From Sodiomyces alkalinus F11 (taxonomy: Eukaryota; Ascomycota; Sordariomycetes; Glomerellales; Plectosphaerellaceae): a DNA stretch of 64,000 bases. Below are positions 1 to 64,000 of this stretch, one piece after another. Position 1 is the stretch's first letter. Each line of letters opens with the position of its first letter. The position numbers and the translations under genes are program-made. A model generated the notes under the pieces. The model searched no databases. It saw only the letters and a list, made by a program, of their open reading frames with translations, and was not told the origin of the DNA. The DNA lies in the NCBI RefSeq assembly GCF_003711515.1, contig NW_021167096.1:1-64000 (forward strand). The letters are read 5' to 3'.

Positions 1-50
1 AACCCTAACCCTAACCCTAACCCTAACCCTAACCCTAACCCTAACCCTAA
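1..50. repeat. Telomere, (CCCTAA)n tract
   Basis: Eight uninterrupted CCCTAA units begin at base 1, so the window starts at a chromosome end. The C-rich strand is on top, as expected for a left telomere whose G-rich TTAGGG strand forms the 3' overhang. The tract stops at base 50, where element sequence begins; the last A residues are shared with the element. The length seen here is only what the assembly kept. Confidence 0.98.
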
Positions 51-158
51 ACTCGAGACTTTTTCCTGGATCGGAGGTCCGAGTCGGCACAAACGTGAAG
101 TCGCTTATTATCTCTGCAAACAAAGCGCTCCCCTCTCTAATATATTTAACCCTAACCC
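51..158 (+). mobile_element. Terminal 5'-truncated copy of the telomeric retroelement (last ~108 bp)
   Basis: This stretch matches 3911-4018 over its whole length with two differences, both CA to TA changes (CTTATTA here, CTCATCA there), the change RIP makes. It therefore holds only the 3' end of a second copy of the element at 159-4009. Its left edge joins the terminal telomere directly and its right edge runs into a short AACCCTAACCCC telomeric remnant. It keeps the right half of the hammerhead fold (stem III and the cleavage site after base 85) but lacks the CUGA core. Reading: a later copy landed on the end, was 5'-truncated, and the end was healed by telomerase. Confidence 0.85.
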
Positions 159-1829
159 CGTTTTCGTTTTATTACGATATCAGTCAAGTCAGTCAGGACG
201 GTAAAGGTCGCCCTCCAAGGACACGAAATCGATAAAGTCACGTCGTCCTCCTCCACCCTCCAGGAATTAATTACGATAATTCCCCGTGGCTATTAAGCAG
301 TGCTAGGAGACCACCTCACTAAGAAGTACCGGATTGCGCACAAACATGCTAATATCCAGAGTACTATCGCTATGTACGAACGCCACCTAAACGAATACTC
401 CTTCCCACCTATTATTCGCAACGCGTTAAAGGACCTAAAGCTTTAATTCGTAAAAGAGTTCCTTAGAACGCCGGGCGGATTCAAAGCCCCCGAAGCCTTC
501 AAAGAACAAGTACGCCTAGCACGCACTAAGGTTCTGAAATATGCGCTGCGTCAGAAACAATCAGAACTCGCCCATTTAGCAACGCTCACCAAGGCCGAAA
601 AGGCCAACTGGAAGTCCCTATATGACATAGTGGTGTTGAAGATTGCGGGCAATTTAGGTTATAAAGTGGAACTCGCGGATAGCAAGCTTAGAGCTGCTAC
701 TGCCTTCCCCGTGACCGTGGCCACTAAATACCACACGATACACTAAGCATGCCAGACCTATACCTACCGGGTACTAGCGCTTGCAAGAGCCAGCATCGAT
801 CGCGCAGAGATCCAGAAGATTGCTAAGATATAACTAAAGGATACTACCGACGTGGAAATAACGGATATGTCCAAAGAGCCCGCTATGCGGGATATCGTCC
901 GAGAGGAGCTTGCTACACTTAAACGAGACTTATCTCGGGTCACAGGTTCATCGCCACCAGCCAAACGGCGGGGAGACCAACTAACAACTAACAGGGAAAG
1001 CAAAACCCTCCGGATAAGTATAGAAAAAACTATCTAGAAAGAAAGGAGGGAAGAAGAATAATGGAAAGAAGAAGGGAAAGAAGTCTCGATAGACGCTTAC
1101 CTCCATGAATGTTCCCGGGAATTTCGTCCATAGGCTCCGGACACCTTCCCAAATATATATACTAGTCTAAGTGATAGTTACAGGTTAAAAATTAGAATCG
1201 CGTTCTTACGAGAATGGGAGGCAGATTCACTTCGTGTATCTCGCCCCGGTGTTTTCCAGTTCCCAGGTGTCCACCTCCCAGATAATATCGAGTACATATT
1301 AGCTATCAACCATAAGTACATACTACACCCACGACTAGAGACACATAACGTCGCCTCGGCTAAAGAACATTTCGCAAGAATGGTTCGTATCCGATGGCAG
1401 TTCAGAAATGAAACGTCGAAAAAGGAGTTTATACCCAAATTCCATATCAAGAATCCGTTTTGGTAACCGTAAAAAGCCTCCCCGGCGATTAAACTTGGCC
1501 TGACTAAAGCCATGGCAGTGATCGACTCCCATGTGAGTCGAGCACTGGCGACCATGGCCCTATCGGCCCCCAGACAGAGAAATCTAAACTAGACTAGGGT
1601 TTAAGACTTCTTTGTTAAGCACGGTCTCCTTATAAAGCTCATAGATAAGAATCTAGGACTTACGGTGTTCACGTCAGAATAGTATTCTTAAGAAATCCAA
1701 AAGATGCTCGCCGATATTACAACCTATAAATAGGTATAACAGGTAGATATAGAAAAACTCCTCGGCTAGCTTAAGACCGGCCTCCTGAAATGGAAGCTGC
1801 CTCCAAATATAGAGAAATTTGTGAGAGAA

Positions 1830-2890
1830 AAAACAGAGTCAAAGATCCCAGAGTTCCACGCGATCCCCAAGGTACATAAGAATCCTTAGACTCTACGACC
1901 AATCGTCCCCTCCCACTCATAGGTAACGAGTCGTCTCTCAGAAGTTATCGATCACCTATACCGTCCGATCTTGGACGAATTGCCGTGGGTTGTTAATTCT
2001 ACTAAACAAGTAGTCAATAACCTGTCCAAGCTACGGGTCGAACCTGGAAAAGATGTTTAGTTTTGCACCGGGGATATAGTTGCATTCTACACTAACATCG
2101 ATGCTCGGAAATACGCCAAGACTATGGCCGGAGCATAGAGACAGTATCTCCCAGATTCGAAAATCCAAGATAAAATAATCAAAGAAATGATTAAGTTTAT
2201 TATGGATAATAATTACTTTTTATTTTCCGACACCCTATGGAAACAGCTAAATGGTTTAGCCATGGGTACCTCGTGCGCCCCTATCCTGGCAAACATCTAC
2301 GCTGTATTCTTTGAAAGGAAACATCGATTAACCTCATAACCTGGGGTTTTACTGTATAACCGGTACATCGATAACATCTTATATATCTTTTAAGGAACGA
2401 AGAAAGAATTGACAGACTTCCTACAATGTGTTCAGCTTGGGTCGCTAACTATTAATTAGTCCTTTTTATTACTAAAGAAGGAGTTTCTGGATATAGAAAT
2501 CCTTAAGCTCTTGACCCCGACCGGACCACGAATTAGTACGCGTCTCTTTAAAAAATAAATGAATCGGCACCTTTATATTCCCTGGTCGTTAGCTTATCCC
2601 CTTTATATGAAGAAAGCCTTCGTTAAGGCGGAGCTTATACGATTTGCTATTATAAGTTCTGAAGTCGGGTATTTTGCAGATACTCGCGTATAGTTCTTTG
2701 GTAATCTAAGAAGGAGAGGGTATCTATCTTAGATACTGGAAAACTGGTTTTCCTAAGTGTTATACGACGATAGGCCTATCTTTTTATCCTCCTAAAAGGA
2801 GACACTAGAGCACGCGCCACTTATATTATCGGGCTAGTATAACCTAGTATAGGAATATATAAATATCGAAGAGATTATTCGGATAGCGAG
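1830..2890 (+). pseudogene. Penelope-like reverse transcriptase relic
   Basis: One frame (codon starts divisible by 3) can be followed without a frameshift across this interval. In order it shows: a PKVHK box followed by LRPIV; motif A as GDIVAFYTNI, the counterpart of the Penelope 'DVVSLFTNIP' block; motif B as NGLAMGTSCAPILAN; and motif C as YIDN where an active enzyme has two adjacent aspartates. About fifteen stop codons interrupt the frame, all TAG or TAA and none TGA, as RIP of CAA, CAG and TGG codons produces. The second catalytic Asp reads AAC, a G-to-A change in a TG context. Coding-like sequence probably extends left to about 330, but I could not assign domains there. The gene is dead. 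Confidence 0.8.
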
Positions 2891-3883
2891 GTAAGAATAG
2901 AATTAGGAAAAGAACTTACCTGATTCCCTTTCTGGGCCGTTAATCCGAAGTCTTAGCAGACACACGAGTCTTTTCGACTTACTATTTACTTAGAATAAGA
3001 CGATCTTATACCCTTATATACAGAGTTCCGAATACTCCGCGTAAGTACCTCGTGCTTTACCGCTTCCGCGAGGAGGCGGGCCTCCGCTGCCCGCCCCTAG
3101 TGCGCCGCGAGGTGTCCTCGGGGGCTTCTATGCACCGCGAGGTGCCCCTGGCGATAGGGCGGTGGTCCGGGTGCCCGGGCGGAACGCGCTAGAGTTAGTA
3201 GACTTATCGGCTGCTAGGATAGGGTCCGAAAAGATATCTAACAGGATATGAGTATTCCCTGGCTAGGGAGGCTATTAGCTTAGCTTTTTACGAAGGTGCC
3301 CCCCCGGGGTAGTAGCGTTTAGGACGCTACGGAGCACCGCCCTATAAGCTACGTCGCCACGCCTCTTCCACCCGGGGTGCCCCCCTTAGGGGTATCGCCC
3401 TTAGTGGCTCGTGCTATATATTAGTCTCCTCTAAGCCGGACGATATCCTAGTACGCGATTATACCCAGCCCCGATAAGGTCTCCGTCACTATAAGATATT
3501 ACAGATTTCATTCGATAAAAAGAACGGTGACAGGTTACCTAATTAAAGAGGCTTTATAGGTTTAAACCCCTAACCCTAACCTAAACTAATCCTAACTAAG
3601 TCCGCTAATCTTAGCTCCCCCGTGTGGCACACGGTGCGGATACTATATATTACGTAATTATAGTAGGAAAAAAGGTTTTAATTAGCTCTTATATATAAGC
3701 ACGGCAACGCGTATATGCATAAGCAGCTATATTTCGTCACACGCCAGTGCTCCAATCACAGACCGTGGTTAGCGAGGAGGTCGGCGAGGTAAACCACCCT
3801 CGGGGTCTTAAGGTCCCCGAAGGAAGACACCTTACCACCTTGCTCACGAGCATAAATACGGCGCATCCCACGACACTTAGATA

Positions 3884-3949
3884 TGCCCTGATAAGCCTAA
3901 GCACGGCGAAACTCGAGACTTTTTCCTGGATCGGAGGTCCGAGTCGGCA
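3884..3949 (+). ncRNA. Hammerhead ribozyme fold (type I), G8 replaced by A
   Basis: The strand folds as a stem-I-open hammerhead. Stem I: TGCC (3884-3887) with GGCA (3946-3949). Core: CTGATAA (3888-3894). Stem II: GCC (3895-3897) with GGC (3905-3907), 7-nt loop. Core: GAA (3908-3910). Stem III: ACTCG (3911-3915) with CGAGT (3940-3944), capped by a further GAC/GTC hairpin. Cleavage would fall after C3945. The A15.1-U16.1 pair and C17 are in place. The consensus core is CUGANGA; here the G (base 3893) is A, a TG-to-TA change as RIP makes. That G is the catalytic general acid, so this copy should not cleave. Hammerheads are known in Penelope-like elements. Calling the fold real rests on all pieces fitting in order. 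Confidence 0.75.
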
Positions 3950-4006
3950 CAAACGTGAAGTCGCTCATCATCTCTGCAAACAAAGCGCTCCCCTCTCTAA
4001 TATATT

Positions 4007-4030
4007 TAACCCTAACCCTAACCCTAACCC
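4007..4030. repeat. Internal telomeric repeat at the element's 3' junction
   Basis: AACCCTAACCC units continue for about 24 bases directly after the element's 3' end (CTAATATATTT) and stop at TTTTAGGGGG. They are the probable remnant of the chromosome end onto which the element was copied. A shorter telomere-like run (CCCCTAACCCTAACC) lies inside the element near 3567. Confidence 0.85.
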
Positions 4031-5340
4031 TTTTAGGGGGTCTTATAGGGGCGTTCTTATTATTATTATTAATAAGGGTAGCTATCTCGAATAACCTCTA
4101 CGCGTAGCCTTTAAGGTACGCTAGGAGAGGAGTATACCGGTATATTTTTATAGAGTATATATAGTATTTCTTCCCCCGATTAGTTTAGCTATAATAGAGG
4201 CGCTTATACTTCCTATCAGCGATATCGCGCGTATAAAGGAGGTATAGCTTAGTATAAATATTACCGGAAGGGTATTAAAAAGGCCGACTACCCGCCGATT
4301 TTTTCTTCTTAGGCGGCGGCGAGGGCGATAACGCGAATTATTAAACGGTTAGTATCGCCTTAAGACGTAAGAGTGTTATACCTATATTATTATCGGCGGC
4401 ACGCTTATTACTATTATTACCCCTATTATTACCGGGGGCTAACGCTATCTATAAAAACGATATAAGTTAGTAAAGGGTTCCTAATAAAAAGATTACGAGT
4501 AAGAGATAGCTTTCCTTAGATAGGGAACTCTTAAACTAGCCGAGTATTAATATTATTATCTAAGGACGGGCGATATTAGAGGAATTATCGTTATAAGGAA
4601 AAAGAGTATATACGTAACCGCTATTACTATTATTATTATTATTAAACGTAGGGAGGGAAATAGAGGAAAAGAGGGCCTATAAGGAAAACGGGGCCAATAT
4701 ATCTACGGATAGTATCTACGCGAGGGTAGCATATATTACTATTTCGGGCACGTAAATAAAGGTTAGTAGGCTACTTAAGATTTCTTTAATATCGAGGTAA
4801 GGGCGAGGTAAGATAAAAAAACGCGACTATTCCTTTATTACCGCGACGTAAAGGGGAGCTAAACTATAACGGTAACGCGTGGTTATATAACCCCCGGAGG
4901 GAGAGGGGGGGAATAGTATTACGGGTTAACCCCGATATAAAGGATCCGGCTATACTCCGGATCTTCCTAACTACGCGCTTAGTTAATAGACCTATATCGT
5001 TAAGTCATCGCTACCTTATAGCTAGCCTAGTGCTATAGACTTTTCTCCTTTTCCTTCCTTAGTTCTAGATAATCTATTATTACGACCTTACTTAGTGCCA
5101 CGACCTATAACTAGTCGTTTATAGGGCGATTAAGGGGTATATTAAATACACTATAGTCTTTTCGGTTACGTAATAGGCCGGATTACTAAGAGTATAATCC
5201 GGGTAGACGCTTATAGAATCTGCACTATATAAAATACGGTGGCAGCGTTTCCCTAACGGTCTAAGACAGTTATAGTTATATATAATTGCCTTAATTAATT
5301 TTAACCTATTTTATAACGATTTTGACTACGCTTTATCTGA
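4031..5340. repeat. TA-rich RIP-degraded repeat debris, no gene
   Basis: Dinucleotides CA and TG are scarce while TA and CG remain frequent, with many short TTATTATTA runs. This is the usual end state of RIP on duplicated DNA in Pezizomycotina. No reading frame or known domain can be followed, and the source element cannot be named. The normal coding base composition resumes abruptly around 5350-5500, just before the 3' end of the first gene. Confidence 0.75.
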
Positions 5341-5515
5341 CAACTAGTCGACATCAACGCCGAGGCCGTGGATAGCTATAATGCTGGCGCCGTTGGCGAG
5401 TCGCCTCGGAACTTACTCGATTACGGCTTTCTAATCATACAAGAATGTCTTAACCTACAACTTAGCCATGTCTGTATCGAATCAAAGTCTTCACCGGTCT
5501 TTTCTTCGCTCCTCT

Positions 5516-7163
5516 TCATAGTCCCTCCTCATCCTCCACCCACACAGCCTTCCCAGACTCGTCGGTCTGTACCTTCCTGCTTATTACCTCCTTCACAATG
5601 GCAGCAATGCCCTGCCGGCCATTACGGGTCGCCACTATATGCTTCTCCACTTCCTTGGGTGACATGATACCCGACTCTACGACCTTCCTGATCTCCTCCT
5701 CGGTGGGAACGCCGAGCTCGGGGAACTGGTACTCGTTGTAATCCTCCTCATTAAACAGCTCCAGCGGCTCGATGTCCTCGATCGACTCGAAGAAAGGGTC
5801 CACCACCGCCCCGGCGTCCTGGACGTCCTCCAGCGTCGCAGGCTGCCAGGCCGGGGCACGCGGGTTGTCGCGGCTCATCAACAGGGCTCCGACACCTTCA
5901 TTGAAGTCGGGGTGACGCATGAAGTGTGCCGCGATCTCGTGCTCGCGCTTAAAGGTCTCGGCGATGGACCATCCCCGGCCCAAGCGCATCTGCCGCAGCG
6001 TGACGTTCACCGCGGTCGGCGACCGCTTGTGCAAAGTGTCCAGGGTCTTCTCCGCCCACTTCTGGGTCGCCGGGCTACTAGCTTCGGCCCGAAGCGCGGC
6101 GACGATATCCTCGACGCTGTTCTTGCTGAAGCACCGGTCGATGGCCTTGCGCACTTCGCCCGAGATCTGCATCGGTTCATCTTGAGGCAGCCCCGTGGCG
6201 TACTCTTCGAGGGTGTCCTTGATGAGCGAAAGCCGCTTCTCCAGAGGGTCGTAGTCCCGGAATCGGAGCTCGGCTAGGCGGGACTCGACGGCGGGTAGGC
6301 TGGTCGAGTGCAGGTAGTGCGTGGCGACACCCGAGTAGAACACGTTCGCGCCCTTGAGACGGTCGCTCGTCAGGGCCAGGTACGTGCCGACGGCGCCATT
6401 CATCCGGGGCAGGAAGAAAGACGCGCCCACGTCGGGGAAGAAGCCGATGGTGGTCTCCGGCATGGCAAAAACGGTCCTCTCGGTGGCGATGCGGAAGGGC
6501 GCGTGGATGGTCAGACCGACACCGCCGCCCATGGTAATTCCGTCCATGAAGGCCACGTACGGCTTCTTGTATGTGGCGATGTAGTGGTCCAGCTTGTACT
6601 CCATCCCGAAGTAGGATGCGCTCTTCTTCCAGCCGTCAGGACTTTCCTTGTTGACGTTGACCAGCGCCGTGACGTCGCCGCCGGCACAGAAAGCTTTCTC
6701 GCCGGCGCCCTTCATAACGATGATATTGGCCATGTCGGATTTTTCCCACTCGTGCAGGCGAGGTACGATTTTGCGGATCATGGAGGCAGTGAGAGAGTTG
6801 AGCTTCTTTGGCCGGTTGAGCTCGATGGTCCGCAGACCGTAGAGACTGTTGAACAAGACATCATCGGCCTCGTCTTCGGGTAGGGGCTTGAACTCGTCAT
6901 TGGAGATTTTGGTCGACATCTACAGAAGCAGATGTGATTAGAAGCCTCGTTTCTTGAATGAAAAAAAAAGGGGGAGACAAGGCTTTCTCCCCCCTTTCTA
7001 GCGCAGAGAAGATGCGCATAATCGAATCTGCAACAGGGAAACTTACCTGTGCCCGTGATACGCCACTGCCAGCGGAGACCTTGACCCTGAGAGGCATGGC
7101 GAAGGTCCTGGTGCACCGGCACGGAGCTGGCAGAGCTCGAACGGCAATGGTCCTGGAAAACAT
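5516..7163 (-). CDS. 3-hydroxyisobutyryl-CoA hydrolase, mitochondrial
   Basis: Crotonase-fold thioesterase of valine breakdown, hydrolysing 3-hydroxyisobutyryl-CoA in mitochondria; the yeast relative is Ehd3. Model: exon 1 7163-7047, intron 7046-6920 (GTAAGT, branch CTAATC, TAG), exon 2 6919-5516; 506 residues. Exon 1 supplies a 39-residue Arg-rich, acid-free N-terminus typical of a mitochondrial presequence; exon 2 alone starts at an in-frame Met and would lack it. Visible motifs: EKAFCAGGDV, the oxyanion-hole loop DGITMGGGVGL and MPETTIGFFPDVGASFFLPR, which carries the catalytic Glu. The C-terminal extension after the crotonase core is usual for hydrolases rather than hydratases. It is the first intact gene from the chromosome tip. 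Function is confident; the paralogous mitoribosomal role of yeast Ehd3 cannot be judged here. Confidence 0.93.
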
Positions 7164-7803
7164 TGGCGGGAAAGCAGAGACAGTAGACTCAATGCGCTGG
7201 GTCTACCGACAATTGCGCATCGAGGGAATTGATAGTCGTCGGACAAGGGATTCGAGGGTCAAGAGTCGGAAATGTTGGAAGGGAATGGTCGTAATATTGA
7301 GGGGGTGAATTGAGTGATGGACAGGCCTGTCGGCAATGGTTTTCCAAGCTCTGCTCTGCCTTAACAATTTCTGGTTGAGGCCGAGGATACCCATCAATGC
7401 TTGGCATTGTCCCGCATACGGGTAGGACTTGCTGCACGCTTGATTACGAACACGCCTGTAGTATGGTGGGTCACTATCGGATTGTCTCTTTTTCCGAGGC
7501 CGTAGATCCACACCCAGGGCGTCCAATCAACGCAGCCAGTTGCATCAGTGAAGCTTTCGACATCAATTCTGTATCTCGGCCTTCTATCAGGGACAAATAC
7601 TTCGTATATCGATCCCATCTCGTCAACGCCTACATCACCACCACGCGACTTGCACGAACTTTCCCCCCGCCCGACCTCTGCACGGTACTACCCATTAGTT
7701 CACACCGATATTGAACTTAGCATCGTACACCTTCGTCCTCTCGTCACCGTCGAAAGCCCCGCCCACACACGAGCCCCGAAACGCGAAACAGCAGAGAGGC
7801 ACC

Positions 7804-8426
7804 ATGTCGGACCCGAAGATCCAAGAACTTCTCACCAAGCCCCGCAACGAACTGACGGAATACGAGATTGCCCAGCTCGAGGAACATGAGTTCAGCGCCG
7901 GACCCCTCTCCATCCTCCAGACCGCCGTCCGCTCCCACACCCAAGTCCTGATCTCGATCCGGAACAACCGCAAGCTTCTGGCGCGTGTGAAGGCTTTTGA
8001 CCGTCACTGCAACATGTACGTTTGGAATGATTGGAATCCAGTAGCAAATATCCCTACCCTTTTTCTTGCTCTTGCTAACATTCTTGCAGGGTCCTAGAGA
8101 ACGTTGTACGTGCCTAGTCTCATTTCTCCCCCGGCCCAGGACTCAGCTTTGCTTCGTTCGCCCCTCCCTTCGGGGGAGAACATCACCCATCTCTCACCTA
8201 GAATGTGTCCGCTGACGAATTGCGTTCCCCTACTTCCAGAAAGAAATGTGGACAGAAACCCCCCGGTCAGCAGACGGCAAGAAGGGAAGGCCCGTGAACA
8301 AGGACAGATTTATCAGCAAGCTGTGAGTTCTTCTTTTTCCTTCCTCGTCATAACCTGCCCCGCGCTGACGGAGTATATGTTAGTTTCCTACGAGGTGACA
8401 GCGTAATCTTGGTACTCCTCAGCTGA
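7804..8426 (+). CDS. SMD2: Sm D2, core spliceosomal snRNP protein
   Basis: Sm D2 is one of seven Sm proteins that ring the Sm site of U1, U2, U4 and U5 snRNAs. Four exons: 7804-8015, 8090-8105 (only 16 nt), 8240-8322 and 8384-8426, giving 117 residues, close to the family's usual length. The first 70 codons read directly ([39 protein letters not shown]); joining the small exons restores VLENVKEMWTE, then a basic [14 protein letters not shown] stretch and the Sm2 motif [12 protein letters not shown]. The usual Met in ISKMFLRGDS is Leu. The start ATG follows CAGAGAGGCACC. Splice sites were placed by matching the Sm fold and preserving frame. An intron-dense gene for a splicing factor, common in fungi. 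Confidence 0.93.
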
Positions 8427-9183
8427 TACGAACGCCGAGAATCACGGTTTCCAAGGGTGTCAAATGCAGAGAGACGAAACACCACGAGTCTGGGGACAGT
8501 AGCGAGCGAAAAGAGGGGTGGATGATACGCATGAAATATATCATGTTCGGTTCGAGTCGACAGCGATCTGCAGACGAAGCCCTACGAGGGAGGGGGTAGA
8601 AAAGAAGGGCTCAACACTATTGAATGGCTCCCTCGTACAAAAGTCGTGCGGTTTCCGATTTGGAAGGAAGAAAGAAAATCCGCAGTTACTGGAAATGTCT
8701 GCGGCAGGGAAATGCCACCGCTAAAAGGAGGGGTCAAGAGTAAGGGCGTTTGACTGCGGTTGAGTGGAATATCCAGGACGTCCCGGCCCGGCGTCCGGAT
8801 AACCTCCTGCGAGATGATTGACACGCCTCTTCGTTTTATTTGGAGCAACGGCTCTCGCCAGGCAGCAGACGGGCTGGTCATGGTCAGCCCGAATGAAATC
8901 TTTCTTCTCGAATATTGCCTTGCGCCATGCACTGCGGTGCACTTCGATGTAACGTCCCCATAATCCCCTGCGTTGTCCAGGTATGCTCCCGCGTCCCTGG
9001 GAATCCGGTACATGTCCGCGTGTCGCCCATCTCTCACATAGAATAAGTTATTCCCTTCCATTCCCCATCAGGCGTTCTTCCAAAATGAGCTAAAAACAGC
9101 ATTTTCCAATGTGGAAGATATTAAATGATGGGTCAGTCACAATCAGTGCTTTCTCACAAGTATATTTCTTTTATCACATCAGC
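8427..9183. other. Intergenic, nothing recognised
   Basis: Spacer of about 750 bp between the convergent 3' ends of the Sm D2 gene (+) and the dihydroxyacetone kinase gene (-). It carries only short overlapping ORFs of ordinary composition. I see no RNA gene or repeat in it. Confidence 0.5.
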
Positions 9184-11063
9184 CTAGTTCGACCCCGCCA
9201 ACCCGGCAAAGAAACGACTCAAACCCCAGGCCCCAGGATCGGGGACCTGCTCGAACCCGCTACCGCCGACGTAGACGCTCCGGCCCAGGCTAGCCTTCAT
9301 GCCCTTTGTGCTCTCGGCCCCTCGGCAAGAGGCCTCTGCCGCCTTGCGCACGTCCGCCGTCTCGGCCAGGGTCTGGACGAACGGGGCGAGGGCGTCGACG
9401 AGGGTGCGGTCTCCCGGTCGGGCCGGGGTGTAGCGGGCCATGGCGTCGCTGCCCTCGTGGAGGGCATCGGCCCAGGCCGAGGCGTCGGCGGTCTGGGTAG
9501 AAGCGGCCAGGCCACGGAGGGCGCCGACGAGGGAGTTGAGAAAGATGGCGTAGAGGGCGCCCGAAGTGCCGTCCATGGAGGACTCGACAACGGGCACGAT
9601 GGAAGCGACGTCTATAACTGCATCGCCGGTGAGGGGGTTGGATTCGATATGTGAAAGGATGGCTGGCAATGGGTTGTGTCAGTGTGTTCCGTCTTATCGG
9701 AATAAATAAGGGGGAAAGGTAAAAGAAAAGACAAAAAGACGAACAAAACAAAGGGGGGGGTGAACATACCCTCAGCACCTCTCTTAAGGCCGATACCGCA
9801 ATCTCCATCTCCTACAACGGTATCATACTTGGTGATCTCAGGCTCAGCCGCGATGACGCTCTTCAACGCAGCAGTGATTCTCTCAGTGGCAGCGGAGGCG
9901 TCGTATTTCAACCCGCTAGGCTGCACCTGCTGCTCCTGAGAAGCGTCACCCTCCCGGGTAGCCTGGTTCTTGGCCTCCCACGTGTCCTTGGAGATGGGAG
10001 CGGACCAGCCTGTCGCCTCGGCCGGGTCATCCAGCAACTCGACCATTCCCGGCCCACCAATATCGGTGTTGACGACGTTCAACAGAGTGATACTGAAACC
10101 CAGTCCGTTCAAGCTGGTCATGTAGGTGCCGCTGAGGATGCGGACGGGACAGATGCCGTACGACTTGTCCAGCTGTGCCACCACCTCGGTAGTGATACCG
10201 CCCAGTTCCAAGACACTGACGCCGCCGAGGTTGTTCACGAGCAAAACGACCTCGTTCGAGTTGACGTCGAGGAAAGCGCGGTCTTCGTCAGACTTGTCGA
10301 GAAGCTGGGCGAGCATGCGGCGCACCAACTCGGGAAGCTCGAGATCCCTGGCCCTCCCAGACCCAGGCTCGTTATGGATGCCCATGCCCAGCTCGACCTC
10401 ACCCAGCGCGAGGGCGCCTTCTTCTTCATCCTCTTCGCCAGGGACAGCCCGACCGGGCACATGAACATGCTCCAAGCTGGCCCCGACGCTCACGAGGTTC
10501 TCGGCAGCGAGTCGCGCGACCTTGGCGACTTCCTTCAGGGACCTCCCGCGGGCGGCCAGGGCACCGGCAATCTTATGGATAAGGACGGTGCCGGCGATGC
10601 CGCGACGACCGACCTTCCCGGCCCTGGCGCGGCCCACGCCGACGTCGTCCCCCACGACGAGCATCTCCACGCGTAAGCCGGCGGCACGGGCCTTCTCGAC
10701 GGCGACGCCAAAGTTGAGGACGTCCCCGGTGTAGTTCATGACGGTGACGAGGACGCCGGAACCGTTGTCGACGCGGCCCACGATGGCGGTGCGGACTTGC
10801 TCGGCCGAGGGCGAGGCGAAGATGGTCCCTGCGACGGCGGCGGAGAGGAGGCCCTTGCCTACCATGGCGGCGAAGGAGGGTTCGTGGCCCGACCCGCCTC
10901 CGGAGATGACGGCCACTGTTTGGGAAGGGGAGGATGGGTCTGGACGGCGGTAGACGATCTTGTTGGCGGCATCAAGGGCTAGGGAAGGGTTGGTCAGGGT
11001 GACGCTGTGAAGGGCGTCGGCGACCAGCTTTGCCGGGTCGTCGATGAAGTGTTTGGCGGACAT
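9184..11063 (-). CDS. Dihydroxyacetone kinase (DhaK-DhaL, ATP-dependent)
   Basis: Phosphorylates dihydroxyacetone with ATP in the cytosol, feeding glycerol-derived carbon into glycolysis and detoxifying free dihydroxyacetone. Exon 1 11063-9770, intron 9769-9663 (GTATGT to CAG, splitting an Ala codon), exon 2 9662-9184; 590 residues, the normal length for the fused single-chain enzyme. DhaK domain: GGGSGHEP at 55-62 and GMGIHNEPG, whose His230 is the residue that binds substrate covalently. DhaL domain: GDGDCG at 418-423, part of the Asp cluster that holds Mg-ATP, then an all-helical C-terminus. An acidic-basic linker with EEDEEEG lies just before the catalytic His segment. Transcribed away from the GH76 gene's terminator, with about 960 bp between. 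Family confidence is high. Confidence 0.95.
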
Positions 11064-12027
11064 GGCAGCGGGCGGACGATGAAGAGGCTAGATAAGTAAG
11101 GTAGGGAAATCTCCAAAAAGGTGCCGAGGTGTTGAAGAAGTACGGCACCTACGAAGAACTTCAAGTCACCTTGAGATTGGTGACTCGTGAGTGGTGAGTG
11201 CCTACGTTAGGTTAAGTGGGGAGAACTTTCAAGTTTTGGGCCCAAGCAAAGGGTGAGGGGAGGGAAGAAAGGAGGACTTGGATCCCACGATGAGTCGATG
11301 ACCCTACGGCAAGGTCGGCAAGGGAGTCAACAATTTGACACGCCGCTCAGTATCCGTGACTTCCACTCGACTGACCGCGGGGTGCAGTTTCCCATTTTCT
11401 TCATCGTAAGGTACCTCCAAGTTAGCTTACGTTATGCAACTCGGTAGTCAAAATCCCGAGAACGGGGAAGATGACGTCGAAGCATACGAGCTAAGGAAGG
11501 TAGCCTCGTTCCGCCCTAAAACGAACGGCCTCGTATTACAGAGTACCTACCTAAGGTAGAATCGACATGTAGCAAGTCCACACTTGGTACATACACATCT
11601 CTCATTCCCCGCTCTACACGTACCTTCACGAGCATCTCAGGTGGGGTTGACGATGCGGGGTCACCTTAAAGTCTCGGTGCCGGATAAGGGCAGAAGAGGG
11701 AGCATCACGCCGTCCTTGAATGGCTTCCCTTTCAATATTTTGCCAATTGCCTGTAGAAGATCACAAGATTAAAATCTAGTCTCTATTTCTCATTGAATGC
11801 ATCTATTTATGTAAAAGGAAGAATCATCCCAGTCATTACAACGGCCAAATCATCACAATATCTGGCCATCGAGAAGATGTCTAATACGCCTGGTACCATG
11901 CTAAAAAACGACGCCCTATTATATGCATAATACAAAATATGGCTATGAATAGAAAAGAAGAAGAAAGGCCCCCGCTCACCGTATCACACAATAGCACTCA
12001 CTTTGAACTTTTGAAGCAGCTTCCCGC
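11064..12027. other. Intergenic, promoter side of the dihydroxyacetone kinase gene
   Basis: About 960 bp. Several short TACCTTAGG/CCTAAGGTA-like words recur, as in other spacers of this window. No RNA gene or coding region was found. Confidence 0.4.
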
Positions 12028-13522
12028 CTACTTCACCATGAAGATGCAGCCTGCCACCAGGCTCAGGGCAATCCCCGACGTCAGGAACCCCGCCGCCACC
12101 TGGTCCGCTGTCGTTATGGCCGGCATATCCCACGAGTGTGGCTCCATGCCGGCCCCGGGATCCCCCCTCGACGAACCGCCCGTCTCGGCCGTGACGGGGG
12201 CCGTCCGCCCGGGTTGTATCAGCGTGTACATGACGGCCGAGAGCGCGTTCATCTGCTCCCCGACGCCCACGAGCCCGTCAAAGAAGCCGCGCGGGTGCCA
12301 CTGCAGGCCGCAGGCGGTCCCGGGCATCCCACGGAACCCTTCGACCGGGTCCCCCGAGCAGGCGGCGGCGGCGCCCTCGGCGTTGGGCCGCAACAGGGCC
12401 ATGATGCGGTCGAATGTCTGGGGCACGACCTGGGCGGTGCCGGCCATCCAGCGCGCCAGGTAGCCCTTGAAGCTGCGCTGGTCCAGGTTGCAGAAGCCGA
12501 AGGGCTCGCAGCGCTGCTCGCTCATAACGCCCTCGGTGAAGAAGCGGCGCTCGGCCTCGTCCAGCAGGCCCCGGGTCCGCGCCAGCCAGACGTCGTCGCC
12601 CGTGACGTTGTACATGACGGCGGCGCCGTGCAGGAAGATGCCGGCGTTGTACGACCACTGGTTCGTGTCCATCTCGGGGCACTCGGCGGCGTTGTCGTCG
12701 CGCACGGTGACACCGTCGTAGACACGAAAGTCGTCAGTGATGAGCCCCGTGGCCACCTCCCAGTCCCACACGCGCTGCGCCCAGTCGGCGTAGGTCTGGT
12801 TGCCGGTGAAGCGGGCGAGCCGGGCGGCCAGGTTGAAAAAGCAGCCGTTGGAGATGGAGTTCTTGTAGTCGAAGCCGCCGTTGATGAAGAAGATCTGCCA
12901 CCGCAGCCCCCCGCCGCACGACCTGTCGTCCCACCGCGTGACCCACTGGTTGAAGGCGGCCTGCACCAGGGCCAGCCACTGCGGCATGTCGTCGGGCGGG
13001 TCGGGGAAGTTGTTCTCGGCGGCGCTCATGGCCGCCATGGCCCAGAAGCCCTGGTCGTCGTTGCCCAGGGACAGGGTCTGGTTTTTCGGCATGAAGTCAT
13101 CGTTTTCGCCTCGTTGGTGTAATAGCGCCTGCATCGTGGCCTCGTTGTGGGAGGGGTCCCCTGTCAAGAACCAGTAGTCGACCATGGTGCCGAACATGGC
13201 TCCGGCTTTCCACCCTGTTGAGTTGTCAGTGGCTGTTCTGAGAGTGGGAGAAAAAAAAAGAAGGAAAAAGAGAGGGAAAAAAGAAAAAGCCTTTTTCGGG
13301 CCCTATCCGGAAGAGGAGGAGTGGAGTGGACGTACAGAAGTAAGGATCCGGTAGGTTCCCTGGCACATCGCCCGTGTTGTTGCCAGTGTAGTAACTCATG
13401 AGACCAAACGCTATGGTGCTCGCGGCATCCTTCACCGACTGGGTATCGTCAAAGTTCACTTCGATGGCTCTTGCGGCGTTGCACAGCAAACTGGAAACCC
13501 CCAATATGGGAAAAAGACGCAT
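12028..13522 (-). CDS. GH76 cell-wall mannosidase/transglycosidase, Dfg5/Dcw1 type
   Basis: Dfg5/Dcw1-family proteins are wall-associated GH76 proteins thought to cut the mannan of GPI anchors and crosslink glycoproteins to glucan. Exon 1 13522-13336, intron 13335-13215 (GTACGT to CAACAG), exon 2 13214-12028; 457 residues. Residues 1-19 form a signal peptide ending at Ala. The junction restores the family motif YFWWKAGAMFG. NDDQGFW carries the adjacent Asp pair at about 115-116 that GH76 enzymes use for catalysis; QIFFINGGFDYKNSISNGCFF and NQWSYNAGIFLHGAA are also family blocks. The last 20 residues are hydrophobic after a Ser/Gly-rich linker, fitting a GPI-attachment signal. The intron carries A/T homopolymers on the top strand. 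Confidence 0.93.
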
Positions 13523-15151
13523 GGCGTCGAAGCGATGGGCTCGATGGGTTCGAACTATTATGGTATTCGGCGGGAATGTCCAAGTTTTGAGGACACGGGG
13601 ACACGCAAGTCGTCTTCGGCGAAAGGGTAGTGATACGTTGGTAGGATGCACGCCTTTGAGATGAAACAAAGCGAGAGTCTGAATATAAGAAAACGAATGT
13701 CGCCTGGACTTTGAATGAAAGAAAAAGAGTGAAGTGGAAAAACGAACTCAAGTCGGCACAGCGACACAAGAGTCCAATACCGAAAGGGCTCGTCCAGGAG
13801 CAAAAGAAAACGAATGGAATGGAATAGACGGCCCCCAGGGCAGCGGCCGGGCAAAAAGGGAGAAAGAAAGGGTAAATGCTTCACCAGAAGCGTCACGAAT
13901 AAAAGAATAAAAAGGAAAAAGAGAAGGGGATGATGGTCGTTGGAGGAAACAAAGAAAGAAACGAGACAAACAGGCAAGAGCCCGTCAAGTCTCGAGTCTC
14001 AAAGCCCACATCTGAAGAAGGCAGCGGAGCCAAGGGAAGAGGCCCAACCGCCGGACTGGGGGGTATGAAGCCAAGTGCTTCGTAGCCTGTGGGTTATGAT
14101 GAGCGGAACCATGCCAGATTCGCGATCCGTGGGTGCGGATGACCGTCCAAGAGTTTTTGGTTCCATTACGGGTCTCAAGCCGGGGAATTTTCCTCGTCCC
14201 GTTGGCCGGAACGATCACCGAGACCCCATGGACCATGACAGCGGCTCACGATGATGCCGACGGAGACAGGATGGATGAGGCTGTGTTCTCCGTGTTACGT
14301 AGCCCGTGGGTGTAATAACGGCGCGTAGGTGGTAATTAATTAGGTGGTAAGTTGCTCTGAGCCTAGGCCTAAGCCTAATCGTGAATCTCGAGACGATGAA
14401 ACGGCCCCGGTGGGAGCCAAGTCCGAGAGGCGTCTCACGATGCAGGATGCAAGATGCGTGGCCTAAGGGAGTAAGAAGAATCCCTGTACCCCGTATTCCA
14501 TACCGAGCGATCGCACTTTGTAGAGAATATAAAGTCCTGGCTATTTTTCGTACCTCGTAGTCGTAGATCCGTTGCAACGCGGGAACAGCTGAACTCGTTG
14601 AACCCCGGTCGAGTCACTGAAGATCGGCTGGGCCACAATCCGCCGGCAGCTATATACCCTTGCTCCGTCGTTGAGTCTGAGAAAAGATGGGATGCGATCC
14701 TTCAGTTCAGAGACATGCTGAGTAGCAGCGTCATGTGTTGATCGCATGCAACCTATGCCTTGCATACTGGTATGAGGTAATTCATCATGTATCGTAGAAA
14801 TGGCCGGCATCAACCACTGAATTCGAGGAGGACGGGAAGAACAAGATCACTGACGATCGGTCTAGTCAAATCCCATGAGAGGCTGGAAAATGAATGATCC
14901 TAAACTTCAAGTGATCATTGTCGAAAAGTTGAGGCTGTCAGGATGTCAGGACGCCCGAAGTGGTAAAGAAGAGGAAAGAAGAGTGTAAGCGTCCGTACGT
15001 AATTACTTCGTACTTTTTTAGGGTGACTTTCACCGGCCCCCTGTTTCAGGGCGTTTCAGCTGTGGTTCTTAGTGCCCTGGGCAAGAGAACAATATGCTTA
15101 CCTTAGTAAGACTAGGAGTACTTAGGTACCTAGCGAAAACAACGAGATTGA
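13523..15151. other. Intergenic, divergent promoters of the GH76 and Shg1-domain genes
   Basis: About 1.6 kb. The part near 13650-13980 is purine-rich on top (pyrimidine-rich for the GH76 transcript), typical of fungal 5' leaders. A TACTTCGTA word lies at 15004-15012. No gene was found. Confidence 0.4.
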
Positions 15152-15155
15152 TTAA

Positions 15156-15243
15156 TAAGGAAGAATCTCCTGCCCCTCTAGCTGAGGGTATAAAGCTAAA
15201 TACAGTAACCCCGCTTCAGGGCGGGTTACGTAAGCCGCCCATC
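15156..15243 (+). repeat. 88-bp dispersed repeat, copy A
   Basis: Matches 42916-43003 with only a handful of substitutions. It runs from TAAGGAAGAATCTCC to CCGCCCATC and contains two hairpins: CCCCTCTAG.TGAGGG-like and a GGGCGGGTTACGTAA.CCGCCC palindrome (imperfect here, perfect in copy B). It sits about 330 bp upstream of the Shg1-domain start codon. It is not coding and not a recognisable tRNA. Confidence 0.8.
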
Positions 15244-15573
15244 AGTAGCCTCGGCGGTCGCACACTCGGACCAACACAACTTCACTTCTCAAGACGCGCT
15301 TGTCAAACTCGCTGTCCTCCTACAGCCTTGTCAAGTTTGTCCCTGCACAACACCTCAATGCGAAGTACGCCAGCCGCCTTTCTTCTTCTCTGGCTTTTCA
15401 TCTCCCCTCGCTTGTCTTACTACCTTTCGCCGCATTTTGCAACGTCACTTCAATTCCGCCATGGTCTAGTCTCGATTTTCTTGTCCACAACTCGATGTCG
15501 CGACGACCCAACACCTTTGCCTCACATTGCCTCGCCATTCAGAACCAAACCTCTAGAGCCGACACAGGCCACC

Positions 15574-17801
15574 ATGGCTACTGCGGCACTCCCCGCCGTA
15601 GTGCTCGCGGCGGCTACAAATGACCCGGCGATTGAAGCGTCTTTGATGGACACGCAAGATGCCTCTTCTACGTCGGCCGCACCGGCCCCCGGCCGACGCT
15701 TCACTGCTGCCGACCTCCCCCTTCCATCAGCAACGCGCGCTGCCATCGATTCGCTCGCTCATAGCTATAAGAAGAAGGGTGGTTATGATGCTATGCGGAA
15801 GGAAGTTTGGGACAAGTTCGCCGCCAGCGTATGTCCCCTTTTTCCCTTTTCTTTTCAAAAGAGAACAAAAAAAAAAACCCCTTTCAGCCACCCCCTTTCC
15901 TTCGCTGTCTCTAATCCCTATTCTCCCCCTCCTAACAGCCTAACAGGACTACGAGGCCCAAGTCACCAAGGCCATTCTCGAAGTCGCCGAACAAGAAGTT
16001 GAAAAGCACCCTGGTCGAATCCTCACCCTCGACCGTGGCAAGGCCGCCGCCCTAATCGACGGCGCCCTCGAACGATCAGGTGTCTACCAAAAGGCCCAGG
16101 AAGTCATCACCCAGCTCATCGACCGCGACGCCATCCAACAAGGTATCCGGGAGCTCCGCCGCGCCGACATTGGAGACGAAGAAGCCGAAGCTGAGAGGAT
16201 CCGTGGCGCCAAAACGGACGAGGAGTACTACCAGGAGACCCTCGAGAGGCAGGCTGCACGTGAGCAGGAGCGCGAGAACCTGCGGAGGCTGGAGGCCGCC
16301 ATCGAGGAAGGGAAGCGTGAGATCGCCCGTGAGGAGCGCAAGAGGCTTGAGAAGGAGCGTGAGAAGGCCGAGATCAGACGCAGGGAGGAGCGGGATGCCC
16401 GCCGCGCCGCACGCGAGGCCGCCGAAGCCCAGAGGGAGAAGGAGCGGGAAGAACGCCGGAAACTCCGAGAGCTCGAGAAGGCTCGCCAGGCCGAGAGACC
16501 ACCACAGAGCCGTAGTCGCAGTCCAAGCCGACACCGAGATCGTGGCCGGGATCGTGACCGAGATCGCGACAGAGATAGAGACACGGAAAGGGACAGACAC
16601 AGAGACAAAGACAGAGACAGAGACAGAGACAGAGAACGGCAATCTCGCCACCTCGACGACAGTCGAGATGGTGACCGCAGCCGGGAGAGGAGGGAACACG
16701 AGGACAGGGAGAGGAGACGTCGCGATCGAGAGGAGGAACTGCGGAAGGCGAAAGAAGGCCTCTCCAAGGAACAGCTGGAACAGCTCGAGCAGGAGGCTCT
16801 GGCCGATCTTCTGCGGGAATGCGGCAACCCCGAGCCAAAGCAGCCCGAGTTGGAAATCGACGAGGCACTCGCTCTCGCCCCGCCTCCAAGGAAGCTTGCC
16901 CGCGCTTCCGCCATCATGCCCCTCAAAAAGGACTCGCCCCGCGACTCTCCCAAGCTCTCCGACAAGCGCGCAGCCGATTCGGCGGCCTCCATCGCCACGC
17001 CGGACACTAAGAAAGACAAGGAGAAAGCTCACGGAACCGCCACGAAGCCTCCGTCTGAGCTCCCGAAGGAACGTCATCGAGACAGCGACAGGGACCAAGA
17101 GGACGAAAAGGATAAGCTCCGGGATCGGACTCATCATCATCGCCCTCGGGACGATGGCGGTCCTTCCAGAAAAAACCACCGGTCGGAGTCACCACGACCC
17201 CGGCATCGTTCTCGCGAAAGGACTGAGCGGCGGGAGAGGTCACGCTCAAGACACCGGCGGGACAGGGAGAAAGACAGGGTCAGGAGTAGGAGCAGGAGTC
17301 GTGCTACAGAACGACGTGAGAGGAGCCGCTATGACCGAAGAGATCGCAGCCGTGAACGCAGCCGCTCCCGCCAGCGCAACGACAGGTACGACCGAGATAT
17401 GAGTCGTCCCCGTCGACACGATCGCGATCGGGCGAGAGACCGAGACAGAGACAGAGATAGGCACAGGTCCCGCTCCCCACGCCACCACCGACTCGACCGT
17501 AGCCGCTCCGCCGCCACTACTAGCCGCCGCGATCGAGACCGAGACCGGGATCGCGACCGAAGGAGCCGTTCCCGTTCCCGTTCCCGTTCCAGTTCACACA
17601 CTCGCTCCCGCTCCCGCTCCCACCGCCTCTCCTCGCGCCTCGACCACAAGGAAGAGCGCGCCTCGCACACACGCATGGATGAGGTCCGCCGGCGCGAGAA
17701 GGAAGCCAAGGCATACCTCGCCGCCCAGCGCGAAGCCCGCGAAAAGGGCCTCCCTATTCCCGGTATCGACGACAAGCGGAATGCTCTTAACAATAACAAC
17801 C

Positions 17802-17836
<35 letters not shown>

Positions 17837-18307
17837 AATAATAATAACGCTGCCGTCGCCACTGCCGCGACCCCTGCATCCGAACATGCCGACGATCGGT
17901 CCCCCGAGGCGAAACGCAAACGCGATTTGGAGGATATTGACCGCTACGTGCCCCCCGGACGGGATAAGGAACGGCCGCACGATCTAGTCTCGAAACGGGA
18001 CGATCGCGAACATGACCACGAGAGGGATAGGAACAGGGATAGAGACAGGGACGTGGACAGGGACCGGCATCGAGACAGGTCTCGTGACCGCGAAAGGCGT
18101 GATCGGAGGAGGAGCCGGTCGCCCAGCCGGACCCGGGACAGGGGCAGAGATCGCGATCGGGATCGCGACCGCGACCGCAACAGAGACAGGCGAGATCGTG
18201 ATCGTGATCGTGATCGTGACAGGGACAGAGATCGGGACCGCCGCAGCCGGAGGGACAGGAGCACGAGCGTCTCGTCCCGCCGCGACAGGAGCCACAAGGA
18301 CCGTTAG
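15574..18307 (+). CDS. Shg1/BOD1-domain (COMPASS subunit-like) protein with RD/RS-rich tail
   Basis: Shg1 is a peripheral subunit of the Set1/COMPASS histone H3K4 methyltransferase. Exon 1 15574-15828, intron 15829-15946 (GTATGT; CTAACAG), exon 2 15947-18307; 871 residues. The start ATG sits in GCCACCATGGC, a strong context. Residues about 48-150 hold the Shg1/BOD1 region (YKKKGGYDAMRKEVWDKF, then HPGRILTLDRGKAAALIDGALERSGVY). A long charged coiled coil (ERQAAREQERENLRRLE...) follows, then RS/RD/RE repeats resembling splicing-factor tails, an Asn tract of about 20 residues coded by CAA/AAT repeats (17790-17850), and a second RD-rich block to the end. Fungal Shg1 proteins are often much shorter, so the tail is the odd part. 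COMPASS membership is inferred from the domain only. Confidence 0.85.
17787..17850 (+). repeat. AAC/AAT trinucleotide repeat coding poly-Asn
   Basis: An AACAACAAC tract with a few AAT and one CAC codon lies inside the Shg1-domain reading frame and encodes a run of about 20 Asn broken by a His. The frame is kept, so the tract can vary in length without disrupting the protein. Confidence 0.9.
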
Positions 18308-18851
18308 CTGACTCGGTTAGGACTATGGCTCGAGGGTATATGTCTTAGTGGTGATAGAACGAATACGTGTAAGGGTTGGTACGCGCCTCAATTGGTTACA
18401 ATTAGAAGATAACGGGACAACATCCACCTTACCGCCTGTCAAAACGCACCGGAATCCAAGACTATGTGACAGGTAAAAACAGCTCCATTGGCAATTGTGT
18501 CCCCATGGATTCATAATGTTGGAATCCCCGACACACTGATTACTTCAATGGTTACAACTCGGTTCATCGTACTAGACGTGACAGGGTGGACTGAGATGGA
18601 CAAGTCATGCAGACCATGGCCCGTGAGATGTATTGCGTCCATGAAGACGTCTCTAAAAAGAAATGCAATCTCTTGTCGCCGCAGCATGTACGGATGCGCC
18701 CAGATAGAACAAGAAGAAAAGAAAAGAAAAGACAGTGCGCCCTTTTAACGCCCTCGCTGCAATAAGCCAATCCCAAGACCATTCCCAGTCCAATGCCACC
18801 CATCCTTTTCTTGGTCGAGATCCCCACATGAGACAGACACGACAAACGTTT
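18308..18851. other. Convergent 3' spacer
   Basis: About 540 bp between the Shg1-domain gene (+) and the TPT-family transporter (-), both ending here. Nothing recognisable beyond 3' untranslated sequence. Confidence 0.5.
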
Positions 18852-20341
18852 CTATTGCCCTTCAAAGAGGGCCTCACTCCACTCCCCCGACTTGATGGCC
18901 GAAAACGGATTGACACCGGCGCTGGAGTAAAGGTAGCCGGTGACGAGCAAAGCCAAGAAGAAGAGGAGCACGGCGGCAATGAGGCCCCGCCTGACGAGGG
19001 GGGACAGGCGGCCATCTTCCGGGTTCTTGACGGCTTTGCTGAACCAGACGAAGCTGTTGGCAGCGGCGGTCTTGAGCTGGTCCCAGCTGGTGGAATAGAG
19101 GACGAGGCCGAAGATGGCTATGGAGTAGCCGATGCCCTGGAGGAGGGAAATGTTGGTTCGCCAGATGAGGATGGAGGTGGCGATGAGGAGGATGTTCTTG
19201 AGGATGCCGGTCAAGGTCATGACGAGACCGGAGGTCCTACCGATGAGGGAGACGCTGGCAATGTTGAGGATGAAGGCGACGGCGGCGTTGAGGAGCAGGA
19301 TGAGGAAGCCGGTGTCGTAGAGATGGTGCGGGTTGAAGGTGAGGGCCTCGACGGGGATGGCGACGAGGAAGTTGGTGAAGGCGCAGATGGGGGCGTAGTA
19401 GTAGAGGCTGACGAGGGGGTCCATCTGCTGGGCTGAGCCGTTGGAGTCGTCTCCCTTGAGGAGCACCTGGATCATGACGAGGCGGACGGCCTCGAAGCAG
19501 GTACCGCCGACCTGGAAGAGGAAGCCGAGCCAGGAGAACTCGATCTCACCGACGGAGGCGAGGGCGACGCCGAAGACGATGACGAGGATGTTGAGGATGG
19601 TCCTGGCGTTGGGATCGGCAACGCCCCAGAGCCAAGAGACGAAGAGGACGGCGACGGGGGAGGCGGACTTGAGCATCTGAATGAAGGGCACGGAGAGGTA
19701 GACGTAAACGAGGTTGGAGCAGACCAGAGAGCCCGAGTAGAGGAGGCCGATGGGGACGATGGCTCGAAGGTACAGGCGGCCGGTCATTTTGACATGGTGG
19801 CGGTTGTCGAGGAGCGAGGTTGTTCGGGCGAGAAGCTGTGTGGCGATGGTAGCGAAGATGAGGTGCCAACAGGTGAGAATGACGGCTAGAGAGAGCATTC
19901 GGTCAGTCCATAGGCCACTCTGCAGAAAGCTAATCAAATGTAAGGACCCGAGGCCCGAGGGGATGGGGATGACGAGGAATGCATTCATGGCATCACATGG
20001 TGTTAGGGCAGCAGACGCACGGTATTCTGTCACAAAATGTCAGCTTCATGTTGGTTATTCAGGGCGGGGGAGGTTAGGAAGAAGCGCTTACTGAAGCCAG
20101 CGGTGTCGAGCAGCCATTTGTTGAAGATGATAGTGAGATTCGAGAAGAAGATCCAGTTTCTGAGATGATTAGCAATGGACATGAATGGCAACGAACATGA
20201 CGACAACGGCCGGCTCGACCGCTGCTGAGGGTGTTCAGACGCTCACGCAATATAGTAGGCCGGATGCAGAGACGGGGACGGGGCGCTGATCGGCTTATCA
20301 TCCTCGGCGAACGGGAGCACGGAATAGGCGGCGGAAGGCAT
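18852..20341 (-). CDS. Triose-phosphate/nucleotide-sugar transporter family (TPT) membrane protein
   Basis: Multi-pass drug/metabolite-superfamily exchanger, usually in Golgi or ER; substrate unknown. Proposed exons: 20341-20247, 20159-20092, 20026-20021 (6 nt) and 19885-18852; 400 residues. Exon 2 reads NWIFFSNLTIIFNKWLLDTAGF, the family's first membrane segment, and exon 4 continues VILTCWHLIFATIATQ. The 6-nt exon supplies the conserved K-Y-P between them. Later blocks: FIQMLKSASPVAVLFVSWLWG, FSWLGFLFQVGGTCFEAVRLV and SGLVMTLTGILKNILLI, with about ten helices in all. The C-tail ends after a last membrane span and an acidic segment. Each intron has a GT start, an AG end and a CTAAT/CTGAC branch site. 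The final intron (135 nt) has no stop in frame, so an unspliced form would also be open. Confidence 0.88.
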
Positions 20342-22360
20342 GGTGGAGAGGATTGACTGAAATGCCGGAGAGCAGAAGCAGGAATTGGTCAGCACGGCCA
20401 AGTCAGAGGGCCAAGACGATCGGAGCCGGCGTGGCTCCAGGCCCTTGTGGAACAGAAACCAAGGACGGGCGTATGATGTGCGACCCGTGACTGAGCTCGA
20501 ATGACCCAGTGGGGAAATTAGAGAGATGGCAAAGGACAAGCAGTTGATGAATGGTCGTCAAGTCGTATGCGGGCGAACGACGATGCAAAACAAAGTCGGA
20601 AAAAAAAGAAAGGGATCAAACTCGCTCACAGCAAGGGAGAACGTCGGTGATGAGGAGGAATAATATGAAAGGGGGCTGGGCCTCTGAGGGGAGTTCTCGT
20701 TCAAGGCCCCACTCTTTCGAGTAACTCGGGGGTATGTCAGCCGAGAAGGCTGGAATGCCGATGCCAACGTTGCACTGTCGAAAGGGGGGGGAGAGAGAGA
20801 GAAAAAAGCTCCGAAGGGAGGCTGTCGCGTGGGTCACGATGGTAGGTATAGTGCTGTGCTACCTAGACTGAGCAGAACGCAAGGTACAACTCCGTATTTT
20901 AGGCGTTTTGTTGCCTGCAAAATTGGCGTGTGAGACCTGGAATTCAGAGTATCATTCGATTCGCTATGCTCGATCGTTGTCAGAGGAATCGTTGAAGCAG
21001 TCGATGATGGTCGCTCAGAAAGACGGGCTGGAAGAGTAAGGGTCTACCTAGGTAGGTATCATAGAACGATTGCAAATTTTCCGTCGACTGGCCCAAGAAG
21101 AGATATTTTCAAAGTGAGCCGGGTATCATAAGAGTTGACACGAGACTGAGTGGGAGAAAACGAGAGATCAATTGGGAGGGAGGAATATAGGTACGAGAAA
21201 AAGAAAGATGAGAGAGATGAAGAGAAAGGGTGGGCGGACTGTAAGGTACGGAATATCCGTAAGGTAGGTAGTCAGGTAAGGTAACCATACCTCGCGACAA
21301 CATTTCGTACTCTGTACAACTCAAAGGTGGAAGATGATATGAACACAATTGTACTTCTACTTCCCCTACTTCGTATTACCTACTCCGATGGATCGTCAAT
21401 TGGAATACGGAGTACATGACGACATGCAACAGGAGCTAGAAAGCTTATTTCCTTGTTGAAGCTTGTTGACGGACCACACTACCGGTAATAAGGGACGTTA
21501 TGGATACAAAGTGCGGATACATGCAGAGCTTCCAATGAGGTATGAGGTAAGGTCCTGAGATAGGCGTTTAGGGCTTCCAGGTTCTTCTTATTATCGGCCG
21601 TTATTGGTGCTGATGTCACCAGCCTTGTCGGTCCCCGATGCCCTGCCGCCGGTTCTTTTACGTGTGGTATTGTTGTTGTTTTCTTCTTCTTCCCATCTCT
21701 AGACGGCATATCAACACTGATGCATCGGATGGACATTGTATAAACATCCGCAAACTTTAAGACGTATCCCTCGTCCTTCGTCTTTCACGGAAACGCGACA
21801 TCCCATGATTAGGATGGTTGTGTTATCCCCAGGGGTAGTAGTTCCGGTAGGGCTCTAGCCAAGGCTGTATGTTCCGGTAGGGCTCTAGCCAGTGCTTGGC
21901 TACGGCGTATATTTGGGTTCCTGTCGCTGTTTTGCTATGAGACCGTGCCCGCCGGTTCGTCGGATTCAACACCCGAAGCATGTTCCTGACTCCCCATGTT
22001 TCCCCTGTCTCTCGTTCGAACTTTTGATTGTGCTCCCGTGCCAGTGTCCACCAGCGCCCAAGACGAACAAAATAAAAGGGAAGAAAGAAAAGATGAAAGA
22101 AACCCCTCCAGAGCCAGCATAGTATCCATTGTAAGACGATACGGTCCAACCTCACGGCTCGACCCTTATGTCCTTCGCTTTTGAAACCCCGGATCTCTCG
22201 TCCATTGACGCTCTCCTTAGCCGTAACCTTCTTCCCACAAACGCCATCGCTATGCAAAATACACCACTCCATGAGCAGTACCACTCCTTCCTCTCTCTTA
22301 ACTTCGTCGTCACCCGGGTTATGGGCGCCTTGTTGCATGAATCGAATCTCATGATAGGAT
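20342..22360. other. Intergenic, about 2 kb, nothing coding recognised
   Basis: Contains the transporter's promoter and the 3' side of the ubiquitin protease gene. A TACGGAGTA word lies at 21406-21414, and 21838-21892 holds two copies of a GTTCCGGTAGGGCTCTAGCCA-like unit about 28 bp apart. Short ORFs here have no recognisable content. Confidence 0.4.
21838..21892. repeat. Short direct repeat (TTCCGGTAGGGCTCTAGCCA x2)
   Basis: Two identical units of about 20 bp, TTCCGGTAGGGCTCTAGCCA, stand in tandem with a short spacer (AGGCTGTATG) between them. The function is not apparent. Confidence 0.8.
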
Positions 22361-24805
22361 TTAAGCTGCCTCTGCCTCTCTGGACGCGATCGTCTCAGCC
22401 GCCGCAACATTCTCAGTTCCGCTATTGGCGTCAGAGGCCGGCGGTGCACGGCTGGGGCCGTCCTTACCGGATGTATGGCTTTCAGCCTGTGGCACGGGAG
22501 TTGCTGCCTCCTCCGGTCTGTCCGCGGGCCGGACTTCCTCCTCGACGGAAGTATATGTCGAACTACCGTCATCATTCCCAGTCATGGCCTCTTCACCCGG
22601 TGACGACGACAACACCTTCTCTGAAGAGGCCATCACCGTATGGTGTCTTTCTCTCCGTGCCCCAGCGCCTCTTTTCACCTGCACCTGTGATGTCAGGGCG
22701 CTAGCAGGGTCGACGCAGTCGTAGAACAGCATGAACACGCCCCCCTGCGCGAGAACCGTCTCTTCGTCCACCTTGTAGACCGTGTCGTCGCTGAGCCGCC
22801 ACCACTCCGTCTCGGCTTCTGCTTCGTTGCCGCTCTCCTCCAAACACGCATCTTCTTCCTCCTCCTCCTCCTCATCCTCCTCCGTCTTCGTCTCAGTACG
22901 ACGAAGCTGTGGCTGTGTTGTCTCGGAAGATTCCCGCCGGTCGGCTGCGACATCGACGTGGTCGACGACATCGTGGTAGATGACATCTTGGTCACTTGCA
23001 TCGCCCGGCTCTTCCGATTCATTCCTGACAGATTCCCTTGACTTCGCGGCCTCCATCGGCTTCGTCGCCTTGGGGGGTGAGGAGCGAGGGAACTTGCGGT
23101 AGCAGACGTAATGCCCGTTTTCATGTCTGCCGTAGTGTGTGATCACCGCCCGCAGCTCGTAAAAAGGCCCGGTGATCTTGGATTGGCCTCTATCTCCCGC
23201 CACCATGGAGACGCGAGGTCTGAGGAGCCACTCTTCCCTGTCTGGGTGGGCAGGCACCACCACCGGGAGGGGCCCTTTGCCCTCGCCCTCGCCCTGACCC
23301 TCGCCCTCGCCCTCACCCTGGTCATCTACCCTCTTGAATGTGCCCGCACTACCGAGACACCATGGGCCGAGGTCCAGAAGAAGAGGAAACCTCACAGCAG
23401 CGCTGTTTTTCCACATGTACCCCGTATTCTCATCGAACGCAGACCGGTTCATGTGGATGACGAGGCTTTGCGGTGGCCGCGCAATCACCGTCTGCTTCGT
23501 CTTGGTCGACGTCACTTTGAGGTTCGGGGGGATCTGGCACTTGTCCGTGATGGTCTTGTCCTCAAAGTCGTCGCGGTCCAGGGCATCCTCCACCGCCGCC
23601 ATCCTCGCGCCGTGCTGGCCCATCGTCTCACGGCTCGTGCCGGACGCGCGCTCCCGGACGAGGAGGGTGTTCAAGAGGCGTCGCATTTTGAGGAGCGTGC
23701 ACTTGCCGCACTCCACGCCCTCGATGGACTCGATGTGGGCGTAGGCGTCCAGCAGCTCGAACAGGTCGTGCTCTGCAGAGTTCAGCCCCAGGCTGAGAGT
23801 CAGGCAATTGAAAGGGATCATGGAAAGCCCGTCGCAATGCCCGCATTGGACGCAGGCAACTCTCTGTGCAACCAGGCCCTCGAGAGGGTTGTGCGATACG
23901 CTGGGTGCCGAGGACTCGGTCGTGGAGGAGACCGAGATGCTCTGATAGCCGCTGTCGTCGCTGTGTTGGCTCGCAGTCGTGTCATCCACGGAGGTGGGTT
24001 CGTCTGTGACTGCTGCTTTCAACTCGAGACGTGGGAGGCTATTCTTATTATTTGACTGGGCCGCCTTGACGATCTCCCGGTCGATCTCGTCCAGCAGCTT
24101 CGAGTAGTATTCTTGCGCATCTTGCTGCTGCCATGTGCTCATATTCTTGAGAGAACCGGGTGTCCATAGCGTCCTCCCGTGGTTCGATGCGTCGTTGAGA
24201 TCGGCGATCAGGGTGCGTAGTGTGACCGCGGCGTGATACTTCTTCTGGTTGGCGGCATCGAGCTCGATGTGTCGAAGCTGATCGGAGAGGTAGCGCGGTA
24301 GCGGCTTCAAGGATGCGAGGCCTTGGAGGATACTATTCTGGTAGCACGAGTTGTCCAGATTGCCCAGGCCGGGGGGCCGGTCCGAACCACCTTTCAGGGC
24401 CATCATGGCGCCCGAGAAGGATGCGAGCCCCCTCTGTCCGGCCTGGGTCACGGTGCCCATGACGCCTCCGCCCGGTCTGTCGAAGCCTAGTACCCTCTGC
24501 ATGAGTGCGCTTTTGGCGGCATGGGTCCTCGCGGGACCTTGGAGCATTGGTCGAGGGACCAAGGGGGGGTGAAGCAAGTTGTCGATAGTATAGAGAGCTC
24601 GGTAGGGGACGACGAACACGAAGGCGTCCCAGAGGATGTCGAGGCGGGCGGACGAAGTCCAGAGCAGCGAGGTTACTAGAAGGGCAGCGATGGAAACGAG
24701 GACGGTGGGCTGTAGAAGCCTATCCTTCAGATCCTGCCCGGCATAGAAGGACTTGGATGAGTAGGGATCGTTGTACAGTGCCGAGTGAGCTCTTTGGGAA
24801 TTCAT
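22361..24805 (-). CDS. Ubiquitin-specific protease, N-terminally membrane-anchored (Ubp16/USP30-like)
   Basis: Cysteine protease of the USP family that removes ubiquitin from substrates. No intron is needed; 814 residues from the ATG at 24805. The frame continues upstream only to a GTG, so this ATG was chosen. Hydrophobic segments near residues 34-49 and 56-68 suggest anchoring, as in mitochondrial outer-membrane yeast Ubp16 and animal USP30. Cys box: GLGNLDNSCYQNSILQGL with catalytic Cys at about 154; the usual Gly before Asn-Thr/Ser-Cys is Asp. A CVQCGHC and CGKC pair form the zinc-binding finger. His box: YELRAVITHYGRHENGHYVCY, then a long acidic low-complexity insert before WWRLSDDTVYKVDE, the closing Asp-box region. 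A GEGEGEGQGEGEGKG run is coded by a GGGCGA-type repeat. Localisation is inferred from the N-terminus alone. Confidence 0.9.
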   Translation of the reverse strand: MNSQRAHSALYNDPYSSKSFYAGQDLKDRLLQPTVLVSIAALLVTSLLWTSSARLDILWDAFVFVVPYRALYTIDNLLHPPLVPRPMLQGPARTHAAKSALMQRVLGFDRPGGGVMGTVTQAGQRGLASFSGAMMALKGGSDRPPGLGNLDNSCYQNSILQGLASLKPLPRYLSDQLRHIELDAANQKKYHAAVTLRTLIADLNDASNHGRTLWTPGSLKNMSTWQQQDAQEYYSKLLDEIDREIVKAAQSNNKNSLPRLELKAAVTDEPTSVDDTTASQHSDDSGYQSISVSSTTESSAPSVSHNPLEGLVAQRVACVQCGHCDGLSMIPFNCLTLSLGLNSAEHDLFELLDAYAHIESIEGVECGKCTLLKMRRLLNTLLVRERASGTSRETMGQHGARMAAVEDALDRDDFEDKTITDKCQIPPNLKVTSTKTKQTVIARPPQSLVIHMNRSAFDENTGYMWKNSAAVRFPLLLDLGPWCLGSAGTFKRVDDQGEGEGEGQGEGEGKGPLPVVVPAHPDREEWLLRPRVSMVAGDRGQSKITGPFYELRAVITHYGRHENGHYVCYRKFPRSSPPKATKPMEAAKSRESVRNESEEPGDASDQDVIYHDVVDHVDVAADRRESSETTQPQLRRTETKTEEDEEEEEEEDACLEESGNEAEAETEWWRLSDDTVYKVDEETVLAQGGVFMLFYDCVDPASALTSQVQVKRGAGARRERHHTVMASSEKVLSSSPGEEAMTGNDDGSSTYTSVEEEVRPADRPEEAATPVPQAESHTSGKDGPSRAPPASDANSGTENVAAAETIASREAEAA

Positions 24806-25843
24806 TTTTCCGCGCCCCTCGCGACGGACAATAGTCCTGTCGGTTGATGCCTGGAAGTCGGTCGAGACGGATGGCACCGGGAGGATGCAGATCGTGTATA
24901 TCCGTAGCGTATCGTATCGTATCGTAACGTATCGAGATTAAGCCTGTGTCAAGGTGATGAGGTGAGGGTGAGGGTCGGTCATCTCCATGCCGAAGTGTAT
25001 TTTGTTATTCTTAGGAACGGGTGGCAAGCGAAGTCTCGGGGAACCCGCAGAGATTGCTTATAGTGTACGGCGTAATGGGTTATTACATGTTGGGTTGATT
25101 TTTATGTGGGAAGGGAAGGGAGGAAACATGACAGAAAATCAAAATGCAAATAAATGCAGGTCGAGTGTCCTGCAGAATCGTAAGGTAATTAATTACCTTG
25201 GTAATAGCCAACCAAGCCTTGAAAGGTCGGCGTGGGGACAAACGGGTCAGATGGGCCAGACAGAGACTACCTTACGAAGTAATTACATGTAGTTCGCCGT
25301 ACGTTGTGACAGTGCAACTACGGAGTACGTACCAAATTCGGATGCAGTTGGACAAATCCAGGTCCGTTGATAAGATAAGGTACAATGGGTCTGTAAAAGG
25401 ACCGAAGCACTTTTTCCCCACACTCAGCGCGTCCAACGCGTTGCGCCTCGCCTCTTTGAAATTTTCCCAACGCCCATAATGATAGCGCTGAGCAGCATGA
25501 TACCACATTCAAGTGTTCGTCTTATAAAAGTAAAACAATTAGGATAAGATTTCTCTACGAATTCGGGGTTGGACATCGAAGTATCCATCCCAAATCCGTA
25601 CGGACACAGATACTCTGTACCGGTATATGTACACATTTCATCGGAGTGGGGCCAGTGCATAGGCCACTCAAATACACGTGACTATCTAGGCGGAATCTGA
25701 AAACACAGCTCCGACCAGTCTCCAGCAACGAACGCAAAGACTGGGGAATATTTCGGTGGCATTGCACCAGGGTATTCGCCGACACAACATATCTGGGCCT
25801 GTTCGTCGAACGACGTTGTCGGTCCGGTAACCTCAACAAAAGG
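24806..25843. other. Divergent promoter region, ubiquitin protease / uL1m
   Basis: About 1 kb. It contains CGTATCGTATCGTATCGTAACGTATCG (5-mer tandem, 24908-24935), TACGAAGTA (25273) and TACGGAGTA (25319). No gene was found. Confidence 0.4.
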
Positions 25844-26860
25844 ATGGCCACGTCAACACAATGCCTTGCCTCCATGGCGAGGTTATCGCTGACCCATATG
25901 ACAAGGCCAAAGCCGGCCCTAGTACCCCGATTCCTCGTCCCGGCCGTCAGTCATGCCCAGACCCAGACTCGTGGCAGCAAGAATCTCGCCAAAATGCGTG
26001 AGCTGGCGAGGAAGGAGAAGAAGAAGAAGAAGCTATCAAAGGAGTTCAAGTCGTGGGATCCGACCAAATATCCGCAGTTTTCCCTCTGCGATGCCATGCG
26101 GTTCGCTTTTCCCTTTTCCCTTTTCCCTTGCTCATCTCACCATCTACCCTATGTCACATCGCAACGTTATTTGGCTAACGGTTTGATGCTTTCCCACAGC
26201 TACCTCCGTGCCTACGAGGTCGGCCGCCCCCCAACAACCATCAAATACGAGCTCGCCGTTCGCCTCAAAACCCCCCGAAACGGCCCCGTCATCAAGGGCC
26301 GCGTCCGCTTCCCACACTCCGTCAAGACCACCGACGTGCGCGTAGCCGTCATTTGCCCGGACAACAGCGAAATTGCACAGCAAGCTCTCCAGGCGGGCGC
26401 CGTCTTGGCGGGGCAGGAATCCCTCTTCGAGGCCATCCGCAACGAGAACATCACCTTCAACCGCCTGATCTGCCACACCTCCTCCGAGGCCGCCCTCAAC
26501 AAGGCCGGCCTGGGCCGCATCCTCGGTCCCAAGGGTCTCATGCCGAACAAACGCATGCGCACCATCACCGACAACGTCGTCAGCGCCATTCGCGACGATG
26601 CCGGCGCCGACGAGTACCGTGAGAGGTCGGCCGCATTGCGCATCCCCGTGGGCCAGCTCGGCTTCACCCCCAAGATGCTGGCTGCCAATGTCAAGACTTT
26701 CATGACGAGCATCAAGCAGGAAATTGCCAAGTTGGATGGTGCCAAGGAGATTAGGGAGGTGGTGCTGAGCTCCTCGCATGGACCGGGCTTCAACTTGAAC
26801 GGCCTGTTCGATCCTACCGACGACAAGGTCACGCCCGAGGACCTGTCTCACGTCATGTAA
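25844..26860 (+). CDS. MRPL1: Mitochondrial large-subunit ribosomal protein uL1m
   Basis: uL1 protein of the mitochondrial ribosome, at the L1 stalk near the E site. Exon 1 25844-26100, intron 26101-26199 (GTTCGC donor, CTAAC branch, CACAG), exon 2 26200-26860; 305 residues. The N-terminus is basic with few acids (RLSLTHMTRPKPALVPRFL), fitting a mitochondrial presequence. The core shows L1 signatures: ICHTSSEAALNKAGLGRILGPKGLMPNKR, and KTFMTSIKQEIAKL in the C-terminal domain. The intron is 99 nt, a multiple of three, and has no stop in frame, so the whole interval is also one open frame with 33 extra residues. I prefer splicing because the inserted part (FAFPFSLFPCSSHHL...) is foreign to L1 and is rich in a CCCTTTT polypyrimidine repeat. 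Confidence 0.93.
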   Translation: MATSTQCLASMARLSLTHMTRPKPALVPRFLVPAVSHAQTQTRGSKNLAKMRELARKEKKKKKLSKEFKSWDPTKYPQFSLCDAMRFAFPFSLFPCSSHHLPYVTSQRYLANGLMLSHSYLRAYEVGRPPTTIKYELAVRLKTPRNGPVIKGRVRFPHSVKTTDVRVAVICPDNSEIAQQALQAGAVLAGQESLFEAIRNENITFNRLICHTSSEAALNKAGLGRILGPKGLMPNKRMRTITDNVVSAIRDDAGADEYRERSAALRIPVGQLGFTPKMLAANVKTFMTSIKQEIAKLDGAKEIREVVLSSSHGPGFNLNGLFDPTDDKVTPEDLSHVM

Positions 26861-27051
26861 AACCATGTCACGCCAAGAAATGGGTGCATCAGTTGTATTA
26901 TATATCGTTGTTGTAGTTGTATAAAAAAGAACCACAGCGAAGAGTCATGTGCCGAGCCAATTCTATCTAGGCTGATTTATTTATTTTGGGTATCATGTGT
27001 TCTTCTCGCCCTCCTTTCGTTCCCCTCGACCTGATAACTGCGTTTGGCTTT

Positions 27052-27966
27052 TCACACCCCCTTGAGCACCTTAATTGCCTCGCCCTCTGCGTCCAGCATG
27101 CCATAGAGGCCGAGGTACTTCATGACGCGAGCCTTTCCCCTCTCCCCCGCCTTCCGAGCCTCCTTAAGGGCCGTCCCGAGATCCAGTAGCAGCGTATTCC
27201 GACATCTCGTCATGCGAGCCTCTGCCTTTATCACAAAAGGTTTATCCCTGCCTACGGCGTCCGCCAACGCCTCAATCACGCAGTACTCCGCGGCCAGCGC
27301 TGCCAGTTGCGCAGGACTGCTACCAACCAGACCCTCGTAATCATCGTCCTCTTCTTCATCCGAAGAAACGTCACTGGCCGCCACACTCCAACCATCATCC
27401 TCAGCTTTCTCTTTGCCCATCTTCTCCTTCCCCGGCAGGCTCCCAATGGCCAAGTGTTCTTCCAGCCCTGCCAGTCGATCGTCGAGTTCCAGCATACGCC
27501 GTCCGGCCTCGATATCCTGCCGCAGGGTCCGCAGCTCGCCCGTCAACCCTTCAATTTCCTCCCGCCGGTCGCGCACGCGGGCTTTCACTTCGTCGACCTG
27601 CCGCCGGAAGCCGAGCATGGCCACCTTGACACCCTCGGCTTTGTCGTCCCCGCCGCGGAGGTCGTCGCCGAGGGAGAGGAACGAGGTGTAGTTTCCGTTG
27701 ACGAGGTCTAGGAGCTCGGCGCTGATGGCCGCGCTGCGCTCTCGGAGGTCGGATTTCAGGTCGTCCAGGGTTTGGTGGCGGTGAGGGAGGGAGGAGAGGT
27801 AGGCGGCCGGGTGGAAATCGGGGGTAAGGAAGTCGGCCCGTGGGAGGGCAGCGGGGAATGGGAGGGGAGCATCGTCGTCCGAGTCGACGTTGGAGCTTGG
27901 GGCTGATGAAGTGGATGAGGCTAGTGCGAAGCCCCTGGCGGGCGCCCGGATACTGAGACCGGTCAT
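27052..27966 (-). CDS. COG2: Conserved oligomeric Golgi complex subunit 2
   Basis: Cog2 belongs to lobe A of the COG tether for intra-Golgi retrograde vesicles. Single exon, 304 residues, typical of the short fungal form. The N-terminal block LPFPAALPRADFLTPDFHPAAYLSSL, then TLDDLKSDLRERSAAISAELLDLVNGNYTSFLSLGDDL, is the hallmark segment of the family. It is followed by a coiled coil (QVDEVKARVRDRREEIEGL) and an acidic loop (SSDEEEDDDYEG). Convergent with uL1m, with only 191 bp between their stop codons. The protein is assigned from the N-terminal signature. Confidence 0.9.
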   Translation of the reverse strand: MTGLSIRAPARGFALASSTSSAPSSNVDSDDDAPLPFPAALPRADFLTPDFHPAAYLSSLPHRHQTLDDLKSDLRERSAAISAELLDLVNGNYTSFLSLGDDLRGGDDKAEGVKVAMLGFRRQVDEVKARVRDRREEIEGLTGELRTLRQDIEAGRRMLELDDRLAGLEEHLAIGSLPGKEKMGKEKAEDDGWSVAASDVSSDEEEDDDYEGLVGSSPAQLAALAAEYCVIEALADAVGRDKPFVIKAEARMTRCRNTLLLDLGTALKEARKAGERGKARVMKYLGLYGMLDAEGEAIKVLKGV

Positions 27967-30157
27967 CTGGAGGGTGAACCTTCGTTGTGGGAGGATATTT
28001 GGCTACCTCTCGGCCATCCAACGTAAGTTTACTCGGACTTGTGTTTCGTAGGTAGTGGATTAGCAGCGAGGGATAGCCAGCATATGGTGGTAGCAGTTGT
28101 AGCATGGGTACGTTCTGTGGGTCTTTTATGCTTAGTCACAGACCTCACCTTTATAAGTGCCATATGCCACTTCTTCTTTCGCCTTCGGGCATTTGGTCAA
28201 TTTGAAACGATACAGAGAAGATGTAAGTTGACCCACCTAGAGGTCCCCCTTTCGAAACGCAGAACTAACAACCTTTACAGTAGCATGGCCCCTGCACTAA
28301 GGATGACACGCTCAATCAAAGAGAAGCTACAAATTTTTTTGTCTTTTCAAATTCCTGTGCATTTCTTTCTTTTTTTTTTTTTTTTTGGCTATTCTGCTTT
28401 GGGCAGTGTAGAGTTTCTGAATGGCGGAAGGAGTCTCGGGTATTCCAATGAAGCAAATGGAACCGCGTGAGTCGAGGTGAGGAGCTGCCTTTGGCTTTTT
28501 ATGGTGGCTCGAACTTTGGCTCTGATGATGACTCTGGACATTACTGGATCGCCAGTGGGCCTCTCGAGGGTCAAATGCGTGTCTAGTTCCCCGGCTCCAA
28601 TAGAGTCGTAGGTTAAACAATGAGTAGGTTCATCTGTGCCAGCGTCATTAATAATAAGAACTCTGATTTGCGCTACGCTCACAACAGCAGCCACGAGTCG
28701 GTACGAGTGCTATGTCTCCGATAAAACAGCCGTGACGAGAACCGACCACGGACTGTCATGTCAGTCGTGCAAACATCACCTCCGTTGGTCATCAAAAACA
28801 TCAACGGGTGGATTTGGAGTATTGTCGATGCCCGTGTCGTCTCCTGGACTGACAAGACAAGTCAGTTCTCTCCAAAGGGGACCTGGTCTCATGGGTCCAT
28901 ATCAATTTGAATGTGAGCTATAAATTGTTTTTCCACGCGCATAAACATATCGAGAACATAGTACATGTATCATAACTATCATAAAAGCCGAATATACTAC
29001 TTCTTGAGGAGTCCGCAAACATCAAATCTTCCTCAGAGAGAAATATTCGTCGTACGCTGTAAATAGCTAAGAGCCTTGATACGACCTGTTTGACTTGTTG
29101 CCGAACTCTTTCCTTTTCCCACCACCCGAACAGAGGGTGGACAAGCTGGAAAACACTGAGATGTCGATCAACATGGCATTGTACAACATGAACCACGATG
29201 ATACGTGACCTTTCCAGGGAGTCACTATTGAGCACACCGATGGACGACCTGGATAGCTTTCCCCGATGTCGGTGACTAGAGATACTTGCCACGGTAATGA
29301 TACGGGGTGTTCTTACCACATTGTTGGCCAAACTCGCCCGATGGAAGCCACGTCTGCAGGGAAATGGAGAAGAATCACAGGAAAACCTCAACGATTGGAG
29401 AAAACCGAGGGCCCTGCCCTGGATCTTTGCGTTGCGTGAGGAGCACACGGTCGGAAGTCGAGAAAAATTATCTTATCAATCTAATCACCATCAGGCAATT
29501 CTATTGGCTCTATGGATCAGTGCTAGTTCCAATCTTCGGCCCCACTCACTCAGGTGACTTGGCTTTGTACCTGACGAGTCTCACGAAGTTCTTCTTAGGT
29601 CGCTCCAAAGTTAGTCTTTCCACGCGAATCGCATCCAGCAACACTGAAAAGCAGCCTTTGCTACCAGCAGAGAGCCATGCCATAGGATTTCCTACATTCT
29701 AGAGTCGAGTGATATGATTCTCTAAAGATCAAAGACTTCTAGATTGCCAGGCTCTGTATGTATGTTGCCTCCTTTCCCAAGTCGACCAATAGACAGCTTA
29801 ACATTAGTCTCAAATGTGCTCATATTGCGTTTTCCTTAAAACTCCTCTCTTACCTCCACGTTTATGGAAAATGGTTATGATATCTCTGCTTCGTATTATT
29901 TTCGTCTACTTCTAAGATAAGTCGAGAGGCTTTTTTCATATGACCTTGATAATATCTTTCGATTTCAACGATTGCAGTGCATGCATACAGAGAGAAGAAG
30001 CGTCGAATGTATGATGGTGCGAGAGATACCTCCGAGGTACTTTGAAAGAGACCCTTGTGACACACACTTCAACGTCGACTCCACCGAGCGACATCGCTGA
30101 GAGCCGACGAACCGCCATTTCGTATTCGTCGTCGGATCACTAGTTCTGAAGCCCAGA
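27967..30157. other. Intergenic, shared upstream region of COG2 and HapX
   Basis: About 2.2 kb with no convincing gene. For an iron regulator one looks for GATA and CCAAT signals: a GATAAG lies near 29915 and an ATTGG (reverse CCAAT) near 29501. Both words are common by chance, so this is weak. A T17-type homopolymer lies at 28370-28386. Confidence 0.35.
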
Positions 30158-31981
30158 ATGTCTTCTTTCCCCTCCCCCTCTTCTTCTCTTTCTTACCCCT
30201 TCACACCCGAAATCAAAACCACTGCAGCCATACCTGTCTCCGACCTCATCTCAATCACAGAATCAAGGCCGACAGAACCACCTGGTGACGCACGCCAGGC
30301 CCACGGTAGTCGCAGTTGGGCGTCGGGGGCGTTGGTTACATCACTGCACCGCTCACATTCGACCACCCCATCTCTCTCCTCGTTGACGTCCTGGTCGAAC
30401 TCATACCCACTCATTCTTCCGCCGCTTGACGCAACTCACAGAACCATGACTTCCATCATGGCTTCCCCACCAGCAGAGCTGCCAAAGCTGGTAGGTTCCA
30501 TGACCACAAAGGAATGGGTCATTCCGCCTCGGCCGAAGCCCGGTCGCAAGCCGGCTACCGACACTCCACCCACCAAACGCAAGGCCCAAAACAGAGCCGC
30601 GCAAAGGGCCTTCCGCGAACGACGTGCGGCTCGGGTGAACGAGCTGGAGGGTCAACTAGAGGAGCAACAGGAAGCGCACGACAAGAAGGAAGCCGAGTAC
30701 AAGGAACGCATCCTCCAGCTCGAGATGGAGGTCCAGTCACACAAATCTCGGTGTGAAGTTCTCCAGGACCTCCTAGACCAGGAGAGGAAGGACCGCGTCA
30801 AGGCCGAGACCCAACTGGACAGCATCAGGCGGAGGTGGGACAGCCAAGACGACGCCTCGGGACACTTCCCCGTTCTACGTAGAACCCTCGCCCCTTCTTC
30901 TTCGTCCTCGCTTGGGAACTTGCCCTCGGTACACCGACCCGGCATGGGCTCTCATGGCCACTCGCCGGTTGATCAAGTCCGCCACATGGAGACGTCCTCA
31001 TCTGGGAGCTTTACATGCGGATCTTGCGGGCCCACTGGCCGTTGTGCATGTGCCGAGACCGTCATCAAGTCCATCGAGACAGGCTGCGGCAAGTGTGGAC
31101 CCGGGAACAGATGCGACTGCGCGGGAGGGCCGTTGCAGTCAACCTTGCCCGACTTGAAGAGGCCGCCCGCATCTCCCACCTTACCTCCTATCGAGAAACG
31201 TCAGCGATCTGACTGGAATGTGAATGTGGACGACTCGGCCATCGAGATCGACTTCACCTCTTATTTCAAGAAACCCCAACCGCAAAGTCTTCACCCCCCG
31301 GCCCCTTCCCCTCCCGCGATGCCGTCGGGCCCCGTACATGACCCCTGCGGCTTCTGCAAGGAAGGAGACTACTGTGTCTGCGCCGAGGCGGTTCCCTTCT
31401 CGCAGCAAACACAAACCCCGCCACCCGAGGCCGATGCCCTCCCGTCGATGCCGATACCCATGGAGGTCGACGCCGACGGTGCAGTAAAGCTTCGGCCACG
31501 CCAGTCGGCGGCCATTCCCAAAACAGACGCTTCCTCCCGCGGCTGCGGCCCCGGCGGACCAGGCACCTGCGCCCAGTGCATCGCAGACCCCGTCTCCGGA
31601 CTCTTCTGCCGCGCCCTCTCTGCCAACATCAGCCGCCAAGGCGCAAACGGCGGGTGTTGCGGGGGCGGAGGTGCCGCAGGCGGTTGCTGCAAGTCGGGCA
31701 ACGCGAGCTCCTCTTCGGGGCCCAAGGCCGAAGAACGCAACACCGGCTTCGGTCTCAGCCTCAGCTGTGCCGAGGCGTACCAGACGCTCTCGAGCCACCG
31801 AAACTTCAGCAAGGCCACCGATGACATTGGATCCTGGCTGCCGAAGCTGCGCGCTGCGCCGAGAGCGGGCGCAACGTTGCCTTCCCCGACGGCTTCGTCC
31901 AGATTACCCATTGAAGTGGAGGCGGCGAGTATAATGAGCGTTCTCAAGGACTTTGATATTCGCTTTGGGAGGGGTCTGTAA
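30158..31981 (+). CDS. hapX: HapX-type bZIP iron-homeostasis regulator
   Basis: HapX binds the CCAAT-binding complex, represses iron-consuming genes in iron starvation and activates storage in iron excess. It senses iron through Fe-S binding at Cys-rich regions. 607 residues from 30158; 511 from the ATG at 30446, which may be the true start because the first 96 residues are Ser/Pro-rich and unlike the family. Order: CBC-binding TTKEWVIPPRPKPGRKPATD (116-135); AP-1-like basic region NRAAQRAFRERR (145-156); leucine-zipper coil to about 225; Cys-rich regions CGSCGPTGRCAC (287-298), CGKCGPGNRCDC (310-321), CGFCKEGDYCVC (397-408) and CGPGGPGTCAQC...FC (463-484); and an extra CC-G-rich cluster (500-511). 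All four classical Cys-rich regions are present. No intron seen. Confidence 0.93.
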   Translation: MSSFPSPSSSLSYPFTPEIKTTAAIPVSDLISITESRPTEPPGDARQAHGSRSWASGALVTSLHRSHSTTPSLSSLTSWSNSYPLILPPLDATHRTMTSIMASPPAELPKLVGSMTTKEWVIPPRPKPGRKPATDTPPTKRKAQNRAAQRAFRERRAARVNELEGQLEEQQEAHDKKEAEYKERILQLEMEVQSHKSRCEVLQDLLDQERKDRVKAETQLDSIRRRWDSQDDASGHFPVLRRTLAPSSSSSLGNLPSVHRPGMGSHGHSPVDQVRHMETSSSGSFTCGSCGPTGRCACAETVIKSIETGCGKCGPGNRCDCAGGPLQSTLPDLKRPPASPTLPPIEKRQRSDWNVNVDDSAIEIDFTSYFKKPQPQSLHPPAPSPPAMPSGPVHDPCGFCKEGDYCVCAEAVPFSQQTQTPPPEADALPSMPIPMEVDADGAVKLRPRQSAAIPKTDASSRGCGPGGPGTCAQCIADPVSGLFCRALSANISRQGANGGCCGGGGAAGGCCKSGNASSSSGPKAEERNTGFGLSLSCAEAYQTLSSHRNFSKATDDIGSWLPKLRAAPRAGATLPSPTASSRLPIEVEAASIMSVLKDFDIRFGRGL

Positions 31982-33917
31982 ATCGGGTCGGCATGGCGTT
32001 GGTTCTGCTCGGGTGGCCATTTCATGGGACGTACAAGGAGTCAACAGGTATGATCATGGAATATGAAGGGAAAGAGGCTCATTGGGTTAAGGCATCCTGT
32101 AGGGCCTGGCCAGGTGGACTTTGGGCCCTCCATAGGCGTCCATTTTGCGAAGGAGATGCGAGCGACATAGCAACGACACAGATGTTGTAATTAAAAATGA
32201 ATAAATGACTATAAGAGGTTCCGACTGACGGAGCTTGAACATTCCAAGACACAGGTGTTATATGTTATGTATACTCCGAAACTCAACATGCATTAACAGG
32301 AAGGACTAGTTTCTTACGCATCTCCCATCTCTTGCTAGAGGTTTGAAGGTTCAAGCAGAGGACTACGTTGATATTTCTTCACCATCCTCCGAGTTGGCGG
32401 ATCAAGAAGCCCTGTCTATGACTTCGACCATTGAGTCGAGGAGCTAGCAGGTTTTCATGATCAAGCAACACCCCCTCTCTTATCTTACCAAGGTAGTTAC
32501 CGGCAGTCGAGAACGAACGATTAGGTACACTTCCCACGCCATATCACCCACCTATGGCCTGCGTTGGCACGAAGGAAGAAAATGTGTAACCCCCATTGGC
32601 GGGTAACTAACCTGGTCCCCCATGGGGTCGTCAACCTTCCTTGGGCTCTGGGCCCAATGCGAAATATTCCTTCTTTTCCCGTTCTTTCTTCTCTTTTTTC
32701 CCCCTTTTGTGGTGCAAGTTCCTGTAAGGCCGACCCAGAATGAAGATGACACCTCCCACTCGGGAGCCGCATCGCATGGTTACACATGGGGTCGGATCCT
32801 GCTTTCGTCTCAAGGCTCCCAAAGTAGGAATAGTTTTTCAGGCACCGTGGTTGGGATATGCCTGAAGAAGACACTTGGTGCCAGGATAAGGCATGAATTC
32901 ATTCCGTTCGGGCAGACTGGGAGTTGGGCGGTTGATGCCCGACACGAGCACTGGGCCGTTGCGAGGGCAGGGCAAAGAAGTCAAGCTCCGGTGCTTCAGT
33001 ATTGTCGGTAGTGGGCCACTATGTTGAAGCAAAGACGCCCCTTGTCCTTTGGGTATTCTGCTTGCTTCGGAAATCATGTGATTATATACGACGAGTTACT
33101 TTATGCGGCCCTCGATCATCATTAGACCAGGGGTCATCGGTTATCAGTCGTCTGTCTATCCTAGATATTCGGTCAACGGTCAAGGTCAACGGTAGCCAGA
33201 GATGTGCCGCCCTCCCTCAGGCTTGCCATTTTTTGCTGGTGGGACATCCGTACCCTCGTCCTCGCCCTGCCCACCTTATGTGCAAGTTACATTAAATTAG
33301 CGGGTGTGGCGGGGATTCAAGGCGTAACTGCCGATCATGGGAATACCGGCATCCGTTGCCGCCTTTTCCAATACCTTGGATAAAGAGCTACTACAAGGGC
33401 AACTCCCGCCGAGGATCTTGCATGGGATGCATCAGGTGCCCTGAGCCCTGGGCACTGGGGTTCCTTAGATGGGCCTGCGACCTGATAATGGGAAATGATG
33501 TCATCGCTCCCTCGAGGGTAGGGCCTCAAAAGTTGGGACAACACACGTACGAAGTACGAGTTGAGGACATTGGTTGGATCAAGAAAAGCGGCTCAACATG
33601 AACCGGGACGAGAACTGTTCAGTGGCACGAATTCCCTAAGTAGTCCCTCCGCAAACGTGGCCCGGGTGGGCTAAGTCGGGAGGGAAGGACACATGGCAAG
33701 ACAGGGTCTTGACAGGGTCTCGCGGTGTGACCGCTGACCGCTGACCGCTGACCGGGCGGGCTAGCGCTAGATGCTGTACCCTTCAGCCCATCCAACCGGC
33801 GGAGGGAGGGGACGGGGACGAATGTCAGATGCAGTGTAACCGGAACAGTCAGAATTGGGGTCAAATTGTAGAGTAAGAAATTGATTGAGGTAATAATTGT
33901 GTAGTTCTTGTTAGATA
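31982..33917. other. Intergenic, nothing coding recognised
   Basis: Downstream of HapX. A short tandem of TGACCGC units occurs at 33728-33754 and a TACGAAGTA word at 33548-33556. The base composition is mixed, with no gene. Confidence 0.4.
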
Positions 33918-34423
33918 CAGCGTAACCGTAAAAGGCCCCGTTCGACAATTTCAACAACTTATTAAAATTCTTCAAAAAGCCCAAAAAATACATAACTTAT
34001 AACCCACCTATAGCATAAGGACCCATCTTATATAATACTTTTAGTGTAAATATTTTTTTTATGCTATAGCCCCGCTATACCCTTATTATCCCCACTTTTC
34101 GAAGTACTATACTAGATAGGGATACTATTAATCACTTTTATTACTAAGAAGGCTGTTTTTTATATAAGAGTGTCTATTAAAGCTCTTGGGCTTAATAGCC
34201 TATTAAAGATCTTCAATAAGAAAAGGTACCTAGGTACTTCAGACACGATAAGAGCCGATAAGAATATATAGAGCCGATAAGAGCAGATAAGAGATAATAA
34301 GACCTAATAAAATAAAAATAAAAATAAAAATAAAACCCGATAAGATAAGACATAATACGTTAAAACAAATACGATACGATAAGATATAGCAGGGACCCGG
34401 CTTTACCCTTTACGGTTACGCTG
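33918..34423. mobile_element. MITE, Tc1/mariner-like, 506 bp
   Basis: Terminal inverted repeats of 15 bp are perfect: CAGCGTAACCGTAAA at the left end and its exact reverse complement at 34409-34423. Both ends are flanked by TA (33916-33917 and 34424-34425), the target duplication of Tc1/mariner elements. The interior is very TA-rich and poor in CA/TG, with several GCCGATAAGA and AATAAAA repeats and no transposase frame. It is a non-autonomous element or a RIP-decayed deletion derivative. Confidence 0.85.
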
Positions 34424-34425
34424 TA

Positions 34426-36939
34426 TTCAATACAAATCGGAACACTTGTGGATCTCGGAGTATTATATGACATGTCATTCCGCGACAGAGACAGAAGGGG
34501 GGACAAGAGACGGGGCCAAGACGAATACCCACAGGCATATCCAGGAGGCAATGAGAGGCAATGTGAGGAAAGGCAGTGACATGGAGAGACGACTGACTAT
34601 TGGATGAGAACGACAGGCACGACAGGCGAAATGTGGTGGGTTGATGCCGGGTTAGGCTGGCAGAGAGTGATTGGCTCTTGGGATGAGTTGGCATTGCCAG
34701 CCAGCCTCGTGGACAACGCAGATTGGACAGTCGAAAGTCGATGGGGGGTGAGGGGACGGACCTTTTCATACTTTTCCCATCCCTATCCACAACCAATTGC
34801 TGGCAATTATTTCGTATTAATTAATGCTGGGTGAGAGAGGGGGGAGCGGGCCGGGGCCGAAGAGAGAAGCGAAGTGAGAAAGAAGGGTATCTGTATCCGT
34901 ACAACGTACTCCATATGCGCTTCAGTGCAGAGGCTAAGGTAGACGTTAGGTGAGAGCATGTACCAAGTACGTGGCCGGTGAAAGAAGCCGAAGAGATCGC
35001 ACTGCCACCTCATAAGAAGAGGCAAATATCCAAGGTGGGTGACACAGGCGGGGCTATATATGCATATATCTTGTTGAGACGCATCGCATCTTGTGGGTGA
35101 GACGGATACCTTAGGTAGGATCGGTGTTGAAGTTGAAGAAGTGAGTTCTGACTCTCCGACTCCGTACACCGGGCTGCATGTGCGCGGAAACAGAACATCT
35201 AACGTGTACGAGGTACTATTCCGTCAGAGTGCTTCGTTTTGCAACTTTGAATTTCCTTTCATCCCCCTTTTTATTCGTTTCATCCTGTTTCGATATCCAT
35301 GGGGGGGTTGTAATTGACCTGCCTGACCGTGAACTACACTTCACAGGACAGAAGCAACACGCCACGTCTTAGGATGAGGTTCAGATGCATGCCGTCCGAC
35401 GTGATGAATATGTGTTGTTTGTTTGGTTAAGGTTGCTTCCACTTCGTGAAGTTTTCCTTCGGTGTACGGTTATGATTAAGGTGGTTAATAAAAGATAAGA
35501 GAGATTGAAGAGGCCTGAAGTGGCTGTCCATCTTAGTGTACCTTGGAGAGGTTGGCAATGCAGTGGCGAGAGAGAGCGGAAGGCTGCACGGGAGTTACGC
35601 AGGGATCTACAAATACAGTGACTTCGTGATGCCCAAAACGGGCTTAGTGGTGCCCTTCCATCAGTGACCCCGCCTTAGTCCTTCAGACATACAATGTAGG
35701 TACCTACCGCCTGGGTACATCGTACGAAGGTGGGCGATCCGAGGAAAAATATACAGTCGGTCAGTCGTACTTTCCTACGCACTTTCCTTACCTTAGGTAC
35801 TCTGTTAAGGTATGTACGAAATGCCGGGTACCTTAGGGTGAAGCAGTGTAGGTACATTATGGAGCACTTGCCCAAGTGGCTGGACGTGGACATCGGATCT
35901 AATGCTTCACTGTTCCTTCCAGGTCCGACCTTCCAGTGGTTCCAGGTATCCAGTGGGTGGTACCTGCCACCGGTGCAGCTTATATTATGGTGCGCGTGGC
36001 CCTGCAGGCCCTGGTGGCTCCAACCAAGCGAGTCCACTGTGTCCCTGGCCGCGGCGGGGACGCACAGGCACAGACTACCTTAGGAAGTCACAGTGTTGTC
36101 GTGGTAGGAGTCATGTAAGGTAGAAGCCAGCGAATTACTTGATAGACTAAGGTACTCCATAGGTACCCCGTAGGGAAATAAGGCAGGGAGCTCCATCCTC
36201 GTCCCGCCTTTCTTCTGTTCTTGCTCTTGCTCTTGCTCTTACTCTTACTCATCAACCATAAGGGAACCTCCCACTCCCACCCCCTCCACTACCTCCCTGT
36301 TCCACCAACCTCATCCCATCTCGTCTCTTCCTCCTTGTCCCACTATCCTATTTTCTTAAACTCCTCTTGATACCCGAACCTCTTCGTACTACTTCGTTTC
36401 AAATGTCTTGCATGCACATTCATATTTCCATATCCTCGTGACATTTCTCCTTTCCAAACCTCTCCTCGGCCTCTCTCCTCCCTCCCTCCTCCTCTCTCCT
36501 CCCTCTCTCCTCCTCCTCCTCCCCCTCCCCCTCTCTCCGAATCATATCCGTCACTGGCCGGGGATTCTCGTCCTCGACCGCATGCGCAACAACCCGATCG
36601 CCGTTGCGCCGGAGGGAGTTGTCGACGGGGACGCTTAGAGTTGGCGCAGCCCCCTTAGCAGCTTCGAATTCTCCCACCGAGCTCACCCCGGTGCTGTGCC
36701 CTGTGCCGGCTTTTTTCGATCCTACCGACACGTCCATGGATGCACTATGATCTCCATGCAACGTTCGCTCTCTTCGCCCGTTCGCATTCATTCTTCTGCT
36801 CGTATGTCTCGAAACATCACATATCTACTTCAACAATCATACCTGACCCCCGAGTCCTCGACTCTCACATCCATCTGACCATCCTAAGCCTGGGGCCCCT
36901 CAACCTTTTTACTCGTCCGCGTGGTCAGACTTCTGCTAA
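34426..36939. other. Intergenic, promoter side of the large Sel1-like gene
   Basis: About 2.5 kb. Recurrent GTACCTTAGGTA-like words occur at 35100-36160. A nearly pure pyrimidine stretch of about 75 bp (CCTCCCTCCTCCTCTCTCC type, 36465-36540) probably marks the 5' leader or core promoter of the next gene. No RNA gene was recognised. Confidence 0.4.
36465..36540 (+). promoter_or_regulatory. Long polypyrimidine tract upstream of the large gene
   Basis: Almost unbroken C/T sequence over about 75 bp. CT-rich blocks commonly precede transcription starts in filamentous fungi. It lies about 850 bp before the first in-frame ATG of the large gene, which fits an upstream exon or long leader. Confidence 0.4.
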
Positions 36940-37308
36940 TCAGTACATGATCTACTATGTGCCATAGCCGTTTGTTCAGATGATGTCGCCCCCTCAACCG
37001 TAAAGCCTCCTTCGACGCCACCGACCCCTCCTCCCCCCAACGTCGACGCCCGTGTCGAACGTGTCGAACGTGTCGACATCCCTCGACCCGTCCATCGTCC
37101 TCGGTCGCGCAGTCCCACCCGGACATCTCGGACTATTGGTTCCCTTCCTCCCCGTCGGAGCGAAGATACCTCCAGGCATGCTCATGCTGATGCTAATGTC
37201 CATGCTCACACTCCTCGAACCCACCCCAGTGCCAGTGCCGACTCGAATGCGACCAGGAAACTCTTGGTAGCCCAGGACTCCCAACCTTCCCCGACTGCCC
37301 CCGCGGAC

Positions 37309-40300
37309 ATGGACCGCGCCATACATTCCTCGACGCCTTCGCCGCCCTCCCCCCCCATAGATATAGATGCAGGCCCCGTCTCGCTTGCTGCGTCGCTTAT
37401 TCCCGATTTGTCTCTCTACTCCAACTCATTTCAGACCCAGGAGAATGAAGGCACGACCCTGGAGGAGCTGGCTCACCTGGTTAGGCTGTCCAAATACCAA
37501 GAGCGCAAGCGCGCCAGTACCCGGATCCGTCTCCAGCGGTGCCTTATTTCCACCGCCCTCTCCGCCCGCTTGACTCGCTGCGGTGAGATCGCCCGGAGAA
37601 ACCTGGCCGACTGCTTCCGCAAGGACAACAAGGCCGTCTTCGCCCCTCTATACAATGCCATCCACGATGTCCGCAAGAGCTGTGACGAGCTCCGGCGTTA
37701 TGCTCTCTTGGAACCCGAACTGGACTCCATCAACTGCCCTGTACCGCCTCCGCCGCCTCCCGACGCTTCCGACGTTGGCCCCGACTCTGTAGTGTCGTCC
37801 GTCGCCATTGCCCCGTTTCTCAACGACGTTTCTGCTTCGGCCCGGGAGACCTTCCTGGGCTTCCTGACCCAGATTCGCACCAACCCGGACTACTTGGCAA
37901 CCCGTCTCTGCTCCCTGACTACCTCTGAACTGAATGCCCTGACTACCTTTCACCACGTCCTGGAGCCCATCGAGTCCGTCCTTCCCTCTGTGCATGGTCA
38001 TGGTCTTGGTCGATCTGCCACCGGAGCCCGGACACAACCCACCGGTAGCGCCTCGGGCCGTCATGGGACGACCCAGCAGAATGCCGCCATTGAGCGCTTG
38101 TTGTCCTTCCAGCGCCACGATCCCCTTTCTGCCTTGATCCACACTTGCTTCGCCAACTCGGCCGGCCCTGACAGCGCCGAGGATAGGAGGCGCACCGACG
38201 TTTGGGCTACCGCCTTGGCCCGCCTCATCACCGAATCCAAGGCGAACAAGGTACACAGTGAGCACATGCTGATCTACGTCCTCAATGTCTGGACTGTCAT
38301 GCGTGATTGGGCCGGTATAACCAAAATGGAATGGTTCCTTATGAAGATCCTCGAAGACGGCGCTTTCCTCCTGGACCGTGCCGAGGACCAGCACGGGACC
38401 CGTTTCAACCTTTCCGACTGGACCGCTAGGGACAGCGAGGCCGCCGATAGATTCTATGACCGGGCCGTCCATGAATTGTTTGACATCATCGATGATGAGG
38501 ATGCGACCGGTGTGCCTGAGGGCCTGGTCGAACTGGGCAACGCCATCCTGAATCGGATCGACCCGAAGCTCGTCGACAGCACCAGGAATTGGTTCGTGTG
38601 GAAGTGGCTCTTTTCCTCGTTTCTTCTCCACGTCATGATTCATCCCGAGAGCTATGGCATGATGGCGGGATATCACGTTTCCGAGTACGGCCGCCAGACC
38701 ATCCTCAAGAAGGTAGCCCTCAAGGCCCAGGAACTTGTCGTGAACATGACCTGCTACAAGAAGGGCATCTCCGCCATCTCTCCTCGGATCCAGGCCCACG
38801 TGGAGAACATCCTGAACAGGTTTCGTGGCGGGAAATTCCAGAAGCATGCAGCGAAACTCCTGCCCGCCCGGTCCATCACCTCGCTGAGGGAAACCGTCGA
38901 GGTCCATCCCTACCTGGTGATCAGTCCTGCCGATTTGGTTACCTTGGTCAACGCGCTGTTCCCTGAAAGGAGGCCCATGTCCGCCCAATCTAGCAGCATG
39001 CGATCCGTTGCGCCCTCCGTCTCGGGCATGTCGGGCCTCTCGCAGCCCATATCCATGGCGGCTTCGCGCAGCAACTACGAGACGGCATCGGTCCTGAGCA
39101 CCAGCGCTTCTTCTTTCCTGAGCGACGCCACCACCTCCCGCGAAACTGCGCTGGACGATCAGCGGGCGGGGTCGCCCTCCCGCTATTCGCCCCCTACCTT
39201 GGACCTACCGGGCCACCAACGGTTCAACAACTACGAGGACGACGGCTACCGCTTGCGTTTTGCCCTGCGGGAGTTGAGTGCGACCCTGGGAATGGATGTC
39301 ATGCAAGGCTCCTGCCATCCCTGCGCCGAACGCTGGACCGTCCTCTTCATCTCTGCCGACGGCAACGGCCTGTCCCCGCAGATGGCCTACGACCCCGAGG
39401 ACGAGGCCGAGGACGACGAGAACTCATCCACTACAGATACCGACGAAGAGGATGTCGAAGGGAGACCCGAATTGGACAAGGGATATCATCAGCTACGCGA
39501 CGCTATCCTGCGGTTGGTCGAGGACTTTGAAATCCCCCAAAGCATCGAGCCCGAGGGGTCTCGGGCCCAGTTCAGCAACCGGGCCATGGGGATCAAGCGG
39601 TATCGCTCGAAGAACAAGGTGATCACGACGGAGAAAACTCACATGGCGAGTAAAAACCCCTACCGCAGGCGCGATGCCGTCGGCCAGGATACGGAGTCCC
39701 GCCGAGTTGGTTCCCCAGGCCGACATGGTTCCAACTCGGCGACGATGGAAGGCAAGCCGAGCAATAACAATAACGACTCCGCCGACTCGTCCTCGGTCCT
39801 CATCACGATGCTCGCGGCGGCATCGTCCCAATCCCAGGCTCGATCGGACTTTGTGTCGTCCCATATGTATTGGAAGACCCTGCAGCGACTGAAAGCCCTG
39901 ACGTCACCTTCATTGCGCCGCGACGGCTTTGCTGTTCTCCTGGACATTTTCTCTCGGGGTCCACGCGACTCCATTCGTCGGTGCGCTTCGGCTATCGAGC
40001 AGTATGACGCGTGGCTCGTGTGGCTGAAGCAAAGCCAGGAGAGACACGAGGGCCTCATCGAGGCGATGACGAAGCGACTGCGCTCGCTGCGGGACAAGAT
40101 GTGGTTCGTCTCCGATGTGCGGACGTCGGGGCCGTACGAGCACAGCCGCAGCATCTGTGCTGCGCTGAAGACGATGGGGAGGCCACGTCGATGGGGCGCT
40201 TATCAGCGCAACAACAGGACCCCGTCTTCCGCACGGGGTCAGGGGCAAGCTTCCAACTACATCCATCGCACCGAGACCCAAATGATGGACCTCTTGTCCG

Positions 40301-42552
40301 CCTCGGAGGACCAGGGCGGACCCAACAAGCTCAAGGACGACCAGGCCGACAAGACCTCGCGGTGGCTACAGCAGGCGGACATCGCCAACTTTTGTCGCGG
40401 CGAGGAGAGGATCCATCGGTTCTGTTGTGAGATTGACACGTGCATCTCCAAGCTCATCGGAGAATCGATCACGGACGGCCCGGTTCTCTGGTCCAGTGAG
40501 CTGTACCTCAGGGACCGCAAAGCTCTCGAAGGCACCAAGGCCGGGCGGGAGAAGGATCAGGTCTGGCCTCATGGGCCAGGAGGGGACGACGGTGCGAGCG
40601 TGGTGAGCGAGCCGGAGCGGAAGCTCGGTTCGTTCGGCCGGTCCTCGGGCCTCCGCGCGCTTTCCGCGCACAACCTGAGCCAACAGTCGTTTGATTCCGG
40701 CAGCTACCGATACCCCAGGGGGATTGCCGCCCTGTCCGACATTATCGATGGCCAGGACTATTTCGGTGTTTCGTCCCCAGTGCACACGATAGATTCGAGC
40801 TCGACATTTTGGTCGCCATTCCAATCCGCCATCGCTCCCAGCTCGGCAGCATCCAGGGGGCACTCACCGACTACGAGCGTGACCAACCTGTCCTCGTTGC
40901 TCAATCTTCCCTATCAACCCCATCATGTCCCGTCATTGTCCAGCCAGTCGACGACGGGTCGACCTGCCACATCAGCGTCGTCCAATGAGACGGCAGTCTA
41001 CCAACAGCGACTGTCAGAAGACAAGACGCGCTTCTTTAGCGAGTTGAGACAGACATTAACCAGTCTTCTCCTATCCGACTTGGGCCATTTCGTGTTCGCC
41101 GCGGGTTCGGAAACGGATGCGTGGTTCGAGACGCTTGGGCAGGAGTGTATCGAGCGGCGCGATGCCCTAGATCGTCGAGCCAAGGAGGCCAGGGAAGCGA
41201 AGGAGGCGAAGGAGGCGAAGGAAGCCAAAGAAATGTCATCCGCGTCTGTGAAGAGCAGGCCGCCGAAGGCCAGCGGGAAGCTCCGAGTCATCGAGAAAAA
41301 GAAGAGCTTCGGGAACCTACGCAACGCAGGCGAGGCGGACAGGAACTCGGACGTTACGGATGTCGGCAGCAGTCACGGGCGCGATGGTTCGGTGATCAGC
41401 GACACGGCAAGTTCGAACCGCGGGCGCGGTCGTGTCGCGAAGGATAAGGACACGGACGGCGAATTTCCCTACAAACAGGCGTATCAACGACTCCTGCGCA
41501 TGTTCAGCATTCACCCCAATCCTTACGCGAAGATGAACGCTCTATTCGAGCTTGAGCAACTGATCGTGGCGTCCCTCGCAAGTGGAACGAAGCGTGCACG
41601 ACTGGGATGGAAGCGGTCGGACATGAGTTCGGCCGATTCGGATAGGGTAACAACAACAGGTCCCGGGCGCCCCGGCCCGCTCGGGGATGACATCGATAAC
41701 GTCAAAGAGCGTCGCTCACACGCCCTGCAGCAGTCTCCCGCACTTCCTCTTGCGGCGGCGGGCGCACACCAGGCACGTTACGGAGTAGCCGATGCCTCTC
41801 GCTCGGGGGTCGCGTCCGCCACACTTGCCAATAAAGAGGTCGTTACCGAGGTGTTGCGATCACTCTTGCGAGACAAGACCATCCGGCCCAAGACGCTGTT
41901 CCGAGACCTGCAATTTATCGCGGCGTTCGTCAACCCCACCATCCTCGACAAGACGGAAAAGGGGAAGGCCTTCTGGGACACGGGATTAGCGGCGCTGGCT
42001 CTCAAGTCAGAAGTGTGCCAGACGATGCTGGACGTGGCGGACGAGGTACAGAAAGCGTTCAGAACCAGTAAAGGCGCCAAAGACATTCAACCGCAGGACG
42101 CCGACGCCCCCGCTCCGCCGAGCTCTCCCGCGCCGGTCACATCTACGTACACTCTGGCGGATGCGGGCAGGATGTGGACGATCCTAGCCAAGGAGGGAGA
42201 TACGGCAGCTCAGCGGGAGCTCGCGCTCTTTTACTTGATGGACCCTGAGCTCCTCGAGCGCACGACGCTCCCGCTTTCCAAGCCACGCGAGGTGTTCAAG
42301 CAGGCCGTCATGGACAAGTACGGCCGGGGCTCGGGGCAGTCGAGGGGACACAGGTTTTATTCCGGCGACCGGAGTCGGACGAGCGCGAGTGTCGGTCTAC
42401 AGGGTTCGATGCAGGAAGCGGGCGCGGAGGAAGGTGCCACTGTGTGGAACGACCCGTCGCTGATGTGTATCGCCGTCCACTTCTTTCAAGCTGCTGAGCA
42501 GGGAGGTGATGGTCCGGCCACGGCCTTTCTGCGACAGAACGAGCTCGGCTGA
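37309..42552 (+). CDS. Large conserved fungal protein with Sel1-like C-terminus, function unknown
   Basis: Uninterrupted frame of 1747 residues from the ATG at 37309. I do not recognise a named gene. The N-terminal third looks globular and mostly helical (WATALARLITESKANKVHSE, NWFVWKWLFSSFLLHVMIHP, YHVSEYGRQTILKKVALKAQ) and recalls large cortical or GTPase-regulator proteins, but no catalytic motif is visible. The centre is Ser-rich and low-complexity. Residues near 1300 hold a charged KEAREAKEAKEAKEAKE coil. The C-terminus (TYTLADAGRMWTILAKEGD, AQRELALFYLMDPEL, IAVHFFQAAEQGGDGPA) has the pattern of Sel1-like repeats. The same frame is open upstream to 36940 without an ATG, so an upstream exon probably carries the true start. 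Confidence 0.8.
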   Translation: MDRAIHSSTPSPPSPPIDIDAGPVSLAASLIPDLSLYSNSFQTQENEGTTLEELAHLVRLSKYQERKRASTRIRLQRCLISTALSARLTRCGEIARRNLADCFRKDNKAVFAPLYNAIHDVRKSCDELRRYALLEPELDSINCPVPPPPPPDASDVGPDSVVSSVAIAPFLNDVSASARETFLGFLTQIRTNPDYLATRLCSLTTSELNALTTFHHVLEPIESVLPSVHGHGLGRSATGARTQPTGSASGRHGTTQQNAAIERLLSFQRHDPLSALIHTCFANSAGPDSAEDRRRTDVWATALARLITESKANKVHSEHMLIYVLNVWTVMRDWAGITKMEWFLMKILEDGAFLLDRAEDQHGTRFNLSDWTARDSEAADRFYDRAVHELFDIIDDEDATGVPEGLVELGNAILNRIDPKLVDSTRNWFVWKWLFSSFLLHVMIHPESYGMMAGYHVSEYGRQTILKKVALKAQELVVNMTCYKKGISAISPRIQAHVENILNRFRGGKFQKHAAKLLPARSITSLRETVEVHPYLVISPADLVTLVNALFPERRPMSAQSSSMRSVAPSVSGMSGLSQPISMAASRSNYETASVLSTSASSFLSDATTSRETALDDQRAGSPSRYSPPTLDLPGHQRFNNYEDDGYRLRFALRELSATLGMDVMQGSCHPCAERWTVLFISADGNGLSPQMAYDPEDEAEDDENSSTTDTDEEDVEGRPELDKGYHQLRDAILRLVEDFEIPQSIEPEGSRAQFSNRAMGIKRYRSKNKVITTEKTHMASKNPYRRRDAVGQDTESRRVGSPGRHGSNSATMEGKPSNNNNDSADSSSVLITMLAAASSQSQARSDFVSSHMYWKTLQRLKALTSPSLRRDGFAVLLDIFSRGPRDSIRRCASAIEQYDAWLVWLKQSQERHEGLIEAMTKRLRSLRDKMWFVSDVRTSGPYEHSRSICAALKTMGRPRRWGAYQRNNRTPSSARGQGQASNYIHRTETQMMDLLSASEDQGGPNKLKDDQADKTSRWLQQADIANFCRGEERIHRFCCEIDTCISKLIGESITDGPVLWSSELYLRDRKALEGTKAGREKDQVWPHGPGGDDGASVVSEPERKLGSFGRSSGLRALSAHNLSQQSFDSGSYRYPRGIAALSDIIDGQDYFGVSSPVHTIDSSSTFWSPFQSAIAPSSAASRGHSPTTSVTNLSSLLNLPYQPHHVPSLSSQSTTGRPATSASSNETAVYQQRLSEDKTRFFSELRQTLTSLLLSDLGHFVFAAGSETDAWFETLGQECIERRDALDRRAKEAREAKEAKEAKEAKEMSSASVKSRPPKASGKLRVIEKKKSFGNLRNAGEADRNSDVTDVGSSHGRDGSVISDTASSNRGRGRVAKDKDTDGEFPYKQAYQRLLRMFSIHPNPYAKMNALFELEQLIVASLASGTKRARLGWKRSDMSSADSDRVTTTGPGRPGPLGDDIDNVKERRSHALQQSPALPLAAAGAHQARYGVADASRSGVASATLANKEVVTEVLRSLLRDKTIRPKTLFRDLQFIAAFVNPTILDKTEKGKAFWDTGLAALALKSEVCQTMLDVADEVQKAFRTSKGAKDIQPQDADAPAPPSSPAPVTSTYTLADAGRMWTILAKEGDTAAQRELALFYLMDPELLERTTLPLSKPREVFKQAVMDKYGRGSGQSRGHRFYSGDRSRTSASVGLQGSMQEAGAEEGATVWNDPSLMCIAVHFFQAAEQGGDGPATAFLRQNELG

Positions 42553-42915
42553 ATTCAACGCGTCTTTTTCTTTGTACAAGGTCCTTGTTTGTACATGTAA
42601 GGGGAACATGGACTCTGGGGATCTTGAGGGCCATGATATTTTTTTTTTCTTGCTTTAGGCATGTTCTTGAGTGTTGGGCATTGGTTTTGAGGACGCGTCT
42701 GAAGGATATTCTGTATTTCGGGTTTCTGATATTGTTGATGGAGGATATACCACTTTGAGCTTACTTTTGTTTCGTTACATACCCTGGAAGCATTCGTATA
42801 TTACTTGATCTACGGGAGGGAATGATAGACATAAAATGTACTGCTCATTCTTGTGTATCTCGGCCTCCTGCTTTTGAAAACAACGATATACGCGTCGTAT
42901 GGATGTTGTTTATTA
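42553..42915. other. 3' flank of the large gene
   Basis: About 360 bp of T-rich sequence consistent with a 3' untranslated region. Nothing else seen. Confidence 0.4.
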
Positions 42916-43003
42916 TAAGGAAGAATCTCCCGCCCCTCTAGCAGAGGGTAGAAAGCTAAATACAGTAACCCCGCTCTAGGGCGGGTTACGTAACCCGCCC
43001 ATC
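42916..43003 (+). repeat. 88-bp dispersed repeat, copy B
   Basis: Second copy of the unit at 15156-15243. It holds a perfect 22-bp palindrome, GGGCGGGTTACGTAACCCGCCC (42980-43001), and a second inverted pair formed by CAGTAACCCCGC and GCGGGTTACG. It lies 137 bp upstream of the tRNA-Tyr gene, in the 3' flank of the large gene. Confidence 0.8.
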
Positions 43004-43140
43004 ACTTTGCCGTTTGTTCGTTTGCTGTATCATGTGCTGGAAGCGAAACCGGAGTGTGGATGGAGGGGCATTTGTGGCGCTGGGACTATGACTCAGCGTG
43101 GCGTATAGGAAATGATAGCGAAGCCGGAGTCAATCAAGTC

Positions 43141-43232
43141 CTCCGAATGGTGTAGTTGGTTTATCACGTCGCACTGTAATTGTGCCCTATGCATCCATGC
43201 GAAGGTCCCTAGTTCGATTCTGGGTTCGGAGA
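43141..43232 (+). tRNA. tRNA-Tyr (GTA) with 17-nt intron
   Basis: Acceptor stem CTCCGAA (43141-43147) pairs with TTCGGAG (43225-43231), discriminator A at 43232. Anticodon stem TCGCA (43169-43173) pairs with TGCGA (43198-43202). Anticodon GTA lies at 43176-43178 and the intron, 43180-43196, follows position 37 as in all intron-bearing nuclear tRNA-Tyr genes. T arm CCTAG-TTCGATT-CTGGG. Mature length is 75 nt. A run of T from 43234 is the Pol III terminator. It sits between convergent protein genes. Confidence 0.93.
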
Positions 43233-43233
43233 C

Positions 43234-43247
43234 TTTTTTTTTTTTTC
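43234..43247 (+). terminator. Pol III oligo-T terminator of tRNA-Tyr
   Basis: More than ten consecutive T residues begin two bases after the tRNA discriminator base, far beyond the four or five that Pol III needs. Confidence 0.85.
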
Positions 43248-43935
43248 GTTCTTTTGTTCCTCTGTTCTTTTTTCTTCTCTTTTCTTTCTTCTCTTGATTT
43301 CCTTCTTCTTTGCCACTCGACTCTGCTTCCAATGATTCACTTGTATCTCTTTGTACTCTGTAAACATCGTCACAATGTCCGAGTCTATTGCCCAAGATTA
43401 ATTCGGTCTCTAGACAGAATTGTTTTAAAACGAAAAGATCTAAAGCAGACTCGTCTCGTCTCGTGCCCATGCCAACAGTCCGTCCCATGTGAGCGTTGAG
43501 CTCTTCCAGTTCCCTCTACTGTAGAGATTGGCTACCAACCCAGAAAAAAAGAAGCAACACCGAAATACAGAGAAAGCCGCCCCAAATAAACCCCGACCCG
43601 ACCCAAATGTTGAAAATGAGGGTACTACGCTCTGACTGTAAACGCCATTGGGGAAATGCGACAATGAGAATAAAGAAAAAGGACCCAATTCGTGCGACAG
43701 CATTCGGCATGCGTGTGCTGTGTTACGCTGTGTGACTGTGTTGTGTCGTGTTACTGACTGCCCGTGTTGCGTCGTGTTACTGTATTTGCCGCCAAGGGGA
43801 CGTCTGACAAATAAGTCGCATCCCCGCATTGTACGGCTCTAGTGTATTGCGCTCCTTCACCGGCGGAAAAAAAGACCGGAGTAAAGAAAGAGAAAAAAAG
43901 GGGACCGGAGTTGCAAGGCTGAGTGAGCGGCTCAA
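43248..43935. other. Spacer between tRNA-Tyr and GTP cyclohydrolase gene
   Basis: Just under 700 bp. T-rich then mixed, with a repetitive GTGTTGTGTCGTGTTACTG motif around 43736-43785. No gene recognised. Confidence 0.4.
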
Positions 43936-45172
43936 TCAATTCTTGAGCCCGACAAGACTGAGAAACTCGTTCCGGGTCTTGGACTTGCGCTCGAAACAGC
44001 CGAGGACGCAGCTGGTGATGGTGGTGGCGGTGGTTTTCTGGACGCCGCGCATGACCATGCAGAGGTGGCTCGACTCCATGACGACGGCGACGCCCTGGGG
44101 CTTGAGGATCTCCATGATGGCGTTGGCGACCTCTTTGGTGAGGCGTTCCTGGATTTGGAAGCGGCGGCTGAACATTTCGGCTATCCGGGGGAGTTTGGAG
44201 ATGCCGATGACTTGGTTTTTGGGGATGTAGGCGATGTGCATCTGTTTTGATTTCCTTTCGTTAGTAAAGGGGGTGGTTTTTTTATTTCTTTTCTTGTAGT
44301 CCTCCTTTCCTGATACTAACGGAGGACGGGGGGGATGATGGTTTACCTTGCCCGTGAACGGCACGAGATGATGCTCGCATAGTGAAAAGATGTCGATGCC
44401 TTTGACAATGACCATCTCCGAGTGGCCTTCCTCGAAAATGGCGCCGTTGACGACGTCGCGGACGTTCTGCTGGTATCCCTCGGTGAAGAAGAGCATGGCT
44501 TCCGCGTAGCGTCGGGGGGTGTCTAGGATGCCCGGGCGCTCGACGTCTTCGCCCACGCATTCGAGGATGGTGCGTACGGCACCTTCGATCTTTTTCTGGC
44601 GCTCTGCCTTTTGTTCGTCCGTCTCCTCTAGGCGCTCGCGAGTTCCGCGGCCTGCGCAAGTGTCTTGTTAGACTGGGGGGGGAGGGGGGCCGGGGGAAGC
44701 AAAGAGAGAAAGACGGGGAGACGGGGGCCCACGTACTTGGGCGACTAAGACCGTCAAAGTCAATGTAGGGACTGAGGGACCGTGTCAGCTTGCCATTGTT
44801 GGCGTCGGTATCGGCATCGGCATCGGCATCGGCATGGCCATGAGCATCAGCACCGGCATCAGCATCGACGCGCGGTCGTTTGGTAGGCTTGGTGGTGAAA
44901 TCACGCGGGTCCCGAGCCGGCTGGGTCAAGCTCGGGCGCCTGGTTGAGAGTGCGGCCGATACGTTCACTTTGGTTCCGTTGACGGTGGTGCGACTGCGAC
45001 TGGACTCCTCGCGGTGCTTCCTCTTCCTGGAACCCTTCTTGCTCGATTGACTCGCCGTACTCACGCTGTCGGCGTCACTGGAAATGTTGGAGGAGCCATT
45101 GAGGTGGCTCTGGCCGCCATTGCGATTGCGCTTGCTGCGCTTTTCGGACGCTCGGACTTCTGAACCACCCAT
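43936..45172 (-). CDS. FOL2: GTP cyclohydrolase I
   Basis: Converts GTP to dihydroneopterin triphosphate, the first step to folate and tetrahydrobiopterin; cytosolic homodecamer. Exons 45172-44737, 44651-44347 and 44241-43936; 348 residues. Introns start GTACGT and GTAAAC and end GCAG and ACAG. The catalytic half carries [14 protein letters not shown] with Cys237 and His240 and, 71 residues later as in other family members, Cys308 in [10 protein letters not shown]: the zinc ligands. The first 145 residues are a basic, low-complexity extension with [11 protein letters not shown] (a possible nuclear signal) and a DADADADAD run coded by a GGCATC repeat at about 44805-44870. Such an N-terminal extension is common in fungi and is not needed for catalysis. 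The start ATG is the first in frame after a pyrimidine-rich leader. Confidence 0.95.
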
Positions 45173-45829
45173 TCTGAGTGAGGCGATATAGGTGATCAGG
45201 AAAAAAAGAGTGCTAGAAAAGAGAAGGGGAAAACACAAGATGAGAGAGAAAGATGAAGGTCGGGTGGCATTGATCTGCTTGGTACTTGAGGGGTTTTGAT
45301 CCTAATTCGGAACTCCAGTCCAGGTCCGAGTCGGAGCTGTCCGTACTTAATAACCAAAAAAAGAAAGAAAATAGTGGTCGGTTATAAGCGGAGCGAGGGG
45401 GCGATATCATATCCGACTTCTCAACGCTTATCTTATCTTAGTGTAAGTGGTCCCACGTTTTGACGTGAAGCAAGGTCGGCTACAGCTTTATGATCACTTG
45501 TATCACGTGACCTGATTGGCCTTTTTCAGAAGCATACCTAAGTACGGAGTACGTACCTATACCTACTAAATGTATCAGTACAGAGGTACGTACCAACACG
45601 GGCAATCGCCAAACGGTCCAGGGATTCACGTCTCTCGCTCGCTCTTCACGACTTCAACTTCAACAACAGAAACGCCATCTCCCAAAACTCGTGCCTTCCC
45701 GACTTCCTGGCTCCCTCCCTCCCTTCATCCAACTCTTTGCGGTTCTATCTTTTTTGCTTTTAGTACCAACGACCAGAAACCGTCTAGATACATCGTTGTA
45801 GACTCTTATTATCCGCCTCAATTCCCACC
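45173..45829. other. Divergent promoter, GTP cyclohydrolase I / TAF11
   Basis: About 650 bp shared by two outward-facing genes. It contains TACGGAGTACGTACC at 45543 and TACCTATACC-type words. No coding sequence. Confidence 0.5.
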
Positions 45830-46916
45830 ATGGCTTCTCCTCCATACGCTCAATCGTCAAGTGCCCTCTCACCATCATATTCTTCGCAGTCACAGCTTCC
45901 CATGGGTAGTAAGAAGCGTCCTTCCGAGGGCGGCCCACAACCCTCCATCAAGCGACGTAAGGCCTCGACTCTCTCCGTCGCCTCAGCCACATCCGCCCAC
46001 CCACTCCGCCAAACCTCGTTCCCCCCGGAAGCTCGGTCGCCGCTTGCACGATCACCCTCCGTCGACACCACAAGCCACGTGAGCGGCAGCCAGGTCAGCG
46101 CGGCCGCCGGGCCTCAAAAGAAGAAGCGCGGTCGGAAGCCTAAGAACCACGCCGCCGCCAACGGGGGCAGCCGCGCGGGGACGCCGTCCGTGGCCAGCGG
46201 GCGGGCGGGGACCACGGTCAGCGGCGCGGGCACGGCGGCGGACGGACAGAACGGCGAGGACGGCGGCGGCGTCGACGATGACGACGACAACGATCCCCAG
46301 ATGGGCCTGGTCGGCGGGGATGCCAGGACGCAAGAACAAAAACAGGAAGAGATCCGCATGCGGGCCATGTTGGTCGAGGCGCTCGATCCGGACCAGATGG
46401 ATCGCTACGAGCTTTGGCGCGCTGGCAAGCTCACCGAGTCTGTCGTCAAGCGGGTACGATACGATACCTCCATTCTCTATTGCCCCTCTTAGTCTTCAAA
46501 GCTTTGCTCTAACGCCGTTTCTTTTCTTCTAGGTCGTCAACGCCACTGTCTCCCAATCCGTCCCTCCAACAGTAACTCTCGCCATGAAGTCGGTAGCCAA
46601 ATTCTTCGTCGGCGACATCATCGAAAAGGCCGTCGAGATACAGTACGAGTGGATGCACACCACGGCCGAGAAGCAATCGGACGAGCCGTTCCCGCCGCAG
46701 GAGACGGACAAGGACGTCAAGGGGGACCTCAACCGGCTGGGCGAGCAGGACAAGCGCGGGCCTCTCCGGCCCGATCACCTGCGCGAGGCGTGGCGGAGGT
46801 ACAAGGCCGCTGCCGAGGGCGGGTTTGTCGGTACTCAGGGCCTATGGCACGAGCAGCAGCATGATGGGGCGGAGCGCTTCCCTGTGCGGACTGGCGGTCG
46901 GCGGATCTTCAGGTGA
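45830..46916 (+). CDS. TAF11: TAF11, transcription initiation factor TFIID subunit
   Basis: TAF11 pairs with TAF13 through histone folds in TFIID and contacts TBP. Exon 1 45830-46453, intron 46454-46532 (GTACGA; CTAAC branch; CTAG), exon 2 46533-46916; 335 residues. The start ATG has CCACCATGG context. Residues 1-170 are a disordered, basic then Gly/Asp-rich tail with an AT-hook-like KKKRGRKPK. The histone fold runs from about 175 to the C-terminal region: RAMLVEALDPDQMDRYELWR, VVNATVSQSVPPTVTLAMKS, VAKFFVGDIIEKAVEIQYEW, then LRPDHLREAWRRYK. The intron falls between the first helix and the rest of the fold. Family assignment is secure from the fold core. Confidence 0.93.
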
Positions 46917-47790
46917 AAGAGGAGAGGGGGGGGGGGGCTCGTTTTCTCAGGGACAACTCCTCCTTCCCAGATTCCTCGGATCCTGCGAACTGTTCGGAGA
47001 GAAAGGGGGAGGGAGAGTTCGGAGATTTTGAGAATACCAGGGAGCTGGCTCCTTTGCTTCGACCACTTCACGATGCTCGCACAACCACATACGAAAGGAA
47101 GCGTGGCACGGATTAATTGTACGAATATAATACCCTTCTATTCATTCGTTGGGGCGTTCCAGTCAGTCGGACAAGGATGGCATGGAGCATATGGTATTTG
47201 ATCCCTCTTCAACTCGCCCTGGATCAGCCTTGTACTACGCCGTCGTCTGCCGCGATGAGTCTTAGCATCGACATCAACGTGGCTATGGCCAGAGCTTGGC
47301 GCAGGAGTGCCAAAGCGACCAAACTCGGACAATCTTTACACGTGGTCCGTCCCTCTCGCTTAAGCTGTCATGGCCTGACCATCCAGGTAGTACGGTGGTC
47401 TGCTGGGCTGCTGGGCTGCCGAGAATGCTCAATATTGTTTGCAATATTGATGCTGACAAGGCGTGACTGAGGTGACACGGTGAGCAAACAGCAGCCCTAG
47501 ACTTCCCGTCTTGACGTCTCACTAGTCGGGCAATGTCATCCAAGCTTCCCTGGCTGGAGGAGCCCCCCTGGGTGTACTGGTAGTTGCCACGTTCGTCCAG
47601 AGGTAAAGAGGGATGCGTTCCCCTCTTAGATCCCTGATTGCCAAAACATGGTCCGAAGGAATCTATAAGAGCCCCTCTGGCCACCTTTCAGGGGTCGTCG
47701 AGATTGCCATACCGACTAGGCCAGTAAACCCTACAAGTGAACCCTAATTTACCCAATACCCTGGCTACGTATGTGGTATACTAAGCCAAC
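46917..47790. other. Intergenic, nothing recognised
   Basis: About 870 bp. Begins with a G10 run just after the TAF11 stop, otherwise ordinary sequence. Confidence 0.4.
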
Positions 47791-48372
47791 ATGCGCCAGC
47801 TTCAGCACCTCTTCCTTCACATGATCGTGGCCACAACCATGCTGCACAGCGTCACCCTCGCGGCGCCCCCGCCCGAACCCGAAGCGAAACGAGCCGTGGA
47901 CGTCGTATCCCGCGTACTCTACCGGCTCAACTCGCGCCTAGACACGCTCAGCCACTTCACCGCCATCTTCCGACACGACAGCAGCGCAGAGCAGTACCAC
48001 ATCCGCCAATACTCGGAAGCCCTGATCCACGAACTGCAGCACGGGACCGAGATGGTCCGAGGCGAGGCGAGAGGCGGCCTCTCCCGCCAAGACGTGTCGC
48101 AACTGGGAGACAAGATCGAGGTGCTGCGGAACAACTGTACCGCCTTGACCGTATGCCTTTTGGGGAAGAGGGCCGAGTTCGAAAAGCGGGACATGTGTGA
48201 TGAGGTTCGTGGCCGCATGGATATGGTTAAGTACGAGGCCCGGGGGTTGATAGGGGAGCTCATTGACCGGTGGCCTCAGGAGATGAGGTGGCATGCGGAG
48301 GCGATAGCTACTGCTGTTTCTGGTCCTTTGAGCGAGGTCGAGAAGGCGTATGCGGTGGGAAAGGTGTGTTGA
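47791..48372 (+). CDS. Small secreted protein, function unknown
   Basis: 193 residues, single exon. A hydrophobic signal peptide (about 1-24, cleavage likely near LAAPPP) is followed by a KR pair at 33-34 that could be a Kex2-type site. The rest is predicted helical with four Cys (CTALTVC, DMCDEV and the last residue). The spacing of helices recalls hydrophobic-surface-binding (HsbA-like) secreted proteins, but no signature is clear, so I leave it unnamed. It lies next to the beta-galactosidase relic and ends 60-180 bp from it. Real coding is supported by the signal peptide and uninterrupted frame. Confidence 0.65.
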   Translation: MRQLQHLFLHMIVATTMLHSVTLAAPPPEPEAKRAVDVVSRVLYRLNSRLDTLSHFTAIFRHDSSAEQYHIRQYSEALIHELQHGTEMVRGEARGGLSRQDVSQLGDKIEVLRNNCTALTVCLLGKRAEFEKRDMCDEVRGRMDMVKYEARGLIGELIDRWPQEMRWHAEAIATAVSGPLSEVEKAYAVGKVC

Positions 48373-48429
48373 TCGCAGTAAAGGTTGGAAAAACTGGTAA
48401 CCTGAGGATGGTGATTTTGAATTAGAGGG

Positions 48430-50079
<1,650 letters not shown>

Positions 50080-50510
50080 CGTCCAAGGCGGTGTCACTGT
50101 AGGGAAGTGGGGGAGGTGGGAAAGTGGAGAAGCGGGGCAGCGGGGAAATGTCACTACTCCCCGCCGACTCCGCTAACTAAGCGTTGGCGGTCGCTGTAGG
50201 AAATAACTTAGGTAATTAGCTACCGGCAGTTAGGAGTCCCTAGAACCAGGGGACTAATCATTAACGCCCTCTTCCACGCCCTCTTCTACGTCACGATATT
50301 TAGAGCACGTCGCCCTGCCTCTAGAAGGTAGGGGAGGGTGGGGTTGGGGGGGGGCATAAGCCGTTATGAACTTATAAGCTAATAGGTATGTCCATGATCT
50401 GTGAATAGCCTCACTTTTCGGCAGCTACTGACAGGGGTAGGTATATCAATTCAATCAATTAATTGACAATCAATCAACTACACGGCGCCCAAAGTGTCAG
50501 TCAGTCAATT
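50080..50510. other. Former divergent promoter of the lost galactoside gene pair
   Basis: About 430 bp between the beta-galactosidase relic (-) and the permease relic (+). No regulatory motif can be named with confidence. Confidence 0.4.
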
Positions 50511-50830
50511 TTATACCCTCAAATTGATTTGATTGCTCGAATAGCAACGCTGCCCGTCTGGTTGCAGATGGTCACCTCGGGCATCGTTGCTCTGGGCGCC
50601 TTTCTTATCCCCGAGTCCCCGCGCTGGCTCATAGCTAATGACAAGCACGACCGCGCCGCCCAGGCCCCAGGTCCTTGCTAAGTACCACGGCGAAGGCGAC
50701 GTGGATCATCATCTGTGGGACTACCATGAGCTGTGGCATACGCACTCCGCCCATCGCCGTCTAATTTGTATCATCGGTATGGCTTGCTTTGGCCAGATCT
50801 CGGGCAACAGTCTCTCCTCGTACTGTAAGT
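50511..50830 (+). pseudogene. MFS sugar (lactose-type) permease relic
   Basis: Fragments in two frames: LPVWLQMVTSGIVALGAFLIPESPRWLIAND (with the PESPRWL sugar-porter motif), then shifted VLAKYHGEGD, and LWDYHELWHTHSA with ICIIGMACFGQISGNSLSSY. These correspond to the central loop and following membrane segment of the fungal lactose/hexose porter family. About fifteen residues are missing between GEGD and the YHELW block. Both ends of the protein are absent. Confidence 0.8.
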
Positions 50831-51052
50831 AGTCTTGTCGTCCCTGTCGTTCAATGTAAAATGCGGGTTTACGACGTACGGACACTCCGAAACCGGCGTT
50901 GGTCAAATAACGGATACAGCTCGTCATCTCGGCCACCATGTGCGTGATATCCACAGAAGTACATCGTGCGACCCTTCTTATTGTATGCTTGTTATGACGC
51001 GGGAAACAGAAGCCCCGAGCTCGTTACCAACATGACGCCCGTTCTCCCCCCC

Positions 51053-53265
51053 TCAGACTACGTCATTGTGCACAATCTTCGTGTCCTTGCTCCGCTTGAG
51101 TCCCTTCTTCGGCTTCAGCCAGGACTCCATCCCCTCCGGCCTGTACACCCTGCCCAATGGGCCCCCCATGCCAAAGTCCTCAGGCGGCACCTCCTGGGCT
51201 TCACGCGCCTGCTTCTCCGCCTCGCCTGTCCCCGTCTCCACATTTCCACTCCCGACCTCCACCCCACGCTTTTCACCTTCTCTCTCCTCCTCTCCCTCGT
51301 CGTCCTCGTCATCGTCTCGCTTCCTCTTCCCCGGTTTCCTTGCCGCCTTTTTCTTCCCTTTCCCCCTGCCCCCCGGCGGGTTCCTGACCTCGTCCTCCCG
51401 GTGATACGGCACCATATCGGCGATGAGACCATGCCCGGGCAGTCGGAATGCGCGCATCAGCTCGAAAACTGCCTGCTCCTTGTCCTTGCTTTCGATCATG
51501 AGGTCCATGTCGTTCGGGCACGGAGGCAGCGTCTTGACCCTGGCCGAGTGCTTCCTCCTCTCCCGCGGCGTCACCGCGCCGGCGCACGGCTCGCTGTAGT
51601 GCATCTTCTGTCTGATCCCCTTGCGCGTCCACGTGGCGCGGATGCGCGGGAACAGCTTCATGATGTCCAGGGTGCCCTCGCGCATCTCGTTCGCGTCAAA
51701 CAGGATGTTGTGGTGATGGAAATCGAGCACGAGCGGTATGTTGAGCTCCTCGCACACCGGCAGCAAATCGTGGACCGTCCATCCCACATCGTCGTTCTCC
51801 AGTACCAACCGCCGCTTCACTGACGGGGAGAGGTTGGAATAGTTCTGCCGAAACCGGTTCAACGCCTCGGCCTTGTCCCCGTAGGTTCCTCCCATGTGTA
51901 TGACCATGACGGCGTCGCGATCCTGCTGCTCGGGAAGACGAAGAAGCGTGAGCAGCTCGTCTTGGTAGTTGAGGTCACGAATGGCGGCTTGGATCACCTC
52001 GGGCCGTGGCGATCCGAGTTGCGTGAACTGGCCAGGGTGCATGGTCAGACGATGATCCAATTCGGCCGCCACGGCGCCCACTTCCCTGAGGGCCTCGGAG
52101 GCGAAAGGGGCGAGGGGGTACCCGTACTCCTCATGGCTAGCGAATGGGAACATCTCTGAGCTGAGGCGCATGAACTTGATGCCGAATCTATCATTCCAGC
52201 GGATCATCTTGATGGCGTCCCTCGCGTTGGCCAGCCCTAGCCTTTCGAGGTACCTCTTGGCAAGGTTGTCGTCTGGCGGTTTGGTCTCGTCAGGGCGGTT
52301 CTTGACGGGATGCTCAGGCTGGGATGGGTCCACCAGCGGATGCCTGTGTTGCAGAATGGAGGCTATCCTGCAGGTCCGAGAGGAAAACACCGGAGGGTTG
52401 GCGGTGCGAAGATAGGTGTTGAGACAGGCCTATGGGCGTTGTGTCAGTTTTAGTCTGTTGCGCAAACACTCGATGGAGGACGAGTATCGTCGCTCCTTAG
52501 AAAGAACAAAGGCATGGAAACGAAGGTCAACAGGGGTAAAGGGGAAAAGGAAGTGACTCGTGACTGTGTTCGGCTCAGGAGAAAACGCAGGGCACGTTCA
52601 GTCCAGGGGTTGAAAAGAAGAAGAAGAAGAAAGTGTCTACCAACGTAACCAAGTCTGCCCTTCCATGGGAGGGGCAGGTAATCGCTATGGACGGCAGGTG
52701 GCCTGCTCATGGCATAGGCTGTAGGGTCCCAGGGGACTTCGTCGTCCTGGGCGTCGGCGTCGATGTTCATCTCGTTGGCGCAATCTTCTGCGTCCTCGAA
52801 TTTGAGCGGGGCCGTCTCGAGCTCTTCGGGAAGGGCCGGCTTCGGAAAGCCATCCTCCACGTCCCTGGGGAGGGTGAAGCCGCCGGTTCGGGATCGGGTG
52901 GCCGGGCGGCGCCGGAAGGGTTCCGGCTCGGCGTCGCGGGGGCCGCCCACGAGGCGGGACCCTTCGACGGCGAGACGTTCTCGCCTGACGGCGGACTGGA
53001 AGCGCTCCTCCATATCCCGCAGCTCCTTCATGGCCGAATCGACGGCCTCCGGGGACCCCCAGACATCACGCTGAATTTCACCCGGCGACGGACGAGGATG
53101 GGAGGTGATCTCGGGCTGTAATATGTCTTTCATAAGGATGGCACGTCGATGGCGCGTCGACCTGCGAGGCTGTTCGGGGGAGGAAAAAGGAGCAGTGTCT
53201 TGCGGCGGCTGGGGGTGGGACTGGTTGTAGGGGGAAGACGCAGACAACTTCCTCTTGGAGGCCAT
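51053..53265 (-). CDS. UV damage endonuclease UVDE
   Basis: UVDE nicks DNA 5' of UV photoproducts and other lesions, starting an excision repair independent of NER; family members are fungal Mus-18 and Uve1. Exon 1 53265-52645, intron 52644-52430 (GTTGGT to CATAG), exon 2 52429-51053; 665 residues. The junction restores GRLGYACLNTYLR, the start of the TIM barrel. Metal-site blocks: MHPGQFTQLGSP, VIHMGGTYGDK, RRLVLENDDVGW and LDFHHHNILFDANE. Residues about 570-610 are an acidic-basic low-complexity stretch after the barrel (KKKAARKPGKRKRDDDEDD). The N-terminal 200 residues are disordered with RRSTRHRRAILMKDI. The frame is open upstream to an ATG at 54045, so a longer form is possible. Confidence 0.92.
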
Positions 53266-55807
53266 GGTGAAGTGCCTCGACGGGAGGCGTTGCGTCACTC
53301 GGGCGGTGTTGTTGGTAGCGATATGACGGAAGGGATTGATGGTTTTGATGGAATATGACGACACTGATAATATGGTCGTGGCAGGTAAGGGGAAAGCGGC
53401 TAATAACCGTGGCCACAGCCTCGAGGGCGACGATCCCCGTCCGGTGTCTGCTGTGTGATATTGAAGGCCTTGATTGGTCGTGACGGACGAAAAGCTCCCG
53501 AAGCAACGGGAGCGACCCGCGCTACCACACAAGTAAGAAGCGGCTTGAGTGGTAGGCAATGCAAGTAAGAGAAGCACTCTCAAGTGAAGATTGCGATGAA
53601 TCTTAGCCCGTGCCAGATTGGAAAGCCTGGTAGACAGGCGACCGCCTTTCTTTTTCTTCTTTTCTTTTTCTTCTGTTCTTTTTCCGGGGGTTTTTTTTTC
53701 TTCCCCTTCCCTGCTTTTCTTCTTTCCTTTTGCTTTTTGCCCTCTTCCCTTTGATCTTTTTCCCTCTCCAGAGACGGTCGCTGAGGAACGAAACTTTTGC
53801 GGCAAAATGCGAGAACAATGTCTGGTCTCCAAAGATAAGTTTGACGTCGACCTGAGATATCTGTAAACACAACGGGGTAAATCGGATTCCCTGTAGTTTG
53901 ATTGAGCTTTCGACGAGTCGGGTTCCACAAACACGGAATTCTTCAGCAAATAAATGGTAAGAAGATGGATGAGAAAGGAGAATAAGAAACAAATATGGGG
54001 GAGGATAAAGAGCTTGGAACACCGTTCGGGTCGAGTGCTGGTCATGGATTATTGGAACGTGCTAGGTTTATTGGTACATGGCGGAGCTGTAGCTCCTACG
54101 CTGATTGTAGCGTGAAATAAATGTCGGCTTCTACAGGGACCGATTTTATGAGGCATATGCGTGAGTCGATGGCAAAAGGGAAAGAGAGAGGGAAAAGGGA
54201 GACCAAAGAGGAGAACCGAATGGGTGGAAGCCCGTATGTATGGTGTAAGGCTAAGGCGCATTCCACATTCCAACGCAAGGACTCGATATACCCTGGTAAC
54301 TACCAACCTACCTTACCTTGACCTCTACCTACCTTAGCCAATGGGTATCTGTACATACGGAGTACTTACCGATATACCTCAGGAGATTCCCAGTAGGTAG
54401 ACATAGGGTTATTCCTTCCAGCGTCCTGCGTGCAGCCCTCTAAAAGGAGAATGGAGGCAGAACAGAAATGGCAAGAGCGACCGGGCCAAAATCTCCAACA
54501 GGTAGGAGCCACATCACACAGTACGAAGGCCCCATCTTCTGCTTAAACTTGCCACGTCAGTGATAGCGACGAGCCTTTTGTTCAGTAATACGCCATGTCC
54601 TCTGCCCGCGAAATACACGACGAAGCTACTTTATGCGTATATTTTCGCCTAACAACGTCAATCCAAGAGACGGGAAAACCGGGGCGACGGAACTTTTCGC
54701 CGTCCTATTTCCACTTGCACAAGACCGGCATGCTAAATTCGAGGTCTTCCAAATCGCCGATCGTCAGGGGAAATCGTGATTTCGGGCGTTGACGATCGAC
54801 GTTCGTTCGGCGTACAACGTAAGCCCGCAAGGGCATGGCCACAACCACCCCCCCGACGCTCTCTGGGCATACACTGAAATGTGCATCTGTCATAAGTACC
54901 TGCTGAGTACAACACAAGACGTCCCTCCGATACGCTGTGCCTAACATGATACTTGCCTTTACCTTATGCATCCTTCTACCTTAATCAGTCTACGAATCAA
55001 CGAAGTAATAACAACATACTCTCTCCGAACGCAGGACGGACATGGCCATGGTCGATGATTGTGGTTGATGAATGGATGGTCATCATGGTCAACCACGGAG
55101 GAAGTCTGAGCTGACGAGGGAACCCTGTCGACCCTGTCCTGTTGATAGCGGAGTCAGCTCCATCATCACCGGTAACCAATCAATGCATGAAGGATAATAA
55201 AGACCCTGAATACCTTAAAGATCCCAACAAATACCTCGGTCAGGCGATGCATCTTATTCGTTCCTCGATCATTACTGCCCAAGCCCATCGAATGTTGTCG
55301 ACGACCATTTAAGAATGCAATCGTTATACCCTAACACTATTAGACCGGCACAGCTAACCACCGGATATAGCGACATGGTAATCTTAGGAGTCGCATTCCA
55401 CGATGTTGAGGCTAGAGATGGGAATCTGCGAGGGAAAAAAAAAAGAAGGAAAAAGGGGCCAAGCATACCGTAAAAGACAAAAAGATAGATACATAGATAG
55501 ATATGGGTATCCTCTCCTTTGCCTCCTATTCCCCAAACGTATTTCCTAAACTAGTGACGCGCCAGCAGAAACAATAAACCCAACGCCGTATGTGCGTTTC
55601 AAATGCGAAAGAGGACGCGTATTCGACGGCCATAAATGATGGAAAGCCGCTCTGGTCCTTTCCAGTCTCTCTCAAGATATTATGACGATGTGCCCTGTCT
55701 TCCTCGGGGCTGGCCCTTGGCCATTCTGTTCGGGTGATTTTTGAAAGAAAAAAAAATCGTTTCCTGCTTGGGATCATGCCATAATATGTAACAGCTAGGT
55801 AATCATG
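53266..55807. other. Intergenic between UVDE and RING-type gene
   Basis: The first 780 bp are open in the UVDE frame but look like leader sequence, with Lys-rich runs from T-rich top-strand tracts (53640-53790). A TACGGAGTA word lies at 54356. No other gene was seen. Confidence 0.4.
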
Positions 55808-56950
55808 TCATGCTCGCCAATTACCCGATAACAACCTGGCCAGCACCTCATCATATCGTACCCGGCGGCTGGTTGTATCGCTTACAAAACCCAGCTCGAA
55901 CTGCAGCGCTCGGTTCCAGAACAGCGCGCGGCAGATGGGACAGCTAAAGTGGCCCATGTGGAACCAGGTAGCCAGGCACTGCGTGTGGAACGCGTGGCTG
56001 CAGTCGCAGAGAATCAAGACTTCGCTGGCCAGGTCCGCGACGGGGTCGAGGTCTACGCTGGCTGCGAAGCTCACCAAGTCAGAAGAAGACGAGGACGACG
56101 ACGAAGAAGATGAAGAGCGGGGAGCCGGGTCTGCTCCGCTGCCGGCACTGTCTCGATGGACCACCGCGTCGCTGCGATGGTGATCTGAAGGGACTTTCTT
56201 GTCCTGCTTTGTATCTTCAGCCTCGTATAGGACAGGACGCGGATCCGCATGCGGGATGGGAGCAGGACTCGAGTCGTCGGCAACATGTCCATGTCCGCTA
56301 TATCGGGTGCCATTTCCTTCTTCGCCATCTACTACTCCACCGGCTTGACGGGGCCTACTCGCCGTAGTATGACAACGCGGCGGGACCTGGAGTTCACAAG
56401 CTGCGTCTTCGGCAGATCCGAGCTTCTCGGAGAGCCAAGTCTGTCGGGGCAACTGAGGCCGAGCCTCAGGCGACGGGCGAGCATTGGAATCATCATTGTT
56501 TTTTCCCACGACCGACTCCAATACGTCATGTGCCGTCAGTGTTGAGCCCATGACAGTGGTCTTGGCCTCGGAGATAGGCGAGTCAGGCGATTGGGGTGCG
56601 GCTTGTGCGGCTTGTGCGGCTTGTGCGGTTTGTTTGGTGCAGGTGGCTTCGTCGCTTTCGGGCGACGGCACTCGTATGCCCTTCTCCTCGTCTCTCGTCG
56701 CATGCTGCCTACGTAGATAGGTTTGGCTGGTTGGACTTGGACTTGCGACTTGACTCCTCAATCGCTTACACCCTGCTGCCACCTGTGATTCTGAACTCCC
56801 CAGGGGCGGCGATGCGCCGGGGCCTTCTAGAGCATTTCCACAGGCGACGCCGTCCCTTTCCGTTGGGAAAAGTGGGTTGAGGCAAACAGCACTGTTATCG
56901 CTAAACGTTAGCCCACGGTCAGAAACCGAAAAACGATCTTGTCCTGTCTA
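55808..56950 (-). CDS. RING-type zinc-finger protein, 5' end unresolved, first Cys pair missing
   Basis: C-terminal LILCDCSHAFHTQCLATWFHMGHFSCPICRALF matches the second half of a RING-H2 finger (C-x-H-x2-H-x2-C ... C-x2-C with an intervening Trp). The CxxC pair that should open the finger is not upstream; instead there is a Ser-rich run (about 12 Ser at 56075-56112). No in-frame ATG lies near the start; the reading frame is open to about 56950 (SDRGLTFSDNSAVCLNPLFP...), where TTAGACAG could be a splice acceptor, so an upstream exon is likely. A QAAQAAQAAQ repeat (56600-56640) is also coded. Ubiquitin ligase activity is therefore doubtful without the missing Cys pair. Confidence 0.55.
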
Positions 56951-57142
56951 ATCGTTTCCTCGCGATTGAACACGTGCTCTCGCCTCGACGACCCATGGGG
57001 GCGGACTCTGGCGCCTTCCATTTCTTGCTGTCCCCACCTTGACCAAAGCGCTATCCTCTTTTCCATTCCCTTGCCTGCCGCCACATAAAAGGAGATTCTC
57101 CTTTATCCAGTCTTCAAACTCAATTCGCGCCCCAAAGCCCAT

Positions 57143-58030
57143 GCGCTTGTCTGACTACTGTCCCATTTTGTATAGTCGACTGGGACAGACCTTGTTTTTG
57201 GAACTGATGCGCCAGAGACAATTGAACCTCAAGTAGTATGTCCAATGCAGACAATACAGTAGATGTCAAGGCTCGCACTGCGAGCTAATGGGGCCACGAT
57301 GGGGGCACTGGATTAAAACCACTCCACGGCTCCGTCCCCGACGCCCGAGCGGCCTTTTCTTTCTGAAATACGGAGTAGTTACTGGATTCTAAAGACGGGG
57401 ACGACGCCCCTAGATCAATAGGCATGAACGCCAACCCGGCGAAACAGGCGCCAAGCCGAGCCGCGATTCGACAAGTGTTCGGCCCTGAACAACTTCACCG
57501 GGTGGGGGAGGGAGAGCGCGAGAGGAGGGAGGGAAAGAAATAAAGAAAAAAAAAAGAAGAAAAANNNNNNNNNNGGGGGGGGGCGGGGGCGACGAGAAAG
57601 AAGACGCCGTGCCTGCGATGGCTGACTCACACTCACTCACCATTCATGCATTTCTCCGTGTTGTTGTGGGCCTAACCTCAGCTCGACGTCGTAGTGACTC
57701 AGCTTCTCGGCGCCCAAGCGACTACGTCGAGCCGCGCATAGTAGCAGGTGGCGCGCATTCTTTAGTTGCTGCACCTCAGGGCGAGTCTTGCGATTTTGGC
57801 GATGTTTGAAGTAGAGCTTGGTGCCCCTAGCCGCAGCAGCGAGGAGAGTCAGCCTCAAAAATCAAATATAGAAGTACGTCGAAGGCTTTGAATCCTCTTC
57901 TAGAAGTCTCCCAAGGGGAAAGAAAACATTGCTGGAAAAATGTCTACATCGTGAGGGAGTAAGGGAGCAAGGGAGAGACGGAACTGGAAAACCGGAGGGG
58001 GGATGATGCGGCGACAATCCAGAACTTCGC
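57143..58030. other. Intergenic with assembly gap
   Basis: Nothing coding recognised. A TACGGAGTA word occurs at 57369 and a 10-N gap at 57565-57574. Confidence 0.4.
57565..57574. other. Assembly gap (10 N)
   Basis: Ten unknown bases separate an A/G-only tract on the left from a G9-CGGGGG tract on the right. The junction of two homopolymer-like runs is a likely sequencing stop, and the true distance is unknown. Confidence 0.98.
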
Positions 58031-58192
58031 TCAGCCATCCAGGCCAAGCGGATAGTCGTCAAGAGGGAAGACACCCGTGTCGGACTTCATGGAGTAGAAT
58101 GAGGAAAAGGGAGCAATCCGAACGTACAAGGCCAGACTGAAGACAGTCCCGCTTATGGCGCAGACGATTATGATGGCAGTGATGTAGTTCAT
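58031..58192 (-). CDS. Small one-helix membrane protein, hypothetical
   Basis: A 53-residue frame from an ATG at 58192 begins with a strong hydrophobic segment (MNYITAIIIVCAISGTVFSL) followed by a short tail that ends DDYPLGLDG. Size and shape fit a small integral membrane protein. A GTACGT donor-like site lies inside it near 58127, so it could instead be the first exon of a longer gene. I do not recognise the family. Confidence 0.3.
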   Translation of the reverse strand: MNYITAIIIVCAISGTVFSLALYVRIAPFSSFYSMKSDTGVFPLDDYPLGLDG

Positions 58193-58634
58193 GTCTTGTC
58201 GCCCTTTCTATTTTTCGTTTTTCTCTCTTTATCTTCTTCGTCTCCCGGCTCATTTGTTTTCAGGCCGTTCCAACACGATGATCTCTGGCATTGCGAACCG
58301 AGATCAGACGGGAAGGGACCGATTTTCGTGATCTTATCCCGTGTCTGTGTCCACGAAGTAGCCCGTGCCCAATCAACCGCGCGCGTTTCGTGGAGAAATC
58401 TCGTGGAGAAGTTTATGATGCGATCGGTACACCGTAATCCGTGTAATCCGTGCTCCGTAGCGCAATGCAATGGCGAGCGCTCAAAGGCGCACGGCCGCTG
58501 TCGTGAATTGCTCCGTGTCCTCTCACGACCGTAAATCGTAGTCGGGCGGGATGCGATGGCCGAAGAGGGAACGAGCGAGCGTCGCGGACAGGCTCGGATC
58601 GTGGGAAGCCGTGGTTAAAGGGGGCGAGAAAGAG

Positions 58635-58637
<3 letters not shown>

Positions 58638-58698
<61 letters not shown>
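58638..58698. repeat. (GA)n microsatellite
   Basis: About 30 uninterrupted GA units between the small ORF and the gene-poor right part. No coding sense. Confidence 0.97.
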
Positions 58699-58699
<1 letters not shown>

Positions 58700-58701
<2 letters not shown>

Positions 58702-61700
58702 ATGTTGAGGTTGAGAGGAAGGAAGACCCGAAGAAGACAAGAACACCACAAACGATGCCACACCCACAATAAACGACTTTAGCTTGGAGAGGTACTCCCG
58801 CCTTTAGTACGTACTCCGTACTTTGCAAAGTAACACGCCAATACTTAGTTACCACGTTGTTGTATCTTGCTGCGGCAAGTTGGTCATAACCGTTCAACTA
58901 TGGCCATATTTGTACAAAGTACGAACAGTCTTGTTGATGGGAAGTACTTCGGAAGTGCGAAGGCGATACTGGAGGAACACTGGTACGGAGTGTTCACTGC
59001 TCAGAACTATGAGATCTTAGCTTTCAGCGCGTCACCGCCCGTTGCGCACCGTTGCGCAACGTAAATAAAGCTGGTCTCCCCCAGTCGATTCTTGACATAT
59101 GTACGAAGTACCTGGAGGCTGGCAGCCCAAGTTACACTCGTGTCAGATCGGGGAACACTGCGGAGAAACAAAAGCCGATAATAATAATAAGTGCATTCCA
59201 ATTCAGCTGACCTCCCTCCCCCTTCCCCCAACCGGGAAATCGAGGAAGTGATCGCTTGGCCATTTCCACGCCATGGAACACGGAACCTGGGTCCCTTTGG
59301 TCTTGGATTCGCTGGTTGGCCGCCACCCATGACACATTCACAAACTTATGAAATTGTTGACATAGGAGGCATCCTTTCGCCGGATAGTCCCCGACGCCAG
59401 ACAAAAAATTGGGTTGAAAATCGAGGACAGGTATGAATCGGTTAGTGAATAGAAGAGAGGTCGAGGAAGGAATTGGCAAGCGCTTTCTTTACTCAGCCAG
59501 GTCAGAAGGCTTCAGGGAGCTGCACCGAGCTGCAGTATTTGAAGCTGCCCGAGCTGGACGTACCTATTCATAAGTATGTAAATCATGGTGCGTACGTACG
59601 AATGAATACGTGTGGTGTTTTTGAAGCTGAGCCGAAACACCCGAGTGCCTGGCCCAAGGGTATATATATATATATATCGTCATTGGCGTTTCTCTCGGTA
59701 TTACTTGCATTCCAACTGCTGGGTATAGAGTAGCCGATCGCGAGCAAGGGCGGGCGCAGGCGCGGGTGCGGGAGGGACCAACTGATAATTATCCGCAAAG
59801 AGTTGCCTTACCGTCGTTGCCTCCATTGCTGTCGCCAGGATTCGCGAATACCTTACAGTCGGCATGGTTAGAACGATTACGAAGTATATACTTCGTAGAA
59901 CGATCAAGTTTGAATAGGCGAGATTGGCGAGTAGGCAAGTTCCATGGTGCAAACGTGTACCGTTGTGCGTCGAAGCATGGAGTACGACTTGGGTTGGTAC
60001 GGAGTATTTAGGAACAGAAAGATATTAACCCCGTACCTTACCAACCTTAATTAGTAAGGTGCCTTGATATGATGCAGATGAAGATAAGAATCCCCAGATA
60101 GGCACGGGAGTCGCGCTGCTGTGCATTAAAACGTGGAATGATGTTGGGAAATCTCTTCGATATGCAGACCTTGCCAACCAATTGCCAGCCAATGCCAATC
60201 AATCCGTCGTCCAGAGTTCCCGCGTTAGATACAACTACACTCTTCGCTCTCCCCATCACAGGATCCAACAGTGTTCAGGATGTTGTCCGATGTACGGTGT
60301 GGTGTGTACGTTGTAAGCATTTCTCGGTCACTCGCCCAAATTCCTTCTATCCGTTTTTACTCTGCACTGTCACCTCCTCTTCTCCGGCCAAGACGTCTTG
60401 GCCGTCTTGGCGCTTGCCTCTACGGCTCGGCGACTCAGATACTTTTGTATTCCCTTCGAAGGAAGCACGAATACAATGCACAGCGAACGACGAATTATTA
60501 TTACCCACCTGCCCAATAAATGGGGGCAAGCAAGCACGAGCTCACATGCGAGCAGGGTTACTCCCCGTGTTGTGACGTCGTTCGAGGAACTGCAGGTTGC
60601 TGCTCAGACGTAGAGGGGGGGTAGGCTTGGGATGAGGGCGAGTGAGGGCCAGGCCCGGGGGTGCAGTCTAAGGTAGTGTGTGAGTGGTGTGGGACCTGGG
60701 ATAATCAGAGGTCCAATAAGGCTAACTATGGGGGTTGAAACTCTGTTGTTAACGGGGTCAAAAGGGGGTTCATGGCCACAGGAGCACTCGTGACGGGGGT
60801 AAGGGGATTAGAATAAAACGAGAAACGCTCGCCAAGTCTCATCTTTGTGCAAAAACCAAAAACGCCCAGCCCGATGGGCATCCTTGGCGACGCTCGTCCC
60901 TCCACTATACCGTTGCTTGATTTCTGATTGAAGAACCGTGGTTGGCCAGAATATGAGAGTTTTTTTTTTACGGTATCCTGCTCAGGTTGCTATTGACTTC
61001 TTGGCAGATGCACGTCGAAGGAAAGTCCGGGTCTAGGGGGCTCAAAATCCGAAATCGTGCGTGTTGTTCCTCGCACGAAGGGACGAACGGGGAGAAACAG
61101 CGGCTTCAGCGCACGGAGGACTTCGGCAAGACAACGTTGGGGGATCGGCTGCTCCTCACACGCCATATGTATTCGTACATACGAATATCACCTACGAAGT
61201 AATTACTTCGCAATTAACCCATCCCGCCGAAGACCGAGGCGCCGGCGATGGCGAATGAGTGTGGCATTGATGTTGTGCACCGAGCCAGCCTTTTGGCTTT
61301 CCTAGGTAGACGGGCAAGCTGTCACCTGACTGAGCCTCACTCAGCCTCGCACTGGACACAAATACCGCTGTGCGCTGTTTCATTACCTATAACCGTTGCT
61401 TTGAGATTGTGTTTCTTTTGTTTCTATCTCTAGTGTAGGGTTCAGGAAGCAAGAAACGCCACGAAAAAAAAGAAGAAAAAAAGAAAAAAAGGCTTGCAAT
61501 TCCAGCTTGCATGGGCCACGATCCAGCCATCTGCAAGCTGTTTTGTTTTCGTCTTCCCGTGCTGCAAAGAGTCATGATTGAGGCCTTCAGGAATGCCACA
61601 GACGTGCAGACGTGCAGACGTGCAGACGTGCAGAGGCGCAGAGGTGGACAACCTGAAGAACGTAAGTAGAGCACGGCTGGGGAGCATATCGTGTCTCTAC

Positions 61701-63600
61701 CCATATGTATCCGTAAGGTATCTCGTGACTTCCGGAGTACAAGCGAACGTCTGGAATTGCTTTGTGATCCCGAGCAGATCGAAGTACGAAGTCAGGCGGC
61801 TGCTTTGTTCGGTAACAAGTACGGACTACAACGTACATACATATTGTGAAACCCCCTCCTTGAAACAAGCCTCTGTGTGTCGGATCGACTGGCTCGATTG
61901 AGCCCCAGTCAGCCTCTTAGGCCGGCGCTTCCCCACGCCGAGCGGGGGACAGGCGCATCATGGGGGTTAAAATGTGGGCGCGCTTCGCCGGGCGGTTTAG
62001 CGGTGAGGACCCCTATGAGGAACCCCGCTTCCGAAGTCAGCCCAGACGCCTCACAAACCAAACTCTTTCGTCCCGCATACTAATCGTCAGCGGGTTCGAT
62101 GGCCTCTCACAGGAAAAGTTTTGTTGCCATGTTGGCGATCACAATCTCGTAGTGCTGCCAAAACATATTACACAACAGAGAAGACCAGTCCTGTTTAGGT
62201 ACGCATATCTTTGGACTCGTGGGGGGAAACGCGTCCCCTCTAGGCTCTCACCCAACCTTTTCGCCGTATGTTTGATACTACTTTCGCACTACGGGGTTTT
62301 CCTTTTTTTTTTTTTCGTACCGCCTGTCGTCCCAACTTTATCCTGCCGGCTGTGATGAAAAGGGCAAGTAGATTGATAACCTTGTCGGGAACGGGGCTGT
62401 CGGGGCCTTTCGGGCGGACATGGTTGGTCAATGGCTGTCGGCAGATGCGTTTAGGGCACTGACGCCTGCTGCCCAGGCCGTCAAACTCGCACAAACGCAG
62501 CCAGTTCTTTGGGCAGTCAGTCCCATGCATGCAGCGTCGTTGTGTACGAAGTAGTACTTGCTGATCGTCCACGATTTAGGACTAGGGCGGGGTTCGTAAC
62601 TGGCGATTCGAGGCACGTCCAGATGCAATATCTTGTAGCCGACAGATCACGAGGCCGGCGGCGGCGTAGCTAGTGTCTATCTTGTCAGTCCATGTAGCAC
62701 CTAATAAGTTAAGTGACTGATGGGCCGTGCCGCCAGTGCGGCTACTTTTAGGTAGGTAGGGGGGAGACAACACCTAGTTTCTCTCTGTGTCGCTGTATCT
62801 CCTTGTCTTTTGACTCTCTTCCCACCGGGATTCTTGACATGACGGTGCCGGCACAAGCGCATCGGATGCACATTGGGCGGCCCGGAGGAAGTCGCAGCTG
62901 ATCTGCTGGCAGCCTATAGGGCAAACAGATGCCTGGAACTGATGTATGGGGCAGCTGTGATGGAGATGGTACGTAGCATGACAGTCAGGCTGGTTTGGTG
63001 CTCTCCTGGCTCAACCTCAAACTGCTTTCGGCTCCGCTGAAGTTTATGTCAACCGCCGTATGTCAATGTGGGACTAAGGTAGGTGGTTCGGATAGGGCGG
63101 CTTTTATGGAATATTCTATCGGCCCATCAACAGGTATAAGAGGGCTTACGGATAGGACTGAACGGCTGGATCGTCACAATTCAGATACTTGACCCAGTTC
63201 CAGGCCGACGGTTGGATGCCCTTGCACGGATTTCCAAATAGGTGTCAATGTACACCTGCAAGCACGTTACACAACGTCCCATTAACGATAAATGTGGCTC
63301 TGGGATTGGAAACGGAAACGTCTCCACTAACAACGGTTTACAAAGAAACGAGCAGGGAGATCAGTCAGCTTGTGGTTATGCACGTATATATTCGTACCCC
63401 AGTTTGTCTTTGGGGAACAAGTTCAGCCGCGTCCAGCCGACCTCGACAAGATGAGTGTTGTCAGGGTCATGTCGTATAGGCACACGGACCACGACGTGGT
63501 CCCTAGGGGATCCATGCCTGACTAAGGGCTTCGGATCTCGGGGACCTCGGGTATCAGGATATAATAAGGACGGATACTATCGCACGTCAAATAGGCACTT
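58700..63600. other. Gene-poor region, about 4.9 kb, nothing coding recognised
   Basis: Only short ORFs with no recognisable content. It holds several TACGGAGTA/TACGAAGTA words (58812, 59102, 59878-59897, 59998, 61193, 62545), including the perfect 20-bp palindrome TACGAAGTATATACTTCGTA at 59878-59897. A tandem CGTGCAGA repeat stands at about 61602-61632. Confidence 0.4.
61600..61634. repeat. Tandem CAGACGTG repeat
   Basis: Four near-identical 8-bp units (CAGACGTG) in a row, then a diverged GCAGAGGC pair. No reading frame or function apparent. Confidence 0.8.
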
Positions 63601-64000
63601 AAATGATTAACTTAGTAGAGCAGAAATCTCGTGTGTGTGTATTATATCCAGTTATATCTGGGAGAGTCTCTTATGCCCTTAATTTAGATGGTGAAGACTC
63701 TATTATGGGTACTATATTATTTAGATCCTATCCGGTCTTTTCCGGTATCTACCCTTATTATATCCTAATACCCGAAGTCCCCGATATCTGGAGCCCTTAG
63801 TTATAGAGTAGATCCCCCCTAAATCCCCTATAGACTATATCGTGGTCCTGTCTATACGATACACCCCTTTAGTTAAGGTAGGTTTTCTTAGGTTAACTAA
63901 CTAATTAGAGGCTTCGGTTTAAACTAAACGCTCTTAACTTTTCTACTATAAAATTAATAGTTAAGGGAAAACGCCCTCGTAAAAAAGATCTAAATCCGCC
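63600..64000. repeat. TA-rich, RIP-like sequence at the right edge
   Basis: CA and TG become rare and TA frequent (TTATATCC, CTATATTA type words) from about 63600 to the end, like the block at 4031-5340. Probably the edge of a decayed transposon that continues outside the window. Confidence 0.6.

Follow-up and report, generated by a model that had tools for sequence, protein, structure and literature searches.

A decayed Penelope-like retroelement without an endonuclease, probably of the chromosome-end-attaching kind, at a telomere of the ascomycete Sodiomyces alkalinus

Introduction

A telomere-localised family of Penelope-like retroelements (family 4) was reported in 2014 from the ascomycete Mycosphaerella graminicola, where 34 full and 49 truncated copies were counted, full-length copies occupied 26 of 41 ends, and a truncated element stood in tandem with a full-length one in 13 cases; repeat-induced point mutation (RIP) is mentioned nine times in the available text of that account (PMC4522978). 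The reverse transcriptases (RTs) of Penelope elements are described, in the accessible part of another account, as similar to telomerases and also to group II introns (PMC12477314). For the PAc element of Anolis, the available text states that hammerhead cleavage is not required for insertion in vitro (PMC11167929).

The locus analysed here belongs to one of the 22 contigs in the 43.4-Mb assembly of Sodiomyces alkalinus F11, a contig 269,938 bases long, and lies at its left end; the window is the whole stretch of 64,000 nucleotides that was analysed from that end. The host is a soda-lake fungus. With a probability of roughly 0.85, we read the outermost 4 kb as a dead copy of an endonuclease-deficient, chromosome-end-attaching Penelope-like retroelement that arrived by the mechanism proposed below. 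Judged from the sequence, the identity appears firm apart from the placement in a clade, and the mechanism is drawn from the anatomy of the copy.

Results

From the outside inward, the chromosome end consists of (CCCTAA)8, the first copy of a 110-nt repeat (R1), an RT frame, a 3' region, a hammerhead-like fold, the second copy of the repeat (R2), a 25-nt telomeric tract and a cut-off dispersed repeat (Table 1). The 5' end of the element faces the telomere, with telomeric repeats as a cap, and the sense strand runs inward to a 3' end with telomere-complementary repeats, where TTTAACCCTAACCC closes R2, as it also closes R1, and the inner tract is reached. There are 10 occurrences of CCCTAACCCTAA in the window, against 0.01 expected from shuffles. 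An exact 21-base telomeric pattern has 85 matches in the assembly, 84 of them at seven contig ends and one at 4010 of the element's contig, so that the inner tract is the sole such match away from a contig end. An earlier note on this DNA had claimed CCCTAA repeats on both sides and a sense strand that points inward; both claims are borne out here, the two tracts being perfect and the RT frame lying on the + strand at a left contig end. That note had passed over the 110-nt direct repeat, the hammerhead-like fold and, on the inner side of the tract, the dispersed repeat that is cut off there.

Table 1. Features of the left chromosome end, in window coordinates
Feature	Coordinates	Strand	Remark or basis
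Terminal telomeric repeat, C-rich strand	1..50	+	8.3 perfect copies of AACCCT
R1, outer 110-nt direct repeat	49..158	+	Ends in TTTAACCCTAACCC
Broken Penelope-type (PLE-type) reverse transcriptase ORF	177..3038	+	Stop-riddled frame; start from relatives
3' region of element, RIP-marked	3039..3883	+	Dinucleotide indices
Type I hammerhead-like fold	3884..3949	+	Layout search and minimum-energy fold of a 66-nt piece
R2, inner copy of the 110-nt repeat	3909..4018	+	Direct-repeat comparison with R1
Inner telomeric tract	4007..4031	+	25 nt, 4.2 perfect copies of TAACCC
Dispersed repeat, strongly RIP-marked, ending at the telomeric tract	4029..5123	.	Copies elsewhere in the genome

The RT frame is continuous from 156 to 3038 (961 codons), with zero frameshifts and 34 in-frame stops (18 TAG and 16 TAA). 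Alignment to the start of relatives sets the beginning of the ORF at about 177, and the C-terminal ends of some relatives suggest that the frame may extend to about 3251. Positions 1830-2890, previously given as the RT frame, do code for an RT and are merely part of this longer frame. The YxDD motif (2364-2375) reads YIDN, the second aspartate having been replaced by N. Because the broken window protein itself had no match in Pfam or in a PDB sequence search, relatives were used for the profile searches described below.

A search with frame residues 435-961 gave at least 185 related proteins at E <= 0.001 among 8000 scored candidates, the best being 70% identical. Seven of the 120 relatives listed are named at NCBI (Pochonia, Aspergillus, two from Pyricularia, Cordyceps, Metarhizium and Beauveria), and a profile built from nine distant members brought up 39 proteins in a second search, among them three further named ones from Diaporthe, Aulographum and Teloschistes, the latter two short (307 and 292 residues). 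We take all ten named relatives, from nine genera, to be ascomycetes. The 113 listed relatives that have no NCBI record were characterised by their longest contig, which measures 3600-4110 bases in 84 cases (median 3812), less than 3300 in 10 and more than 4400 in 8. The unit here, from R to R, is 3860 bases, and contigs of about this size may be what tandem or telomere-flanked units yield in short-read assembly. Given the many database relatives, mostly on such contigs, and the nine ascomycete genera represented, the group seems to be widespread and under-annotated. DNA of the relatives was sought in viral contigs and in prokaryote genome contigs, and none was found there.

A quick tree of 130 relatives, built from relatives only, without bootstrap and with the window row flagged for unusual composition, pairs the window protein with P0002 and places Pochonia within the same group of six. 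Horizontal transfer was considered since the proteins of Aspergillus and Pochonia are placed close to the window protein in this tree. Parallel lineages are an equally good reading, because Pochonia stands in a different part of the tree from Metarhizium, Cordyceps and Beauveria, and all four genera are, we assume, Hypocreales.

The earlier claim of a decayed RT is upheld, and both composition and replacement pattern point to RIP. The TpA/ApT index is 1.18 in the ORF, as compared with 0.59 for a host gene and 0.73 for the remainder of the window, and the (CpA+TpG)/(ApC+GpT) index is 0.77 versus 1.02 and 1.07, respectively; the shift continues in 3039-3910 (1.75 and 0.61) and is absent from R2 (0.5 and 1.0). 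The window ORF was compared with four to eight aligned close relatives at the sites where these agree fully, with the RIP class assigned first: 336 such sites are unchanged and 53 are replaced. Of the 53 replacements, 42 can be explained by one CpA-to-TpA change, 4 are C-to-T in another context and 7 are neither, and the opposite transition does not occur among them. At 22 of the 34 stops, plus one tie, Q or W is the commonest residue in eight close relatives. The host has a TERT gene as well as DNA methylase genes, and the family of the latter presumably includes the RIP enzymes. RIP acts on a sequence present in two copies, so at least two copies of the element would have been present when the ORF was mutated; as a single copy was found, the others have probably been lost or left out of the assembly.

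The two copies of the 110-nt repeat are identical at 108 positions (98%), both differences being a T in R1 for a C in R2, each before an A and hence of RIP type, and both copies run straight into telomeric units. A hammerhead-like fold overlaps the start of R2, with stem I at 3884-3887/3946-3949, stem II at 3895-3897/3905-3907, stem III at 3911-3920/3936-3944, UC at the cleavage position and predicted cleavage after C3945. Under the core rules that we take to define the hammerhead consensus, core position 3893 is the sole departure, and it lies in a RIP context. The layout search was written after the motif had been spotted by eye and allows either purine at one core position; thus loosened, the layout matched once in the 64 kb on both strands, once in total in 300 shuffles of positions 1-4100, and not at all in 40 block shuffles or in 26 further loci of the genome, which total 111,093 bases and include copies of each other. 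With the strict consensus the window had no match, and the Rfam hammerhead models gave none at gathering or loose thresholds, nor on a 96-nt piece at E <= 10. The minimum-energy fold of a 66-nt piece is the three-way junction as drawn, plus one further inner helix in stem III; the folding energy of the 96-nt piece is no better than that of shuffles (z -0.18), and of the three stems only stem III is present in its minimum-energy fold. We refer to the motif upstream of the telomere-complementary repeats as hammerhead-like, the predicted fold being that of the shorter piece.

The first bases of R1 correspond to the AAAC next after stem II in R2, inside the hammerhead core, and at this point R1 adjoins the outer telomere. 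This could be explained in two ways: (i) Most likely, a second copy lay further out and R1 is its 3' tail, the 5' part having been eroded or never copied; because R1 includes bases 5' of the predicted cleavage site, the template of this copy would have been uncleaved at the hammerhead. (ii) R1 could be the 5' end of the same RNA, if a tandem donor was transcribed from one repeat through the next (a pseudo-LTR) and the transcript was copied in a single event, which would leave the identity of the element unchanged. The latter is a serious possibility, if short of even odds. It fits the mere two RIP-type changes between R1 and R2, the roughly unit-size contigs of the 84 relatives, which are as tandem units would assemble, and the tandem or partial tandem arrangement with pseudo-LTRs known for Penelope elements from the available text on Anolis (PMC11167929); a start in the middle of the hammerhead core, at a telomeric join, however, looks like 5' truncation and unlike a transcription start.

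Inward of the element, positions 4040-5123 are a copy of a dispersed repeat with at least 41 matches, the window copy included, from 40 scored of 630 candidates. In each of the nine copies that were fetched, sequence goes on past the window junction; by three pairwise comparisons, the shared part extends as far as the flank was fetched (about 1.5 kb) in eight copies and for about 0.7 kb in the ninth (L043). Since other copies continue past the junction, the chromosome would have been cut inside the dispersed repeat. The match to the window crosses a short gap to 4025-4029 in three of the nine copies and stops at 4040-4041 in the other six, which suggests a cut near a CC common to the repeat and the telomeric tract, where either telomeric units or the element would have been joined. 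That the element itself healed the broken chromosome is conceivable but rather unlikely; in this case the exposed 3' end of the break would have primed reverse transcription of the element RNA, with its CCCUAA units, and the retroelement instead of telomerase would have templated the inner 25-nt tract.

Searches of the assembly by DNA and by protein revealed no second copy, and the element stands at one of seven captured telomeric ends; copies at several ends, which are a usual but not a defining trait of such elements, are thus not seen here. The last 6 kb of the other six telomeric ends have nothing in common with the element's end except telomeric repeats, so the same sequence next to TTAGGG, for which the earlier note had looked to other chromosome ends, is absent from them. 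As tracts of telomeric repeats are present at seven contig ends only, further copies may be absent from the assembly. Internal, non-telomeric copies, which had been named as counter-evidence to a telomere-attached element, were likewise not found in the assembly. The element could also have arrived at the terminus by chromosome-end recombination or double-strand-break capture, rather than by being copied onto the end, and for this speak the single copy found, sitting on a cut-off dispersed repeat, and the presumably recombinogenic nature of telomeric tracts. We consider such an arrival improbable, because both copies of R directly precede telomeric units, as expected for a 3' end, and the other six captured telomeric ends hold no donor, although uncaptured ends could hold one.

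The affinity of the RT was assessed with a profile of 47 relatives, tested on one host sequence each of TERT, a presumed LINE and a presumed LTR element, the latter two labels being our own reading. The profile matched a 299-residue piece of the host TERT at E 3.7e-6 (probability 87%), the presumed LINE RT (L051) at E 0.06 and the presumed LTR-element RT (L052) at E 0.073, whereas the best, weak matches in the PDB sequence search were group II intron-type RTs (E 0.007), with TERT absent from the list. The profile result supports a telomerase-related RT, and the PDB result speaks against it. A grouping with LINEs or group II introns had been named as a finding that would speak against a Penelope-like element; as far as profiles go, no such grouping appeared, the weak PDB matches to group II intron-type RTs notwithstanding. 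Telomere-linked LINEs are said to exist in fungi, MoTeR and CRE being, we take it, the names of telomere-specific LINE types. A LINE origin was nevertheless rejected as extremely improbable, because the RT profile fits the host TERT better than the presumed LINE and because telomeric Penelope elements are described, in the available text, as having a hammerhead next to complementary telomeric repeats (PMC6431247).

All 47 relatives match RVT_1, and none of the 47 has a GIY-YIG domain at E <= 0.1. A genome-wide search that read through stops gave one GIY-YIG match, on a different contig (C4), and none at the element, in agreement with the earlier reading that a GIY-YIG domain is missing; in the window copy, a RIP-eroded domain may have fallen below detection.

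Discussion

The polarity, the 5' cap, the telomere-complementary 3' end and the hammerhead-like fold identify the element as a probable telomere-attaching Penelope-like one. The central proposal of the earlier note, an endonuclease-deficient element attached to the telomere, thus agrees with the GIY-YIG search, the telomeric cap at the 5' end, the inward sense strand and the telomeric tract at the 3' end, and its suggestion that the G-rich overhang primed the RNA 3' end is consistent with the polarity and the 3' tract.

The anatomy could be attributed to the following series of events. A chromosome arm would have broken inside a dispersed repeat and gained a few TTAGGG units. The element RNA, uncleaved at the hammerhead, would then have annealed to the G-rich overhang by means of the CCCUAA units at its 3' end, and with the overhang as primer the element's own RT would have copied the RNA, no nick being involved. 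A second copy on the outside would have left its 3' tail, R1, which telomerase would then have capped. RIP would have mutated the ORF later, while at least two copies existed.

Cervera and de la Pena reportedly described hammerheads in fungal Penelope elements in 2014; if this is so, the hammerhead here is no novelty either. The earlier note had expected a copy in an ascomycete with RIP to extend the known distribution of such elements. This extension was already in print with the telomeric Penelope family of M. graminicola, published in 2014 (PMC4522978), and the named relatives add nine other ascomycete genera. Three things are new as far as the open-licence literature shows: the host species, the presence of a hammerhead-like fold in the copy described here, and the joining of the element to a dispersed repeat that is cut off at that point. 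The locus adds a soda-lake Sordariomycete to the probable hosts of telomere-attaching Penelope elements and presents a hammerhead-like motif together with a telomeric 3' end in an ascomycete copy, and an element sitting on a cut-off dispersed repeat may be a natural record of an element meeting a damaged end.

Among the described systems, as far as the available text of each account goes, the M. graminicola family shares with the present copy an ascomycete host, the lack of an endonuclease and an inward 3' end with TTAGGG units, its full-length members measuring 3.4-3.5 kb; compared by description, it differs in its many copies versus one here, and its account, in the available text, leaves a hammerhead unmentioned (PMC4522978). 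The PAc element of Anolis, a Poseidon element, likewise combines a single ORF with a Penelope RT, a tandem pseudo-LTR layout and a hammerhead but, unlike the present element, is equipped with a GIY-YIG endonuclease and cleaves AT-rich DNA (PMC11167929).

Two further comparisons concern elements linked to chromosome ends. Basidiomycetes have endonuclease-deficient elements, for which Coprina is, we believe, the name. Compared by description, these and the Penelope-like elements of Agaricus bisporus resemble the present one in being fungal and chromosome-end-linked, whereas the transposons of A. bisporus are taken, in the available text, as not RIP-degenerated and the copy here is RIP-marked (PMC7473861). 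The Terminons of bdelloid rotifers, with their Athena RTs, have a 3' hammerhead followed by reverse-complement telomeric repeats, as here, and the accessible accounts also describe 5' truncation by telomeric repeats and head-to-tail arrays (PMC6431247, PMC12477314). They differ in reaching up to 40 kb with accessory ORFs in an animal host, in contrast to this fungal chromosome end, where the compact unit measures about 3.9 kb and has a single RT frame.

Telomeric and repeat surroundings of the element

The dispersed repeat on which the element sits carries very strong marks of repeat-induced point mutation (RIP), with a (CpA+TpG)/(ApC+GpT) ratio of 0.11. Comparison with nine other genomic copies (L036-L044) places one end, common to the copies, near window position 5123, and the opposite end past the limit of the window copy. 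Further inward, the U6 gene contains an insert of ~58 bases 3' of the ACAGAGAAGAU box, which is probably an mRNA-type intron.

Features in the window and on other contigs (C) of the assembly
Feature	Location	Strand
Dispersed repeat	window 4040-5123	
U6 spliceosomal RNA gene	window 28181-28338	+
RVT_1 match	C9:4200-4679	
RVT_1 match	C17:1326-1805	
Longest telomeric tract of the assembly	C8:1-234	

This longest tract is imperfect, with two interruptions of the 21-base telomeric pattern. The two reverse transcriptase (RT; RVT_1) matches lie close to contig ends and have equal scores and stop counts; they may be a single duplicated stretch.

Among relatives of the element's RT, P0030 (Pyricularia sp.) has ~90 RT-core residues present twice, reflecting either real duplication or misassembly. 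Among the matches listed, metagenome contigs of many distinct relatives cluster at 3.6-4.1 kb in size, which points to unit-length copies, tandem or telomere-flanked.
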